Shown piece by piece: positions 1-64,000 of a stretch of DNA of 64,000 nucleotides. The notes beneath the pieces are model-generated. The model worked only from the letters and a program-made list of their open reading frames with translations. It ran no database searches and was not told where the DNA came from. Positions within the stretch are counted from its first letter, which is position 1. Every line of letters starts with the position of its first letter. This DNA comes from Gluconobacter sphaericus NBRC 12467. GTDB taxonomy: Bacteria; Pseudomonadota; Alphaproteobacteria; Acetobacterales; Acetobacteraceae. The stretch is taken from assembly GCF_006539125.1 (NCBI RefSeq), contig NZ_BJMK01000001.1:124001-188000 (forward strand), read 5' to 3'. The position numbers and the translations under genes are program-made.

Positions 1-1312
1 CATTGGCCACGAAAACGCGCAGGCCCGGATCGAGCGCCAGCAGGCGGTTGAGGACTGGGATCTGGTGGATCGGCGCGGGACCGCCCGAACTCCACTTCCA
101 GCTTCCGTTCACTTTGAGGGAAAGCAGGTCGTAAGTCAGCGGGGTCTTGAAGCCGAGCTCATTGGCCGCATAGCCCGAGAAGGCGTTTCCATAAGCACGG
201 CCGAAGCCGAACAGCGTCGGATCGGGGCTTTCGTCCAGACCGTCGGCTGCGGGGTCGGCGATGGACTGTGTAAAGTCGTACAGCCCATACAGGCGGCCGT
301 TACGGGACATAATGTCATGCGAGCCGATGGCCGGGATACCGTGCTGACGCGCGATCACATCCTGCGGCAGGCCGGTGCGCTGGGCGATCTCGGCATACAG
401 CGCCTGACCTTCGCTGCCAGACGGGAGCTTGCCGGCGATTTTCGGCAGATAGGTGTTCAGGGACCACTGATAGGCGTCTTCGGCGGTCTTTTCCGTCACG
501 TTCGGGCTCTGATGCGATGTGATCAGGCTGGGCATCATGAGGGCGGCGGAAAGCGGGTTCTCGTCTGAATCCAGCAGGGGCATTTCGATGGCCGGGGAGA
601 TCATGACGATGCCGTTGAGCAGGATACCCTGTTCCATCTGGAGTGCATTTGCGACCTGAATGGAGCGGATGCCGCCATAGCTTTCACCCACGAGGTAGTG
701 CGGGGAGGCTTGGCGACCGTTGGCCGACGTCCAGAGACCGATGGCCTTGGCGAAGGCGCTGGCGTCCTGCTTGACGCCGTAGAACTGGTCTCCGGCCTTT
801 GCCGTATCGGTGGGGCGGGAATAGCCCGTGCCTACGGCGTCGATGAAGACCATGTCCGTGACGGGGAGCCAGCTGTCGGGATTGTCACCCATTGTGGCAT
901 GTGTGCCGTCCGTCGGATCTTTGGCAGGCATGGTCAGGGCCTTGGGGCCTGCGGCGCCCAGGTTCAGATAGGCCGTAGCTGCGCCCGGACCGCCATTGAA
1001 GAAATACGAGACCGGGCGTGTGCCAGCCGGGACGCCGTCCTTTGTGTAGGAGACGTAGAACATGCGGGCGGTCGGTTTACCGTCATGGTCGCGCAGGATG
1101 AGCGTGCCAGCATGGGCGGTATAGGCGATGCCGTTCAGATGATGCTGGGTGATGGAATCTGCCGGAAGCAGGGCTGCTTCGCCGGTGAAGGCGTCGGTGG
1201 CCTTGCCGGATTCGACTTTTGTCGTGTCGGTTTTGGGAGCCTCGGCCGCCGCGGCCGTACAGACGGGGGATAGGAGCGTTAAAGCGAGCAGGGCTGCGCG
1301 GCGGGTCATCAT
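1..1312 (-). CDS. Serine carboxypeptidase (peptidase S10 family), partial
   Basis: The first 437 codons of an exported S10-type serine carboxypeptidase; the C-terminus lies beyond the left edge. The N-terminus (two arginines, then a hydrophobic stretch ending near residue 23) looks like a signal peptide, so the enzyme is probably periplasmic. The oxyanion-hole type motif FNGGPG is at about residues 105-110 and the nucleophile motif GESYGG at about 209-214 with Ser211. The catalytic Asp and His are expected in the missing part. Two ATG codons in tandem at 1312 and 1309 could both serve as start. Family members release C-terminal residues from peptides; the natural substrate cannot be told from sequence. 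Confidence 0.88.
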   Translation of the reverse strand, partial: MMTRRAALLALTLLSPVCTAAAAEAPKTDTTKVESGKATDAFTGEAALLPADSITQHHLNGIAYTAHAGTLILRDHDGKPTARMFYVSYTKDGVPAGTRPVSYFFNGGPGAATAYLNLGAAGPKALTMPAKDPTDGTHATMGDNPDSWLPVTDMVFIDAVGTGYSRPTDTAKAGDQFYGVKQDASAFAKAIGLWTSANGRQASPHYLVGESYGGIRSIQVANALQMEQGILLNGIVMISPAIEMPLLDSDENPLSAALMMPSLITSHQSPNVTEKTAEDAYQWSLNTYLPKIAGKLPSGSEGQALYAEIAQRTGLPQDVIARQHGIPAIGSHDIMSRNGRLYGLYDFTQSIADPAADGLDESPDPTLFGFGRAYGNAFSGYAANELGFKTPLTYDLLSLKVNGSWKWSSGGPAPIHQIPVLNRLLALDPGLRVFVAN

Positions 1313-1381
1313 CTGACGGGCATCTCCGATAAAAAAGCAGGAATATTCCGCCGTATCAGTCCTGAGGCGGAACGGCTACCG

Positions 1382-1411
1382 CTGCCGCATGAAGTTTTCG
1401 TCATGCGGCAG
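1382..1411 (-). terminator. Hairpin downstream of fumC
   Basis: A perfect 11-bp inverted repeat (1382-1392 and 1401-1411) with an 8-nt loop lies 21 bases past the fumC stop codon. There is no T-run, so it may end transcription weakly or protect the 3' end of the mRNA. Confidence 0.5.
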
Positions 1412-1431
1412 GGTGAGGGGCCCGGATCTGT

Positions 1432-2835
1432 TCAGGCTTTGGGCGGTGTAATGTTGGGACGCAGCATCAGGCGCGGGTCGGCGAAGCGGTCATACTCTTC
1501 TGATGTCATGAACCCGAGTTCCAGCGCGGCTTCGCGCGGGCTCAGTCCCTTCTCCATGGCGTGATGGGCGACTTGCGAGGCGCGATCATAACCAATGGCG
1601 GGGGAGAGCGCCGTAACGAGGACGAGCGAACGCTCCAGATCCTGCTTCAGCTTCTTCGTATTGGCTTTCGTGCCTTCGACGAGGAAGCGGCGGAAGTTTT
1701 CCGACCCATCATGCAGAAGGGTGATGCCCTGCATGATGTTGTGGATCATGAGCGGTTTGTAGACATTCATGTCCAGCATGCCCGCAGCCCCGCCAAGGCC
1801 GACGGCAACATCATTGCTCATGACCTGAAGGGCGAGCATGGCCAGCGCCTCGGCCTGCGTCGGGTTGATCTTGCCCGGCATGATCGACGATCCCGGCTCG
1901 TTCTCCGGCAGGTGCAGTTCACCCAGACCGGCTCGCGGGCCGCAGGCGAGCAGGCGAATGTCGTTGGCGATCTTGAACAGGCTGCCCGCTGTCGTGCGCA
2001 ATGCGCCGGACAGATGCACGAGCGCGTCATGCGCGCCCTGAAGTGCGAACTTGTTCTCACTTGCCGTGAAGCCGAGGCCCGTCAGGCGTGCGATTTCCGT
2101 ACACGCGCGACGGTCAAAGCCTTCATCCGTGCTAACGCCCGTGCCCAGCGCCGTGCCGCCAAGGGCAAGCGGGAACAGACCATCGCGGGCCTGTTCCAGA
2201 CGGGCGATATTGTCCGTCAGCATCCCGGCATAACCATGCCATTCCTGACCCAGCGTGATGGGCACGGCGTCCTGAAGATGGGTGCGACCAACCTTCACCA
2301 GATCGCGCCATTCTTCGGCCTTGGCGGCCATGGCGTCACGCAGGCGCGTCAGGGCCGGGATCAGGCGACGATGCGTGCCGAGGACGGCCGCGATATGCAT
2401 GGCGGTCGGGAAGTTGCAGTTGGTGGACTGCGACATGTTGACGTGATCGTTCGGATGCAGGGGCGTCTTGCTGCCGAGCGGATTGCCGGTGATCTGGCAG
2501 CCGCGGTTCGCGATGACCTCGTTGACGTTCATGTTGAACTGCGTGCCTGAGCCCGTCATCCAGACATGGAGCGGGAACATCCGGTCATGCTCGCCCTTCG
2601 TGATTTCGTCACAGACCGTGTGGATCAGATCTGCACGCTCCTGAGACAGACGTCCACTTGCAGCATTGGCCGTGGCACAGGCACGCTTCATGATCGCATA
2701 GGCCTCGATCATCTCACGCGGCATCAGTTCGCGACCGATGCTGAAATATTTCAGGGAGCGCTGGGTCTGCGCGCCCCACAGCACATCGTCAGCAACTTCG
2801 ATCGGGCCCATGCCATCGGTTTCGGTACGGCTCAT
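1432..2835 (-). CDS. fumC: Fumarate hydratase class II
   Basis: Interconverts fumarate and L-malate in the cytoplasm. The 467 residues match the usual length of iron-independent class II fumarases. The fumarase/aspartase signature [11 protein letters not shown] is at residues 315-325, with the catalytic Ser at about 317. The catalytic His region GRTHLQDA starts at residue 183 (His186). Substrate-binding motifs TGSGTQ (about 94-99) and [11 protein letters not shown] (about 135-145) are intact. In many Gluconobacter strains the citric acid cycle is incomplete, which would leave fumarase in a partial branch; that is family knowledge, not visible here. It is followed by a hairpin and appears to be transcribed alone. 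Confidence 0.97.
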
Positions 2836-2961
2836 TGTCTGTTTTCGGCTTTCCTGCGGGTGATCCGGCTCATTTCACGAGGGAAATTATCGCACAATCG
2901 CCGCAGGACAAAGGAAGACAGCCATAGAAAATCAGGATGCCGTCACAGCGAAGAAGCAGCT

Positions 2962-3858
2962 TCAGGATTCCACGATCTGGGCAACCGGGTGGCGACCATA
3001 GGTATTGGTCAGGATCACGCCGGCCATCACGACGGCTCCTCCGATTAGGGTGCGCAGAGAGGGGACCTCCTTGGTGAGGATATAGGCCAGAACCATCGTG
3101 ACGGGGGGCAGAAGATAAAGTAGCGCGGCGCCCCGGGACGCGCCGAGATGGCCGATCACGAAACCCCAAGCCGCATAGCCGAACGCTGCCGGGAAAATGC
3201 CGAGTTCCAGCACCGCGGCCTGTCCCTGCCATGAGGCGTGGGAGAAGCTTGTGAGGCCCTGAGGCAGCCAGGGCGTCAGGAAAATCGCACCAGAAATCAG
3301 GACATAAGCGATCGTCGGCAGGGCGCCGTAGCGGCGGATCAGGCCCTTCTGAAGGATCGTGTAAAACGCCGCGCAGACAGCCGCGCCGAACACCAGTGTC
3401 GCACCGGAACCAAAGGAGAGGCCGCCGCTTTGTCCGTTGGCGATCATGGCCACGCCGCTGAAACTCAGAATCGATCCTGCCCAACCCCAGCGGGACATGC
3501 GCTCACCGAGGAACACCATGGCCAGAAGGCCTGCCATCAGTGGGGCAGCACTGATCAGAAGGCTGGCCGCGCCGGATGAGACGGTCATTTCGCCGCAGTT
3601 GAACATGATATTGTAGACCGTAATCCCGATGACCCCGCAGGCCAGGATCTGCGGAATATCCGTCAGTTCCGGGCGGCGGGGACGCTTCCACAGCAGCCAC
3701 AGGGCGGCCATGACGGCCGCAACGGCGTAGCGCAATGCGGCCAGAGGCACGGGGGCAAAGTCATGCAGGGCAATCCGGACGACGGGATAGGCGCTCGCCC
3801 ATGACAGGATGGCCACGGCGACGAAGAACGGCATGAAACGCCCGGAAGAATCTGTCAT
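2962..3858 (-). CDS. DMT/EamA family transporter
   Basis: An inner-membrane protein of 298 residues with about ten hydrophobic segments arranged as two EamA repeats, the usual size and architecture of drug/metabolite transporter (RhaT/YdcZ-like) exporters. The first repeat covers roughly residues 10-140 and the second 150-285. Conserved features include the GE.......W.G..L...G pattern in the middle (GERMSRWGWAGSILSFSG at about 118-135). The substrate cannot be predicted. I chose the ATG at 3858; an adjacent GTG at 3861 is the only alternative nearby. It lies between fumC and the ccm cluster with short gaps and no obvious functional link to either. Confidence 0.88.
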   Translation of the reverse strand: MTDSSGRFMPFFVAVAILSWASAYPVVRIALHDFAPVPLAALRYAVAAVMAALWLLWKRPRRPELTDIPQILACGVIGITVYNIMFNCGEMTVSSGAASLLISAAPLMAGLLAMVFLGERMSRWGWAGSILSFSGVAMIANGQSGGLSFGSGATLVFGAAVCAAFYTILQKGLIRRYGALPTIAYVLISGAIFLTPWLPQGLTSFSHASWQGQAAVLELGIFPAAFGYAAWGFVIGHLGASRGAALLYLLPPVTMVLAYILTKEVPSLRTLIGGAVVMAGVILTNTYGRHPVAQIVES

Positions 3859-3913
3859 CACTGTCCATTATCAGGAATATTTCCCGAACGGGAGACGGAC
3901 TTTACGCGAGGCT

Positions 3914-4048
3914 TCAGAATGTATGCTCGAAGGTCAGTGTTCCGATGACCTGACGGGCTGTATCGCAGCCTGAGAGTGGCAGTCCGGTGCCCCCGAGAAT
4001 GGAGGTTCTGGCGTTCTTGCACATGGGAATCGCTGGAGCAGTCCCGGA
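3914..4048 (-). pseudogene. Possible C-terminal remnant of an outer-membrane beta-barrel protein
   Basis: An open frame of 44 codons, bounded upstream by a stop codon, ends in the pattern RQVIGTLTFEHTF-stop. Alternating hydrophobic residues with a terminal Phe resemble the last beta-strand of TonB-dependent receptors or porins. No upstream barrel sequence remains, so it would be a deletion remnant. The match rests only on this short C-terminal pattern. Confidence 0.3.
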
Positions 4049-4049
4049 T

Positions 4050-4070
4050 CAGGTCCTCGTCCAGGACCTG
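4050..4070. terminator. Short perfect inverted repeat downstream of the ccm cluster
   Basis: An 8-bp perfect stem (4050-4057 with 4063-4070) and 5-nt loop, 9 bases past the stop of the last gene of the ccm operon. It lacks a T-run; it is a plausible end of the operon transcript. Confidence 0.35.
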
Positions 4071-4078
4071 TCGGTATA

Positions 4079-4360
4079 TTATTTCAGCCAGCGATCACCG
4101 CTGAAACGGTTGTGGGAGAAGAGAAAACCGGCCACCAGCCCGATAGCGGCGAACATGATCGTCCACAGCGAGATTGGCAGCAGCAGAGTCGAGAGCGCCG
4201 CGAGCAGGACCATTCCGGCGAAGGCGCAGACGGCGGATTCGAGGATGCGCGGACCGTAATGGCGTTCAGCCCCGCAGCTGGGGCATTTTTCCGAGGTCGG
4301 GCGCATGGGCTGGCGGCAGACGGGGCACAGCGCGATGGCGTTGGCTTCGGGTTTTCTCAC
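4079..4360 (-). CDS. Small zinc-ribbon membrane protein
   Basis: A 93-residue protein with an N-terminal zinc-ribbon-like cluster, CPVC at about 12-15 and CPSC at about 27-30, followed by two hydrophobic segments (about 42-62 and 66-84) that should place it in the inner membrane. Its start codon overlaps the end of ccmI by 4 bases, so it is cotranscribed and probably translationally coupled with the cytochrome c maturation genes. I do not recognise a named family. A link to heme or thiol handling is suggested only by position; the four cysteines could bind metal or take part in redox chemistry. Confidence 0.75.
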   Translation of the reverse strand: MRKPEANAIALCPVCRQPMRPTSEKCPSCGAERHYGPRILESAVCAFAGMVLLAALSTLLLPISLWTIMFAAIGLVAGFLFSHNRFSGDRWLK

Positions 4361-5097
4361 TGACCGTTATTCTCCTGATGTTCGCCGACCGCGATACGCG
4401 CTTCCACGGCCATACGCCAGGGCGCATCGGCCGGTGCCGCTGCCAGGGCGCGGCGATAGAGGTCAAGGCTCTCACCAGAGATATGGCTGCCATTGCGACT
4501 TTCAAGCTCGGCGAGGCGGATGGCAAGCTCGGGCTCGAAATGCGCATTCAGGGCGACTTTCCAGTCCCGGATTGCGTCATCCGTCAGGCCTGACCTAGCT
4601 TCGACCTGCCCCAACATGAAGTGTCCGGTCGCATAAGTCGAGGACGTGGCAGGGATCGTGGCGACTTCAGCCTGAAGTTTATGAATTGTTTCCAGACCTT
4701 TCGCGTCTGGCCCCGTCTGACGTCCACTCAGCGGTTGAGGCGGAAGGGATGGGTGCCCGTTGACGATATAGAGCGCGAAAGCAAGCACAGGGATGCCGAT
4801 CCCGACGGCGACAACCGGCAGGGTACGGCTGCGTTTTGCAGGCTCGGCGTTCAGGTCCTCAACGGCGGCTTCGCCATCCGTGGCCAGAAGGCGACGCTGA
4901 ACCTCCAGACGGGCGGCCTGGTATTCCTCATCATTGATAAGGGCAAGAGCATGGTCGCGCTCCAGATCGCCAAGCTGTCCGCGATAGAGGGTGAGAGCAG
5001 AGTCACGCGCGTTGACGCGCCGGCGCAGGGTTCGCAGCCCCAGAAATGCGGGGCACAGGGCCACCGCCGCGATTATCAGGATTCCCAACCAGAACAA
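4357..5097 (-). CDS. ccmI: Cytochrome c maturation protein CcmI (CycH)
   Basis: Membrane-anchored component of the heme lyase module that presents apocytochrome c to CcmF/CcmH. The 246 residues begin with a transmembrane helix (about 3-22). The typical CcmI segment follows, with LYRGQLGDLERD at about 38-49, and a second hydrophobic segment is near 92-112. The C-terminal half (about 125-240) looks like TPR helices for binding apocytochrome. It is shorter than the longest CcmI proteins but contains both modules. The gene starts 5 bases after ccmH ends and overlaps the downstream zinc-ribbon gene. Confidence 0.88.
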   Translation of the reverse strand: MFWLGILIIAAVALCPAFLGLRTLRRRVNARDSALTLYRGQLGDLERDHALALINDEEYQAARLEVQRRLLATDGEAAVEDLNAEPAKRSRTLPVVAVGIGIPVLAFALYIVNGHPSLPPQPLSGRQTGPDAKGLETIHKLQAEVATIPATSSTYATGHFMLGQVEARSGLTDDAIRDWKVALNAHFEPELAIRLAELESRNGSHISGESLDLYRRALAAAPADAPWRMAVEARIAVGEHQENNGQ

Positions 5098-5102
5098 AAA
5101 GA

Positions 5103-5573
5103 TTACTCCCGGCCCGACAGGGCATCCAGACGCGCGCGCTCATCATCCGTGAGCGGCGCAGGCGTGACGACGGTGCGGCGTCTGGTCGCACGCCACGCAA
5201 TGACAAGTCCGGCCACCAGCGCGAGCGCCGGCATCAGCCAGAGCAGGGCGGTGGACCATGAAAACTGTGGGGCCAGACGGATGAACTCGCCATAGCGCTC
5301 GGTCATCCAGTCCATGATCTGCTGATCAGATTTCCCAGCCGAGACCTGCTCGCGCACGACCTTGCGCAGATCGCGGGCGAGGGGCGCGCTACTGTCCTCG
5401 ATGCTCTCATTCTGACAGACAAGGCAGCGCAGATGCGCTCCAATGGCTTCGGCCCGCTTTTCCTGCGCCGGGTTGGGCAGCATTTCGGACGGATCATCCA
5501 CGGCGAGTGCTACACCACCACCAATCAGAGCAACTGCGAGCAGCAGGGCCGGAAAGCGTTTGAAGGTCTTCAT
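5103..5573 (-). CDS. ccmH: Cytochrome c maturation protein CcmH (CycL)
   Basis: Thiol-disulfide protein that keeps apocytochrome CXXCH cysteines reduced before heme ligation. It has 156 residues with an N-terminal signal or anchor (about 8-25), the redox motif LRCLVCQN at residues 48-55 (Cys50 and Cys53), and a C-terminal transmembrane helix at about 105-125. The conserved segments DLRKVVREQ and YGEF just before the second helix fit the family. It overlaps the end of ccmG by 4 bases, which supports operon translation. Confidence 0.95.
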   Translation of the reverse strand: MKTFKRFPALLLAVALIGGGVALAVDDPSEMLPNPAQEKRAEAIGAHLRCLVCQNESIEDSSAPLARDLRKVVREQVSAGKSDQQIMDWMTERYGEFIRLAPQFSWSTALLWLMPALALVAGLVIAWRATRRRTVVTPAPLTDDERARLDALSGRE

Positions 5574-6124
5574 AGTCCAGCCAGCCTTGGGCGGATTTCC
5601 GCCTCGTAGATCTGTGGATCGAGGGCTGCGCTTCCGTGCCAGATGATGCGGCCTCCCGGTGCGACCAGAAAACTCTCGGGCACGCCTGTCACGCCCCAGT
5701 CTATGGCGACGCGGCCATGACGGTCTGACGCAACGCGCGCATAGGGGGAGCCGTCACGCTGGACGAAGCCGGCAGCGTTCTCGGGCTTGTCCTCATAGGC
5801 GATGCCCCAGATCGGCATATTGCGCGAGATAGCGCGCAGGCCGGGCATTTCTGCCACGCAGGGAATGCACCATGAAGCAAAGAAATTGACCAGAACCGGG
5901 CGGTGCTGGGCTTTGAGTTCCGCATCGGTGAAGCCATCGCCAAGGCCTGGGAGGCCCGGCATGGCGAAGCTCGGAATGGGTTTGCCGACATTGGGGTTCT
6001 TGATGGCGCGCGGGTCGAAGGCGCCGCTGCGCATGTCGCTCAATATCCGCCAGAAGCCGACGCCGAGGACACCTGCACCAATGATCGGAGCGGCCGTGAG
6101 GATGCCGCGTCGTGTTGCGTTCAT
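5570..6124 (-). CDS. ccmG: Periplasmic thiol:disulfide oxidoreductase CcmG (DsbE)
   Basis: Thioredoxin-like reductant for the cytochrome c maturation pathway, held in the inner membrane by an N-terminal helix (about 8-26) and facing the periplasm. The active site is WCIPC (Trp85-Cys89) within FFASWCIPCVAEMPG; the usual form is WCVPC or WCPTC, so the Ile is a mild variant. The GVTGVPESFLV segment carries the cis-proline expected of the fold. The length of 184 residues is normal. It lies between ccmF and ccmH in the usual order and overlaps ccmH. Confidence 0.95.
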   Translation of the reverse strand: MNATRRGILTAAPIIGAGVLGVGFWRILSDMRSGAFDPRAIKNPNVGKPIPSFAMPGLPGLGDGFTDAELKAQHRPVLVNFFASWCIPCVAEMPGLRAISRNMPIWGIAYEDKPENAAGFVQRDGSPYARVASDRHGRVAIDWGVTGVPESFLVAPGGRIIWHGSAALDPQIYEAEIRPRLAGL

Positions 6125-6136
6125 GTCTCTCTCCCC

Positions 6137-8116
6137 TCAGGCGCGGGCCATGTTGCGGGCGGACGCGCGCTTGGGGGCGCCGATCCGCATGCGGCGGTCA
6201 GACAGCGAGAATGCGCCGCCAATGGCCATGACCAGCCCGCCCAGCCACATCCAGGGTGCGAGCGGATTGCGGTGCAGTCGCAGAACATAGGTCGTGTCCT
6301 GGCCGGTGCCGTGCCGGTCACCGATCACACCGTACAGGTCGGTGATGAAGTTGGTGTGGATGGCGACTTCGGTCGTGGTCTGGCTCTGCGTCGTGAAGTC
6401 GCGCTTTTCAGGATGCAGGATGGTCACGAGCTTTCCGTTATGGCGGATGGCGATGTCGGCCTGCATGGCCTTGTAGTTCGGGCCGATATAGTCGTGCACG
6501 TCGAGAAGCGTCCAGTCGTCTCCGGCCAGAGAGCGTGTCTCGCCGATATGGACTTCAACGATGGCATGTTCGGCCTGAGACATGCCGCACAGCCCAAGGA
6601 TAGTGATACCCGCGCCGATATGGGCCAGCGCTGCTCCCCAGCTCGAACGCGGCAGGTTCTTCATCCGCTCCCACACGCCCTGCACGGAGGTATGGCCGAT
6701 GCCGATCCGGCGCAACACGTCGGAGACGGACGCCGCGATCACCCAGACGGCCAGCGCGCCGCAGGCGATGGGCAGGATGCCGGAGAGCTTCCAGAAGCAC
6801 AGGACCAGCCCGATCGCCGCAATCCCGGCTGCGGCATAAAGATGCGAGAAGGTCCGGGCGAGCTGTGCGCGCTTCCACGGCAGCGCGGTGCCGACGCCCA
6901 TGGCCAGCAGGAGCGGCAGGGTCAGCGGGATCGTGGCGGCGTCGAAGAACGGCTTGCCCACGGAAATCGTCCGTCCGGCCAGAAGCTGCATGAAGGGCGG
7001 GTACATCGTGCCTGTGACGACGACGGCGCAGATCGAGCACAGCAGGATGTTGTTCAGGACCAGCGAGCCTTCACGCGAAACGGGCGAGAACAGACCGGTC
7101 GAGGTGAGGGAGGGTGCGCGCCACGCAAACAGTGTAAGCGAGCCGCCGATAACGATGGCCAGCAAGGCAAGGATGAACACGCCACGAGCGGGATCGTTGG
7201 CGAAGGCATGGACCGAGTTCAGGATCCCCGAGCGGACGAGGAACGTGCCGGACAGGGAGAACGAGAAAGTCGCAATGGCCAGAAGGACCGTCCAGATTTT
7301 CAGGCCTTCGCGCTTTTCCACGACAATGGCGGAATGCACGAGTGCTGTCCCCGTGAGCCATGGAATGAGGGAGGCGTTTTCCACCGGATCCCAGAACCAG
7401 TAACCGCCCCAGCCCAGCACATAATAGGACCACCAGGAGCCCAGCGCGATACCACAGGTCAGAAAGCACCAGGCCGCCACGGCCCAGGGACGAACCCAGC
7501 GGCCCCATGCGGCATCAACGCGGCCCTCAATCAGGGCGGCGACCGCGAAGGCGAAGGGGACGGCGAAACCGACATAGCCGGTGTAGAGAATGGGAGGGTG
7601 GAAGGCGAGGCCGGGATCCTGAAGGAGCGGATTCATGCCCTGACCATCCATCGGTGCCGGGAACACACGGTCGAACGGATCGGAGGTCAGAAGGCAGAAC
7701 ATCTGGAACCCGGCGGAGACACCGCCGAGGATGGCCAGAACGCGTCCGCGCAGGATGTCCGGCAGGTTGCGGCCAAATAGTGAGACTGCGCCGCCGCAGA
7801 CAGCGAGGATCAGCGTCCAGAGCAGGACGGAGCCTTCATGGTTGCCCCAGACGCCCGTGATTTTATACAGCAGCGGCTTGGAGACGGCGGAATTCGCCGC
7901 AACGTTCTGGACAGAGAAATCGTCGCTGACGGCGCACATCACGAGGCATAGGAACGAATAGCCCAGCGCGATAAGCTGCGAGACCGCGAGATAGGGCGCA
8001 AGCCCTACGAGGCGCGCATCGCGGCGGCTGGCGCCCCAGAGCGGGACGGCGAACTGCACGAGGGCGAGCACGCAGGCGAGGGCCAGGGCGAAATGGCCCT
8101 GTTCTGGTCCGAACAT
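6137..8116 (-). CDS. ccmF: Heme lyase subunit CcmF
   Basis: Polytopic inner-membrane protein of 659 residues that, with CcmH and CcmI, attaches heme from holo-CcmE to apocytochrome c. The tryptophan-rich WWD-type heme-binding segment WGGYWFWDPVENASLIPW is at about residues 236-253. WGNHEGS at about 90-96 is another family hallmark. Histidines flanking the WWD region and about 14-15 hydrophobic segments are visible. It sits 7 bases after ccmE and 12 before ccmG. A long open frame on the opposite strand is a high-GC shadow. Confidence 0.97.
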   Translation of the reverse strand: MFGPEQGHFALALACVLALVQFAVPLWGASRRDARLVGLAPYLAVSQLIALGYSFLCLVMCAVSDDFSVQNVAANSAVSKPLLYKITGVWGNHEGSVLLWTLILAVCGGAVSLFGRNLPDILRGRVLAILGGVSAGFQMFCLLTSDPFDRVFPAPMDGQGMNPLLQDPGLAFHPPILYTGYVGFAVPFAFAVAALIEGRVDAAWGRWVRPWAVAAWCFLTCGIALGSWWSYYVLGWGGYWFWDPVENASLIPWLTGTALVHSAIVVEKREGLKIWTVLLAIATFSFSLSGTFLVRSGILNSVHAFANDPARGVFILALLAIVIGGSLTLFAWRAPSLTSTGLFSPVSREGSLVLNNILLCSICAVVVTGTMYPPFMQLLAGRTISVGKPFFDAATIPLTLPLLLAMGVGTALPWKRAQLARTFSHLYAAAGIAAIGLVLCFWKLSGILPIACGALAVWVIAASVSDVLRRIGIGHTSVQGVWERMKNLPRSSWGAALAHIGAGITILGLCGMSQAEHAIVEVHIGETRSLAGDDWTLLDVHDYIGPNYKAMQADIAIRHNGKLVTILHPEKRDFTTQSQTTTEVAIHTNFITDLYGVIGDRHGTGQDTTYVLRLHRNPLAPWMWLGGLVMAIGGAFSLSDRRMRIGAPKRASARNMARA

Positions 8117-8123
8117 CAGGCGA

Positions 8124-8627
8124 TCAGCCCCCTGCTTTCTTTGCGGTCATGGTGTCCCAACTTGAGGCGTCCGGCGCTTTGCCAAAGCGCGGGTCCCATT
8201 TGCCAGTCCGTTTGAGTTCGTCCGCGACTTCCTTGGGCATGTAGGTCTCGTCATGCTTGGCGAGGACTTCGCTGGCTGTGAAGCCACCATCCTTCTGCAC
8301 GGTGCCGAGGGCCACGACGCTCTGTCCTTCGCGGAACAGGTCGGGGAGAATGCCCGTGTAATGGACCTCGACGGCGGCCTGTCCGTCTGTAACTTCGAAG
8401 GCGTTCACGGGAGTACCGTTCTCGTTGATGCGGTGCAGGCTGCCGGCCATGACCATGCCGCCGAGGCGGATGGTTCGGTCAGGCGACGGCGGATTGGCCT
8501 TCACCTGCGAGGGCGCCATGAAGAAGACGATGTTGGACGAGAACGCCCGCAGGGTCAGGGCTGCGGCGGAGCCAACACAGGCCAGACAGGCGATGACGAT
8601 CCAGAGGCGACGGGTCTTGCGGGTCAT
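8124..8627 (-). CDS. ccmE: Heme chaperone CcmE
   Basis: Periplasmic heme chaperone anchored by an N-terminal helix (about 7-28); it binds heme covalently through a histidine and hands it to CcmF. The heme-binding motif is HDETY at residues 125-129, with His125 as the expected covalent ligand and Tyr129 as axial ligand. The OB-fold core covers about 50-130 (RLGGMV, TDG, V.Y.GILPDLFREGQ). Length 167 is typical. Its ATG overlaps the ccmD stop codon (ATGA). Confidence 0.97.
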   Translation of the reverse strand: MTRKTRRLWIVIACLACVGSAAALTLRAFSSNIVFFMAPSQVKANPPSPDRTIRLGGMVMAGSLHRINENGTPVNAFEVTDGQAAVEVHYTGILPDLFREGQSVVALGTVQKDGGFTASEVLAKHDETYMPKEVADELKRTGKWDPRFGKAPDASSWDTMTAKKAGG

Positions 8628-8791
8628 GATGCTGACCTTTCACGGCGGCGGGCATGGCCCTCAACGGCGGCCAGACGGGCTTTGGATTTCCGCAGGCGCA
8701 GGGCAGCACCGACACCGAGGACGAGCGAACAACCCAGCGTCAGGGCATAGGAGGCCGCGATATACGGCCAGTGGTTCGGGAGATGCATCAT
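8624..8791 (-). CDS. ccmD: Heme exporter protein CcmD
   Basis: A 55-residue single-pass membrane protein that connects CcmC and CcmE and helps release holo-CcmE from the ABC module. The sequence starts MMHLPNHWPYIAASYALTL, with one transmembrane helix (about 10-31) and a basic tail rich in Arg, Lys and Ala, which is the family pattern. The start ATG overlaps the ccmC stop (ATGA) and its own stop overlaps the ccmE start (ATGA). The tight four-base overlaps on both sides fix the reading frame. Confidence 0.9.
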   Translation of the reverse strand: MMHLPNHWPYIAASYALTLGCSLVLGVGAALRLRKSKARLAAVEGHARRRERSAS

Positions 8792-9633
8792 GCTGCTTGA
8801 CTGTCCCTGCGATCGAGACGCGAACGGGCCATCATCTGGCGCGCACGGCTTTCATGGATGGCGGCGCTGAGCCGGGTGAAAATGACGGCCGCAACACCCA
8901 GCGTAAAGCCGATCGTGCAGATCAGCAGCGGCCAGAGCATCATCATGGACATGGTGGGTGCGCCGGTCAGGGTGATGCTGTCGGGCTGGTGCAGGGTGTT
9001 CCACCACTGGACGCTGAACTTGATGATCGGAAGGTCGATGACGCCAGCCAGTGCGAGGATCGCGGCGGCGCGCTGGCCGCGGGCCGGTTCATCGAAGGCG
9101 CGGATGAGGGCGATATGGCCGAGATACAAAAAGAACAGCACCAGCATCGAGGTCAGGCGTGCATCCCACACCCACCATGTGCCCCACATCGGCTCACCCC
9201 AGAGCGACCCCGTAATCAGGCACAAAGCAGCGGCGCAGGCGCCGACCGGGCCGATTTCGATGGCAGCGAGATCGGCCAGCGGATGCCGCCAGACCAGCGA
9301 GAGCACGCTGCAGATCGCAAGCCCGAGGTAGCAGGACGAAGCCAGCCAGGCCATCGGGACATGTACGTACATGATGCGCACGGTGTCACCCTGCTGCCAG
9401 TCAGCCGGGGCGACGAACAGGCCCCAGATCACGCCGACTACGAGAAACACGATCGCACCACCGGTCAGCCAGGGCAGCAGAGTGCGCGCCAGACGTAGAA
9501 ACTGCCCCGGATTGGCATAGCGATGGAGCAGGTTGGGGGTAGGGCGCACTGGGACACGGACCTCGGCAGAGTGGCAACGCGGCGATGGGTTCCCCGCGAC
9601 AAGTTCCCCATTGAAATAGTCCGAAGCAATCAT
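8788..9633 (-). CDS. ccmC: Heme handling protein CcmC
   Basis: Six-helix inner-membrane protein that loads heme onto CcmE. The WWD-type motif WGEPMWGTWWVWDARLT is at about residues 145-161, and the periplasmic histidine in YVHVPMAW (about 89-96) is present. The frame has 281 codons from the ATG at 9633. Family proteins are nearer 240 residues and usually begin close to the segment LHRYANP (here at about 36), so translation may really start at an internal GTG. It is the first gene of this ccm operon. The ABC subunits ccmA and ccmB, which normally precede ccmC, are absent here. Confidence 0.94.
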   Translation of the reverse strand: MIASDYFNGELVAGNPSPRCHSAEVRVPVRPTPNLLHRYANPGQFLRLARTLLPWLTGGAIVFLVVGVIWGLFVAPADWQQGDTVRIMYVHVPMAWLASSCYLGLAICSVLSLVWRHPLADLAAIEIGPVGACAAALCLITGSLWGEPMWGTWWVWDARLTSMLVLFFLYLGHIALIRAFDEPARGQRAAAILALAGVIDLPIIKFSVQWWNTLHQPDSITLTGAPTMSMMMLWPLLICTIGFTLGVAAVIFTRLSAAIHESRARQMMARSRLDRRDSQAA

Positions 9634-9737
9634 ATTCGGAAGAGGTGCGTTGTCCCATTGTTCCGATCACTGTTATCACGTTTCACGGAATTGAGCGGCA
9701 AATGCTCTAATAAATGCCCTTGCGGCGGGAGTGAGAC

Positions 9738-10154
9738 GTGGCTTTCTGGCTGGTGAAATCGGAACCTGAGGCGTTCTCGTGGGCACAGCAGGTCCATAAC
9801 GGCGTCGAGCCGTGGACGGGAGTGCGCAACTATCAGGCGCGCAACAACCTCTCGGCCATGAAAAACGGCGATCTGGCGTTTTTCTATCATTCCGTCAGCG
9901 AAAAACGCATTGTCGGCGTGGTTGAGATTGTACGGGAGGCTTATCCGGACCCGACAGCAGAAGATCCGCGCTGGGTCTGTGTGGATGTGAAGGCGATGGG
10001 GGCTTTTGCCCATCCAGTGAGTCTTGCCGACATCAAGGCGGATCCTGCCCTGGCGGAGATGGCACTGCTGAAACAGTCCAGACTGTCAGTTGCGCCGGTG
10101 ACGGAGGCGGAGTTCCGTCACCTGACGCAGATCGGGGGGTGGACGCGTCCCTGA
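9738..10154 (+). CDS. EVE domain-containing protein
   Basis: A 138-residue protein that consists almost entirely of one EVE (PUA-like) domain. It opens MAFWLVKSEPEAFSW, followed by WTGVRNYQARNN at about 30-41 and DLAFFYHS at about 49-56, the classic family signature. EVE proteins bind modified bases in nucleic acids, and some bacterial versions act in restriction or tRNA-related processes; the exact role here is unknown. It is divergent from ccmC across about 100 bases and convergent with the next gene. Confidence 0.9.
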   Translation: MAFWLVKSEPEAFSWAQQVHNGVEPWTGVRNYQARNNLSAMKNGDLAFFYHSVSEKRIVGVVEIVREAYPDPTAEDPRWVCVDVKAMGAFAHPVSLADIKADPALAEMALLKQSRLSVAPVTEAEFRHLTQIGGWTRP

Positions 10155-10165
10155 GAGGTGCGGTT

Positions 10166-10684
10166 TTAGTGAATGGGGGAGGAGTCGCCGTTCACGAGGA
10201 TGTTCGTCTGGCCGTTGACCGGATGGCCGGCGTAGCTCGTCGGGGAGTCTTCATCTTCATAAGATGACTGAACGGGCGCGTTGAACTTCACCGGCATGCC
10301 GAACAGCGTGAAATGGGATGGCAGGTTGTTGGTGCCATTGGTCTTCTGCTGGGCGTTCGGGCCGGGCATGCCGACCGGAAGATGGGTGCGGACGCGATCG
10401 CTGTAGCTGGCAAGCACGGTCTCCGAGTCTTCCACTTCTGCATAGCCATGTGGCGGCGGCGGCGCGCCTTCATCGGGCAGGGCGGACTGCTGGGCCGGAG
10501 TCAGAGGTTTGGCCGGTGCGCCGACGATCTGGCCGGCTGTCGGGCCCATCTGCGGAAGATTGGCCGTGCCGTGTACGGCATGGTGACGGGTGTGAGTTGT
10601 GGCGGCATGGGCCGAAAAACCGGCCGGGATGAGGAGGCTGGCTGCCAGCGGAGCAGATAGGATCCAGCGCGATAATACGGTCAT
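10166..10684 (-). CDS. Exported hypothetical protein, histidine- and proline-rich
   Basis: I do not recognise the family. The 172-residue product has a clear signal peptide (about 1-28, ending SAHA before ATTHTRHH). The mature chain is low in complexity, rich in Pro, Ala, Asn and Gly, and has acidic patches (YAEVEDSETV, SYEDEDS). No catalytic motif is visible. I chose the ATG at 10684 because GAGGAG lies about 9 bases upstream; the frame stays open further but without a ribosome site. The histidine-rich start of the mature chain resembles that of the exported protein at 28799-29338. Confidence 0.7.
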   Translation of the reverse strand: MTVLSRWILSAPLAASLLIPAGFSAHAATTHTRHHAVHGTANLPQMGPTAGQIVGAPAKPLTPAQQSALPDEGAPPPPHGYAEVEDSETVLASYSDRVRTHLPVGMPGPNAQQKTNGTNNLPSHFTLFGMPVKFNAPVQSSYEDEDSPTSYAGHPVNGQTNILVNGDSSPIH

Positions 10685-10825
10685 TGTTGTAATTCTCCTC
10701 ACCCCGCCGGGGGCGTCCCGGGTAGCGTCACAGGGCCGATATCCCCATGATGGCGCCATGTTAGGATATGAAACCTGCTATCCGGTAAACGGTTTCGGGT
10801 CTTACGAACAGGAGTTTTGATCGTC

Positions 10826-11665
10826 ATGACCGTAGTGAATGACACGCAGCTTCCAACCAGCGAATTCGCTTCGATGGCGCTGGACGGGGATTCGCTTGCC
10901 CAGCTTCAGTCGGTTCTCGAAAAGGTGGAACAGGGTCGCGGGGTTCTCGTGCGTCTTGCAGACCTGATGGGGGGGGCGGTCGGACAGGCGACGCGACTCG
11001 GTATGCAGGGACTTGGCCTGGCGCCGGCAGTGCAGGAAAAATTCCACAACGCGGCTGAGATCGCCATCGAGCGTGCGTTCAAGGTCGCCATACTTGGGAT
11101 CGATAACGAGGCTCCTGCCGTTCGTGAGCCCTGGCGCGAAAATGTGGGACAGGCCGCCGTGGCTGTTTCGGGCGCGCTGGGTGGTTTCGGCGGAATCTTC
11201 GGTCTTGCACCGGATGTGGGTTTCACGACGCTGACCATCATGCGCGAGATCGCGCGTATCGCCCGCGAGGAAGGCGAGGACCTGCGTAATGAAGACACGC
11301 GCCGGGCCTGTCTCGAAGTGTTCGCCCTGCGCAGTTTTCCGGCACGACAGGCCGAAGATGAGAGCGAACTCGGGTTCTTCTCGGCGCGGGCGTTGCTGCG
11401 CGGACGGCCGATCGTCATGCTGATGGCGGAAGTGGCGTCGCATTACGGAATTGGCCTGTCGCGCAAATTCGCGTTGCAGATGGTGCCCGTGGCGGGCGCG
11501 CTGTGTGGGGCATCGCTCAATGCGGCATTTCTCGCGCATTACCGCGCGCTGGCCCGGGCCCATTTCACGATCCGCCGTCTGGAACGGACGCATGGGCTGG
11601 CCGTTAAGGAAGCAGCTGCCGACCTGCGCGCAGGGGGAACCGGCGCATCTGAAACATTCTCCTGA
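10826..11665 (+). CDS. EcsC family protein
   Basis: A cytoplasmic or membrane-associated protein of 279 residues with the EcsC domain across most of its length. Typical segments are AIERAFKVAILGID, the glycine-rich amphipathic stretch GALGGFGGIFGLAPDVGFTT, and TIMREIARIAREEGED followed by RRACLEVFAL. In Bacillus, EcsC accompanies the EcsAB transporter; proteobacterial members stand alone and are uncharacterised. Start: the ATG at 10826 follows AGGAG (10810-10814) with 11-base spacing. An in-frame TTG at 10817 is too close to that site. It appears to be a single-gene unit. Confidence 0.85.
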   Translation: MTVVNDTQLPTSEFASMALDGDSLAQLQSVLEKVEQGRGVLVRLADLMGGAVGQATRLGMQGLGLAPAVQEKFHNAAEIAIERAFKVAILGIDNEAPAVREPWRENVGQAAVAVSGALGGFGGIFGLAPDVGFTTLTIMREIARIAREEGEDLRNEDTRRACLEVFALRSFPARQAEDESELGFFSARALLRGRPIVMLMAEVASHYGIGLSRKFALQMVPVAGALCGASLNAAFLAHYRALARAHFTIRRLERTHGLAVKEAAADLRAGGTGASETFS

Positions 11666-11952
11666 TTTTCGGGAGTTTCCGGGGAAACCCCATGCCGATC
11701 AGTCCTGTCTGGCTTGGATAGACATTGTTGCTGGCGGTCGTAAGCTTTTCCTCACCGCCGCCGCGTGCCGTCAGCAGGACGGTCTGCACTGGGCGAGCAG
11801 CAACCGCGACGGTGATCCGCCTTGTTATACGGGGATGGCGGGAAGGCTGAATCGGGCGCAGGCCAATCTGGCGTAGACGCTGCCGATCTCTATTGGGGCA
11901 GTGCGCAGTCTGATCTGAGGTATCTCGATGGCCGGTCTGATCCTGATGTTGA

Positions 11953-12156
11953 TCAGTCTGCTGTGAAGGACGCCTCGGTCATGGACGGGGGTTCGACACC
12001 TTCGCGCATCATCCACAGATCCATGAGCGCGGAGATGACCAGGCAGAAGACGTTGACCTTGGCGAGGGTCATCAGCAGGCCGTGCGCTTCAGGCATTGCA
12101 AGACGCAGCGCGCCGAGAATGACGAGAATGATGGCATAGACGAAGGCAAGCGGCAC
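11953..12156 (-). CDS. Small hydrophobic protein
   Basis: A 67-residue protein with two hydrophobic segments (about 3-20 and 27-49), so probably a small inner-membrane protein. The start is a GTG at 12156 preceded by GGGAG. No family is recognised. The 287 bases between the EcsC gene and this gene hold nothing I can support. It is divergent from aat. It could be a chance frame, but the membrane pattern and ribosome site favour a real gene. Confidence 0.5.
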   Translation of the reverse strand: MPLAFVYAIILVILGALRLAMPEAHGLLMTLAKVNVFCLVISALMDLWMMREGVEPPSMTEASFTAD

Positions 12157-12260
12157 TGGAGGTCTCCCTGACGATGGAACACCCTTACCATGCCCGCTGC
12201 CGGCACGGCCATGTTTTCCCGTGATGACCGGATCATGACACGAGTAGAGACTGTATCCTC

Positions 12261-12938
12261 ATGGACGACATAACGCCGGATCTTCTGTTGCGGGCCTATG
12301 CCTCGGGGATCTTTCCCATGGCGCCCGACGCCGGAAGCACGGAACTCTCATGGTACCTGCCCGAAGAGCGCGGGATCATGCCGTTGAACGGGATGCACGT
12401 CCCCAAGAAGCTTATGCGACTGGTGATGTCCGGCAAAATGACGGTGACGGCTGACCGGGCTTTCGATGCGGTCATGCTGGCCTGCGCAGAGCCTGCGCCA
12501 GGGCGGGAGACGACCTGGATCAGCGGGCGTATCCGCGCTCTTTACGGTACACTGCACAGGCAGGGAAACGCCCATTCCATCGAGGTCTGGGACGGTGAAA
12601 AGCTGGTGGGTGGCCTGTATGGCGTGTCGCTGCATGGGGCTTTTTTCGGCGAGAGCATGTTTTCGCGCGAACGTGATGCTTCTAAGGTGGCTCTGGTTCA
12701 TCTTGTCGCAGGGTTGCGCAAGGGGCGGTTCACGCTGCTGGATACACAATACACCACGCCTCATCTGACGGGGCTTGGCGGTATCGGAATTCCAGCGGCG
12801 GATTATCAGTCCCTGCTTCATCAGGCGCTGACCGTGTGTGCGGTCTGGCCTGACGATTTCAGCCTTCAGGCCCTGCGGGAATCCATTGCGTCCCTGCGTG
12901 TGCCTGCCGGGTACGCGCCTGCCGGAGATCCGCCATGA
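12261..12938 (+). CDS. aat: Leucyl/phenylalanyl-tRNA--protein transferase
   Basis: Adds Leu or Phe to N-terminal Arg or Lys of proteins, which makes them substrates of the ClpAPS N-degron pathway. The 225 residues match the family from the start: LLLRAYASGIFPMAP at about 7-21, then W..PE.RGI, and the central WVSGRI-type segment (here TTWISGRI). The GGLYGVSLHGAFFGESMFSR block at about 117-136 is the family hallmark. Its stop overlaps the start of the next gene (ATGA), so it heads a three-gene operon with two exported DUF4412-like proteins, a link I cannot explain. Confidence 0.95.
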   Translation: MDDITPDLLLRAYASGIFPMAPDAGSTELSWYLPEERGIMPLNGMHVPKKLMRLVMSGKMTVTADRAFDAVMLACAEPAPGRETTWISGRIRALYGTLHRQGNAHSIEVWDGEKLVGGLYGVSLHGAFFGESMFSRERDASKVALVHLVAGLRKGRFTLLDTQYTTPHLTGLGGIGIPAADYQSLLHQALTVCAVWPDDFSLQALRESIASLRVPAGYAPAGDPP

Positions 12939-13852
12939 TTGTTTTCACGCGCCCCGCCCTCATGTCTGCCGCGCCCTTGGGAGTGCTGGCTGTCGGCCTG
13001 TGTCTGGTGACGCCGGCCCGTGCGGAGGACCATCCCCGCCTGACGCCGACGCGCGATGTCACGGTTGTCTATGAACTCACCACGCCGTCTTCGCCTGCCA
13101 AAGCTGGGCCCAATACCGTCAAGGTGGCGTTCTCGGGGGCGGGCGATCTGCTGCGGATTGATTCGCAGGACGGCAATGGCGTGACGATTCTCGACCGGCC
13201 GGCGCAGCAGGTGACGCTCGTGATGATGAAGCAGCAGGTCTATACGCGTCTGCATCCCAGCCATGGCCTGCATAATCCGTTCATGCTCGATATGGACATG
13301 CAGTATACGCCGGCGGGACATGAAACCGTGGCGGGCGTGGCCTGTGAGCGCTGGGACATCCAGAGCAGCCATGGCAAGGCCAGCGCCTGCGTGACGGAAG
13401 ACGGCGTCATTCTTACTGAGAATGGCGTGGATGCGGATGGGGTGGAAGGATCGATCAAGGCCCTTTCGGTGTCCTATCATGATATTCCTTCCTCGACGTT
13501 CGAGCCGCCGGCGGGATTCCATATTCTCGAGCCGAAGGCCCGGCCAGCCCATCAGAGCCAGGCCGGAAGTGCGACACCGTCTCCCGTGCCGGAAGCCTCA
13601 GGCAGCGACATGAAGACGACAATGCCTGAGGCAGCGCGCCCCGAGACGTCCGATTCCGACAGCCCCGTGATTGGAAGCCAGGACAGTCCGGCCCCGGCGG
13701 CGACAACACCTGGCCCTGAGGCACAGTTGCCGGGGCAGTCGTCCCAGACTGATACGACCCAGCCTTCCGTTTCCAATGATTCTTCGGGGGATGGCTCGGT
13801 GTCCGCTCCGGATCAGCCGCCCAGCGGTCCTGCTGATGGAAATCAAAAATGA
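12935..13852 (+). CDS. Exported DUF4412-like protein with Pro/Ser/Thr-rich tail
   Basis: A 305-residue exported protein. The signal peptide ends at about residue 31 (TPARA before EDH). The folded part (about 40-195) has the pattern of DUF4412-type proteins: a YELTTPS start, strands around LLRIDSQDGNGVTILDR, a central Met-rich strand, and an ending with FEPPAGFHILEP. The last 110 residues are a disordered Pro-, Ser-, Thr- and Asp-rich tail without visible motifs. It is coupled to aat upstream and to a shorter paralogue downstream by four-base overlaps. The function is unknown; a cell-surface or periplasmic binding role is only a guess. Confidence 0.72.
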   Translation: MIVFTRPALMSAAPLGVLAVGLCLVTPARAEDHPRLTPTRDVTVVYELTTPSSPAKAGPNTVKVAFSGAGDLLRIDSQDGNGVTILDRPAQQVTLVMMKQQVYTRLHPSHGLHNPFMLDMDMQYTPAGHETVAGVACERWDIQSSHGKASACVTEDGVILTENGVDADGVEGSIKALSVSYHDIPSSTFEPPAGFHILEPKARPAHQSQAGSATPSPVPEASGSDMKTTMPEAARPETSDSDSPVIGSQDSPAPAATTPGPEAQLPGQSSQTDTTQPSVSNDSSGDGSVSAPDQPPSGPADGNQK

Positions 13853-14469
13853 GGCTGACGTTCTGGCACGGCGCATGCGGCGCGGCCTGTATTCTGATGG
13901 CGGCAGTATGCGCTTTCCCGGCAAGGGCAAATGTGCCGTCTGCTCCGGTTCCGGCACCCTCGCCAGAGTTGGGTTCGGCCCCGCTGGTAACGCCGCTGCA
14001 TGACGCCGATATCGATTATGTCCTGACCGGCCCGTCCGGGCAGCGCATGCACCAGCGCATGCGCTGGACGTCCGCGCTGTGGCGGCAGCGGGTCGAGCCG
14101 GAAGGCTCTGCTACGATCATGCTGACGGATTACCGTACGCATACGCTGATGGTGCTGGATGGCACGAACCGTACGGCGACTGTCATGTCTGCGCCGGGGC
14201 AGGGTTTTTCCGCGCCTGGGACACCAGCATCCGGATCATGGCGCAGACTGGGGCAGGGCAGGATCGCGGGTGAAGCCTGCACGATCTGGGAAAGCGCGGA
14301 CAGCGATCATCACCCAACCACATTCTGTTACACTGATGACGGTCTGATGCTCGGGGCGGTCCATGATGGCAAGCCGGTCGTGGAGGCAGTTTCCGTCAGC
14401 CACGCCCCGCAGCCTGTCGAGATTTTCGACCCGCCGCCGGGCTATCACCGCGTCGATCCCGCGCACTGA
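13849..14469 (+). CDS. Exported DUF4412-like protein, paralogue of the preceding gene
   Basis: A 206-residue exported protein with a signal peptide to about residue 27 (FPARA). It shares the order of features with the gene before it: a strand-rich core with YVLTGPSGQRMHQRM, a VEPEGSATIML segment, a cysteine pair around ACTIWES and FCYTDDG, and an end of EIFDPPPGYHRVDP that parallels FEPPAGFHILEP there. It lacks the long disordered tail. Its start overlaps the previous stop (ATGA). The pair probably arose by duplication followed by strong divergence. No function is known. Confidence 0.7.
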   Translation: MRLTFWHGACGAACILMAAVCAFPARANVPSAPVPAPSPELGSAPLVTPLHDADIDYVLTGPSGQRMHQRMRWTSALWRQRVEPEGSATIMLTDYRTHTLMVLDGTNRTATVMSAPGQGFSAPGTPASGSWRRLGQGRIAGEACTIWESADSDHHPTTFCYTDDGLMLGAVHDGKPVVEAVSVSHAPQPVEIFDPPPGYHRVDPAH

Positions 14470-14634
14470 GATCGTAGGGCCTGAGCGGCCCGGCGCTGTT
14501 ACAATTCGTCCGGCTTCTGCCATGATTGGCGCCTCTTGCTGCCATTTTCAGCGGTCATGATCTTTCTCATGGACGGAAAAAGACCCCCTTCATCCGGGGA
14601 TTTCCGGTCCACGTGTTTCGAGGAGAAAGATGCC

Positions 14635-15012
14635 ATGCGTCGCATCACACGTGCAGTTCTTATGGCCGCTCCCCTGCTGATCGGCTCTGCCATTGTCCCG
14701 AATGTTCTGGTGCCGCAGGCTCAGGCTCACTGGCATGGTGGCGGCCCTGGCCCGGGCTATGGATATGGTGGCCCGCGCGGTGGCTGGCATGGTGGCTATC
14801 ACGATCATTCTGGCGCTATCGTAGGCGGGATTCTGGGTGGTCTGGCGCTGGGTGCCGTGGGTGGTGCGCTTCTGGCGCAGCCTTATGCGCCTCCGCCGCC
14901 CCCGCCTCAGGTGGTCTATGCCCCGCCACCGGTCGTTTATGCACCGCCGCCGCAGGTCGTTTACGGACCGCCGCCGGCAGTGGTCTATCCAGGGATGTAT
15001 CGGGGTTACTGA
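14635..15012 (+). CDS. Exported glycine-zipper, proline-rich repeat protein
   Basis: A 125-residue protein with a signal peptide (about 1-31, ending QAQA before HWHGGG). A Gly/Tyr/His-rich stretch (about 32-58) follows, then a glycine-zipper hydrophobic segment (about 60-82, with GGILGGLALGAVGGALL). The C-terminal half is made of repeats of the type QVVYAPPP. Such proteins often sit in or at the outer membrane or periplasm. Start: AGGAG at 14621-14625 lies 9 bases before the ATG at 14635. The frame is open further upstream, but that part has no signal character. The function is not known. Confidence 0.72.
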   Translation: MRRITRAVLMAAPLLIGSAIVPNVLVPQAQAHWHGGGPGPGYGYGGPRGGWHGGYHDHSGAIVGGILGGLALGAVGGALLAQPYAPPPPPPQVVYAPPPVVYAPPPQVVYGPPPAVVYPGMYRGY

Positions 15013-15053
15013 TCAAGGCAAACTGAACACTCTGTGTCCACTTTGCCTTGATC
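15011..15053 (+). terminator. Twelve-base inverted repeat overlapping a stop codon
   Basis: Perfect 12-bp arms at 15011-15022 and 15042-15053 with a 19-nt loop. The first arm overlaps the TGA of the proline-rich protein gene. No T-run follows; the hairpin probably separates it from bcp, which starts 22 bases later. Confidence 0.45.
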
Positions 15054-15075
15054 GGAGCGGAAGGGTGAGGCAATC

Positions 15076-15582
15076 ATGCCTGTCATGACAGCTTCTCTCT
15101 CCATAACGGACCTTCAGCCGGGTGACCGTGCGCCGGATTTCACGCTTTCCGCCTCGGGTGGACGCACGGTTGGCAGTGCAGAGCTGAAAGGGAAGCCCTA
15201 TCTGCTCTATTTCTATCCGAAGGCCGATACACCGGGCTGCACGACGCAGGCCTGTGGGCTTCAGGAAGTTCTGCCGAAGTTTGAGGCTGATGGCCTGACC
15301 ATCATTGGCGTCAGCCCCGATCCGGTGGCGAAAATTGAAAAATTCGCCACCAAATACGGGCTTCAGTTTCCCTTGGCTTCGGATGAGGATCATGCCGTCG
15401 CCGAGGCTTATGGAACATGGGTTGAGAAATCCATGTATGGCCGGACCTATATGGGAATGGAGCGCAGCTCCTTCCTGGTGGACGGGCAGGGCATCATCCG
15501 GAATGTGTGGCGCAAGGTGAAGCCTGCGACCCACGCAGCTCTGGTGTCTGAAGCATTCCGGAATCTCTCTTTGGGAGCCTGA
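15076..15582 (+). CDS. bcp: Thioredoxin-dependent peroxiredoxin (Bcp/PrxQ type)
   Basis: Cytoplasmic peroxidase that reduces hydrogen peroxide and organic peroxides with electrons from thioredoxin. The 168 residues include the active-site segment YPKADTPGCTTQACG, with peroxidatic Cys55 and resolving Cys60 spaced as in the Bcp/PrxQ class. The later IGVSPD and FLVDGQGIIRNVWR elements fit the fold. GAGG 5 bases before the ATG at 15076 supports this start; a second ATG at 15085 is possible. Confidence 0.95.
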   Translation: MPVMTASLSITDLQPGDRAPDFTLSASGGRTVGSAELKGKPYLLYFYPKADTPGCTTQACGLQEVLPKFEADGLTIIGVSPDPVAKIEKFATKYGLQFPLASDEDHAVAEAYGTWVEKSMYGRTYMGMERSSFLVDGQGIIRNVWRKVKPATHAALVSEAFRNLSLGA

Positions 15583-15643
15583 GGGCTTCCCGCACGAACT
15601 TTTTTACGAGGGAGACAGGCCGGAAACGCGCCGATGACCGTCT

Positions 15644-18600
15644 ATGGCCGTCCCCGACTTCCCGCGCTCTCCCCGCAGGCGTTTCCATCCTTTCTGTCCA
15701 GGGCCACATTTCCCCCGGCATCTGCATATTGCGCGCTGGGCAGCGCTGGTCTGTATCACGCCCATCGCGCTCGTCGCTGCCGCGGGAAGTGTCTTCCTGT
15801 GGGAGCTGGCGCATGGTCCGGTGGACATCACGCGCATCTCGCATCTTGTGGAGCCAGTTTCCATCGCGGCAGGCAAGCGCCCGGGACATCCGGCCGGCCG
15901 TCTGAGCTGGGATACGCTGCACATCCAGTGGCAGCCTGCGGCGGGTGGCGTTCCCGCCGGACTGGTGCTGATGGCGCGCGGACTGAAAGTCACCCGCTTC
16001 GATGATCTGATCGCCGAACGTGCCGAAGAGGCTGATGCCGTTCTGTCGCTGAGCGCGCTGTTTGAGGGCGTGATCGCGCCCAGAACCCTGCGGCTTGAGA
16101 ACGCCACGCTGGCCCTTCGCCGTCTGCCCGGTGGCGATGTGGACATGGATCTGCCTAACCAGAAACGGGGTGGCCGGGGCGTGCCGACGCGGCTGGACAG
16201 GTTGCGGGCAATTGATGTCCACAATGTTTCCGTCACTCTCGCCGGATTGCCGCAGGGCCGGACCGCCGTGATCGGACCGGTCGAGATGCAGGGGCGCCGC
16301 ATCCGGGTGGCGCACCATTCGCCGAATTTCGTCTGGACGGGAACTGCCCGGACGATGGTCATGCTCGACGGGTTCCGCACGACCCTGACGGCGCAGGCCA
16401 GGCAGGTTGGGAATACGGGCAGGCTCCATTTGGGCAGCACGCCGTTTGAACCTGCGAAGCTTGGTATTTTCAGCCCGCTGGTGGCGGACTGGCATGTTCC
16501 GGTATCGGTCGGCGCGGATGCAGTTTTTGTGCCGCATGGCATGGACGAGCAGCCTTCGGAACTGACGCTGAACCTGTCGCTGGGCGATGGACAGGTGTTC
16601 CAGAAAACGGCTGATCCGATTCATCTCCATGCCGGACAGGCGAGTGTGCATCTGCAGATGGATCGCCTGGGCCTGAATGGGGGTGCTACGGTTTCGGTGC
16701 CGTCTGTCGGGCTGGATGTGGCGGATAATACGGGTGCGCTGACACATGTGCATGCCTCGGCCAGTTTGAGGCTGGACAGTCTGCGTCAGCCACGGGTGAT
16801 GGACGGGGACGTCGAGGCCGGGCTGGACGGGGTGCGCTTTGCGACGCTGGGCTCCATCTGGCCGGCCAGCATCATCAAGGGCGGCCGGCGCTGGATTTCC
16901 AGAAACATCACCGACGGCACGGGGCGGGACCTTGAGGTTAAAGCCCATCTGCACGGCGATCATGGGCCGGCCAGCATTCTGCCAGTCTCGGTTCAGGGGC
17001 AGTTGACGGGGCGCGGTCTGACGGTGAACTGGCTGCGGCCGGTTCCGCCCGCGACGGGCCTGGATGCGTCCCTGCATTTCGACGGGCCGGAGACGCTCGT
17101 GATTGATCTGAGCCGAGGTGTCCAGCCTACAGGCGTGAAGGAAAATGTGCTGCTTCCGGACGGGGAGATCCGGATTGGCGATCTGTATGCAAAGGATCAG
17201 ACCGGGGATATTTCCACGCATCTGACGGGGTCTCTGGCAGGCTTCATGTCCGCGCTGGCGCATCCGCGGCTGCATCTTCTGGCGCGACATCCGCTGCCGT
17301 TCACGAATCCGGATGGAATGGTGGATGCGCATGTGCGGATGACGCTGCCGCTTGTCGCGCATATTCCGGACGGGGCGCTGCATGTCTGGACGCAGGCCAC
17401 GTTCTCCGGCGTGCATCTGGGCAATGTCCTGCTGGGGCAGCCGGTGGACGGGGCGTCTGGAAAGATGTCTGCGACCGAGGCTGCGCTGGACCTGACGGGA
17501 GACGGACGGCTTGCGGGGATTCCCACGCATGTCGTGCTGCATGAGAATTTTCAGGGCGGGGCGCCGTCTCGGGTGTTGCAGACGATCGATGCACGTTCGG
17601 TTCTGGACCCGCAGTCCGCCGCGAAGGCTCGGATCGCGCCGGGAGGGCTGTTTGATGGGCATGCGGTTCTGAATGCGCATTTCGTGCAGCAGGCCAATGA
17701 GATGTCCGATCTGAAGCTGTCGTTGGACATGGCGCAGGCGGCCCTGACAGTGCCGATCTGGGCCAAGCCGATGGGTGAGCCTGCGACGGCCATGGTGCAT
17801 ATCGGGTTCCAGAACGGACGCATGTCGGTTCTGGACGGATTGCAGGCGCATGGGACCGGGCTTTCAGTTGCGGGGCGCGGTGTGACCCGTGCAGGCAAGC
17901 TGACGGAGATCGTGCTTGAGGGCTTCCGGATCGGCCGGACGGAGGGTGATGCGCGTATTGCCCTGCCGCAGGCCGCGGGTCAGCCCATTGGCGTGACGGT
18001 CGATGCGGATCCGCTGGATCTGGCGCCGATGTTCGCGCCCCATCTGCCGACGGCGCCGGCTGCTGCGCCGCGGAGTGGGGCAGGCGAAAAGAACGTGTCC
18101 ATGGGGGACAGCTGGTCCATCAGCCTGAATGCGCCGCATGTCTATTATGGGCCCAGGGCGCAGGTCGGCGGTGTTGTCTCGCAGATTGAGCTGCGGAACG
18201 GGCATTTGGTCTCGGGGCGATTTGCGCTCGATGCGCCGACGCGGGTGCGGGCGGTGCTGGGCGATACGGGGCGTGAGCATCCGTTTGTGCTAGATATTGA
18301 TAATCTGGGAACGCTGCTTGAAGGTCTGGGCCTGTATGACCGTATCCGGGGCGGTCAGACGCATCTGGACGGGGTATTCACGCCGGACGAGACGACAGTG
18401 CGGAAGGTGCCGGAAGGGCAGAATACGAAATCGGCCGGACTGTGGGGAGGTCTGCCTCCTTTCCGGGGGCATGTGGAAATGGGACCGTCACAGTTCCTGC
18501 GGCCGCCTTTGACGCTGACTGCGGTATCGGACCTGTCTCCGCTGCATTGGCTGACCAATCATCTGGACCGGTTCGAGATCAGCCATCTGGCGACGCGTCT

Positions 18601-18910
18601 GAGCCTGGCGGGGAACCTGCTGGTGCTGCATGATGGCGTGATCGGTAATCAGGCGCTTGGGGCTACGATGGAAGGGCCGATCGACCTGACGACGGCTAAA
18701 CTGAGCCTGAACGGGACAATCGTCCCGCTGTTCGGGCTTAATGCGCTGCCCGGACGGCTGCCGGTTTTGGGGCATCTGCTGTCTCCAGAGAAGGGCGGCG
18801 GGCTGCTCGCGGCGACGTTCGATCTGCATGGAACGGTCGAGAAGCCGGATCTGTCAGTTAATCCGTTGTCGATGCTGCTGCCAGGCGCGATGCGGCGCAT
18901 TCTTCATTAA
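15644..18910 (+). CDS. AsmA-like / DUF3971 envelope protein (YhdP-like)
   Basis: A very long protein of 1088 residues with one transmembrane helix near the N-terminus (about 30-52) and the rest predicted outside the cytoplasm. The repeated strand-rich pattern with many short beta segments, and the C-terminal part with ATFDLHGTVEKPDLSVNPLS, fit the AsmA/YhdP/TamB superfamily, whose members form long grooves that carry phospholipids between the membranes. The DUF3971-type middle region (about 320-800) is the best match from memory; this class was known as YhdP in E. coli. A second AsmA-like gene is at 21444. No partner genes adjoin it. A 785-codon frame on the opposite strand is a shadow. Confidence 0.8.
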   Translation: MAVPDFPRSPRRRFHPFCPGPHFPRHLHIARWAALVCITPIALVAAAGSVFLWELAHGPVDITRISHLVEPVSIAAGKRPGHPAGRLSWDTLHIQWQPAAGGVPAGLVLMARGLKVTRFDDLIAERAEEADAVLSLSALFEGVIAPRTLRLENATLALRRLPGGDVDMDLPNQKRGGRGVPTRLDRLRAIDVHNVSVTLAGLPQGRTAVIGPVEMQGRRIRVAHHSPNFVWTGTARTMVMLDGFRTTLTAQARQVGNTGRLHLGSTPFEPAKLGIFSPLVADWHVPVSVGADAVFVPHGMDEQPSELTLNLSLGDGQVFQKTADPIHLHAGQASVHLQMDRLGLNGGATVSVPSVGLDVADNTGALTHVHASASLRLDSLRQPRVMDGDVEAGLDGVRFATLGSIWPASIIKGGRRWISRNITDGTGRDLEVKAHLHGDHGPASILPVSVQGQLTGRGLTVNWLRPVPPATGLDASLHFDGPETLVIDLSRGVQPTGVKENVLLPDGEIRIGDLYAKDQTGDISTHLTGSLAGFMSALAHPRLHLLARHPLPFTNPDGMVDAHVRMTLPLVAHIPDGALHVWTQATFSGVHLGNVLLGQPVDGASGKMSATEAALDLTGDGRLAGIPTHVVLHENFQGGAPSRVLQTIDARSVLDPQSAAKARIAPGGLFDGHAVLNAHFVQQANEMSDLKLSLDMAQAALTVPIWAKPMGEPATAMVHIGFQNGRMSVLDGLQAHGTGLSVAGRGVTRAGKLTEIVLEGFRIGRTEGDARIALPQAAGQPIGVTVDADPLDLAPMFAPHLPTAPAAAPRSGAGEKNVSMGDSWSISLNAPHVYYGPRAQVGGVVSQIELRNGHLVSGRFALDAPTRVRAVLGDTGREHPFVLDIDNLGTLLEGLGLYDRIRGGQTHLDGVFTPDETTVRKVPEGQNTKSAGLWGGLPPFRGHVEMGPSQFLRPPLTLTAVSDLSPLHWLTNHLDRFEISHLATRLSLAGNLLVLHDGVIGNQALGATMEGPIDLTTAKLSLNGTIVPLFGLNALPGRLPVLGHLLSPEKGGGLLAATFDLHGTVEKPDLSVNPLSMLLPGAMRRILH

Positions 18911-18943
18911 GTCGGCGACCGGGGTTATGCTTCGGTAATGTGA

Positions 18944-18989
18944 GGCCGGGGATTTTCCTGACCGGCCGGGCTCCCCATATCCGGGGAGC
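18944..18989 (+). terminator. Pair of short hairpins before rarA
   Basis: Two inverted repeats follow the AsmA-like gene: 6-bp arms at 18944-18949 and 18962-18967, and 7-bp arms at 18970-18976 and 18983-18989. No T-run is present. They may form a weak terminator. Confidence 0.28.
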
Positions 18990-19027
18990 AGACCTTCTGA
19001 TGGGGTTTCGGGGAGCGGGAGACGCCA

Positions 19028-20446
19028 GTGACCGACATGACAGATCTTTTCGGCGGCGCTCCGGACGCGAACCGTGCTCCGGGACATCCTTTGGGCCGTA
19101 CGCCCTCCCGCGTACCGGAGAACATGCGGCAGCAGCGCCCTATCGAAGCGCCTCAGGTGCAGCGTCGTCCGCCGTCCCGGACGCAGCCTCTGGCAGACCG
19201 GCTGCGGCCGAAGAGGCTGGAAGATGTGCGGGGGCAGGATCATCTGCTCGGGCCTGAGGGGACACTCACGCGGATGTTGGCGCGCGGGACGCTGTCCAGC
19301 CTGATCCTGTGGGGCGGTCCGGGATGTGGCAAGACGACGATTGCGCGCCTGCTCGCAGGACGTGCCGGGCTGTTTTATTCCCAGATTTCTGCCGTATTTT
19401 CCGGCGTGGCGGATCTGCGTCGGGCGTTTGAGGAGGCGGATCAGAAACAGGCGGCGACGGGTAAGGGCACGCTGCTGTTCGTGGATGAAATTCATCGTTT
19501 CAATCGCGCGCAGCAGGACGGGTTTCTGCCGTATGTCGAGCGCGGGACAGTGGTTCTGGTGGGAGCGACCACCGAAAATCCGTCCTTTGCGCTGAATGCG
19601 GCGCTGCTCTCGCGGTGTCAGGTTCTGGTGCTGAACCGGCTGGATGATGCGAGCCTTGAGAGCCTGCTGGAACATGCGGAAGAGGAAGTCGGTCGTCCTC
19701 TCCCGCTTGATCCGGAAGCGCGGGCCAGTCTGCGCGCCATGGCGGATGGGGACGGGCGGTATCTGCTGAATATGGTCGAGCAGCTTGTGGCGCTTGATCC
19801 GTCGCAGGTGCTGACGCCGCGCGATCTGGCGGCGATCCTGTCCCGCCGGGCCATCCTGTATGACCGGGACCGGGAAGAGCATTACAACCTCATTTCCGCC
19901 CTGCACAAATCGCTGCGGGGCAGCGATCCGGATGCGGCTTTGTACTGGTTCGCGCGCATGCTGGAGGGCGGGGAGGATCCGCGCTACATCGCCCGGCGTC
20001 TGACGCGGTTCGCGGCCGAGGATGTGGGGCAGGCCGATCCCTCCGCGCTGCCGATGGCCGTGGCGGGGTGGCAGACCTATGAGCGGCTGGGTTCGCCGGA
20101 AGGAGAACTGGCGCTGGCGCAGGTTGTGGTGCATCTGGCGACCGCCCCGAAATCCAATGCGGTCTATACGGCTTACAAGGCAGCCCGTGCTCTGGCGCGG
20201 GATACCGGCAGTCTGATGCCGCCGTCGCATATCCTGAATGCGCCGACGTCCCTGATGAAGGATATCGGGTACGGCAAAGGCTATGAATATGACCACGACA
20301 GCGAGGATGCGTTTTCGGGTCAAAACTACTTCCCGGAAGGGATGCCCAGGGCGTCCCTTTACCATCCCACGGACCGCGGACATGAGGGGCGTATCAGAAA
20401 ACTTCTGGACATGCGGGCCGCCAAGAGGGCATCCCGCGAACCATGA
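19028..20446 (+). CDS. rarA: Replication-associated recombination protein RarA (AAA+ ATPase)
   Basis: AAA+ ATPase related to clamp loaders that acts at stalled replication forks (MgsA/WRNIP1 family). Walker A is GGPGCGKTT at residues 96-104 and Walker B is [14 protein letters not shown] with DEIH at 153-156. The sensor motif GATTENPSF and the C-terminal tetramerisation region ([19 protein letters not shown] near the end) are present. The 472 residues are slightly longer than usual because of an N-terminal extension of about 50 residues rich in Arg and Pro. The start is taken as the GTG at 19028 because GGGAGA lies 5 bases upstream; ATG at 19037 is the alternative. Confidence 0.95.
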
Positions 20447-21447
20447 CAGTTACCAACCGCATCGTGACCGAGGATGAGGCCGATATTCGCCTCGACCGCT
20501 GGTTCAGACGTCACTACCCCAATCTGACGCAGGGCGCGCTCCAGAAACTGTGCCGCAAGGGACAGATCCGCGTGGAGGGAGGCCGTGTTCAGACCAATAC
20601 GCGCCTGATCCCCGGACAGAGCGTCCGCATCCCGCCGCTGCCCGACGTGGACAAGCCCGCGCCGCTGCCACCGCCGGATCCGATGCTGGAGCGTGAGATT
20701 CGGAAGATGGTGATTTACGAGGACGAGCATCTGCTGGTTCTCGACAAGCCGTCCGGTCTTGCGACGCAGGGCGGGCCTGGCATTACGAAGCATGTGGACA
20801 TGATGCTTGACGGCCTGCGGTCCGAGGGCGGAGACCGGCCGCGTCTGGTGCACCGCATCGACCGTGATACGTCCGGCATCCTGCTGATTGCCCGTACGCC
20901 GGGTGTGGCGGCGAAGCTTGCGGCGGCGTTCCGCGGCCGCGATGTGGAAAAGACGTACTGGGCCGTGGTGGTTGGGCGCCCTTCGCCGGAATCCGGCATC
21001 ATCGACCAGCCTCTGGCCAAGATTGGCGCGGGTGGCGCGGCGCTGGTGATTGCGGCGTCACGCGATGAGGAAGACGCAGCGTCGGCCAAGACGGATTATG
21101 CGACGCTCGATGCGGCCGGAAAGAAGCTGAGCTGGCTGAAGCTGTCTCCGCTGACCGGGCGGACGCATCAGCTTCGCGTGCATACCGAATCCATCGGTAC
21201 GCCGATCCTTGGTGATCCGCGCTATGGCGGAAAGGCTGCGCATCCGGAAGGGTTCATCGACCGGCTGCATTTGCATGCGCGCCAGCTTGATATTCCTCAT
21301 CCCGCCGGTGGGCGCCTGATCGTGACGGCCCCTCTGCCGCCGCATATGCGCGAGACTTTCCGCACGCTGGGCTTCGTGCCGGGTGAGACGCCTGCGCCCA
21401 AACGCGTTCGTGGAGGCAGCAGCAAGGGCCGGGGGCCTGCGAAATGA
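20443..21447 (+). CDS. rluC: RluA-family pseudouridine synthase (RluC-like)
   Basis: Converts uridines in 23S rRNA to pseudouridine. An S4 RNA-binding domain occupies about residues 14-65 (RLDRWFRRHYPNL, LCRKGQIRVEGGRV). The catalytic domain follows, with motif HRIDRDTSG at 137-145 (Asp140 is the expected nucleophile). The later block LSPLTGRTHQLRVH is typical, and the basic tail ends GGSSKGRGPAK. The length of 334 fits RluC/RluD; I call RluC from overall pattern, but RluA-type subfamily assignment is not certain. It overlaps rarA upstream and the AsmA-like gene downstream by four bases each. Confidence 0.88.
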   Translation: MTVTNRIVTEDEADIRLDRWFRRHYPNLTQGALQKLCRKGQIRVEGGRVQTNTRLIPGQSVRIPPLPDVDKPAPLPPPDPMLEREIRKMVIYEDEHLLVLDKPSGLATQGGPGITKHVDMMLDGLRSEGGDRPRLVHRIDRDTSGILLIARTPGVAAKLAAAFRGRDVEKTYWAVVVGRPSPESGIIDQPLAKIGAGGAALVIAASRDEEDAASAKTDYATLDAAGKKLSWLKLSPLTGRTHQLRVHTESIGTPILGDPRYGGKAAHPEGFIDRLHLHARQLDIPHPAGGRLIVTAPLPPHMRETFRTLGFVPGETPAPKRVRGGSSKGRGPAK

Positions 21448-23963
21448 AGAAGCTCACCGGCGGTCTGATTGCCGTCATCGTTGCTTTTGTTGGTGTAAGC
21501 GTGGCCACGCATGTCCTGATCGATCAGGACGCGCTGCGCGAGCGCGTGGCCGTGGCGCTTCGGCACCAGACCGGGCTTACGATGCGGGTCCGTCATTCGT
21601 CGGTGCAATTTCTGCCCTGGCCGGCCTTTGAGGCATCTGATGTTGTGCTTACGCGCGATGGACAGTCGCCGCTTCTCAAGGCCCATACAGTTCATGCCGG
21701 GATCGCCGTTTTTGCCTTGCTACATCGGGAAGTACGCTTTCAGGATTTCGTGCTCGAAGGCGCGACAGTCAATCTTGTGCGGGGACTGGACGGGCAGGCG
21801 AACTGGTCTCTGACGCCGGATCGTGAGAACGAGGATGCGTCTCTGCCGGTGCATGGTCGGAGCGGGCAGCGGATTCAGGCGCACTGGGATCTGTCTCTGG
21901 ATGGGTTGCATGTCGCGCAGGCTGCGGTGATCTGGAACGATCGTCTGACACACACAAGCGGTTCGTTCGGTCTGGATAAGCTGGATCTGGCAGGGCTGCG
22001 CAGTTCCAGCCCATGGATCAGCCTGCAGGGACATCATGCGGGTACGCCGTTCGCGCTCAAGGGACATGTCGGCAATTTGTCGCAGATCCGGGGCACGCAA
22101 CCTTGGGCGTTCAGCATCGGGACGACGCTGGGTGAGGGGGATAAGCGCGACTGGCTGAATCTGGACGGTCGGATCGGTAATCCGTCGCGGATGGAAAACG
22201 TAGTTCTGACGGCGCAGGGCGAATGGCTCAATCTTCAGGATGCGCATCGTCTGTTCCCGCATGCCAATCTTCCGAATGTGCCGGCCCTTGGCGGAGATGT
22301 TGCGGTGCAGGGCAGTCCCGGTCAGCTGACGGATCTGGATGGGGAGGCGTTGCTGCATCAGGTTCTTGGCGGGATGACGCCGACGCGCGTGCATTTGCAT
22401 GCTGGTTATGTCGCACTGCGGCAGGGCGTGCTGCGGAACCTGCATGTCGACTCCGCAGGGCCGGATGCGGCGTTGACTGTCGCAGCAGATACGCAGTGGC
22501 GGGATACGGCCTGGCATGTCGAAGGTGGGGCGGGGACGATGCAGCAGGCGCTTGCGGCCTGGCGCGACGGGTTAAAGACCGCTGTGCCGCTGACGGTGCA
22601 GCTGCGGAGCCAGGCGACGCTTCTGTCTGGTGCGCCTTCGCTCAATGCGCAGGATAATGCCCGTTTTGCCCTTTCGGGCACGATCGGTGTGGAAAATGGA
22701 CATCTTGTGGCAGAAGGAAGCAGCAAGATGCTCCATCTGCCAGGTGCTGTCCTGCATGATGTCAGTCTGCATGGCACGCTGGACGGGCTAGACCGTGAGA
22801 ACCTGTCGTTCGATGGGCTGGCCTTTGGTAGTCAGGAACTGTCTGTGGACGGGGCGCTCAAGCTGGTTCTGGGGCATGACGTTCCGCCGGTCGTGAGCGG
22901 AAACCTGCATGCCACGAAAATGGATCTGGATGTGCTCAAGAGGCTGTGGCTCCAGCCTGCGCAACCGGCTGCACCGGCTGTTACGCCCGCTGTTCCGGCT
23001 GTGCCCGCACCGAAGCCTGTGGCATCGCTGAATGATGGCCCGGCTCCGGCTGTGAGCGATCAGCCTTCGGTTGAGACGGCCGCTATGGACCAGACACCGT
23101 CCTGGGTGAAGCGGTTGCGGGCGCAGGATGTGAACCTGCATCTGACGGCGGATCATGTCGTATTTGCGGGGCGTGACTATACCGATTTGGCGACGCGCCT
23201 GACGCTGTCGGGCGGCCATCTGCGTCTGGATCCGATTTCTGGTCAGGCGCAGGGACTGCCGCTGTCCGGAATGGCGGAACTGGATGCCGCTGCGCTTCCG
23301 GTGACGGCTAGCGTGACGTTCCAGCCGCTGATGCTTCCGGCTGGTCTGCTGGAGACGCAGCTTGGGATACCGCTTCTGCTTCAGGGGCCGGTGCAAGTCG
23401 TGGGGCAGCTTTCGGCGAAGGGCAACAATGCGCAGGAACTGCGACAGTCGCTGGACGGGCATCTGGGCATTTCCATGGTGGATGGCCAGGTGCAGAGCGA
23501 GCTTCTGGGGCAGATGGCAGGGTCTGCGGCCAGTTTGGTGCTCGGGAAAGGGGGGCGTTCGCTCCGCTGCCTGGGGGTGCATATGAGCATTGCGAACGAC
23601 GTTGCCCATATCGACACACTGGGGCTTCAGTCCGGGCGGTTCTCGACGTCGGGCAGCGGGACTGTTGGGCTTGGGACGCAGGCGCTGGATCTGCGCCTTC
23701 TGCCGGTTGTGGATTTTGAAGGCGCAGGTGCGTCCACACCGGTTGTGCTGACCGGAACGTTAGCGGCCCCACATGTCGCGCAGGATCGGGATGCGGGTGG
23801 TAATTTCCATGTGACGGTCGGCGGGGACAGCAATACAGCTGATCCCTGCACGGCACCGCTGGCGGCAGCGCGGGAGGGGCAGGCTGGTCCGGCTCCTTCG
23901 GCGGTTAAGGCGCATCATTCAAAGGCCGGGGACATCCTGCGGGCTCTGGGAGTTCTGCATTGA
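21444..23963 (+). CDS. AsmA family protein
   Basis: An 839-residue envelope protein with an N-terminal anchor helix (about 3-24) and a long periplasmic part. The N-terminal AsmA domain shows the family pattern of helix then RVAVALRHQTGLTMRVRHSSVQF and FEASDVVL. A Pro/Ala-rich linker lies at about 510-550. The AsmA C-terminal domain (about 560-820) contains a GQLSAKG / LDGHLGISMVDGQVQSELLGQM block typical of AsmA_2-type regions. Such proteins are thought to help lipid transport to the outer membrane. It is the second AsmA-like gene within 6 kb and is coupled to rluC by an ATGA overlap. Confidence 0.85.
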   Translation: MKKLTGGLIAVIVAFVGVSVATHVLIDQDALRERVAVALRHQTGLTMRVRHSSVQFLPWPAFEASDVVLTRDGQSPLLKAHTVHAGIAVFALLHREVRFQDFVLEGATVNLVRGLDGQANWSLTPDRENEDASLPVHGRSGQRIQAHWDLSLDGLHVAQAAVIWNDRLTHTSGSFGLDKLDLAGLRSSSPWISLQGHHAGTPFALKGHVGNLSQIRGTQPWAFSIGTTLGEGDKRDWLNLDGRIGNPSRMENVVLTAQGEWLNLQDAHRLFPHANLPNVPALGGDVAVQGSPGQLTDLDGEALLHQVLGGMTPTRVHLHAGYVALRQGVLRNLHVDSAGPDAALTVAADTQWRDTAWHVEGGAGTMQQALAAWRDGLKTAVPLTVQLRSQATLLSGAPSLNAQDNARFALSGTIGVENGHLVAEGSSKMLHLPGAVLHDVSLHGTLDGLDRENLSFDGLAFGSQELSVDGALKLVLGHDVPPVVSGNLHATKMDLDVLKRLWLQPAQPAAPAVTPAVPAVPAPKPVASLNDGPAPAVSDQPSVETAAMDQTPSWVKRLRAQDVNLHLTADHVVFAGRDYTDLATRLTLSGGHLRLDPISGQAQGLPLSGMAELDAAALPVTASVTFQPLMLPAGLLETQLGIPLLLQGPVQVVGQLSAKGNNAQELRQSLDGHLGISMVDGQVQSELLGQMAGSAASLVLGKGGRSLRCLGVHMSIANDVAHIDTLGLQSGRFSTSGSGTVGLGTQALDLRLLPVVDFEGAGASTPVVLTGTLAAPHVAQDRDAGGNFHVTVGGDSNTADPCTAPLAAAREGQAGPAPSAVKAHHSKAGDILRALGVLH

Positions 23964-24655
23964 GCGGGCACAAGCGTTTCTGGAAAGATGTTACGGTCGT
24001 ATCGGATGACGGGCTGTTTCAGCCGCGTCTGGATGGCCGGCCGATCCGCCTGCCGCAGGGTCATGTTCTGGCTGTTCGTTCGTCCGCGCTTGCCGAAGCC
24101 ATTGCCGGGGAGTGGGGCCAGATTGCAGAAGGCACAGCTTTCACGCCGGATTTCCTGCCTCTGACTCGGATGGCCGGGACGATGATCGAGCGGATTGCGC
24201 CCGCTCCGCAGGCTGCGCGGGACATGTTGCTCGGACTCGGGGTGGATGACGGACTTTGCTATTGTGCAGACGGGGTCGGGCCTGTTGCGGTGCAGGTTTT
24301 CGCCTGGCTTTCGGGTTACGGGGTCCATCCGAGTGTAACCGATGGTCTCATGCCGGTTGTGCAGCCCGAAGGGTACCGGGAGGCCTTGGCGAGGCTTCTG
24401 GCGGCACGGGATGATTTGGAACTTGCGGTTCTGGGTGTTCTGGCGCAGGCAACGGGCAGTCTGCTTCTGTCGCTTGCGGTCGTGGGTGGTGCTGTCAGCC
24501 TCGTGGATGCGGTGCTGTGGGCCAATAATGATGAAAAATCCCAGCTTGCGACCTGGGGGCAGGATGATGAACTCATCCGCACGATGGAAAACCGCGAGAA
24601 GGACATTCTTGACGCAGGCATGTTTCTAACGCTCGGACGGCAGGTTTCGATCTGA
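23960..24655 (+). CDS. ATP12-family F1-ATPase assembly chaperone
   Basis: A 231-residue ATP12-type protein. In mitochondria ATP12 binds the alpha subunit during F1 assembly, and the family is kept in Alphaproteobacteria. Matching segments are KRFWKDV at the start, DGRPIRLPQGHVL at about 22-34, and TRMAGTMIERI at about 71-81. DGLCYCA near 95 and a C-terminal LWANNDEKSQLATWGQDDE region also fit. Translation appears to start at a TTG at 23960 that overlaps the upstream stop codon (TTGA); no other start fits the conserved N-terminus. No ATP synthase genes are near. Confidence 0.88.
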   Translation: MSGHKRFWKDVTVVSDDGLFQPRLDGRPIRLPQGHVLAVRSSALAEAIAGEWGQIAEGTAFTPDFLPLTRMAGTMIERIAPAPQAARDMLLGLGVDDGLCYCADGVGPVAVQVFAWLSGYGVHPSVTDGLMPVVQPEGYREALARLLAARDDLELAVLGVLAQATGSLLLSLAVVGGAVSLVDAVLWANNDEKSQLATWGQDDELIRTMENREKDILDAGMFLTLGRQVSI

Positions 24656-24808
24656 GAAGAAAATGCCCTGAATGGGGCACGATCTTGCCATATTCGGGGA
24701 TCATTGAAGCTCCAGCCATGAGACAGAACGAGATGATTGGTGACTCGCCCCGCCGGGGATCGGGCGCTATCTCCGGATCTGTCGAACACTGTGAGATTCG
24801 AGGAAGAT

Positions 24809-24940
24809 ATGTCCGTATCCGTTCGTAGGCCCCTGCTGCGCCACATGGGTACCCATGTCGTGAAAACCTGCTCCATCGGAGCATGGGTCTTTCTGGCCGC
24901 GACACCATTGATCGTGGTGGTCTGTGCCATTCACGGCTGA
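24809..24940 (+). CDS. Small single-pass membrane protein, hypothetical
   Basis: A 43-codon frame with a basic N-terminus (SVRRPLLRH) and one hydrophobic helix (about 22-40), ahead of a strong terminator. GAGGA lies 4-5 bases before the ATG. The frame stays open to 24737, but the upstream part has no protein-like character. The family is not recognised; it could also be non-coding leader sequence. Confidence 0.4.
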   Translation: MSVSVRRPLLRHMGTHVVKTCSIGAWVFLAATPLIVVVCAIHG

Positions 24941-24961
24941 GCCGCTGCATAATCAGGCATG

Positions 24962-25000
24962 AAAAAAGCCCGGCCTCCTTTTGGGAGGGCTGGGCTTTTT
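24962..25000. terminator. Bidirectional rho-independent terminator
   Basis: An A-run, a GC-rich stem with a TTTTG loop (CCTCC at 24974-24978 pairs with GGAGG at 24984-24988, with an imperfect GCCC/GGGC extension), and a T-run. It lies between convergent genes and can end transcription in both directions. Confidence 0.88.
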
Positions 25001-25015
25001 GTATGGGACGTCTGT

Positions 25016-25450
25016 CTACCGCCCGCGTTTGAGCGGTGGCTCAGGAAGAAGTGGTGGCGTGCTGTCCGGAAATGTCAGCCAATTATACCAGATCTCGTAG
25101 GTTCTGCCCTCAGTCAATCGCGTCGCGCAGATCAGTTCCATGGTGCCTCTGATCGTTCCATCAGACCATGCACTGTAAACGGCGTTGCATTCCTCTTGGC
25201 GGAATTGCTTCCATTCGGCTTGCGCCTGATGGAAATGGGCGAGTGTCTGGGTTGGTGCAGTGCCTGCCTGCATTTTGTGGATGGCGGCCTCAGTATATCG
25301 ATCGAGTTCTGCCTCAGCCTGTGACAGGTGCAGGCGCTCGCAGGCTTTGCCATCGGGCGTACTGGTTCCATCGCAGGGGGAGGCCGCCAGAGCCGGATGA
25401 AGCAGCAATGCCGCTGTGATGCAGCAGCCGGAAAAATAGCAAAACTTCAT
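25016..25450 (-). CDS. Exported LprI-like (DUF1311) protein
   Basis: A 144-residue exported protein with a signal peptide to about residue 23 (ALAA before SPCDG). The cysteine-rich DUF1311/LprI-type domain shows the expected order: an early Cys pair, ...LD..., the W..F....C..VY block (AEWKQFRQEECNAVYSAW) and a late Cys in MELICATRLTEGRTYEI. LprI of Mycobacterium inhibits lysozyme, but most family members are uncharacterised. The ATG at 25450 follows CGGAG with good spacing; a TTG just upstream is less likely. Confidence 0.75.
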   Translation of the reverse strand: MKFCYFSGCCITAALLLHPALAASPCDGTSTPDGKACERLHLSQAEAELDRYTEAAIHKMQAGTAPTQTLAHFHQAQAEWKQFRQEECNAVYSAWSDGTIRGTMELICATRLTEGRTYEIWYNWLTFPDSTPPLLPEPPLKRGR

Positions 25451-25485
25451 CAACGGTCTCCGGCGTGTGCGGGCACGAGGAAGGG

Positions 25486-26652
25486 TCAGGCTTCCCCGTT
25501 ATCCGGGACCATGATGCTGACGGTAGCGGTGGCGGCAATCCCTTCTTCGCGGCCCGTGAAGCCCAGACGCTCGGAGGTCGTGGCTTTGACCGAGATGCGG
25601 CTGACGTTGACCTTGAGAAGGTCGGCGAGGCGGTTACGCATGGCTTCGGCGTGCGGACCGATCTTGGGGCGTTCGCAGATCAGCGTGACGTCGGCGTTCA
25701 CGAGGAAGCCGCCGCGCTCACGGATGCGCTCGCCGGCATGGATCAGGAAGCGGGCCGAATCCATGTCCTTCCATTCGTTGTCGGATGGCGGGAAATGGCG
25801 GCCGATATCACCTTCAGCCAGTGCGCCGTAGATGGCGTCACACAGCGTGTGGATGCCGACATCGGCGTCGGAATGTCCGGCGAGGCCCTTTGTATGGGGC
25901 ACCTCAATGCCACACAGGATCAGCTTGCGGCCTTCCTCGAAGGCATGGACGTCATAGCCCAGTCCGACGCGGGGCAGCAGGTTTCGGTCAATCACACCTT
26001 CAAGACGCATCAGGTCCTCCGCAACAGTCAGTTTGATATTGTCTTCCGAGCCTTGAACGATCGCCACCGGATGGCCAGCCTGTTCGAGCAGGGCGGCGTC
26101 GTCGGTACGGGCATCGCGCAGGGTACGGTTAAGTTCGAGCAGGGTGCCAAAGCGGAAACCCTGTGGGGTCTGGGCGCGCCACAGCCCGTCTCGCGGGACG
26201 GTATCGATGATGATGCCGTCGGCAGCTTTCTTGATCGTGTCGATGACGGCGACGGCCGGGATCACGCCCTCATGGGTTTTCAGTGCCTCGATCACGTTCT
26301 GCACGACTTCCGCCGGGACGCAGGGACGGGCCCCGTCATGAACCAGCACTAAATCGGGCGGCTCGGGGAGGGCAGCAAGGGCTTCGAGGCCGTTACGCAC
26401 GCTGTCATGACGTTCCGCGCCGCCGCTGACGGGGGGCAGGACGTTCAGTCCGGCGAGGCTGTCGGCCAGCAGGGGGTCGTCGCCCACGGGCAGGAGCATG
26501 TCCACATGCGGCAGGAGGGCTTCGGCGGCTCTACGGATGACGGGTTTGCCCCGCAGTATCCGGAACTGCTTGGAAGAATTTTCCCCGTTCTGTGAGGAGG
26601 CGTCAAAGCGCCGGCCACGACCGGCGGCGAGAAGGAGGGCAGCGATACGCAT
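25486..26652 (-). CDS. ispDF: Bifunctional IspD/IspF of the MEP isoprenoid pathway
   Basis: A natural fusion of two non-consecutive MEP pathway enzymes, common in Alphaproteobacteria. The N-terminal half (about 1-225) is 2-C-methyl-D-erythritol 4-phosphate cytidylyltransferase: [13 protein letters not shown] at about 3-15, then SKQF, VHDGARP and IDTIKK. The C-terminal half (about 230-388) is the MECDP synthase: GYDVHAF, then CGIEVPH and GHSDADV with metal ligands, and later ERPKIGPH and [16 protein letters not shown] short insertion lies between the IspD glycine loop and SKQF. I chose the ATG at 26652 because the IspD fold begins there; the upstream GTG would add 26 unrelated residues. Confidence 0.95.
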
Positions 26653-26736
26653 GGGGGAGGAATGGGCCGGGACGGCGGGAACGTCAAGCTTGTGTGACTG
26701 TTCCTCTGCCTGTCTGTGTGGCCCACTCACGGCCGG

Positions 26737-27210
26737 TCAGTGCACCAGTGTGCTGTCGTGAGGGCTGTCGAGGCTGAAAACGGGAATACTGACGTCAAAG
26801 CGATGGCCCGAGCGGGGCTCCACCATGTGATAGGTGCCGCGCATGAAGCCGGTCGGTGTCGTGAGCATGGCGCCGGACGTATAGTCGAACTGTTCCTGCG
26901 GGCCGATCACCGGTTGCTCTCCAACAACGCCATCACCATGGACATGTTCTTTCCGTCCAAGCCCGTCCACGATTTCCCAGCTACGGGAGAGGAGTTGGAA
27001 CGTGTCTTTGCGCTCGTTCTCGATGCTGATGTGATAGGCCCAGGCGTATTGATGGTCTTCGGGATGGGACTGGTCGTCCAGCCAGAAGGTCCGGACCGTG
27101 ACCGTCACGTCGTCCGTTGTTTCGCTGAAGCGGGGGGCGCTTTCCATGGCTTCGGCGAGTGCCGTCTCGGGATCGGCGTGCAGATGGGGGTGGGATGACT
27201 TGTCAGGCAT
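26737..27210 (-). CDS. apaG: ApaG domain protein
   Basis: A 157-residue protein with the ApaG (DUF525) beta-sandwich domain. The core shows YAWAYHISIENERKDTFQLLSRSW at about 45-68, then GEQPVIGPQEQFDYTSG (about 87-103) and a G.M.GTYHM block. ApaG is linked to Co2+ resistance and dinucleoside tetraphosphate levels in enterobacteria; its biochemical role is unsettled. It lies close to metZ and ispDF on the same strand and may be cotranscribed. Confidence 0.94.
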   Translation of the reverse strand: MPDKSSHPHLHADPETALAEAMESAPRFSETTDDVTVTVRTFWLDDQSHPEDHQYAWAYHISIENERKDTFQLLSRSWEIVDGLGRKEHVHGDGVVGEQPVIGPQEQFDYTSGAMLTTPTGFMRGTYHMVEPRSGHRFDVSIPVFSLDSPHDSTLVH

Positions 27211-27251
27211 GACGCCATTGTAAAGCCATCCCGGGGATTTGTCAGGAAAAC

Positions 27252-28445
27252 TTATGCAAGTGCCGCAACGGCCGCCGCCCCGCGCTTGAGGTCATCGATC
27301 AGGTCTGCCGGATCTTCCAGACCGACGGAAAGGCGAATGGCGCCATCGGTGATGCCGAGACGGGCACGCTCATCTTCACTGACGCGCATATGCGTCGTCG
27401 TGGCGGGGTGGGTCGCGAGACTCCGGGCATCGCCGAGATTGTTTGAAATCGCGATGATCTTGAAGGCGTTCATGAAGGCGAATGCGCCCTCACGGCCCTT
27501 GTCCACTACGAAGGCAACCATGGAGCCGCCATTGCTCATCTGGGCTTTGGCGAGTTCATGTTGCGGGTGGTCGGCGCGACCTGGATAGCGGACCTGAACG
27601 ACACCGGGAAGTTCGGCCAGTGCATCGGCGACGGCGGCGGCATTGCGCGCCATGGCGTCCGTGCGGAGCTGAAGCGTTTCCAGACCCTTGAGGAGAACCC
27701 AGGCGTTGAATGGTGAGAGCGCATTGCCCGTATTGCGGGTGTAGGGCTGAAGCGTCTCGTTGATCCATGCGCTGGAACCGAGCACTGCGCCGCCAAGGAC
27801 GCGGCCCTGACCGTCGATATGTTTCGTACAGGAATAGACGATCACATCCGCGCCCAGCTTGAGCGGGGACTGTCCGAGCGGGGTTGCGAACACGTTGTCC
27901 ACGATCAGCAGACCGCCTGCCTTGTGCGTCAGCTCGGCAACGCGGGCGATGTCGAGGACATCGAGCATCGGGTTGGACGGGCTTTCGATCAGCACGGCGG
28001 CTGTCGGCTTTGACAGTGCGCGTTCCCAGGCGTCGTAATCCGTTCCGTCCACCAGTTCGGTCTCGATGCCGTAGCGGGGGAGGAGGTTGGTCACGATCCA
28101 GTAGCAGGAGCCGAAAATGGCACGGGAAGCCACGACGCGGTCTCCGGCCTTCACATGCGACAGGATGGCCGAGGAGACGGCGCCCATGCCGGTGGATGTG
28201 GCGACGCAGGCTTCTGCACCCTCGAGGAGGGCCAGACGCTCCTGAAGCGTATCCACGGTTGGGTTGCCGAAGCGGGAATACTGGAAGTGCTGGACGTCGC
28301 CTGTGAAGGTCGCAGCGGCCTGTTCGGCGCTGTCATAAACGAAGCCGGAAGTCAGAAAGAGCGCCTCGGACGTTTCGCCGAACTCGGTGCGGTTCGGAGC
28401 TTCGTGTAGGAGACGGGTGGCTGTGCGCCAGTTTTCTGAAGACAT
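27252..28445 (-). CDS. metZ: O-succinylhomoserine sulfhydrylase
   Basis: PLP enzyme that makes homocysteine from O-succinylhomoserine and sulfide for methionine synthesis. The PLP lysine is Lys208 in YSCTKHIDGQGRVLGG, and the N-terminal FLTSGFVYDSAEQAAATF and SRFGNPT blocks fit the Cys/Met metabolism PLP family. The presence of GQGR after the PLP lysine and the overall pattern favour MetZ over cystathionine gamma-synthase. The ATG is preceded by GGAGGG. A SAM-II riboswitch lies in the 5' leader, which independently supports a methionine biosynthetic role and indicates repression by S-adenosylmethionine. Confidence 0.94.
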   Translation of the reverse strand: MSSENWRTATRLLHEAPNRTEFGETSEALFLTSGFVYDSAEQAAATFTGDVQHFQYSRFGNPTVDTLQERLALLEGAEACVATSTGMGAVSSAILSHVKAGDRVVASRAIFGSCYWIVTNLLPRYGIETELVDGTDYDAWERALSKPTAAVLIESPSNPMLDVLDIARVAELTHKAGGLLIVDNVFATPLGQSPLKLGADVIVYSCTKHIDGQGRVLGGAVLGSSAWINETLQPYTRNTGNALSPFNAWVLLKGLETLQLRTDAMARNAAAVADALAELPGVVQVRYPGRADHPQHELAKAQMSNGGSMVAFVVDKGREGAFAFMNAFKIIAISNNLGDARSLATHPATTTHMRVSEDERARLGITDGAIRLSVGLEDPADLIDDLKRGAAAVAALA

Positions 28446-28462
28446 GATGTCCCTCCATAAGA

Positions 28463-28482
28463 CGCCCTGTCGGTGTAGGGCG
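28463..28482 (-). promoter_or_regulatory. Hairpin between SAM-II aptamer and metZ ribosome site
   Basis: A perfect 6-bp stem (28463-28468 with 28477-28482), 8-nt loop, followed on the minus strand by TCTTAT and then the GGAGGG ribosome-binding site. It may form part of the expression platform or act as a weak intrinsic terminator. Confidence 0.4.
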
Positions 28483-28529
28483 CATGTGGTGGGCCGTGGA
28501 AGTCCTGGAAATCGTTCGATAACGACGCA

Positions 28530-28587
28530 GGGCCTCTTTAGCGCAATTCTTTAACCTCGCCGCAAGCCGGCCGCTCAAATCACGAGG
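28530..28587 (-). ncRNA. SAM-II riboswitch upstream of metZ
   Basis: Read on the minus strand, the leader shows the SAM-II consensus in order: P1 5' strand CCTCG, then TGATTTG, GGCCGGCTTGC, P1 3' strand CGAGG, GTTAAAGAA, and GCTAAAGAGGCC. The CCTCG/CGAGG pair closes P1, and the loop GGCC can pair with the 3' GGCC to form the H-type pseudoknot. SAM-II aptamers occur mainly in Alphaproteobacteria in front of metA, metX or metZ and shut down expression when S-adenosylmethionine is plentiful. The start codon lies about 85 bases downstream. Confidence 0.92.
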
Positions 28588-28619
28588 GTCAGTCACGTTG
28601 GAGCGTTTCTGACAACGGG

Positions 28620-28649
28620 ACTATGGGCCGTATTTCGGTTTTGCGTCAA
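28620..28649 (-). promoter_or_regulatory. Predicted sigma-70 promoter of metZ
   Basis: On the minus strand, TTGACG (28649-28644) and CATAGT (28625-28620) are separated by 18 bases. Transcription from here would start about 25 bases before the SAM-II aptamer. Confidence 0.5.
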
Positions 28650-28664
28650 CACCTTGAAGGCGGA

Positions 28665-28693
28665 TTGCGGAGGGATCGCAGAGCGGTTATGAT
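28665..28693 (+). promoter_or_regulatory. Predicted promoter of tRNA-Gly
   Basis: TTGCGG (28665-28670), a 17-base spacer and TATGAT (28688-28693); the mature tRNA begins 12 bases after the -10 box. The promoter is divergent from that of metZ. Confidence 0.55.
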
Positions 28694-28704
28694 CGCAACC
28701 GTAA

Positions 28705-28778
28705 GCGGGCGTAGTTCAATGGTAGAACGGCAGCTTCCCAAGCTGCATACGGGGGTTCGATTCCCCTCGCCCGCTCCA
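28705..28778 (+). tRNA. tRNA-Gly(CCC)
   Basis: A complete cloverleaf: acceptor arms GCGGGCG and CGCCCGC, D-arm with TTCAATGGTAGAA, anticodon stem GCAGC/GCTGC around the loop TTCCCAA (anticodon CCC, reads GGG), T-arm GGGGTTCGATTCCCC, discriminator T and an encoded CCA end. Confidence 0.97.
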
Positions 28779-28798
28779 GACTTCCCGAAAAACAGTGG

Positions 28799-29338
28799 TT
28801 ATTTAGGTGCCGGCGGTGCGCTGAGGGTGTCCTGATATTCCTTGCCGTTCCAGATCCAGCGGTCATTCGGGCTGACCAGCAGATCATGCATGCCCTTGTG
28901 TCGGGTGGGGAGGACGGAAATATCGCCGTTGACGGAGTCCAGAACCGTGTTCCACGTGTCGTTGTGCTTTAGATAGACGGACGTTGTGCAGCCTGCGGAA
29001 CCGCAGAGGCGCGCGGACTGGAGCTGTACGAACAGGGCTTCGTCATTTTTGCCTGAAGAGAGCGGGGCGGAGCCGACGAGCACGACCGGCTGGTCATGGT
29101 GCTTGGCCGCGTCCTGAAGATCGTCCTCGTTCAGTTTGCGGGCATCTTCATCCAGCTTCGTGCCCGGATGGGCCGTTAGGATGACGGGGGCGGCACCGGC
29201 AATGGCCGACTGCGCTGCATGCCGTGTGTGATGGCGGGTCTTGCCTGTCGCGGCATCCGCACAGGACAGGGATCCGGAGAGCATGAAGGACAGGGCCAGA
29301 ACCGCCGCAGGGCGGGAAAAAATCTGCTGGATCGACAT
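28799..29338 (-). CDS. Exported hypothetical protein
   Basis: A 179-residue exported protein; the signal peptide ends near residue 30 (SCADA before ATGKTRHH). The mature N-terminus is rich in His and Arg. The C-terminal domain (about 95-175) has a cysteine pair in RLCGSAGCTTSVYL, then WNTVLDS, a GMHDLLVS strand and WIWNGKEY. This pattern is seen in exported proteins of unknown function that may bind small ligands. I chose the ATG at 29338 because the signal peptide begins there. The TAA stop lies 21 bases past tRNA-Gly on the other strand. Confidence 0.72.
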   Translation of the reverse strand: MSIQQIFSRPAAVLALSFMLSGSLSCADAATGKTRHHTRHAAQSAIAGAAPVILTAHPGTKLDEDARKLNEDDLQDAAKHHDQPVVLVGSAPLSSGKNDEALFVQLQSARLCGSAGCTTSVYLKHNDTWNTVLDSVNGDISVLPTRHKGMHDLLVSPNDRWIWNGKEYQDTLSAPPAPK

Positions 29339-29390
29339 GAGACCTGTCATAACACGAAATTGAAGAAGAACATTGGTGAAGCTTCGGATG

Positions 29391-30140
29391 TCATTCGTGA
29401 CGCAACGTCACCACCAGCACGTCCCGGTAAGCCGGTTGTGACGGATCAACGGGCTGGACAGCCGTGACACCGTGATAGACGCGGTGATCGTCCACGATGG
29501 CAGCGTCCAGCGGGTTGGTCAGAGTAAAGGAGCCAAGTGGCTCTTTGCGCATGTCATGGATCGTGGTGACGCCCTGTTCCACGTTGTGACGGGCAACCAT
29601 CAGCACCAGAACCCAGTCCACGCCATCGCGGTGCAGGCCTTCGGGCGTGGGGTGGCCTTCATTGCCTGGACGGGCCTCGATGCGGAACTGATGGACTTCG
29701 ACATGCCAGACCGGCGGCTTTTCCGTCGGCGGTGTCAGGGAATCCGCGATACGGCTGATTGTGTGGATTGCGGCTGTCATGGCGGGATGGGTGGCAATGG
29801 TGTCCGCTACGGCGGGAAACCAGCGTTCGACCCCGCCATTGAGCAGGTTGTAGTCCCGGCTCTGATAATGGGGCTGGTGTTTTTTCCGGGTGATGGTGTC
29901 GCGCGAGACGGAGAAGGTCGCATAACGGCGTCGGCGGTAACGGCCACCATCCGCCATGTAGCGGTCAAGACCCAGATGATTCCAGCTCTCGGCAAATCCC
30001 TGCCAGTCCGTTAGGCCTTCATGCTCAAACAGAGGGCGTGTGACGTCGGCCTGCAGGAAGGAAAAGCCTTTTTCCAGCAGTGTATCTTCGATGCCGGTCA
30101 GAACCCTGTCAAAGGGCGGAGAGAGATCGGTAGGGTTCAT
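29391..30140 (-). CDS. 2-oxoglutarate/Fe(II) dioxygenase family protein
   Basis: A 249-residue member of the 2OG-Fe dioxygenase family that includes free amino acid hydroxylases such as the L-isoleucine 4-hydroxylase group. The predicted iron ligands are His170 and Asp172 in GLHRDGVD, with a distal His at about 223 in DDHRVYHGVT. A later Arg (RDVLVV) could bind 2-oxoglutarate. RRRRYATFSV near 70 is another family block. Substrate is not predictable from the sequence; a free amino acid is the best guess. The ATG at 30140 is preferred over a TTG at 30155, which is next to a hairpin. Confidence 0.86.
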   Translation of the reverse strand: MNPTDLSPPFDRVLTGIEDTLLEKGFSFLQADVTRPLFEHEGLTDWQGFAESWNHLGLDRYMADGGRYRRRRYATFSVSRDTITRKKHQPHYQSRDYNLLNGGVERWFPAVADTIATHPAMTAAIHTISRIADSLTPPTEKPPVWHVEVHQFRIEARPGNEGHPTPEGLHRDGVDWVLVLMVARHNVEQGVTTIHDMRKEPLGSFTLTNPLDAAIVDDHRVYHGVTAVQPVDPSQPAYRDVLVVTLRHE

Positions 30141-30155
30141 GAGTTCTCGGACCAA

Positions 30156-30185
30156 GGGACGCAGGGTTAGGTGAGGCTGCGTCCC
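30156..30185 (-). terminator. Hairpin between ndh and the dioxygenase gene
   Basis: Perfect 9-bp arms (30156-30164 with 30177-30185) and a 12-nt loop. It follows ndh on the minus strand and precedes the dioxygenase start by 16 bases, so it could be an ndh terminator or a leader element. No T-run. Confidence 0.42.
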
Positions 30186-30220
30186 ACATTCCCTCTTTGA
30201 CAGGCTTCTGAAAAGGGATT

Positions 30221-31450
30221 TCAGGCGCCCAGATCAGGTTTGACCGGCGAAAGATGTTCGCGGACCGTGCTGCAGGCTGTGGGGGCCAAACCGAGGATGC
30301 CTGCGAGGTGCTGGCGGTACAGTCCCTCATGGATCAGACGCGCAGCCAGACCTGACAGCAGGCCGCCGCCGAAGCTGCGTTTGGTGTCCAGCATTCCCCA
30401 GCCGTTGTAGTCTCCCAGGGCCACAACGGCACCGCGGTCGTTATAGACGAAGGGAGCAGGGTCCCTGCCGGCGATGATTTCCGGTAGGGCGCGGCCAAGA
30501 TACTGGCCTTCCTGGCGGGCGGCCTGAGCCGTCGGCGCGATCGGGGCTGAATCGATGCGGGAGCAGTCACCGATGGCGAAAACGGCCGGGTCCTGCGTGG
30601 TCTGAAGCGTGGTGGTCACGCCGAGCTGGCCCGAGCGTCCGCGTTCTAGGCCTTCGAGAAGGCTCGTGGCATCCGAGGCGCGCACGCCGGCAGCCCAGAT
30701 GCGGAGGCTTGCGGGGATGTGCTCGCCGGATTTGAGGCTGAAACCGGTCTCGTCCGCGCCTACCACCATGGCTTCAGTCCGCACCGATATCCCGAGCTTT
30801 TCAAGCTGCTGCGTGGCGGCGGTGGAGACGGCCTCTGGAAAGGCTGGCAGGATGCGGGGGCCAGTCTCGATCAAGACGGCGTTCAGCAGGGATTTGCGAA
30901 CGGCTGCTCCCAAACCGCGGGCGTCATCGATGGATTTGCACAGTTCAGCAATCAGCTGGACGCCGGTTGCGCCACCGCCGACGATGCCGATGGAGAGCTT
31001 CTCGCCAGCGGCACGGGCTTTCTGTACGGCTTCACGGAAGGTGGTGAAGAGTGCGTCAGCGTCGTTCAGGCTGTCGATGAACATACAGTGATCGACAATG
31101 CCGGGAATGCCGAAGTCATTCGCGCGCGAGCCGAGAGCGATCACAAGATAATCGTAAGGCAGTGTCGCACCGGTATCAAGTGAGACGGTCTTGTTTTCGC
31201 GATTGACGGCGACGGGGCTGCCCTGGACGAAGGTGAAGCCGAACTTTGTGGCCGTTTCCTTGAAGGGGATGCAGTTCCCCTGATGCTGCATGGTGCCCGC
31301 AGCGAATTCGTGCAGAGCCGGCTTCCAGTAATGGACGGGGCTGCGGTCAATGAGTGTCAGAGAGATGTTCTGGCGACGGCCCAGCGCTGCAGCGGCTTCA
31401 AGCCCCCCAACGCCACCGCCAAGAACAAGCACGCGAGCTCCAGCAGACAT
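30221..31450 (-). CDS. ndh: Type II NADH dehydrogenase
   Basis: Single-subunit FAD enzyme at the inner membrane that passes electrons from NADH to ubiquinone without pumping protons. The 409 residues show the FAD dinucleotide fold VLVLGGGVGGLEAAAAL at residues 7-23. The NADH fold SIGIVGGGATGVQLIAEL is near 155-172, and the FAD-binding VFAIGDCSR is near 294-302. The C-terminal hydrophobic region fits membrane attachment. In Gluconobacter, NDH-2 is a main entry for NADH because complex I is often missing; that is background, not shown here. It lies between argJ and the dioxygenase gene on the same strand. Confidence 0.92.
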   Translation of the reverse strand: MSAGARVLVLGGGVGGLEAAAALGRRQNISLTLIDRSPVHYWKPALHEFAAGTMQHQGNCIPFKETATKFGFTFVQGSPVAVNRENKTVSLDTGATLPYDYLVIALGSRANDFGIPGIVDHCMFIDSLNDADALFTTFREAVQKARAAGEKLSIGIVGGGATGVQLIAELCKSIDDARGLGAAVRKSLLNAVLIETGPRILPAFPEAVSTAATQQLEKLGISVRTEAMVVGADETGFSLKSGEHIPASLRIWAAGVRASDATSLLEGLERGRSGQLGVTTTLQTTQDPAVFAIGDCSRIDSAPIAPTAQAARQEGQYLGRALPEIIAGRDPAPFVYNDRGAVVALGDYNGWGMLDTKRSFGGGLLSGLAARLIHEGLYRQHLAGILGLAPTACSTVREHLSPVKPDLGA

Positions 31451-31505
31451 GGATTTTTCCTCATATCAAGTACGAAACGGCACCCGGATTTTGCTAATGG
31501 CCGAG

Positions 31506-31526
31506 GCGGGGCTGCACAAGCCCCGC
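31506..31526 (-). terminator. Hairpin downstream of argJ
   Basis: Perfect 8-bp GC-rich stem (31506-31513 with 31519-31526), 5-nt loop, 23 bases past the argJ stop. It lacks a T-run but is in the right place to end the ppiC-like-argJ transcript. Confidence 0.5.
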
Positions 31527-31548
31527 TCTCGCTGACGTGTTGGGGTGG

Positions 31549-32784
31549 TCAGCTGCGGTAGGAGCCGTTGATGTCGATGTAGCCATGCGTCAGATCGCAG
31601 GTCCAGACGCGGGCTTCTCCGTCGCCCAGGCCGAGATCGACGGCAATTTCGATCTCCTGACCCTTCATGTGGGCAACGACCGGGGCTTCATCGTAATTCT
31701 CTACGACGCCGCCATCTTTTGCGATCCACGTACCGCCGATGGCGACGGAGAGACGGTCGCGGTCTGCGGGTTCTCCGCTTTTTCCCACTGCCATGACCAC
31801 GCGGCCCCAGTTGGCGTCTTCGCCCGCAATGGCGGTTTTAACGAGGGGGGAATTGGCGATGCACAGTGCGATGCGGTGGGCGGAGAGATTGGAGTCCGCT
31901 CCGGTGACGGCGATACGGACAAGCTTTGTTGCGCCTTCGCCATCGCGGACCACCATCAGCGCGAGCTCCAGCAGGAGATCGTTCAGCGCAAGGGTAAACT
32001 CGGCGAGAGCAGGGTCATTAACGTCGTCGACTTCGGGATTGTCGGCCAGTCCGGTCGCGAAAATCATCAGCATGTCCGAAGTGGACGTGTCCGAATCGAC
32101 GGTAATCGAATTGAAGCTCTGGGCGCAGCCGGAGGCCAGCAGGGACTGCAGCACGTTCTGCGGCAGTTTGGCATCGGTTGCGACATAGGCCAGCATCGTG
32201 GCCATGTCGGGGGCAACCATGCCCGATCCCTTGGCAATGCCCTGGATGCGGACGGGGGTGCCGTTGATTTTCACATCGCGACGTGCGGCCTTGGGGAAGG
32301 TGTCCGTCGTCATGATGGCGCGGGCGGCATCGGCCCAGCCATTATCTTCCAGCTCGGCCTTGGCGGCGGGAAGGGCGGCGATGATGCGGTCCTGCGGCAG
32401 TTTTTCGCCGATTACGCCTGTAGAGGCGAGAAAGACGTCCTGCGGGGGGCAGTCGAGAAGTTGTGCGGTGGCGTCCGCGCAGTCTTCGCAGGCCTGGATT
32501 CCGGCGCGGCCGGTAAAGACGTTCGCATTGCCTGCATTGACGAGCAGGGCCCGGGCATAAGGAGTCGTCAGAGCCTCACGGCACCACAGGACAGGGGCGC
32601 CGGGGCAGGCGTTCTTTGTATAGACGCCTGCCGCCACCGTGCCGGGAACGAATTCCGCGAGCATCAGGTCCGTACGGCCCTGATAGCGTACGCCCGCGGC
32701 GACGGCGGAAAGCCGCACGCCCGCAATCGTTGCAAGGTCCGGCAGCGGACGAGCGAGCGGAGAGACGGGGAGCGGCTTTGCCAT
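31549..32784 (-). CDS. argJ: Bifunctional glutamate N-acetyltransferase / N-acetylglutamate synthase
   Basis: Recycles acetyl groups in arginine synthesis by moving acetyl from N-acetylornithine to glutamate, and may also use acetyl-CoA. The precursor of 411 residues should cleave itself before Thr196 in APDMATMLAY, which gives alpha and beta chains; the Thr becomes the nucleophile. LLVNAGNANVFTG (about 80-92) and ASTGVIGEKLP (about 120-130) are family hallmarks. I chose the ATG at 32784, which matches the usual N-terminus. It starts 4 bases after the parvulin gene ends, so both are probably cotranscribed. Confidence 0.95.
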   Translation of the reverse strand: MAKPLPVSPLARPLPDLATIAGVRLSAVAAGVRYQGRTDLMLAEFVPGTVAAGVYTKNACPGAPVLWCREALTTPYARALLVNAGNANVFTGRAGIQACEDCADATAQLLDCPPQDVFLASTGVIGEKLPQDRIIAALPAAKAELEDNGWADAARAIMTTDTFPKAARRDVKINGTPVRIQGIAKGSGMVAPDMATMLAYVATDAKLPQNVLQSLLASGCAQSFNSITVDSDTSTSDMLMIFATGLADNPEVDDVNDPALAEFTLALNDLLLELALMVVRDGEGATKLVRIAVTGADSNLSAHRIALCIANSPLVKTAIAGEDANWGRVVMAVGKSGEPADRDRLSVAIGGTWIAKDGGVVENYDEAPVVAHMKGQEIEIAVDLGLGDGEARVWTCDLTHGYIDINGSYRS

Positions 32785-32788
32785 GGTC

Positions 32789-33715
32789 TTACTTCTTTGC
32801 AGGTGCGGCAGCCGGGGCTGCATTCGGGATCACCTTGCCCTGTGCGTCGTAGTGAACGACCTTCACCTGGGATTCAGCGGCCTGAACGATGTCACGCACC
32901 TTGTCGCGGATCAGCTCCTGACGGACCTGGTCGTGGACCTGGTCGAAGGTCGGGATCGGGGCCGTGCGGGTCGCGAGAACCTGGATCACGTGCCAGCCGT
33001 ACTGGGTGTGAACAGGCGTCTGGGTGATCGTGTTCGGCTTCATGGCGAAGGCGGCGGCAGAGAAGGCAGGCAACATGTCAGCCTTCTTGAACCAGCCGAG
33101 ATCGCCGCCATTTGCGCCAGCCGACCCTTTGTCCTTGGAGAGCTGCGCGGCGAGCTTACCGAAGTCAGCCCCTTTGTCGAGCTGGGCGATGATGTCCTTG
33201 GCCTGCGCCTCGCTGTCCACGAGGATGTGGCGGGCGTGGATTTCTTCTTCCGGCTTCTTGTTCGCATAATGCGTCTGATAGAAGTCGTGCAGAGTGGCAT
33301 CGGTGACCAGCGGGCTGACTTTTTCTTCGAGATAGGCGTTCTGGAGCGCATTCGCGGCAGCGGCATCCATGGCAGCCTTCACGTCCGGCTTGCGGGTCAG
33401 GCCTTCCTTTTCAGCGGCGAACTGCACGGCCTTCTGGTCAACGAGTTGGTTGACGATGAGCGGGACCAGAACGGACGGCTGGATCTGGCGGGCCTGCGGC
33501 GGAAGATTGCCCGCTGCCCGCTGCACGTCGCCCAGCGTGATCTTCGCACCATTGACGGTGGCGATCAGCATGTCGGGGTTGGGGGCGGCGGCCGGAGCGG
33601 CGGCTGGTGCTGCGGCAGCGGGGGCTGCTGCGGGAGCGGCGAAAACCGTCGATGCTGCGACCGACGTACCGGCCAGAAGGGCGGCGAGAGCGAAAGTGGA
33701 GCGGGAAAGCCGCAT
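32789..33715 (-). CDS. Parvulin-type peptidyl-prolyl isomerase, exported
   Basis: A 308-residue periplasmic PPIase of the PpiC/SurA class. A signal peptide (about 1-26) is followed by an Ala/Pro-rich linker (about 27-50). A helical SurA-N-like region covers about 50-165. The parvulin domain (about 170-275) has the segments EIHARHILV, FGKLAAQLSKD, GGDLGWFKKADMLPAF and YGWHVIQVL. It probably helps fold outer-membrane or periplasmic proteins. The ATG at 33715 was chosen because the signal peptide starts there; the frame is open further but has no protein character. The C-terminus is again Ala/Pro/Lys-rich. Confidence 0.9.
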   Translation of the reverse strand: MRLSRSTFALAALLAGTSVAASTVFAAPAAAPAAAAPAAAPAAAPNPDMLIATVNGAKITLGDVQRAAGNLPPQARQIQPSVLVPLIVNQLVDQKAVQFAAEKEGLTRKPDVKAAMDAAAANALQNAYLEEKVSPLVTDATLHDFYQTHYANKKPEEEIHARHILVDSEAQAKDIIAQLDKGADFGKLAAQLSKDKGSAGANGGDLGWFKKADMLPAFSAAAFAMKPNTITQTPVHTQYGWHVIQVLATRTAPIPTFDQVHDQVRQELIRDKVRDIVQAAESQVKVVHYDAQGKVIPNAAPAAAPAKK

Positions 33716-33915
33716 GTGGGGACTACCTCGGATGTAACCTAGAAAAGGATGGTCTGCACCATGACAAAGGCTGGTCCGCCCTGCAAGGGTGCGGTCCGTT
33801 ACCATTCCTTCACGCACAATGCAGGCGGGTGTCGTGCGAGGTGCGCAGCCGGTCAGAGATGTGACACTGTGATGACAATGGGAACATTTCATCGGAGTTC
33901 TGGGCGGGCTCTCCA

Positions 33916-33944
33916 TTGACCCTTTGCGGCCCGGGTCCTATCTC
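33916..33944 (+). promoter_or_regulatory. Predicted secA promoter
   Basis: TTGACC (33916-33921), a 17-base spacer and TATCTC (33939-33944), about 95 bases before the secA start. The 324-base gap 33716-34039 between the divergent parvulin and secA genes otherwise holds no gene I can support. Confidence 0.42.
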
Positions 33945-33980
33945 CAGCAGACGTGAAAATCCTGACGGCACGATGTGACG

Positions 33981-34004
33981 GCTCTTTTCGGTAGTGGAAA
34001 GAGC
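33981..34004 (+). other. Hairpin in the secA leader
   Basis: A 7-bp perfect inverted repeat (33981-33987 with 33998-34004) with a 10-nt loop in the predicted 5' leader of secA, 35 bases before the start codon. It might affect secA expression, but no SecM-like peptide or known motif is seen. Confidence 0.3.
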
Positions 34005-34039
34005 TGGCGCTCCGGGCCTTCGGCATCTCAAGGTTCAGC

Positions 34040-36805
<2,766 letters not shown>

Positions 36806-36839
36806 GCCTCTGACACGAAGATAGAAGAAGGAGCGACCG

Positions 36840-37589
36840 ATGGCCGGTCATTCACAGTTTAAAAACATTATGCACCGCAAGGGTGCGCAGGATGCTAAGC
36901 GCGCCAAGCAGTTTGCTAAGGTTCTGCGTGAAATTACGGTTGCGGTGCGCTCGGGTCTGCCCGAAGCTGCGTCCAACCCGCGTCTGCGTGCGGCGCTGTC
37001 CATGGCGCGTGAAGTCAACATGCCCAAGGACAATGTCGAGCGCGCCATCAAGAAGGCGTCTGGCACCGCAGGTGGCGATGATTACGTTGAAGTCCGTTAC
37101 GAGGGCTATGGCCCGGCTGGCGTTGCGATCATCGTGGAGGGTCTGACGGACAACCGCAACCGGACGGCCGGCGAAGTGCGTGCTGCGTTCTCCAAGCATG
37201 GCGGTTCGATGGGTGAGACGAACTCGGTTTCTTTCATGTTCCAGCGTCTGGGTGCCATTAGCTATCCGCTGGATGTCGCCTCCGAAGACGAAATGCTGGA
37301 AGCGGCGATCGAGGCAGGTGCAGATAATGCCGTGACCACCGAACAGGGTCACGAAGTGACCTGCGAGATGGAGAATTTCTTCGCCGTACGGGACGCTCTT
37401 GAAGCCCGTTTTGGTGAGCCGCAGTCGTCCAAGCTCGATTGGCGCCCGGAAAACAGCGTGACGCTGGATGAGGACAAGGCGCGGTCGGTCATGAAGCTGA
37501 TCGACGTGCTTGAAGACAATGACGACGTTCAGGCCGTCTACGCTAATTTCGACATTCCTGACGACGTGGCCGAGGCGCTGGCTGCTTGA
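36840..37589 (+). CDS. YebC/PmpR-family protein
   Basis: A 249-residue member of the YebC family: [20 protein letters not shown] at the start, then the NPRLRAAL and [11 protein letters not shown] blocks, and [16 protein letters not shown] near 81-96. Members have been described both as DNA-binding regulators and as factors that relieve ribosome stalling at proline stretches. Proline-rich products such as TolA are encoded nearby, but that link is only suggestive. It sits directly before ruvC in the order common in Alphaproteobacteria, with a four-base overlap to ruvC. Confidence 0.95.
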
Positions 37590-38092
37590 TCCGTCTGATG
37601 GGCATTGACCCCGGCCTGCGTTTTATGGGCTGGGGCATCATCGACGTGGACGGCAATCACCTGAAGCATGTGGCATCCGGGGTGATCGGGACCGATGGAT
37701 CCGAATCCGTGCCACTGCGCCTGTGCGAGCTGCATGGCGCACTTAAAAAGCTGATTCGCGAATATGCTCCGGCCGAGGCAGCTGTTGAGGAGACCTACGT
37801 GAACCGTAATGGCTCTTCGACTCTCAAGCTTGGCTATGCGCGTGGGGTTGCCCTGCTGACACCCGCCTATGAAGGGCTGCCGGTTGCGGAATACGGGGCG
37901 ATGACAGTTAAGAAATCTGTGGTTGGGACCGGGTCTGCGACCAAGGAGCAGGTGACGATGATGGTGAAGCGGCTTTTGCCTGGGGCAGAGATCCGCAAGG
38001 CTGATGCGTCCGATGCGCTCGCGGTTGCGATCTGTCATGCGCATCACCGTGCGAGTGCGGCGCATGTCGTGGCCGGAAAGCGCATGGCATGA
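37586..38092 (+). CDS. ruvC: Holliday junction resolvase RuvC
   Basis: Dimeric endonuclease that cuts Holliday junctions with RuvAB. The 168 residues begin with the RNase H-like strand [14 protein letters not shown], with the first catalytic Asp at residue 8. The VEETYVNRN segment near 67-75 carries a catalytic Glu, and [14 protein letters not shown] carries the last acidic pair. Translation probably starts at a TTG (37586) that overlaps the previous stop codon; the alternative is ATG at 37598, which would clip conserved residues near the first Asp. Confidence 0.96.
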
Positions 38093-38691
38093 TCGGGCAA
38101 CTGACTGGACTTGTCGGGCAGATCGAGGGCGAGCGTTGCATCGTTGATGTCAATGGCGTGGGCTATGTGGTTTCGGCCTCGACCCGCACGCTGGCGACAT
38201 TGCCGCAGCCGCCTTCTGTGGCGCGCGTGTTGATCGAGACGATCGTGCGCGAGGATGCGATCCAGTTGTTTGGTTTTGCGACGACGGATGAGCGGGACTG
38301 GTTCCGTCTGCTGACGACCGTACAGGGTGTGGGCGCGAAAGTGGCGCTGGCGATCCTTTCGGCGAATAGTCCGGGTGAGCTTCTGCTGGCGATCAATGCC
38401 GGGGACAAAGGTTCGCTGACGCGGGCTGCGGGCGTAGGGCCGCGTCTGGCGGATCGTATTCTGAGCGAATTGCGCAACAAGGTTGCGAAAATGCCGGGCG
38501 GTGGCGGGACCGTATCCGCGCCAGGGATCGTCTCGGGTCCGAGTGTCGAGAATGATGCGTTGCTGGCACTGGCGGGGCTTGGGTTCCGTCGGGCTGAGGC
38601 ATGGCCGGTTCTGAGTAAAGTTCTGGCAGAGAACGAGAATGCGACGCTTGATCTGGCGATCCGTCTGAGCCTGAAGGATCTTGCGCGATGA
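38089..38691 (+). CDS. ruvA: Holliday junction branch migration protein RuvA
   Basis: Tetrameric DNA-binding subunit that loads RuvB at Holliday junctions. The 200 residues have the N-terminal OB-fold ([23 protein letters not shown] region), two helix-hairpin-helix motifs ([14 protein letters not shown] near 77-90 and [16 protein letters not shown] near 112-127), and a short C-terminal RuvB-contacting domain after a flexible linker. It overlaps ruvC and ruvB by four bases on each side. Confidence 0.97.
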
Positions 38692-39737
38692 GTGATACCT
38701 ATCGCGAAACCGATCCGGCCCGTCAGCCAGAGGATACGGGCGAGGGCAGTCTGCGGCCTGAAACGCTTGCCGATTTTACGGGCCAGAAAGCAAGCCGCGA
38801 GAACCTGGCGATCTTCATCGAGGCCGCACGGGCGCGGGGCGAGGCACTGGATCATGTTCTGCTGCACGGGCCTCCGGGTCTGGGCAAGACGACGCTGGCG
38901 CAGATTGTGGCGCGGGAACTGGGAGTCGGGTTTCGGGCAACGTCTGGGCCGGTCATCCAGCGGGCGGGTGATCTGGCGGCGATCCTGACGAATCTCCAGC
39001 CGCGTGATGTGCTGTTTATTGACGAAATCCATCGTCTCCAGCCAGCGATCGAGGAAGTGCTCTATCCCGCGATGGAGGATTTCCAGCTCGATCTGATCAT
39101 TGGCGAAGGGCCTGCGGCCCGGTCTGTGCGGATTGATCTGGCGCCGTTTACGCTTGTCGCGGCTACTACGCGGGCGGGTCTGCTGGCAACGCCTCTGCGG
39201 GACCGGTTCGGGATCCCGCTGCGACTGGTATTTTATACGCCGGAAGAACTGCGGGCGATTGTTTCGCGCGGGGCTCTGAAGCTCGGGATGCGCTTGACGG
39301 ACGATGGGGCGGAAGAAATCGCCCGTCGTTCGCGCGGCACGCCCCGGATTGCCGGGCGTCTGCTGCGCCGCGTGCGGGATTTCGCGCTGGTGTCTAAGCA
39401 TGCGGTCGTGGATCGGGCGCTGGCGGATGCGGCTCTGGGACGACTTGAGGTCGATAACCGCGGTTTGGATGCGATGGACAGGCGCTATCTCAAGCGGATT
39501 GCCGAGCATCACCATGGTGGTCCAGTTGGAGTGGAAACGCTGGCGGCAGGACTTGCCGAAGCGCGCGATACGCTGGAAGACGTGATCGAGCCCTACCTGA
39601 TCCAGGAAGGGCTGGTTCTGAGAACGGCCCGCGGGCGGATGCTGGGTGAGGCGGGATGGCGCCATCTCGGCCTGACGCCGCCGGCGAGTCAGGTGGATCT
39701 GCTCTCCTCGCTGGAGCAGGACGACTCCGCGCCCTGA
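38688..39737 (+). CDS. ruvB: Holliday junction helicase RuvB
   Basis: Hexameric AAA+ motor for branch migration. In 349 residues: [11 protein letters not shown] near 23-33, Walker [10 protein letters not shown] at 61-69, Walker B FIDEIHR near 109-115, sensor GATTR-type segment (here AATTRAGLL), arginine-finger region [19 protein letters not shown], and the C-terminal winged helix ending at [14 protein letters not shown]. The last gene of the ruvCAB set; the ybgC-tol genes follow on the same strand. Confidence 0.97.
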
Positions 39738-39788
39738 AAGATCCTGAACGCGGTTCGGGGGGTGGCGCACCATGTCTGGAGAGACAGT

Positions 39789-40214
39789 ATGGCTACGCAC
39801 AAGATCAGGTTTCGGGTTTATTACGAAGACACCGACGCCGGCGGCATCGTCTATCACGCGCGCTATCTGGGTTTTGCCGAACGTGCGCGGAGCGAGGCGA
39901 TGCGGGATGCAGATGCGTCCGTAACGGAGCTTCTGAACGATTTTGGACTGGTCTTCGTCGTGCGTCAGGCGGCGATCCGGTATCGCTCGCCACTCCGACT
40001 CGATGATGAAATGGAAATTGAGACGGCGCTGGACGCCATGACTCCGACGCGACTTAAACTTTGTCAGACTGTCCGGAATTATTCCGGGGATGGCGAAATC
40101 GCTACGGTTATCGATGTGGAACTGGCCTGTCTGAGTGCAGCTGACATGAAACCTGCCAAAATTCCGCCTCGGTGGCGTGATGCAGTGAGAAAACTGGAGG
40201 CAGGAGAGGTCTGA
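39789..40214 (+). CDS. ybgC: Tol-Pal system acyl-CoA thioesterase YbgC
   Basis: Hot-dog fold thioesterase of 141 residues that usually begins the tol-pal gene set. The active-site segment YYEDTDAGGIVYHARYL has the expected catalytic Asp16, and ERARSEAMR follows. YbgC hydrolyses acyl-CoA and in some bacteria contacts phospholipid synthesis enzymes; its exact task with Tol-Pal is open. The ATG at 39789 was chosen because GGAGAG lies just upstream and the fold starts there. Confidence 0.93.
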   Translation: MATHKIRFRVYYEDTDAGGIVYHARYLGFAERARSEAMRDADASVTELLNDFGLVFVVRQAAIRYRSPLRLDDEMEIETALDAMTPTRLKLCQTVRNYSGDGEIATVIDVELACLSAADMKPAKIPPRWRDAVRKLEAGEV

Positions 40215-40291
40215 CCCACTTTCCTGTTTCGTCATGAAGTGCAATGGAGAGTCCTGACCCGCAAGGGACAGGATCTGTACAGGAGAGAACA

Positions 40292-41035
40292 GTGGATCAT
40301 GAGGTAAGTTCGAGTGCGCTTGGGGCGGTCGGTGCGGCCGGTCTTTCGCCTCTGGACCTGTTCCTGCACGCCTCCATCGTTGTAAAGCTGGTGATGCTGG
40401 GGCTGCTGCTGTGCAGCGCTGGCGTATGGGCGATCATTGCGGAAAAAATCATTCTCATCCGTCGCGTTAATCGTGAAGCGACCGAGTTCGAGGACCGTTT
40501 TTGGTCAGGCGGATCACTCGATGACCTTTACGAATCTGATGGCGCACGTCCCACGCATCCGATGGCAGCTGTGTTCGGTGCAGCCATGGGTGAGTGGCGC
40601 CGCTCCGCGCGGATCGGCGGGATCGACCTGTCGCGGGGTGGTGTGCGTGAACGCGTAGATCGCGCCATCGACATCACCGTCATGCGTGAAAACGACCGCC
40701 TGACGCGCCGTCTGATCTTCCTGGCGACGATTGGCCCGGTGGCGCCGTTCGTCGGTCTGTTCGGAACAGTCTGGGGCATCATGCATTCCTTCGCGTCCAT
40801 CGCGCAGATGCACAACACAAATCTTTCGGTCGTGGCGCCTGGTATTTCCGAAGCCCTGTTCGCCACGGCGATTGGCCTCGTAACGGCTATTCCGGCCTAT
40901 ATCGCCTATAATGGTCTGAGCAATTCCTTCGAGAAGTTTGCTGACCGTATGGAAGCCTTCGGTACGGAGTTCGCCGCCATCCTGTCACGTCAGTCCGAGG
41001 AACGTGCGGACGATACGACCGGCGGAAAGGCCTGA
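40292..41035 (+). CDS. tolQ: Tol-Pal system protein TolQ
   Basis: Inner-membrane channel subunit of the TolQR motor (MotA/ExbB family) that uses the proton gradient to energise TolA during cell constriction. In 247 residues there are three transmembrane helices (about 24-46, 145-170 and 185-210), with the family block [15 protein letters not shown] in the second. The start is the GTG at 40292: AGGAG at 40281-40285 lies 6 bases upstream. The frame extends further upstream, but without a better ribosome site. Confidence 0.95.
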
Positions 41036-41038
41036 GCC

Positions 41039-41479
<441 letters not shown>

Positions 41480-41491
41480 GAGGCTTCTGCC

Positions 41492-42487
41492 GTGGTCCGT
41501 CCACGCCGCTCTGATAACAGGCGCTTTCGTCATGCGCTTTACGGATCAGCCGCCATTCATCTGGGGCTGATCGCGTATCTGCTTGTGCAGATTCCCCCCG
41601 AAAAACCACCCGAGCCGCCCGAGCCGCCCACGGTTCAGATGGAGTTCGAGCAGGCAGGGCCGCCGACCCATCCGGTCAAGGGCGATCATCCGGCGCCTGC
41701 GCCCGCTCCGGCCCCCGCACCTGTGAAAAACGAGGCACCTCCTGCCCCGACGCCGCCTTTGAAGGCGCCGACGGAAGAGCCGCCGCCGCCGCCGCCGCCG
41801 CCTCAACCCGTGCCGCCACCGCCGGAGACGCCGCCGCAAAAGCTGCCGGACATCAAGCTGCCGCCGAAGGTGACGGATGAGTCGCCCGAGCCTGTGCCAG
41901 CGTCGCCGCCCAAACCTTCACCGCCGTCCAAATCGACGATGGTCGCGCCGCCAAGTCCGCAGACGCAGAAGGCCGATAAGCTGCCGGATATGCCGAAATT
42001 CTCGCATATGACGCAGCCAAATGCGGCAAAGAAAACGGAAGCCGACAGCCATTCGCTGCTGGCGACGCTGGATAATTTCCGCGCCGATCAGAAGCAGACC
42101 CATGCGCCCACTGCAAAAGCGAATCCGCCGCAGGGCGGTGCGCCGAACGGGGGCGGTGTGCCGAACGGCGACATCACCAAGTCGCTCTCCATGGCGGATC
42201 AGAAAGCCATCGGTGGTTCCGTGCGTCGTTGCTACACGGAAGATACTGAGGCACGGAATTATGCGAGCTTTGTCGCGCATATGGTCGTGACCGTCGATGC
42301 GACCGGTGAGGCGCGGATTGTCAAATTTGCGCCTGATACGGCTGCGAAAATGGCCTCCGACCCGTCTTACCGCGTTCTGGCGGAGCGGGCGCGGGATGCG
42401 GTGCTGAGCCCCACCTGTGCTCATCTGCCCATTCCCTCCAAGATGCTTGGTCAGACGCATGAACTGCGTTTTGTCTTCAGGCCGTAA
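41492..42487 (+). CDS. tolA: TolA-like protein of the Tol-Pal system
   Basis: Links the TolQR motor to Pal/TolB in the outer membrane. The 331 residues have an N-terminal transmembrane helix (about 13-32) and a long Pro/Ala/Lys-rich middle (about 33-190), with proline runs near residues 96-112. The C-terminal domain (about 225-331, GSVRRCYTEDTEARNYASFV onward) is TonB/TolA-like. The middle is more proline-rich and less helical than the coiled-coil of E. coli TolA, as is common in Alphaproteobacteria. It starts with GTG 12 bases after tolR. Confidence 0.9.
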   Translation: MVRPRRSDNRRFRHALYGSAAIHLGLIAYLLVQIPPEKPPEPPEPPTVQMEFEQAGPPTHPVKGDHPAPAPAPAPAPVKNEAPPAPTPPLKAPTEEPPPPPPPPQPVPPPPETPPQKLPDIKLPPKVTDESPEPVPASPPKPSPPSKSTMVAPPSPQTQKADKLPDMPKFSHMTQPNAAKKTEADSHSLLATLDNFRADQKQTHAPTAKANPPQGGAPNGGGVPNGDITKSLSMADQKAIGGSVRRCYTEDTEARNYASFVAHMVVTVDATGEARIVKFAPDTAAKMASDPSYRVLAERARDAVLSPTCAHLPIPSKMLGQTHELRFVFRP

Positions 42488-42503
42488 TCCACGAGGAAGT
42501 CTC

Positions 42504-43865
42504 ATGTCCTTCATTCCCGATACCGACGCCGAGGCCCTGAGCGCGCTGTTTTCGCGCCGCTCCGTTCTGGGAGCCACCGCTGCTGGTGGTCTTCTGGCGA
42601 CGCCTCTGGCGGCTTTTGCGCAGTCCGCTGGGGCTTCTGGCCCCGGTGAAGCTGAAATCACCGTCGATCAGGCCCGTCAGGAGCCGATCCCCATCGTCAT
42701 CCCGAATTTCGGGGCGGGTCTGGGTGAGCAGATTTCCGGTGTCATCACGTCCGATCTGAATGGCACCGGCCTGTTCAAGGTCATGAGCGGCAACGTGCCG
42801 CCCGGCTCTACACCGGATTTCAGCGCGCTCAAGGCACAGGGGGCCCGTGCTGCCGTGGCCGGTCAGGCGATCGGTTCAGGCAGCGTGCGCGTCGAGATGC
42901 GTCTGTGGGATGTGCTTTCCGGCCAGCAGCTTCAGGGCACGGCCTATACGGCTTCGACGTCCAACTGGCGCCGGATCGCGCATATCATTGCTGATGTGAT
43001 TTATGAGCGGATGCTGGGTGAGAAGGGTTATTTTGATACCCGCATTGCCTATATTGCTCGCACCGGTCCCCGGCATCACCAGATCACCCGTCTGGCTCTG
43101 ATGGATCAGGATGGCGCCAACGAGCGCATGCTGACAAACGGCGAGTGGCTGACGCTGACTCCGCGTTTCAATCCGGTGCGCGACCAGATCGCGTTCATGT
43201 CCTACGCCAACAACCGTCCTCGCGTGTATCTGTTCGACCTGGCTTCTGGCCGTCAGCAGATTTTGGGTGAGTTTGCGGGCATATCTTTTGCGCCGCGCTT
43301 CTCGCCGACGGGTGGATCGGTCGTATTGTCCGCCACGCGCGGCGGTGGGTCTGACATCTTTGTGGTTGATCTGGCGTCCCGTGCGAAGCGGCAGATCACC
43401 AATTCCAATGGCGCGATCGACACCAGTCCCTGCTTCAGCCCGGATGGCAGCCAGATTGTGTTTAACTCCGATCGTGGTGGCAGCCCGCAGCTCTATATCA
43501 TGAGTGCGTCCGGCGGAGCGGCAAAGCGGATTTCCTACGGTAATGGTCAGTATGGTTCGCCGGTCTGGTCTCCTCGTGGAGACCTGATCGCCTTTACCAG
43601 GATTGGCAGCGGCGGCTTCTCGCTCGGTGTTATGAACCCTGATGGTACGGGTGAACGTATCCTAACGCAGGGCTTTACGGTGGATGGGGCCACGTTCTGC
43701 CCGAATGGTCGTGTTCTTGCGTTCTGTCGTCAGAGCGCGTCCGGGGCAGGCGGTGCGGGCTTCGCGTCCGGTATTGGTACGATCGATATTACGGGCTTTA
43801 ACGAGCGTCCGATCCGGATCTCGACGGGTGCGTCCGACCCGGCCTGGTCGCCGCGCAACGGCTGA
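42504..43865 (+). CDS. tolB: Tol-Pal system protein TolB
   Basis: Periplasmic beta-propeller that cycles between Pal and TolA. The 453 residues comprise an N-terminal domain (about 50-190) and a six-bladed propeller (about 200-450). PD40-like repeats such as FSPTGGSVVLSATRGGGSDIF and FSPDGSQIVFNSDRGGSPQLY are visible. The N-terminus carries a twin-arginine-like signal: SRRSVLGATAAGGLLA with Arg18-Arg19 and a cleavage site near AAFA; TolB in other bacteria uses Sec. The start at 42504 follows GAGGAAG. A strong terminator comes after the gene. Confidence 0.95.
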   Translation: MSFIPDTDAEALSALFSRRSVLGATAAGGLLATPLAAFAQSAGASGPGEAEITVDQARQEPIPIVIPNFGAGLGEQISGVITSDLNGTGLFKVMSGNVPPGSTPDFSALKAQGARAAVAGQAIGSGSVRVEMRLWDVLSGQQLQGTAYTASTSNWRRIAHIIADVIYERMLGEKGYFDTRIAYIARTGPRHHQITRLALMDQDGANERMLTNGEWLTLTPRFNPVRDQIAFMSYANNRPRVYLFDLASGRQQILGEFAGISFAPRFSPTGGSVVLSATRGGGSDIFVVDLASRAKRQITNSNGAIDTSPCFSPDGSQIVFNSDRGGSPQLYIMSASGGAAKRISYGNGQYGSPVWSPRGDLIAFTRIGSGGFSLGVMNPDGTGERILTQGFTVDGATFCPNGRVLAFCRQSASGAGGAGFASGIGTIDITGFNERPIRISTGASDPAWSPRNG

Positions 43866-43873
43866 GGTTAGGC

Positions 43874-43904
43874 TCCGCGCTTTCGGTTTGAAAGCGCGGA
43901 TTTT
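43874..43904 (+). terminator. Rho-independent terminator after tolB
   Basis: An 11-bp perfect stem (43874-43884 with 43890-43900), loop GGTTT, then TTTT. It separates tolB from pal, so pal needs its own promoter. Confidence 0.85.
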
Positions 43905-44352
43905 CAGGGGTGGAAAAACCCGTTTCATAGAGTCCCATTGCTGTGTTGATTCGGTCTGTAGCCGTCGGGGCTATGTAGATCGGTTCTCGATGCTACGCCT
44001 GTAGCGCTTGGCTGCCACGCGGACAGTGCATGTATTCAAACTGTAAAACTTCAATTGTGAGACGAGTATGGCGAAATTCTGCCATATTCGTCAGATCCGG
44101 TGTGACATTTCTGCCGAGTTTTCTGGTTCCGAAACTGAATCGAACTTTCCGGCCCTGGCCAACGTTAACACGACACTTGACCCATGATTTGAGTCATGAG
44201 TATGGGCGCTTATGGCCACTGATTTTCAGGTGCGGCACGCAGGGATCGGAACCGAATCCTGCATGTTCCGGTCTGGAAAAAAGTGGTCCGGAATAACGCG
44301 GCATTTTCCGCATCCGGTTCCTGAAATGGGGCCGTTCTCAGGATTGAGACAC
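43905..44352 (+). other. Long leader or intergenic region before pal
   Basis: A gap of 448 bases. I see no convincing gene. It holds several weak hairpins, including a 6-bp TATGGC/GCCATA repeat around 44066-44088, and a possible promoter (44177-44206). A small RNA or a long 5' leader of pal is possible but unsupported. Confidence 0.4.
44177..44206 (+). promoter_or_regulatory. Possible pal promoter
   Basis: TTGACC, an 18-base spacer and TATGGG. Because a terminator ends tolB transcription, pal should have its own promoter; this is the best candidate by eye, about 145 bases before the start. Confidence 0.28.
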
Positions 44353-44832
44353 ATGAAGTTCAAGGTATTTGGCGCGCTCGGTCTGGCGCTTGTTCTCGCA
44401 GCCTGTTCCAACGGCAACACCAACAAGGGTGACAGCAACGGTGCTGGCGCCGTCGCTCAGGAAGCCGGCCCGATCCCCGGCAGCGAAGCCGATCTGGTTG
44501 CCAACGTTGGCGACCGCGTTTTCTATGAGCTGAATCAGTCGCAGCTCAGTGAAGAAGCCCGCGCAACGCTGGACAAGCAGGTTGCATGGCTCGCCAAGTA
44601 CCCGCAGGTTAGCATTCAGGTTGCTGGTAACTGCGATGACCGCGGCACGGAAGAGTACAACATTGCTCTCGGCCAGCGTCGTGCAAACGCAGCACGCGAT
44701 TATCTGGTCGCCAAGGGCGTGAGCGCTTCGCGCATCACCACGATTTCCTACGGTAAGGACCGTCCGACTGCCGATGGTGATGACGAGCAGTCCTGGGCCC
44801 AGAACCGTAACGCCATTACGTCTGTTCGCTGA
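44353..44832 (+). CDS. pal: Peptidoglycan-associated lipoprotein Pal
   Basis: Outer-membrane lipoprotein that anchors the envelope to peptidoglycan. The 159 residues begin with a lipoprotein signal and lipobox LAAC (Cys18). The OmpA-like domain covers about 50-159. The peptidoglycan-binding block reads VAGNCDDRGTEEYNIALGQR, where most Pal proteins have EGHADERGTREYN; the change of His to Asn and the extra Cys are noteworthy but within the family's variation. YGKDRP and ending ITSVR fit. It is flanked by terminators, so it is probably expressed alone. Confidence 0.95.
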   Translation: MKFKVFGALGLALVLAACSNGNTNKGDSNGAGAVAQEAGPIPGSEADLVANVGDRVFYELNQSQLSEEARATLDKQVAWLAKYPQVSIQVAGNCDDRGTEEYNIALGQRRANAARDYLVAKGVSASRITTISYGKDRPTADGDDEQSWAQNRNAITSVR

Positions 44833-44868
44833 ACCGACGTTTCAGGCCTGACGGACTGGGATGATGAG

Positions 44869-44903
44869 CGGCCGGGGGATTATCCCCCGGCCGTTTCTGT
44901 TTT
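44869..44903 (+). terminator. Rho-independent terminator after pal
   Basis: An 11-bp GC-rich perfect stem (44869-44879 with 44883-44893), a TTA loop, and a T-rich tail TTTCTGTTTT. Confidence 0.88.
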
Positions 44904-44975
44904 ATGACTGGGCCATGTCGCACGCGAGACCTGCCTGCGTGCTCGTGACCGTGAGTTTGTCTCAGGAGATCCGTT

Positions 44976-45842
44976 ATGGTGCTGTCCCGTTCCCTACGTG
45001 CCGTCTTTCTGGGCACGGCTCTTTCCGTCCTGTCGCCCGTCGTCGCGGCGCTGGCTCAGGATGCTCCTGACAGCGGGGAAATTTCTTCACGCGAAGCCAT
45101 TGCCCTTCAGGATCAGATTGCATCCCTGCGGCAGCAACTCTCTCAGGTTCAGAACGGTGGGGGGCTCGCTGCGCCAAGTGCGACGGCGGCTCCGCAGGCT
45201 TCGAGCGCAGATGGTAATCTGACGGCGCAGCTTTTAGAGCGTGTTTCGGCTCTGGAAGAGCAGAACCGCCAGATGCGGGGCGAACTGGATCAGCTCAGCA
45301 ATTCCGTCCGGGACAATCAGGCCAGCGTGTCCAAGCAGATTTCGGACATGCAGTTCGCGTCCCAGAATGGCGGGGGATCACCGGCCTCGGCTCCTGTTAA
45401 AGCCGCCACCGAGGAAAAGGCATCTGCCCCTGCTGCAGAGGCCGCCGAGCAGCCGAAGACGGCTCTGGATGCCCTGAAGGTCGGAAACGCTTCTCTGCAT
45501 TCGGGCAATTACACGGATGCGGAAAGCAATGCCCGCTTCGCCATCAAGACGGCGCACAGCGTGGCCGGCAAGATGGATGCTCAGTTTCTGTTGGCTCAGT
45601 CCCTGGCCGGGCAGAAGCAGTACCGTCAGTCTGCCGTTGCCTATTACGACGCTTATACCAAGGCGCCTAAGTCCCTGAAGGCCCAGGACTCTTTGCTCGG
45701 CGTAGCGGCATCGATGCTGGCGCTCGGGGATAAGGGATCGGCCTGTCAGGCGCTGGATAAGCTCAAGACCGAGTTCCCCGTCCCCGCGCCGCGTGTGAAG
45801 ACGGCCGAGACGACATTCCGGAGCCGTGCCGCCTGTCACTGA
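44976..45842 (+). CDS. cpoB: Cell division coordinator CpoB (YbgF)
   Basis: Periplasmic protein that couples peptidoglycan synthesis with Tol-driven outer-membrane constriction. The 288 residues have a signal peptide (about 1-28, ALAQ), a coiled-coil region (about 38-125 with [18 protein letters not shown] and [19 protein letters not shown]), a linker and C-terminal TPR repeats (about 165-285: [32 protein letters not shown]). It completes the tol-pal set. It has its own position after the pal terminator. Confidence 0.93.
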
Positions 45843-45865
45843 GCGATGTCTTGCTGAGCTCGGGG

Positions 45866-47101
45866 ATGGAGCATCCGGTCGGGGAGCAGGAGTTTGCCGA
45901 TCGAATGGCCCGGTTTGGTCCGTGGCCACCCGATATCGATGATGCGCCGGTCGGACTGGCTGTCTCGGGGGGCGCCGATTCCATGGCGCTCGCGTTTCTG
46001 GCCCGTCGCTGGCGGCGAAATGTCGTGGCGTTCGTTGTGGACCATGCTTTGCGCCCTGAGTCCGCTACCGAAGCGCAGCTGACGGTTCATCGTCTTGCCA
46101 CGATGAACGTGAAGGCACGGCTTCTGACGCTTGCGCCGTTTCCGAAAGGCCGAATGCAGGAGCGCGCACGCCGAGCCCGGTTCGAAGCTCTTGAGGCGGC
46201 CTGTGTTCTGGAAGGCTGTCTGGATCTGCTGGTTGCGCATCATGCTGGTGATCAGGACGAAACGGTGTGGATGCGGCATCTGCGGGCGAGTGGCCCCCTG
46301 GGGCTGAGCGGCATACAGCCTGTTTCTGTTCGCGGACGCGTCCGGCTCGTCCGGCCGCTTCTTACGTTTCCCACAACGCGTTTGCGCCTGACGCTGCAAG
46401 CAGAAAACCTGCCTTGGATCGAGGATCCATCGAACGCCAACCGGCGTTTCGAGCGTGTTCGTCTGCGACAGGACCTGACGCCTGAGCAGAGACAGGAAGC
46501 TCGCGCTTTGCAACAGGTTGCCCTGCAGGAGCGTCAGTGCCTTGAGACGGAGCTGGTGGGGCAGCTTGGGCGCCATGCTGTCTGGCATGCGCAGGGCTGG
46601 GTCTTCCTTGGGCAGCAGGGAGTGGATGAAGAGGCCCTGTCTGTTTTGATCCGGCTGGTTTCAGGGAGTGCTTATCGTCCGGGGCGTGAGGCTGTGCAGA
46701 CCCTGATGACGCACGGATATGGAACACTGTCAGGGGTTCAGGTCCGGCCGGCGGGGCGCTTTGGGAACGGGATCATTCTGGTGCGGGAGGAAAGAGCGCT
46801 TGGTCCGTCCGTCCCTGCGAATGCCGGCGCGGTGTGGGATGGACGCTGGCGCCTTCTGTCCTGCGATGTTCCACAGGGGAGTCTGATCGGGCCTCTGGGG
46901 GACGCGGTTCATGTGCTGGATCTGCGCAGGCTGGGCGTGCCGTATGCGGTTGCCCGCTGCCTTCCGGGCGTATGGCATGAGGGGCGACTGGTTTTTGGAC
47001 CGCGTCTTGGGGAGATGGCTTGGGGCGGATTTGCCGGTGAGGCGGATTTTGTCTGGGCGTCCGGTGTTCCTGCGACAGGAGAAAATCATTTCAGGACGTA
47101 A
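45866..47101 (+). CDS. tilS: tRNA(Ile)-lysidine synthase
   Basis: Modifies C34 of tRNA-Ile(CAU) with lysine so that it reads AUA and is charged with Ile. The N-type ATP pyrophosphatase PP-loop SGGADS is at residues 34-39, then DHALRPES near 58-65, and the catalytic domain continues to about 210. The C-terminal part is more variable, as usual. The ATG at 45866 is a cautious choice; a TTG at 45851 is in frame. The position between cpoB and ftsH is conserved in Alphaproteobacteria. Confidence 0.92.
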
Positions 47102-47112
47102 AAAGATCTTCA

Positions 47113-47133
47113 AAAACGCAAGAAATGCGTTTT
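47113..47133 (+). terminator. Hairpin with T-run after tilS
   Basis: An 8-bp A/T-flanked stem (47113-47120 with 47126-47133) and 5-nt loop; the second arm ends in TTTT. It is a modest rho-independent terminator between tilS and ftsH. Confidence 0.5.
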
Positions 47134-47272
47134 CCTGCCCCCGATGGGGTAGGATCGTGGACGCGGAGGCTTATGTTATGAAGTCAACGCAGAATGTGAC
47201 CGGTCGGCCAGTTGTGACGGGGGTTCCCGAGCCGCATCTGACGGAACAGTCTGAAGGACGACAGAGAGCGAG

Positions 47273-49177
<1,905 letters not shown>

Positions 49178-49200
49178 TCAGGCAGCCAAACGCACCAACG

Positions 49201-49239
49201 GGCGCGTCATCGGGAGCTTTCCCGGTGCCGCGCCTTTTT
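49201..49239 (+). terminator. Rho-independent terminator after ftsH
   Basis: A two-part stem: GGCGCG/CGCGCC (49201-49206 with 49229-49234) and CGGGA/TCCCG (49211-49215 with 49220-49224) around a GCTT loop, then TTTTT. It ends 31 bases before glmM. Confidence 0.85.
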
Positions 49240-49270
49240 CATTTCTGGCATACAGGCAGGATTCTTCATT

Positions 49271-50629
49271 ATGGCCACCAAAAGGTCTCTGTTCGGTACT
49301 GATGGCATCCGGGGCACGGCCAATACCGCGCCCATGACGGTCGAGATCGCACAGAAACTGGGGCAGGCGGCCGGCCTGTATTTCATGCGCAGCCAGAACC
49401 GCCGGCATAGCGTCGTGCTGGGCAAGGATACGCGCCTTTCAGGCTACATGCTGGAATGTGCTCTGGTGGCGGGCTTTCTGTCGGCGGGGATGGATGTCAT
49501 TCTGGTCGGACCGCTACCCACACCTGCCATTGCCATGCTGACGCGTTCCCTCCGGGCGGATCTGGGTGTGATGGTCTCGGCATCGCACAACCCCTTTACC
49601 GACAACGGTATCAAACTGTTCGGACCAGATGGTTTCAAGCTTTCTGACGAGGTGGAAGGCGAAATCGAGGATCTGATGTCGCAGGATCTGTCCGCGCGGC
49701 TGGCGTCTCCGGCGCAGATTGGCCGGGCGTCGCGCCTGACCGATGCGGCCGGGCGGTATATCGAGAATGCGAAGGCCTCTTTCCCGCGTGGTTTGCGTCT
49801 GGATGGCCTGAAGATTGTCATCGACTGCGCCAATGGCTCGGCGTATCGCGTGGCACCTAAGGCTCTGTGGGAGCTTGGTGCTGAAGTCATCAAGATCGGC
49901 TGTTCGCCGGATGGTCTCAACATCAATGATGGCGTGGGATCCACGCATCCTGAAACGCTGTGTGCAGCTGTCAGAGAGCATGGTGCGGATTTTGGTATTG
50001 CGCTGGACGGTGATGCGGATCGTGTCCTGATTGCGGATGAGAACGGCAATCTTGTGGATGGGGACCAGATTATCGGCCTGATCGCAGCCTTCTGGAAGCA
50101 GCATGGCCGGTTGCGGGGCAATACGGTAGTGACGACCGTCATGTCCAATATAGGACTGGAAAAGGCCCTGGCGGAGAATGGTCTCGAACTTCAGCGTACG
50201 GCGGTTGGTGATCGTTATGTTGTTGAGCGGATGCGAGAAATCGGGGCCAATCTGGGCGGCGAGCAGTCCGGCCACATGGTCCTGTCGGACTATGCTACCA
50301 CCGGCGATGGTCTAATTGCTGCATTGCAGGTGCTTGCTGTGTCGGTCGAGACTAAGCGGCCAGCCAGTGAGATCTGCCGTTTCTTTACGCCCTATCCGCA
50401 GCTTCTGAAAAATGTCCGTTATTCAGGGACCAGCCCGATGAGTAGCCCTGATCTCGCAGCGGCCAAGGCCTGGGCAGATGAGCGGCTGGCCGGAAGTGGC
50501 CGTCTTGTCCTGAGGGCAAGTGGGACTGAACCGCTGATCCGTGTCATGGCCGAGGCGCAGGATGAGGCGCTGGTGCATGAAGTTGTGGACCATGTCTGTG
50601 ATATCATCCGCGCGATTGCGCACGTCTGA
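49271..50629 (+). CDS. glmM: Phosphoglucosamine mutase
   Basis: Converts glucosamine-6-phosphate to glucosamine-1-phosphate for UDP-GlcNAc, needed for peptidoglycan and LPS. The 452 residues begin [11 protein letters not shown] near 8-18. The phosphoserine motif MVSASHNPF has Ser105 as the phosphorylated residue. The metal-binding loop DGDADR is near 244-249, the sugar-specificity GGEQSGH near 330, and the phosphate loop [12 protein letters not shown] near the end. ATG at 49271 with AGGA upstream. Confidence 0.97.
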
Positions 50630-50641
50630 TCCCGAAGGCGC

Positions 50642-51385
50642 TCAGACGGCCGCGGCTGCCGCAGGAACGCTGTTTCTGGACGTGGCGTCTGTCGTGACGG
50701 GGATTTCTGCGGTGTCGTCTTCACGCAGGATGTAACCGCGTCCCCAGACGGTCGCGATCAGGTTTCCGGCGCCGACATTCTGCAGTTTACGACGTAGCTT
50801 GCAGATGAAGACGTCAATGATCTTCATTTCCGGCTCGTCAATGCCGCCATAGAGGTGGTTGAGAAATGCGTCCTTGGTCAGGACCGAGCCTTTGCGGATG
50901 ACCAGTAGTTCCAGAATGGCATATTCCTTGCCCGTCAGGTGCAGCGGAGCGCCTTCGACCGTGACGTTTTTGCCATTCAGATCCAGTTCCAGATTGCCGA
51001 CGCGAAGCCTCGGCTCAGCAAAGCCACGGGAGCGCCGCATGACGGCCTGCAGGCGGGCGACCAGTTCGCCTGCGTCGTAAGGCTTGGTCATATAGTCGTC
51101 CGCGCCCATGGAAAAGGCCCGGATTTTCGCTTGGGGACGCAGCAGGGCGGACAGGACAAGGATGGGCGTCGTGATACGCGCGGCCCTAGCGCGGCGGATG
51201 ACTTCGTAGCCTTCAAGGTCGTTCAGCATCAGTTCGAGCACCACAACATCATAGTCGTAGTGGCGAAGCATTTCGATGGCCTCTTCGCCAGACGGCGTAT
51301 GGTCCACGGTGAAAGACGCGGTCCGCAGGATCTGGGATAGCGTGGCGGCGGCTGACCGATCGCTGTCGACAAGAAGGATACGCAT
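50642..51385 (-). CDS. ctrA: CtrA-type response regulator with Glu at the phosphoacceptor position
   Basis: OmpR-class DNA-binding response regulator of 247 residues, closest to the alphaproteobacterial cell-cycle regulator CtrA. The DNA-binding domain keeps long CtrA blocks: LHLTGKEYAILELL, FLNHLYGGIDEPEMKIIDVF, CKLRRKL and TVWGRGYILRE. In the receiver domain the acidic pocket is Asp7-Ser8-Asp9 and the Lys of DDYMTKPY is kept. The segment YDVVVLELMLND places Glu at residue 51, where Caulobacter CtrA has the phosphorylated Asp51; the codon is GAA at 51233-51235. The protein may therefore be constitutively active-like or not controlled by phosphorylation. The ATG at 51385 follows GGGAG. It is divergent from fliI. 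Confidence 0.92.
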   Translation of the reverse strand: MRILLVDSDRSAAATLSQILRTASFTVDHTPSGEEAIEMLRHYDYDVVVLELMLNDLEGYEVIRRARAARITTPILVLSALLRPQAKIRAFSMGADDYMTKPYDAGELVARLQAVMRRSRGFAEPRLRVGNLELDLNGKNVTVEGAPLHLTGKEYAILELLVIRKGSVLTKDAFLNHLYGGIDEPEMKIIDVFICKLRRKLQNVGAGNLIATVWGRGYILREDDTAEIPVTTDATSRNSVPAAAAAV

Positions 51386-51498
51386 GTTCTCAACTCCCGG
51401 CTTGGTGAAATAATGGTTACTACTCAAGGTTGTGTATGTCGATGAACATGGATCAAAAATCGTAAAATTGTCATTATTTTTCCCGTTATGGGGGAATG

Positions 51499-51513
51499 TT
51501 AGGGTTCTCTTAA
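51499..51513. promoter_or_regulatory. Near-consensus CtrA-binding box
   Basis: TTAG-N7-TTAA, one base from the CtrA consensus TTAA-N7-TTAA, in the 190-base divergent region between ctrA and fliI, 63 bases before the chosen fliI start. It could serve fliI activation or ctrA autoregulation. Confidence 0.5.
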
Positions 51514-51575
51514 GGGTATGGTTGTAGAGTTTGAGGATCGGAACAACCTGCGAAAAACGCTCAGAAACTGCCACT

Positions 51576-52934
51576 ATGGTCGACTACGACAGACTGCTTG
51601 AAAGGCTTTCGAACCTCACCTGCGACTGGGTTCTAGGAAGCGTTAAAGACGTTATCGGTCTCTGCCTGACTGTTATTGGACTCGAAGGCTTCATTGCGAT
51701 TGGAGACCGAGTCGCGGTGAAAGCGCGTGATGGGCGGATTGTACAATCAGAGGTTGTGGGATTTCAGGGTGATGTCGCGCGCCTCATGTCCTTCGGGTCT
51801 CTGGACGGAATTGGTCCGGGCTGTGAGGCTAGGATTCCGCTGAACCGCCATGATGACGGCCTTGGCGTCAACGAAGGCTGGCTGGGTCGTGTGCTGGATC
51901 CGCTGGGACAGCCGATCGACGGGAAGGGGCCTTTATTTCCATCGTTTGAGCGGCAACCGGTCCAGTGTCCTCCGCCCAATGCCGCAAGCCGAGCACGGCT
52001 TGGCGAGCGTATTGATCTCGGGGTTCGAGCGCTTGATACTTTCGCGACGTGCCGGCGCGGGCAGAGGCTCGGGCTTTTCGCGGGGTCGGGTGTCGGGAAA
52101 TCCACATTGTTGTCCATGCTGGCAAGGGGGGCGGACTGTGATGTCGCCGTGATCTCGCTGGTGGGTGAGCGTGGGCGTGAGGTGCGGGAATTCCTCGAGG
52201 ATGATCTCGGGCCGGAAGGGTTGGCGCGGAGCGTGCTGGTGATCGCGACTTCGGATTCTCCGCCACTGATGCGCCGCGAAGCCGCCCTGTCCGCCATGGC
52301 CATCGCGGAATATTTTCGAAACCAGGGCAAATCGGTCCTGCTGTTGATGGATAGCGTGACGCGCTTCTGTATGGCACTGCGGGAAATCGGTCTGTCGGCC
52401 GGAGAGCCACCTGCGACGCGGGGTTATCCGCCTTCGGTTTTTGCAGAGCTGCCTCGTCTTCTGGAGAGGGCAGGACCGGGTTATGCCGATCAGGGCATGA
52501 TCACGGCGCTTTTCACGGTCCTTGTGGAAGGGGATGACCAGAATGAGCCGGTTGCGGATGCCGTGCGTGGCATTCTGGACGGGCATGTCATTCTTGACCG
52601 CAAAATCGGCGAGCAGGGACGTTATCCTGCCGTTGATGTTCTGCGCTCTCTGTCGCGTGCGGTTCCGGGATGTAATTCGCCTGAGGAAAACGCTCTGACG
52701 CAACGCGCGCGGGTCGTGATGGCGACCTATCAGCGGATGGCGGACATGATCCGGCTGGGAGCGTACAAGCCCGGAACGGATCGTGAGGTGGATGAAGCCA
52801 TCGCCCTGATACCGAAGCTGAACGAGTTCCTGTCTCAGGGGCGGAACGAACGGACTACGCGCGCCGAGGCCTTTGAACAGCTGGCGCAGATCATGCAGAT
52901 GCCGCTGAAAAATCTGCCCCTGAATAAATTGTAA
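51576..52934 (+). CDS. fliI: Flagellum-specific ATPase FliI
   Basis: ATPase that energises export of flagellar proteins through the type III apparatus. The 452 residues have Walker A GSGVGKST at 170-177, the SLVGERGREVREF block and the DSVTRFCMALREIGL / GEPPATRGYPPSVFAELPRLLERAG segments, which set FliI apart from F1 beta. The ATG at 51576 is preferred over open codons upstream that overlap the promoter region. It is followed by fliJ at 11 bases. No other flagellar genes are in the window. Confidence 0.94.
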   Translation: MVDYDRLLERLSNLTCDWVLGSVKDVIGLCLTVIGLEGFIAIGDRVAVKARDGRIVQSEVVGFQGDVARLMSFGSLDGIGPGCEARIPLNRHDDGLGVNEGWLGRVLDPLGQPIDGKGPLFPSFERQPVQCPPPNAASRARLGERIDLGVRALDTFATCRRGQRLGLFAGSGVGKSTLLSMLARGADCDVAVISLVGERGREVREFLEDDLGPEGLARSVLVIATSDSPPLMRREAALSAMAIAEYFRNQGKSVLLLMDSVTRFCMALREIGLSAGEPPATRGYPPSVFAELPRLLERAGPGYADQGMITALFTVLVEGDDQNEPVADAVRGILDGHVILDRKIGEQGRYPAVDVLRSLSRAVPGCNSPEENALTQRARVVMATYQRMADMIRLGAYKPGTDREVDEAIALIPKLNEFLSQGRNERTTRAEAFEQLAQIMQMPLKNLPLNKL

Positions 52935-52945
52935 AGGACCTCACA

Positions 52946-53371
52946 ATGGAACCCTCACCTCTCGAGACACTGATTGCCCTGCGGGAGCAGGAACTTGATC
53001 TTGTAGAACGCAGCTTTGCAGAGGCCGTAGCGCGGGAAGTGGCTGCGGAAGAAAAACTGACTGTGGCGCAGGCGGAGATCTTGAACGAACAGCGGATCGC
53101 ATCCAGCCCTACGGCGGATGACGGCGCAGTGGAGGCATTCAGCCGGTGGCTTCCCGTGGGGCGGCAGGTGGTCCTGGAAGCGAGGGAGCGCTGTCGGGAA
53201 GCGGCGATGGATCGCGAGGCTGTACGCTCAGCCCTGATCGCTGCCCGAGCAGCGATGGAGGCCGTCAAGACCTTGTGGGAAGAGCAGAAGGAAGAAGAGC
53301 GGCAGACTGACCTTAGAAAGGAGCAGAACGTCTTGGATGAACTAGCTGTCCGTCAGTTCGGCAGGTCGTGA
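52946..53371 (+). CDS. fliJ: FliJ-like flagellar export chaperone
   Basis: A 141-residue, almost wholly helical protein rich in Glu, Arg, Ala and Gln (coiled coil about 5-60 and 75-130). Sequence identity to FliJ is low by nature, so the call rests on length, coiled-coil character and the position directly behind fliI. FliJ binds FliI and the export gate. The ATG at 52946 follows AAAGGACC. Its last 19 bases overlap the convergent gene. Confidence 0.75.
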   Translation: MEPSPLETLIALREQELDLVERSFAEAVAREVAAEEKLTVAQAEILNEQRIASSPTADDGAVEAFSRWLPVGRQVVLEARERCREAAMDREAVRSALIAARAAMEAVKTLWEEQKEEERQTDLRKEQNVLDELAVRQFGRS

Positions 53372-53784
53372 GAGGAGGCATGCCCGCGCAAGGCCGCCTC
53401 GATCTGGGTAGCAGTGCCAATCAGGGCGCAGGCGACCGGATGGGTGCTGTCGCGGACGAAGGTCAGGACGAGGTCGGAATCGCTGGGAAAGAGGTCGCTT
53501 TGCAGCGTGATGACCGGTGTCATTTCGCCGTTACGGGATGCCCCTTCAGCCGCATGTGAGAGAAGGCGTGCAACCGCTTTTTCCAAGGCGGGAAGAAGTA
53601 TGGTGTGAGGGGCATCATGATGTGCTGCATGGGTCCCAATCAGCTCGTCCCAGCCGCTACGGGTTACGAAAGCGGGGATGCCGTCAGGGGGCGTGTCGCG
53701 CTCGGCGCGCAGAAGGGCGCCGGACTGAGCCATGCCGAGGATATCCAGGGCAGGAAGAATAGTTGGGTCGAGTTTGATGGGCAT
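53353..53784 (-). CDS. Hypothetical protein
   Basis: I do not recognise the family. The 143-residue product has no signal peptide or membrane helix. It looks like a mixed alpha/beta soluble protein (LDPTILPALDILGMAQSGALL at the start; DLVLTFVRDSTHPVACALI late). It overlaps the end of fliJ by 19 bases in convergent orientation. Its closeness to fliI-fliJ might point to a motility-linked role, but nothing else supports that. Confidence 0.6.
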   Translation of the reverse strand: MPIKLDPTILPALDILGMAQSGALLRAERDTPPDGIPAFVTRSGWDELIGTHAAHHDAPHTILLPALEKAVARLLSHAAEGASRNGEMTPVITLQSDLFPSDSDLVLTFVRDSTHPVACALIGTATQIEAALRGHASSHDLPN

Positions 53785-53806
53785 TTGTCTTTGGTTCGCA
53801 GGTGGA

Positions 53807-53841
53807 AGAGGCCGGCTTGCTCCGCGGAAGGCGCGGCCTCT
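53807..53841 (-). terminator. Hairpin between two minus-strand hypothetical genes
   Basis: Perfect 8-bp arms (53807-53814 with 53834-53841) and a 19-nt loop, 10 bases past the stop of the exported protein gene. No T-run; probable 3' end structure. Confidence 0.4.
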
Positions 53842-53850
53842 GTGCCGTTG

Positions 53851-54405
53851 TTAGTGCGGCGGGTTGCCCATGGCCTGCATCAGGGCCGTAACCTGCTCGG
53901 GCTGGGCTTTGAAGAGGGCGACATTGGACGGGTTGGGGCTGGGCATTCCTGTCGGAAGCTGTCCATTGCTGGCGGCCAGAGTCATGCCGAATGTGGTCAT
54001 GCCCATCACAAAGCTCTCGGGTGTGAAACCGTGGCTTTGCAGGACGGGTGTCAGTCCCGGAACCTGACTGATCTGCCGGATCGTTTCTGAAAGACCCGTG
54101 CCATGAGAGTTGGGAGGCTGAATATTGCGGGCCTGAAGTTCAGCGATCGTTGCTGCAGCGCGGGTCATGAAATCAGGCGGCAGCGGATAATGCATGGCCC
54201 GCTCGGTATCTGCGCGGACCTGAGGAGGGATCTGTTGGGTCTGCTGCGGCGTGCCCTGAAGGGGGGGGCTTCCGTCAATCTGCGTCTGACTCTGAGCACC
54301 GCCCTGATAGGCAGAGGGCGGGTAGGACTGTGCCTGTGCGGTCAGTGGCAGTATCGCAGCGGAAACGAGGAGCGCGGAGAGCCCTGTCATGCGGGGAAAT
54401 ATCAT
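53851..54405 (-). CDS. Exported hypothetical protein
   Basis: A 184-residue exported protein: signal peptide to about residue 24 (TAQA before QSYPP), a Gln/Pro-rich low-complexity part (about 25-65), then a helical domain (about 75-180) with PLPPDFMTRAAATIAELQA, GFTPESFVMGMTTFGMTLAA and a C-terminal QVTALMQAMGNPPH. No family is recognised. The start at 54405 (ATG) overlaps the end of the aminopeptidase gene by four bases, so the two are probably cotranscribed. Confidence 0.7.
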   Translation of the reverse strand: MIFPRMTGLSALLVSAAILPLTAQAQSYPPSAYQGGAQSQTQIDGSPPLQGTPQQTQQIPPQVRADTERAMHYPLPPDFMTRAAATIAELQARNIQPPNSHGTGLSETIRQISQVPGLTPVLQSHGFTPESFVMGMTTFGMTLAASNGQLPTGMPSPNPSNVALFKAQPEQVTALMQAMGNPPH

Positions 54406-55673
54406 GCCTGCACCCATTCGCCAGCGCGCATCAGAGGTACGCGGTTGCCATTCTTGAGACCATCGAGGTCGATTTTGTCCGAACCGATCATCCAGTCAAT
54501 GTGGATAAGAGAGGCATTGACGCCTCGTTCCAGCAGTTCTTCCGGCGTCAGGCCTTCGATATCGACCATGCATTTCGTATAGGCCTGGCCAAGAGCGATA
54601 TGGCTGGACGCGTTTTCGTCGAACAGCGTGTTGCGATACAGGATTTTACTGGCCGAGATGGGCGAGGAGTGCGGTACGAGGGCCACTTCACCAATCCGGG
54701 CTGCGCCCTCATCGGTGCTGAGGATTCGCTTGAGCACGTCTTCGCCCTGGCTGGCTGTCGCTTCGACGATCCGCCCGTTTTCAAAGCGCACAGCGATGTT
54801 GTCGATCAGCGTGCCCTGATGGAACAGCGGCTTGGTGCTGCTGACGCGCCCGTCCACTTTGCTGCGATGGGGCGTCGTGAAGATTTCTTCTGTCGGGATA
54901 TTCGGATTGCAGACAATACCATTCCCCGACTTTTCCGAGCCGCCGGCCCAAAGATGACCATCAGCGAGTCCGACCATCAGGTCGGTGCCGGGGCCGCTGA
55001 AATGCAGGGCGTCAAAGCGGCTGTCATTCATGTATTTTGCCCGGGCATGCAGACGGGCATTATGGGCTTTCCACTCGGCGACCGGGTCGGCCACATCGAC
55101 ACGGGACGCCTTGAAGATTCCGTCCCACAGGGCAGTGAGGGCGTCGTCGGCCGGAAGCTCCGGGAAGACCTGTGCGGCCCAGGCCGGGGTGGCGCAAGCG
55201 ACGATGTTCCAGTTCACGGCGAACTGCGTGATGATTTCCATTGCCGGGCGGTTGGCTTTGGAGTTGGCGCGGTTGGCCCGGGAAATGCGCTCGGGATCCT
55301 GGCCCTTCAGAAGGGTCGGGTTGGCACCCGTGATGGCCATGCGGGCTGCACCTTCACGGAAGGCGCGTGCCATGCCGTCAGCCAGCCATGTCGGGGCAAC
55401 GTCAAAGGCGTCGTCAGGAGCGTGAATGAAGCGGGCGAGCGTGGTCTCGTCATCCGCGTACAGCGTCGTTACGAGAGATGCGCCGGCCTTGTAGGCGTGT
55501 TCTGTTACGCGGCGGACCAGCGGGGCGGCGTCCAGTGGGGCGGTAATGAGCAGTTGCTGGCCGGGCGTAATGTTCAGGCCAACGCGGACGGCAACCTCGC
55601 CCAGGCGGTCGAGCAGCTGTTCGTGCGAAAAGGAGGAAGAAGCGGACACGTTGGACTCTTTCGCAGTGATCAT
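54402..55673 (-). CDS. M29-family metalloaminopeptidase
   Basis: Cytoplasmic aminopeptidase of the AmpS/PepS/aminopeptidase T family, 423 residues. Family blocks are all present: PTEEIFTTPHRSKVDG (metal Glu), the GEVALVPHSSPIS segment, LFDENASSHIALGQAY (His and metal ligands) and HIDWMIGS near the C-terminus. M29 enzymes use two divalent metals and remove N-terminal residues, often with broad specificity. I chose the ATG at 55673; a GTG at 55649 would match the family N-terminus as well. The frame stays open upstream across the divergent gene, which is a shadow. Confidence 0.92.
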   Translation of the reverse strand: MITAKESNVSASSSFSHEQLLDRLGEVAVRVGLNITPGQQLLITAPLDAAPLVRRVTEHAYKAGASLVTTLYADDETTLARFIHAPDDAFDVAPTWLADGMARAFREGAARMAITGANPTLLKGQDPERISRANRANSKANRPAMEIITQFAVNWNIVACATPAWAAQVFPELPADDALTALWDGIFKASRVDVADPVAEWKAHNARLHARAKYMNDSRFDALHFSGPGTDLMVGLADGHLWAGGSEKSGNGIVCNPNIPTEEIFTTPHRSKVDGRVSSTKPLFHQGTLIDNIAVRFENGRIVEATASQGEDVLKRILSTDEGAARIGEVALVPHSSPISASKILYRNTLFDENASSHIALGQAYTKCMVDIEGLTPEELLERGVNASLIHIDWMIGSDKIDLDGLKNGNRVPLMRAGEWVQA

Positions 55674-55769
55674 TCTGTTCGTTATGGTGTGCTCTGGAGC
55701 GCCGAAGTGCAAGAGAGCAGCGCGGGGTGTGGCGTGACAGTGCTGTAGGGGCGCAGTATCGTTTCCGCC

Positions 55770-56585
55770 ATGAAACCCGGACTTCACATTTTCGCCGATA
55801 CCGGCGAGCCAGACCAGCGGCCGTTCGATGTCGCGGTCGTCATGCCGAGCCTGTTGCGGCCGAGTATTGTGCGGGCACTTCAGTCTATTTTCGAGCAGAA
55901 GGGCGGATTGCGGGTCCAGATCATGATCGGGGTGGATCGGGCGCCAGAAGAGGGTGCGGGCGAACTGCTGCGGCGTGCAGTCGAGGGACGGCCGCCGGGC
56001 TGGGCTGTTGAAGTCCTGTGGCCCGGCTATTCCACGTCCCAGAGGCATGGCGGATTTGGTCGCGCAAAGGATGGAGGCGTATTGCGTAGTGTGCTCAGTC
56101 AGCTCTCGAATGCGCCGCGAATTGCTTATCTTGATGACGACAACTGGTGGGCGCCGGAGCATTTGTCCTCCCTGCTGACGGCGGTCGAGGGGCAGGACTG
56201 GGCCTGGGCCGGGCGCTGGTTTGTACATCCGCGAACGCTGATACCTATCTGCGAGGATCAGTGGGAGTCGGTCGGGATTGGCGGCGGTATTTTCCGGGAA
56301 AGCTATGGGGGGTTTGTTGATCCGAACTGTCTGATGATCGACCGGACGCGGGTGCCGGAAGCTCTGGACATGTGGAACCAGCCCTTGGTCGGAGACGGGA
56401 CGCAGATGACGGCGGACCGAAATGTTTTCAGACTGCTAAAGGACAGGCCAGGCAGGCCGACCGGCGAATATACGGCATATTATGTCCTGACCGAAACCGA
56501 TGGACTTCATCCAGCACGGCTGCGGCTGATGGGGTCGGCGGCCTGGGATGCGGCGTCCCGGAAAACGATCGCTCAGGACGCCTGA
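55770..56585 (+). CDS. Glycosyltransferase family 2-like protein
   Basis: A 271-residue GT-A fold protein. The N-terminal half shows the GT2 pattern: DVAVVMPSLLRPSIVRALQSIF (about 20-40), then a nucleotide-binding VQIMIGVDRA strand, and the metal-binding LDDDNWWAPEH with the DXD-like DDD at about 118-120. There is no membrane helix or signal. Substrate and product are unknown. It stands alone, with a strong hairpin behind it, rather than in a polysaccharide cluster. Confidence 0.78.
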   Translation: MKPGLHIFADTGEPDQRPFDVAVVMPSLLRPSIVRALQSIFEQKGGLRVQIMIGVDRAPEEGAGELLRRAVEGRPPGWAVEVLWPGYSTSQRHGGFGRAKDGGVLRSVLSQLSNAPRIAYLDDDNWWAPEHLSSLLTAVEGQDWAWAGRWFVHPRTLIPICEDQWESVGIGGGIFRESYGGFVDPNCLMIDRTRVPEALDMWNQPLVGDGTQMTADRNVFRLLKDRPGRPTGEYTAYYVLTETDGLHPARLRLMGSAAWDAASRKTIAQDA

Positions 56586-56587
56586 TG

Positions 56588-56630
56588 CTAAACGGCCGGT
56601 GCAGAGAGGAATTCTGTACCGGCCGTTTAG
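56588..56630. terminator. Bidirectional hairpin between convergent genes
   Basis: A perfect 13-bp stem (56588-56600 with 56618-56630) and 17-nt loop, which itself can form a small CAGA/TCTG stem. It lies between the stop codons of two convergent genes and can act for both, although T-runs are weak. Confidence 0.62.
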
Positions 56631-56637
56631 GCCTCTA

Positions 56638-57015
56638 TTACATGGAGCGGATCGTGTTGCGACGCGGCGGGCGGCGCTGGCGGTCGGACTGGGTGTCCGG
56701 GTTGGCGGCTTTGGCAGCTTTTTCACGCGCGATGGTGCGCAGTTCGACCTCCAGTTCGCGGATGCGGCGCTGGATGCTCTCCTTCAGCGTCGGAGAGGTG
56801 TGGGACTTCATGGACGCGATCGTCTCCTTGAGGTCCCGGAGCTGTTTTTCCTTTTCGGCCTGATTGCGGCGAATAGGCTGGTTGTCGGACATCTGTCCCT
56901 GAAATGCACGCATGTGTTCGTCTTTCCGCATGAAGCATTCATGGACCGCCTGCTCATCCGGAGATGGCGGGATGGAACACGCAAAAGCGTGCCCTGCTGG
57001 CCCTGTCTGGCTCAT
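56638..57015 (-). CDS. Coiled-coil hypothetical protein
   Basis: A 125-residue protein with a long charged helix (about 45-100: RRNQAEKEKQLRDLKETI, ESIQRRIRELEVELRTIARE) and a basic tail (RQRRPPRRNTIRSM). No family is recognised. Start uncertain: the longest frame begins at 57015, but ATG at 56910 has GGAAAG about 8 bases upstream and would remove a cysteine-containing N-terminal part. It lies upstream of the terminator shared with the GT2-like gene. Confidence 0.6.
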   Translation of the reverse strand: MSQTGPAGHAFACSIPPSPDEQAVHECFMRKDEHMRAFQGQMSDNQPIRRNQAEKEKQLRDLKETIASMKSHTSPTLKESIQRRIRELEVELRTIAREKAAKAANPDTQSDRQRRPPRRNTIRSM

Positions 57016-57050
57016 GATTATGGGGGACGGAGTATTGCCGTCCGGTTAAT

Positions 57051-58118
57051 TCAGGATCGGGGAGAAAGGATGTCCCGCAAAGCGTCTGTCAGGCGTATGC
57101 AGGCTTCGTCCGTTCCGATCGAGATGCGCAGCCAGTCCTGGATGCGCGGGGTTGAGAGATGCCGGACAAGGATCGCCCGCTCGCGCAGAGCGGTGGCGAT
57201 AGCTCCGGCTTTGTGCGCCGGGTGGTGCACGAGAACGAAGTTGGCACAGGATGGCAGGACTTGGAAGCCAAGATTTTGCAGTTCCGGGACCAGCCTGTCA
57301 CGGCTGGCAATGACGCGCGCCGTGATGTCCGCAAGCCAGTCGGTATCCTGGATCGCGGCGATGGACCCGGCCTGTGCCGGACGGGAGAGGGGATAGGAAT
57401 TGAAGCTGTCCTTGACCCGAATGAGACCTTCGATCAGTTCCGGGGAGCCGATCGCAAAACCCACACGCAATCCTGCCAGAGCGTAGGACTTGGACAGCGT
57501 CTGAACCACCAGAAGATTGTCATACCGGTGTGTCAGTTCAATGGCGGACTGCGCCCCGAAATCGACATAGGCCTCGTCGATGATGACGGTCCGGTCCGGA
57601 TGACGCTTCAGGAGCGTCTCAATATGCTCCAGCGGCAGGGCGATACCCGTATTCGCATTGGGATTGGCGACGATGATCCCGCCGCAGTCGCCGGTATAGG
57701 CGTCGATGTCGATCGCAAAACCGTCATTGAGTGGGATGTGGTGGAACGGTTGTTCGAACAGGCCGCAATAGACCGGATAGAAGCCGTAGGTCACATCTGA
57801 GAACAGGACTGGCGCATCATCGTGGAACAGGGCACGGAAGGCATGGGCCAGTACTTCGTCCGAGCCGTTGCCGACGAAAACGCGGTCTGCCGTTGTGCCG
57901 AAGCGAGCGGCAATGGTGTCGCGTAAAACTGCTGCAGTCGGGTCGGGATACAGGCGTAGATCGTCAGATGCGGCGTCCCGGATTGCGTCGACAACCTTTG
58001 GACTTGGACCATAGGGAGATTCGTTGGTGTTGAGCTTCAGCAGGTCCGCGACTTTGGGCTGCTCGCCCGGGATATACGGGTGCAGGTCACGGACGCGGCG
58101 GTTCCAGAAACGGCTCAT
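57051..58118 (-). CDS. hisC: Histidinol-phosphate aminotransferase
   Basis: PLP enzyme of histidine synthesis that converts imidazole acetol-phosphate to histidinol phosphate; class I/II aminotransferase fold, 355 residues. LKLNTNESPYGPSPKV near 27-42 and the PLP lysine Lys210 in TLSKSYALAGLRVGFA fit HisC. VIIDEAYVDFG precedes it. Some HisC-like enzymes act on aromatic keto acids instead; sequence alone cannot exclude that. It overlaps the upstream ankyrin gene by four bases, with no other his genes near. Confidence 0.9.
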   Translation of the reverse strand: MSRFWNRRVRDLHPYIPGEQPKVADLLKLNTNESPYGPSPKVVDAIRDAASDDLRLYPDPTAAVLRDTIAARFGTTADRVFVGNGSDEVLAHAFRALFHDDAPVLFSDVTYGFYPVYCGLFEQPFHHIPLNDGFAIDIDAYTGDCGGIIVANPNANTGIALPLEHIETLLKRHPDRTVIIDEAYVDFGAQSAIELTHRYDNLLVVQTLSKSYALAGLRVGFAIGSPELIEGLIRVKDSFNSYPLSRPAQAGSIAAIQDTDWLADITARVIASRDRLVPELQNLGFQVLPSCANFVLVHHPAHKAGAIATALRERAILVRHLSTPRIQDWLRISIGTDEACIRLTDALRDILSPRS

Positions 58119-58615
58119 GCGGGCGTTCCGGTGAACAGGTCGGTCATGAGCTGACGTTCGGCGAGGTCGCGGGCGGAGACGCCGTCCGCATCTTTCAGGT
58201 CTGGGTTCGCTCCGGCGGCGAGGAGCTTCTTCGCCATGTCTTCGCGGTTAAACATGATGGAAAACATCAGCGGCGTACGTCCGGCATGATTGGCATGATC
58301 CACCTGCGCGCCATGATCAAGCAGAAGTGTTGCGATGTTGGTCAGGCCTTTGAAGGCCACGCCGGACAGGGCGGTGGCACCCTTGAGATCGGTTGCTTCC
58401 GTATCAGCGCTCCGGTCCAGCAGCAGGCGCGTGGCGTCTGCGTGGCCGTTATAGGTGGCGACGATCAGCGCGGTGTAGCCGCGGCTATCAGGCGTATCGA
58501 TGGCCATGCCGGCGTCCAGAAACTGGGTCAGGAGGTCGGTATCGCCTTCACGGGCCGCGTCGATGAACAGGGCAGTAATCTGGTCTGACGTGAAAGTGAC
58601 GTTCTGGGCGTTCAT
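58115..58615 (-). CDS. Ankyrin-repeat protein
   Basis: A 166-residue protein with about four ankyrin repeats (about 12-150): DTPDSRGYTALIVATYNGHADATRLLLDR is one clear unit, followed by DLKGATALSGVAFKGLTNIATLLL and NHAGRTPLMFSIMFNREDMAKKLL. Ankyrin repeats bind other proteins; the partner is unknown. The ATG at 58615 has GGAAA upstream; an ATG at 58627 is also in frame. The four-base overlap with hisC suggests coupled translation. Confidence 0.85.
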   Translation of the reverse strand: MNAQNVTFTSDQITALFIDAAREGDTDLLTQFLDAGMAIDTPDSRGYTALIVATYNGHADATRLLLDRSADTEATDLKGATALSGVAFKGLTNIATLLLDHGAQVDHANHAGRTPLMFSIMFNREDMAKKLLAAGANPDLKDADGVSARDLAERQLMTDLFTGTPA

Positions 58616-58665
58616 GACGGTTTCCACATGGCGGTGTCCCGCAGAGAGGGGATGTTGGAAGGAGT

Positions 58666-59700
58666 TTAGCTTTTTGTGTCAGCTGGCGGAAGGGTGAGGC
58701 TCTCGCCATTCTCCAGTGCTGCGAAAGGGCGATTACCGGGGCGGCTTGCGAATTCCAAGCGCGTGGGGGGCTCCAGAATGGCTTCGTCGGTGAGCTGGAA
58801 GGTCCCGAAATGGATGGGCAGCCCCTGTTTTGCCCTGAGTGTATCAAAGGCCATGAGAGCTTCTTCAGGCGACATGTGGACGCGGCGCATCAGGTCGCGC
58901 GGGTCGTAGGCGCCGATGGGCAGGATGGCGAGGTCGATCTCCGGCCAGCGACGATGAATCGCGTCGAAATGCTTTCCCCAGGCCGTATCGCCCGCGAAAA
59001 AGACCGTGTGACCATCGGCTTCGATCGTGAACCCGCCCCACAGTGCACGGTTGGAATCGAAGGGTGTGCGCGCGCTTCCGTGAAGGGCTGGCGTGGATGT
59101 GATGCGGGCGCCGTCATCGGTTGTGCTCTCCCACCAGTCCAGCTCGACGATGCGGGGCAGGGCGGCCTTTTCCAGATGGCGGCGGTTGCCTGGCAGCGAG
59201 AGGCAGAGCGGGTCATCGCGCTCTGCCAGGGCACGCAGGCTTGGGAGGTCCATATGGTCGTAATGGCAGTGTGAGACGAGGATGATGTCGATGCGGGGCA
59301 GGGCGTTGAGGGTGATTCCGGGTGGCCTCACGCGACGGGGACCGAAACTGCGGAAGGGGGAGCAGCGTTCGGAGAATACCGGGTCAGTGATGATCCGCAG
59401 AGGCGCGCGTCCTGTGCGGCCAAACTGGAGCAGAACGGTCGCATGACCGATAAATGTCACGCAGCACTCTCCCGGAGCGGGTGTACCCTGCGGCCAGGTT
59501 TTCTGGGGGGGGAGAGCGTCCGGCCAGCGGGGGCGCAGCCCCATTTGCCAGCGAAAGATATTCCCGATCCGCTGGGACGTCGTGCGGGCCGTGCGTGGTT
59601 CGTCCGGGCGCCAGACTTCTGGGTTTTTGTAATGGCGCCCGTCGAAATGTGGCGGGTTGTCATTAAGCACAAGAGCGTGTTTCACAATATGGTTTACCAA
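58666..59700 (-). CDS. Metallo-beta-lactamase fold hydrolase (NAPE-PLD-like)
   Basis: A 344-residue MBL-fold protein of the COG2220 / NAPE-PLD-like group. The metal motif SHCHYDHMD is at 143-151 (His144, His146, Asp148, His149). GHATVLLQF near 85-93 and FAGDTAWG later fit this group; mammalian NAPE-PLD cleaves N-acyl phosphatidylethanolamine, but bacterial substrates vary. No signal peptide is visible. It is divergent from tkt. Confidence 0.9.
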   Translation of the reverse strand: MVNHIVKHALVLNDNPPHFDGRHYKNPEVWRPDEPRTARTTSQRIGNIFRWQMGLRPRWPDALPPQKTWPQGTPAPGECCVTFIGHATVLLQFGRTGRAPLRIITDPVFSERCSPFRSFGPRRVRPPGITLNALPRIDIILVSHCHYDHMDLPSLRALAERDDPLCLSLPGNRRHLEKAALPRIVELDWWESTTDDGARITSTPALHGSARTPFDSNRALWGGFTIEADGHTVFFAGDTAWGKHFDAIHRRWPEIDLAILPIGAYDPRDLMRRVHMSPEEALMAFDTLRAKQGLPIHFGTFQLTDEAILEPPTRLEFASRPGNRPFAALENGESLTLPPADTKS

Positions 59701-59807
59701 TCAGCCATTGCGTCCGGCGCGACTTCGCGTCATGCCGTGGCAGCAGAATGTACGGGAGATAACGTTGCGTTTCTTCCCGTCAGTCACAAGCCGGAGACCC
59801 CATTCCG

Positions 59808-61865
59808 ATGAGTACGCTTCCCCAACTCGCCATCAATACGATCCGTACCCTTTCGATGGAAGGTGTTGAGCGCGCCAATTCCGGCCATCCCGGCACGGCT
59901 ATGGCCCTCGCCCCTGCGATGTATGCCGTTTGGCAGCATGATCTGAAATACGATCCGGCCGATCCGTGCTGGCCGGCGCGTGACCGTTTCGTCCTTTCGG
60001 TCGGCCATGCATCGATGTTGCTGTACTCCACCCTGTTCCTGACAGGCGTGAAGGATATCCGGGATGGCAAAGTCGTTGATGCACCGTCGCTCACTGTCGA
60101 GGATCTCTCGCAGTTCCGTCAGCTGAATTCCAAGACGCCGGGCCATCCGGAATACCACTTTACCGCTGGTGTAGAAACCACGACTGGCCCGCTCGGGCAG
60201 GGTTGTGGCAATTCCGTCGGTATGGCGATTGCACAGAAATGGATGTCCGCGCGCTATGATCGCCCGGGCTTCAAGCTGTTCGATTATCACGTGACGGTGT
60301 TCTGTGGCGATGGCGACATGATGGAAGGCGTGGCCTCCGAAGCTGCTTCTACCGCTGGCCATCTGGCACTGGGTAATCTGACCTGGATCTATGATTCAAA
60401 CCAGATTTCCATCGAGGGTTCGACAGATCTGGCCTTTACGGAAAATGTCGGCAAGCGCTTCGATGCCTATGGCTGGCATGTGCAGACACTGACGGACGGC
60501 AATGACGTCGATGCTATTCTGGCAGCGCTGAAGGCTGCACGCGCGGTGACGGATCGTCCGAGCCTGATCGTTCTTAAGACGGTCATCGGCTATGGTGCGC
60601 CCAAAAAGGCCGGTACAGCGTCGGCGCATGGTGAGCCGCTGGGTGCGGAAGAGATCAAAGGCGCAAAGGCCGCTTATGGTTGGCCTGAAGACGCTCCGGA
60701 CTTCTATGTCCCGGACGGGGTGAAGGAGCATTTCGCCGAAGGTCTCGGCAAGCGCGGCGCGAAGGCCAGTGCGGAATGGCGTGAGCTGTTCTCGGCCTAT
60801 CGTGAGGCACATCCGGAACTCGCGGCTGAAATCGACTGCATCATCGAGCATCGTTTGCCGGAAGGCTGGGACAAGGATATCCCGACCTTTGAGGCCGATG
60901 CCAAGGGTGTCGCGTCCCGGGCAAGCTCGGGTCAGGTCCTGAATGCGGTTGCGAAGAACCTTCCCTGGATGATCGGCGGTTCCGCCGACCTGACGCCCTC
61001 CACCAAGACGGACATCAAGGGCGGTGGCTCTTTCCAGCCGGAAAAATGGAATGGCACCTATGGCGGCCGGAACATCCATTTCGGTGTGCGCGAACATGCG
61101 ATGGGTTCCATCTGCAACGGCATCGCGTTGTCGGGTATCCGGGCTTACGGGTCGGGCTTCCTGATCTTCTCCGACTACATGAAGGCGCCGATCCGTCTGT
61201 CGGCCATCATGGACCTGCCGGTTCTGTACATCTTCACGCATGACTCCATCGGCGTGGGTGAAGACGGACCGACGCATCAGCCGATCGAGCAACTTGCCCA
61301 GCTGCGCGCAACGCCGGGCATCATGACGATCCGTCCGTCCGACGCCAACGAAGTGGCCGAAGCCTGGCGTACGCTAATCCCGATGACGCACAAGCCGGCC
61401 GTGCTCGCACTCAGCCGTCAAAACCTGCCGACGATCGACCGCACGAAATATGCTTCCGCTGCCGGTCTGGCGAAGGGTGCCTATGTGCTGGCGAGCTGTG
61501 AAGGTAAGCCGGACGTGATCCTGATCGCTTCGGGTTCGGAAGTCAGCCTTGTGGTTGGGGCTTACGAAAAGCTGATCGCGGAAGGCATCAAGGCGCGTGT
61601 CGTTTCCATGCCGAGCTTTGACTTGTTCGAAGAGCAGAGCCAAGAATACCGTGATTCCGTGCTCCCGCCTGACGTAATCGGTCGCGTTGCAGTCGAGCAG
61701 GCCGCAGCCTTTGGCTGGGACCGGTATGTCGGTATCGGTGGTGCAATCATTGCCATGAATACGTTCGGCGCGTCGGCTCCGGCTTCCGCCCTTCTCACGA
61801 AATTCGGTTTCACGCCGGAAGCAGTCTTTGACGCAGCAAAGCGTCAGGCCCTGCGCGGCAAGTAA
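59808..61865 (+). CDS. tkt: Transketolase
   Basis: TPP enzyme that moves two-carbon units in the non-oxidative pentose phosphate pathway. In 685 residues: SGHPGTAM near 25-32, the TPP pyrophosphate motif GDGDMMEGVASEAA near 167-180, the central KTVIGYG and AHGEPLG blocks, the pyrimidine-domain DSIGVGEDGPTHQPIEQL, and the C-terminal third domain. The ATG at 59808 follows GGAG. It stands 11 bases before the tal-pgi fusion, so the two form one unit. In Gluconobacter this pathway is central because glycolysis is incomplete. Confidence 0.97.
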   Translation: MSTLPQLAINTIRTLSMEGVERANSGHPGTAMALAPAMYAVWQHDLKYDPADPCWPARDRFVLSVGHASMLLYSTLFLTGVKDIRDGKVVDAPSLTVEDLSQFRQLNSKTPGHPEYHFTAGVETTTGPLGQGCGNSVGMAIAQKWMSARYDRPGFKLFDYHVTVFCGDGDMMEGVASEAASTAGHLALGNLTWIYDSNQISIEGSTDLAFTENVGKRFDAYGWHVQTLTDGNDVDAILAALKAARAVTDRPSLIVLKTVIGYGAPKKAGTASAHGEPLGAEEIKGAKAAYGWPEDAPDFYVPDGVKEHFAEGLGKRGAKASAEWRELFSAYREAHPELAAEIDCIIEHRLPEGWDKDIPTFEADAKGVASRASSGQVLNAVAKNLPWMIGGSADLTPSTKTDIKGGGSFQPEKWNGTYGGRNIHFGVREHAMGSICNGIALSGIRAYGSGFLIFSDYMKAPIRLSAIMDLPVLYIFTHDSIGVGEDGPTHQPIEQLAQLRATPGIMTIRPSDANEVAEAWRTLIPMTHKPAVLALSRQNLPTIDRTKYASAAGLAKGAYVLASCEGKPDVILIASGSEVSLVVGAYEKLIAEGIKARVVSMPSFDLFEEQSQEYRDSVLPPDVIGRVAVEQAAAFGWDRYVGIGGAIIAMNTFGASAPASALLTKFGFTPEAVFDAAKRQALRGK

Positions 61866-61876
61866 GGAGAAATCCT

Positions 61877-64000
61877 GTGGCAGACACAATCTCCAATACC
61901 GCTCTGAACACCGTCAACAACGCCTTGTGCGACCTTGAGAAATACGGCCAGTCCCCCTGGCTGGATTTCATCCAGCGTAGCTTCACGGAGGACGGAAGCC
62001 TCCGCAAGCTGGTGGACGAAGACGGGCTGCGGGGCGTCACGTCCAACCCGGCCATCTTTGAGAAGGCCATCGGGCACGGCACCGAATACGATCCGCAGAT
62101 CCGCAAGCTGCTGGAAGGCGAGGGCCTGCCGCCCGGCGAACTGTACGAGCACCTGGCGATTGACGACATCCGTTCCGCCTGTGCGGTTCTGTATCCGGTG
62201 TTCGAAAAGACCAAGGGGCTGGACGGTTACGTCAGCCTCGAGGTTTCGCCCTATTTGGCGTTCGACCCACACGGAACGATCACGGAAGCCCGCCGTCTGT
62301 GGAAAGCAGTCGCGCGCGAAAATCTGATGATCAAGATCCCCGGAACTTCTGAAGGTACGGGCGCCATCCGCGAAGCCATCGCTGACGGCATCAATGTCAA
62401 CGTGACGTTGCTGTTCTCGTTGGATGCCTACAAAGCGGTCCTGGAAGCCTATATTTCCGGCCTTGAAGCTCGTGCATCCCGCGGCGAAGACCTTTCGCGC
62501 ATCTCCAGCGTGGCTTCCTTCTTCGTCAGCCGTATTGACGCCAAGATTGACGGCGAAATCGACCGTCGTATTGCCGCTGGCGACGCGGACGCCGAGGCGC
62601 TGAAGGCTGTTCGTGGCAAGGTCGCGATCGCCAATGCAAAAATGGCTTATCAGTATTACCTCGAAGTCCGTAACAGCCCGCGCTGGAAGGCGCTTGCCGA
62701 GAAGGGCGCCAACCCGCAACGCCTGCTGTGGGCCAGCACCGGCGTCAAGGACAAAGCCTATTCGGACGTTCTGTATGTTGAGGAACTGATCGGCCCCGAG
62801 ACGGTCAACACCATTCCGCCCGCAACGTTCGATGCGTTCCGCGATCACGGCAAGGCACGTGCCAGCCTCACGGAAAATGTCGAGGAAGCCCGCCATGTGA
62901 TGGCTGAGGCCGAGCGCCTCAAGCTGGATCTGAATGGTGTGACGACGAAGCTCGTCAAAGATGGCTGTGCGGCGTTCAGCGTTTCGTTCGACACCCTGCT
63001 GACGGCTGTGGCAACCAAACGTGAGGCCGTTCTCGGCCAGCGTCTGCTGCGTGTCAGCGCCGACCTGCCGCCGGAACTGCGCGACGATGTCGCCGGTGCG
63101 GAGAAGGACTGGAGCCAGAGCGGTGGTCTCCGTCGGATCTGGCAAAAAGACCCGTCGGTCTGGACGAATGGCCCGGAAGCCGATTGGCTGAACTGGCTGA
63201 CGATTGTGCAGGACCGTCTGTGGAACGTCGAAGAGCTTGAAGTTCTGGCCCGCGATGTTCGCAGTCGTGGCTTCAAGGATATCCTGCTTCTGGGTATGGG
63301 CGGTTCGAGCCTTGGCCCGGAGGTTCTGGCCGAGACATTCGGACAGCATGAAGGCTGGCCGAAGCTGCATGTGCTAGACAGTACGGACCCGCAGCAGGTT
63401 ACGGCGTTCGAGAAGGCCATCGATCCGAAGAACACGCTGTTCATCGTGGCCAGTAAATCCGGCGGAACGCTGGAGCCGAACATCCTGTTCGCGCATTTCT
63501 GGCAGGTGGCTGGTCAGGCTCTGGGCAAGAAGCCGGGTGACAGCTTCATCGCCATCACCGATCCCGGCTCACACATGCAGAAAGTGGCAGAGGAAAACGG
63601 CTTCTGGCGCGTGTTCTACGGTGATCCGAAAATTGGTGGCCGGTATTCGGTTCTGTCCAATTTCGGTCTCGTCCCGGCAGCGGCAAGCGGCATTGACGTT
63701 CGCAAGCTGCTGACGGTCACGCGTCTGATGGTGGAATCCTGTGACGGAAGCGCGCCTCCGACAGCCAATCCGGGTGCGGTGCTTGGCCTGATCTTGGGTC
63801 ATGCCGCGCACTGTTTTGGCCGTGACAAGGTGACGATCCTCGCTTCTGACGGCATTGCCTCGCTGGGTGCATGGCTGGAGCAGCTTATTGCCGAAAGCAC
63901 GGGCAAGAAGGGCCTTGGCCTCATCCCCATTGATGAGGAAGAGCTTGGAACGCCGGATGTCTACGGCACGGACCGCGTCTTCGTGGATCTGCTGCTCGGC
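61877..64000 (+). CDS. tal-pgi: Transaldolase/glucose-6-phosphate isomerase fusion, partial
   Basis: Fusion enzyme, 708 codons visible, C-terminus beyond the right edge. The N-terminal part (about 1-365) is transaldolase: SPWLDFIQRSF near 27-37, GVTSNPAIFEKAI near 53-65, Schiff-base Lys153 in LMIKIPGTSEG, and NVTLLFS near 174-180. The C-terminal part (from about 380) is phosphoglucose isomerase, with MGGSSLGPEVLAETF near 475 and ASKSGGTLEPN near 515. Fusions of this kind are known in acetic acid bacteria. Start: GTG at 61877, with AAGGAG 7 bases upstream. A 508-codon frame on the other strand is a shadow. Confidence 0.95.
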   Translation, partial: MADTISNTALNTVNNALCDLEKYGQSPWLDFIQRSFTEDGSLRKLVDEDGLRGVTSNPAIFEKAIGHGTEYDPQIRKLLEGEGLPPGELYEHLAIDDIRSACAVLYPVFEKTKGLDGYVSLEVSPYLAFDPHGTITEARRLWKAVARENLMIKIPGTSEGTGAIREAIADGINVNVTLLFSLDAYKAVLEAYISGLEARASRGEDLSRISSVASFFVSRIDAKIDGEIDRRIAAGDADAEALKAVRGKVAIANAKMAYQYYLEVRNSPRWKALAEKGANPQRLLWASTGVKDKAYSDVLYVEELIGPETVNTIPPATFDAFRDHGKARASLTENVEEARHVMAEAERLKLDLNGVTTKLVKDGCAAFSVSFDTLLTAVATKREAVLGQRLLRVSADLPPELRDDVAGAEKDWSQSGGLRRIWQKDPSVWTNGPEADWLNWLTIVQDRLWNVEELEVLARDVRSRGFKDILLLGMGGSSLGPEVLAETFGQHEGWPKLHVLDSTDPQQVTAFEKAIDPKNTLFIVASKSGGTLEPNILFAHFWQVAGQALGKKPGDSFIAITDPGSHMQKVAEENGFWRVFYGDPKIGGRYSVLSNFGLVPAAASGIDVRKLLTVTRLMVESCDGSAPPTANPGAVLGLILGHAAHCFGRDKVTILASDGIASLGAWLEQLIAESTGKKGLGLIPIDEEELGTPDVYGTDRVFVDLLLG

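Follow-up and report, generated by a model that had tools for sequence, protein, structure and literature searches.

A natural Glu51 form of CtrA in Gluconobacter and related Acetobacteraceae in which ChpT is not detected

CtrA is the standard example of a phosphorylation-controlled switch in the alphaproteobacterial cell cycle, and in Caulobacter it is phosphorylated on Asp51 by the CckA-ChpT relay. The locus considered here lies in a 64-kb stretch of Gluconobacter sphaericus DNA (the window) and encodes a CtrA with glutamate in place of that aspartate, raising the question of how the protein might act once its phosphoacceptor is gone. A group that keeps CtrA without the relay is a natural experiment on which CtrA functions need the switch and what the unswitched protein does, and also on whether a glutamate at the phosphoacceptor position can imitate phosphate in nature as well as in engineered strains. 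The gene and its relevant positions are the following.

50642..51385, minus strand: ctrA ortholog of 247 amino acids, with an ATG start, a receiver and a winged-helix DNA-binding domain
51362..51364, minus strand: codon 8, AGC (Ser), replacing an Asp of the acidic pocket
51233..51235, minus strand: codon 51, GAA (Glu), replacing the phosphoacceptor Asp
51083..51085, minus strand: codon 101, the conserved Lys of the receiver
50720..51013, minus strand: DNA-binding half, residues 125-222, close to the consensus of Asp51 relatives

Translation of the minus-strand open reading frame at 50642-51385 gives YDVVVLELMLND, in which Pfam places the receiver (PF00072) at residues 3-112 and the winged-helix output domain (PF00486) at residues 146-220. 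The top NCBIfam match is NF045991 at 325.6 bits, with the next family at 160.8 bits; this score falls short of the model's curated cut-off of 350 bits, and the model's name, RespRegCtrARhodob, suggests that it describes a single order, so the formal CtrA label is a limited one. We call the gene the ctrA ortholog on the strength of this best and specific match and of its being the single CtrA-like copy found. The protein resembles Caulobacter CtrA in domain layout, DNA-binding half and Lys101, and differs from it in Glu51, Ser8, a C-terminus that reads ...AAAAAV, and the undetected ChpT and CckA orthologs. We take the numbering of Glu51 and Lys101 to follow Caulobacter CtrA, and position 8 to be, by CheY/PhoB numbering, the metal-site Asp of receivers. 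The closest named loci, from Gluconobacter sp. P1C6_b and G. oxydans NBRC 14819, are 98% identical. The original prediction, made from the sequence by itself, had described the GAA codon, an Asp-Ser-Asp pocket, a retained lysine and nearly unchanged DNA-binding blocks, and the translated frame bears this out (D-S-D at residues 7-9, K101). The receiver fold is predicted to be intact, with AlphaFold2 block means of pLDDT at 90-96 over residues 1-110 (mean 82.8; pTM 0.53). Lacking Asp51, the protein is not a canonical phospho-CtrA; with its phosphotransfer residues replaced (Glu51, Ser8), it qualifies by its residues as a pseudo-receiver in the sense given in an excerpt of PMC12632262.

The genome is a draft of 3.06 Mb in 97 contigs, 99.92% complete, and among its receiver-type matches we found no second CtrA. 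Apart from ctrA itself, the 15 such matches are at most 37% identical to it, and the seven of these other 14 that re-aligned at an E-value of 1e-20 all carry Asp at position 51. In ten further Gluconobacter loci (L016-L025) codon 51 reads GAA in nine and GAG in one, and codon 8 reads AGC or AGT, both Ser; since they agree, Glu51 is not a sequencing error, and the natural D51E form that had been proposed is confirmed, a GAC or GAT codon being seen in none of them. A fragmented draft of 97 contigs could conceivably hide a canonical Asp51 CtrA elsewhere or carry an assembly error in this codon, but the completeness of the genome, the low identity of its other receivers, the agreement of the ten loci and the presence of Glu51 in 35 of 178 genomes of the family make this extremely improbable.

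Are the enzymes that would phosphorylate this protein present? We searched 200 genomes of the family for ChpT with Pfam PF10090 and with a profile built on 20 ChpT sequences from Acetobacteraceae; the scores of the latter are bimodal, 119 of the 200 genomes reaching at least 88 bits and cross-hits to kinases at most 42 bits. In the genome of the window no ChpT was found by PF10090 (six of six first-look candidates scored) or by the family profile (15 of 18 scored). For CckA, the NCBIfam models were rejected, as no genome of the 200 reaches the 1000-bit cut-off of NF046026, and a family profile was therefore built; its scores are not cleanly separated below about 450 bits, and the threshold was set by eye over a background of about 425 bits. 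Twenty-six CckA candidates from the 30 top loci form one group (best partner at 50-96% identity and 423-1,054 bits), and against this group the hybrid kinases of the window's genome reach 28-40% identity and no more than 254 bits. Its best homolog on the CckA profile (E 6.8e-105) stands among generic hybrid kinases, and neither the family comparison nor the profile detected a CckA ortholog, with six of 39 candidates scored. Across the family, at least 450 bits on this profile is attained by none of the 35 Glu51 genomes and by 83 of the 131 Asp51 genomes. Given Glu51 and the undetected phosphorylating proteins, CtrA probably works here without that switch; phosphorylation by CckA-ChpT in Gluconobacter is very unlikely, as had been suspected when the locus was first read. 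A DivK or CpdR reading of two small receivers of the same genome (L012, L014) was dropped, since they adjoin genes that we take to be CheA-like and CheB-like, which points to CheY.

Brilli et al. 2010 (PMC2877005) describe the relay of their Rhodospirillales cluster as degenerate: they did not find chpT and state that cckA is there, whereas our searches of the window's genome detected no CckA ortholog. Tomasch et al. 2021 (PMC8116508) report that 27-36% of Rhodospirillales genomes have chpT, cckA and divL, and cite CtrA as non-essential in the members of the order that were studied. The scarcity of ChpT in this order is thus already published.

Glu51 reaches well beyond this genome, being found throughout a large clade and recurring elsewhere. 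Within the 200 family genomes, 21 have no CtrA match at 1e-40 and the fragment of G086 lacks residue 51, leaving 178 that were read, one copy per genome, further copies being left out; the second copy of G059 was included in the tree and excluded from the tables. Residue 51 is Asp in 131 and something else in 47 (Glu 35, Arg 6, Ala 3, and Gly, His and Ser one each). The named loci with Glu51 come from what we take to be the acetic acid bacteria, namely Gluconobacter (ten), Neokomagataea, Tanticharoenia, Brytella, Acetobacter musti, Acidomonas, Asaia (three), Bombella mellum, B. favorum and the Acetobacteraceae isolates ESL0709 and B3987. Ala51 occurs in Bombella sp. ESL0385, B. dulcis, B. saccharophila and Parasaccharibacter apium (L044, L053, L056 and L057), the other Bombella having Glu51, and L053 reads as two overlapping pieces in a frameshift-like manner. 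Asp51 is found in the remaining Acetobacteraceae, in Rhodospirillales MAGs and in more distant regulators, with the exception of Ser in an Alphaproteobacteria MAG (L052); two named loci, L054 and L055, end before the residue. Seven Acetobacteraceae genomes (L171, L172 and L175-L179) form one clade of their own, with a CtrA-like protein of about 40% identity that has Arg or Ser at position 51 and no Lys101; ChpT was not detected in them, and the receiver has decayed much further.

A class-wide sample of 144 genomes, requested at 90% completeness, gave 100 that matched CtrA at 1e-55 and 101 copies that were read; the window's genome is among the 100 matches and not among the 101 copies, and two Glu51 genomes of the family (G040 and G122) are in the sample yet below the match limit. 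Asp51 is present in 99 of the 101 copies and Glu51 in two, from genomes of 1.1 Mb (G272, L461) and 1.2 Mb (G273, L429) that belong to two different other families, have lost Asp8 (to Asn and Gln) and yield no match to ChpT at a cut-off of 0.001. All 86 copies in class-sample genomes with a ChpT match below 1e-6 have Asp51, and 13 Asp51 copies are in genomes with a weak match or none. In the open-licence literature, searched by titles and abstract openings, we found no description of a natural Glu51 in CtrA. The kind of change, from response regulator to pseudo-receiver, is known and the regulator concerned is unusual; clade-wide Glu51, together with the undetected ChpT and CckA orthologs and the lost pocket Asp at position 8, goes beyond what a single sequence could tell and is more general than the original prediction could see.

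In the family, residue 51 and ChpT are associated. ChpT is found in 109 of the 131 Asp51 genomes, and 46 of the 47 non-Asp51 genomes lack it (Glu 34, Arg 6, Ala 3, and Gly, His and Ser one each). The sole non-Asp51 genome with ChpT is G133, 88% complete, which has Glu51 and an intact pocket. Its locus (L190) has Asp51 sisters and the ChpT is a true one; the state could be an initial step of the change or come from a mixed assembly. Only six of the 22 ChpT-less Asp51 genomes are under 90% complete, and the persistence of Asp51 without a detected ChpT in these 22 means that it can outlast ChpT. The pocket Asp8 is kept in 106 of 110 genomes with ChpT versus 11 of 68 without; Lys stands at position 101 in 108 of the former, and Lys or Arg in 55 of the latter. 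Fisher's test on the two-by-two table of residue 51 and ChpT gives p = 1.6e-24, a value that does not measure repeated co-change because most Glu51 rows without ChpT belong to one clade, and for the same reason the independent-pairs test is without power: on supported branches six pairs differ at residue 51, with ChpT differing in a mean of 1.1 and in 0.0 the opposite way, and seven pairs differ at Asp8, with 2.7 in the same direction and 1.1 in the opposite one. In several ChpT-bearing relatives (L242, L234, L264 and others) chpT lies about 6-7 kb from ctrA, so a single deletion could have removed it in a forebear of the clade that now lacks ChpT.

A tree of 179 CtrA copies, built with the columns around positions 8 and 51 removed, requires a minimum of 16 changes for residue 51, nine for Asp/Glu, 12 for ChpT and 12 for Asp8. 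One clade of 40 (support 81) holds most of the Glu51 cases, the others being g81 (two genomes), G133 and G148. Asp51 occurs inside the ChpT-less clade in G046, G126, G060, G184, G030 and G013, and Ala51 in G066 and G032; Asp51 inside the Glu51 clade is either a reversal or a retention. Glu51 accompanies an intact Glu-Asp-Asp pocket in G009 and in A. musti (L029), which suggests that in the Glu51 clade the glutamate may have come before the decay of the pocket, although the placement of G009 in the tree has poor support (12). In other ChpT-less lineages such as g56, where a Glu-Gly-Asp or Glu-Gly-Asn pocket stands with Asp51, the residues indicate that the pocket was lost first. The family thus holds intermediates (Asp51 without ChpT, Glu51 with an intact pocket, Ala51 and Arg51), and the order of steps is directly testable.

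In the clade of 40, 37 members have an acidic residue at position 51 and 35 a basic one at position 101, and position 8 takes seven different residues within 34 of the 40 rows. The six rows left out of the site counts (G040, G122, G173, G013, G169 and G066) are divergent, five having no Lys or Arg at 101, and their position 51 is Glu in three and Asp, His and Ala in one each; the 34 rows were picked partly on Lys/Arg101, so that a count of 34 basic residues in 34 is partly by construction and the 35 of 40 is used instead. Over these 34 rows the receiver averages 0.53 identity and the DNA-binding part 0.72, versus 0.73 and 0.79 over 92 Asp51 genomes with ChpT. In Gluconobacter CtrA is under purifying selection: dN/dS is 0.037 in its receiver and 0.026 in its DNA-binding part (averaged by the Nei-Gojobori method over 54 and 53 pairs, rough at a dS of about 1). 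These patterns bear on neutral decay, by which the relay was lost, Asp51 drifted, Glu is merely the commonest replacement, and any phosphate-free action is unrelated to residue 51. The less conserved receiver of the clade agrees with such drift, as does the occurrence of both Asp and Glu within the genus g60 and of Ala, Arg, Ser, Gly and His elsewhere. We claim no preference for Glu beyond ordinary exchangeability, a rough estimate from LG rates having spoken against one. However, drift sits poorly with a position 51 that stays acidic in 37 of 40 members while position 8 varies over seven residues, and with the low dN/dS of the Gluconobacter receiver, and we judge it somewhat unlikely.

The reading that we favour, and hold to be probable, is that Gluconobacter CtrA is a pseudo-receiver that works unphosphorylated and is controlled through its abundance. 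The CckA-ChpT relay would have been lost in the acetic acid bacteria, and the receiver would have given up the chemistry of phosphorylation as Asp51 became Glu and the pocket Asp8 became Ser, with the DNA-binding half kept. CtrA would then be competent for DNA binding as synthesized, the acidic residue 51 facing the basic residue 101 possibly keeping the unphosphorylated receiver in a functional dimer state. Its output would be set by how much of it is made and not by phosphorylation, perhaps with self-control in Gluconobacter through a box upstream of ctrA, and its likely job would be the flagellar genes and perhaps others.

The Agrobacterium protein Rem, an OmpR-type flagellar regulator and a separate paralog beside CtrA, offers a different model; in Gluconobacter, by comparison, the pseudo-receiver is CtrA itself. 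An excerpt of PMC12632262 describes Rem as a response regulator lacking the phosphorylation residues and inhibited by MirA, a known mode of control for a pseudo-receiver regulator. Gluconobacter CtrA could likewise be switched by a partner protein or ligand, and so be regulated but not by phosphate, to which the strong purifying selection on its receiver would lend support; we consider this quite improbable.

If CtrA is used without phosphorylation, as we favour, does Glu51 stand in for the phosphate? Excerpts of PMC12186491 and PMC6363796 call D51E alleles of CtrA in Caulobacter and Rhodobacter capsulatus phosphomimetic, and list a Caulobacter strain in which ctrA is replaced by ctrA.D51E; the excerpt of PMC12733265 mentions CtrA for Caulobacter only. 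The substitution in Gluconobacter is identical, but natural, and comes with the loss of the metal-site residue and with an undetected relay. According to part of PMC12632262, common replacements in pseudo-receivers are Glu for the D, Asn in the second position of the pocket and Arg for the Lys, and it depends on the case whether the Glu drives activity. That Glu51 mimics phosphate is plausible, and constitutive activity by way of Glu51 would be our best guess from the residues. Asp and Ala at position 51 inside the ChpT-less clade go against a strict phosphomimetic role, and ChpT-less genomes outside these cases carry Arg, Ser, Gly or His there. What stands of the original interpretation is the natural Glu51, the sole copy found and the lack of any sign of CckA-ChpT; its always-active protein stays at the strength just given, and the remade cell-cycle circuit that it foresaw is conjectural. 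We would suggest only tentatively, and at less than an even chance, that CtrA repeatedly became a constitutively active pseudo-receiver as the phosphorelay vanished, Asp51 turning into Glu with or before the loss of the metal-site Asp, in six alphaproteobacterial lines; by our own reading of the tree and the class sample these are the acetic acid bacteria, g81, G133 (with ChpT retained), G148 and the two reduced genomes of other families.

Caulobacter CtrA ends in Ala-Ala. The same end is present in 67 of 108 Asp51 CtrAs from genomes with ChpT, in three of 34 Glu51 CtrAs from genomes without it and in two of 39 in the Glu51 clade; the class sample has it in six of 29, so this ending does not characterize CtrA in general. 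According to an excerpt of PMC12186491, which lists ctrA.D51E.delta3-omega among its Caulobacter constructs, S phase is delayed in Caulobacter only if both proteolysis and dephosphorylation are disrupted. With Glu51 in place and Ala-Ala mostly gone in the clade, nature would, on the tentative reading above, come near to the phosphomimetic-and-stabilized combination of that construct. If Gluconobacter CtrA is active and stable, it could not gate replication as it does in Caulobacter.

The neighbourhood of the gene includes flagellar genes.

51531..52934, plus strand: fliI, flagellar export ATPase, divergent neighbour of ctrA; its start is uncertain, with an in-frame ATG at 51576
52946..53371, plus strand: fliJ
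51499..51513, minus strand: candidate CtrA-like box TTAA-N7-CTAA between ctrA and fliI, one mismatch from TTAA-N7-TTAA

The ctrA gene stands head to head with fliI and fliJ, and alongside are genes for an FtsH-type protease and a phosphoglucomutase-family protein, the latter presumably glmM. Two minus-strand open reading frames 3' of fliJ (53353-53784 and 53851-54417) have no Pfam match. In the fetched loci, the lengths of which differ, fliI is present in 12 of 34 Glu51 genomes without ChpT versus 67 of 109 Asp51 genomes with it, so flagellar genes do not always accompany ctrA, and these counts lend weak support to a clade-wide flagellar role.

Exact boxes of the form TTAA-N7-TTAA are absent from the 64-kb window, where about one box with a single mismatch (1.08) is expected by chance, and the genome as a whole is not enriched for the exact form (13 sites versus 25 for the reversed pattern). 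In the 34 ChpT-less Glu51 genomes, upstream boxes occur in 16 versus 15 for the reversed control. More widely they occur in 34 of 66 genomes without ChpT and 14 of 109 with it, against shuffle expectations of 15.1 and 7.5 and reversed controls of 20 and 23, a comparison confounded by AT content. The case for the ctrA-fliI box rests on its first TTAA, kept in all 11 Gluconobacter within a stretch that is otherwise poorly conserved, and a self-control site upstream of ctrA is plausible in Gluconobacter only. Two other blocks upstream of ctrA (window positions 51386-51500) are strongly conserved in the 11 Gluconobacter, AATAATGA..A..TTTACG.TTTT and ATCGACA...ACAAC....GTAGTAACCA, and are perhaps promoter or leader elements.
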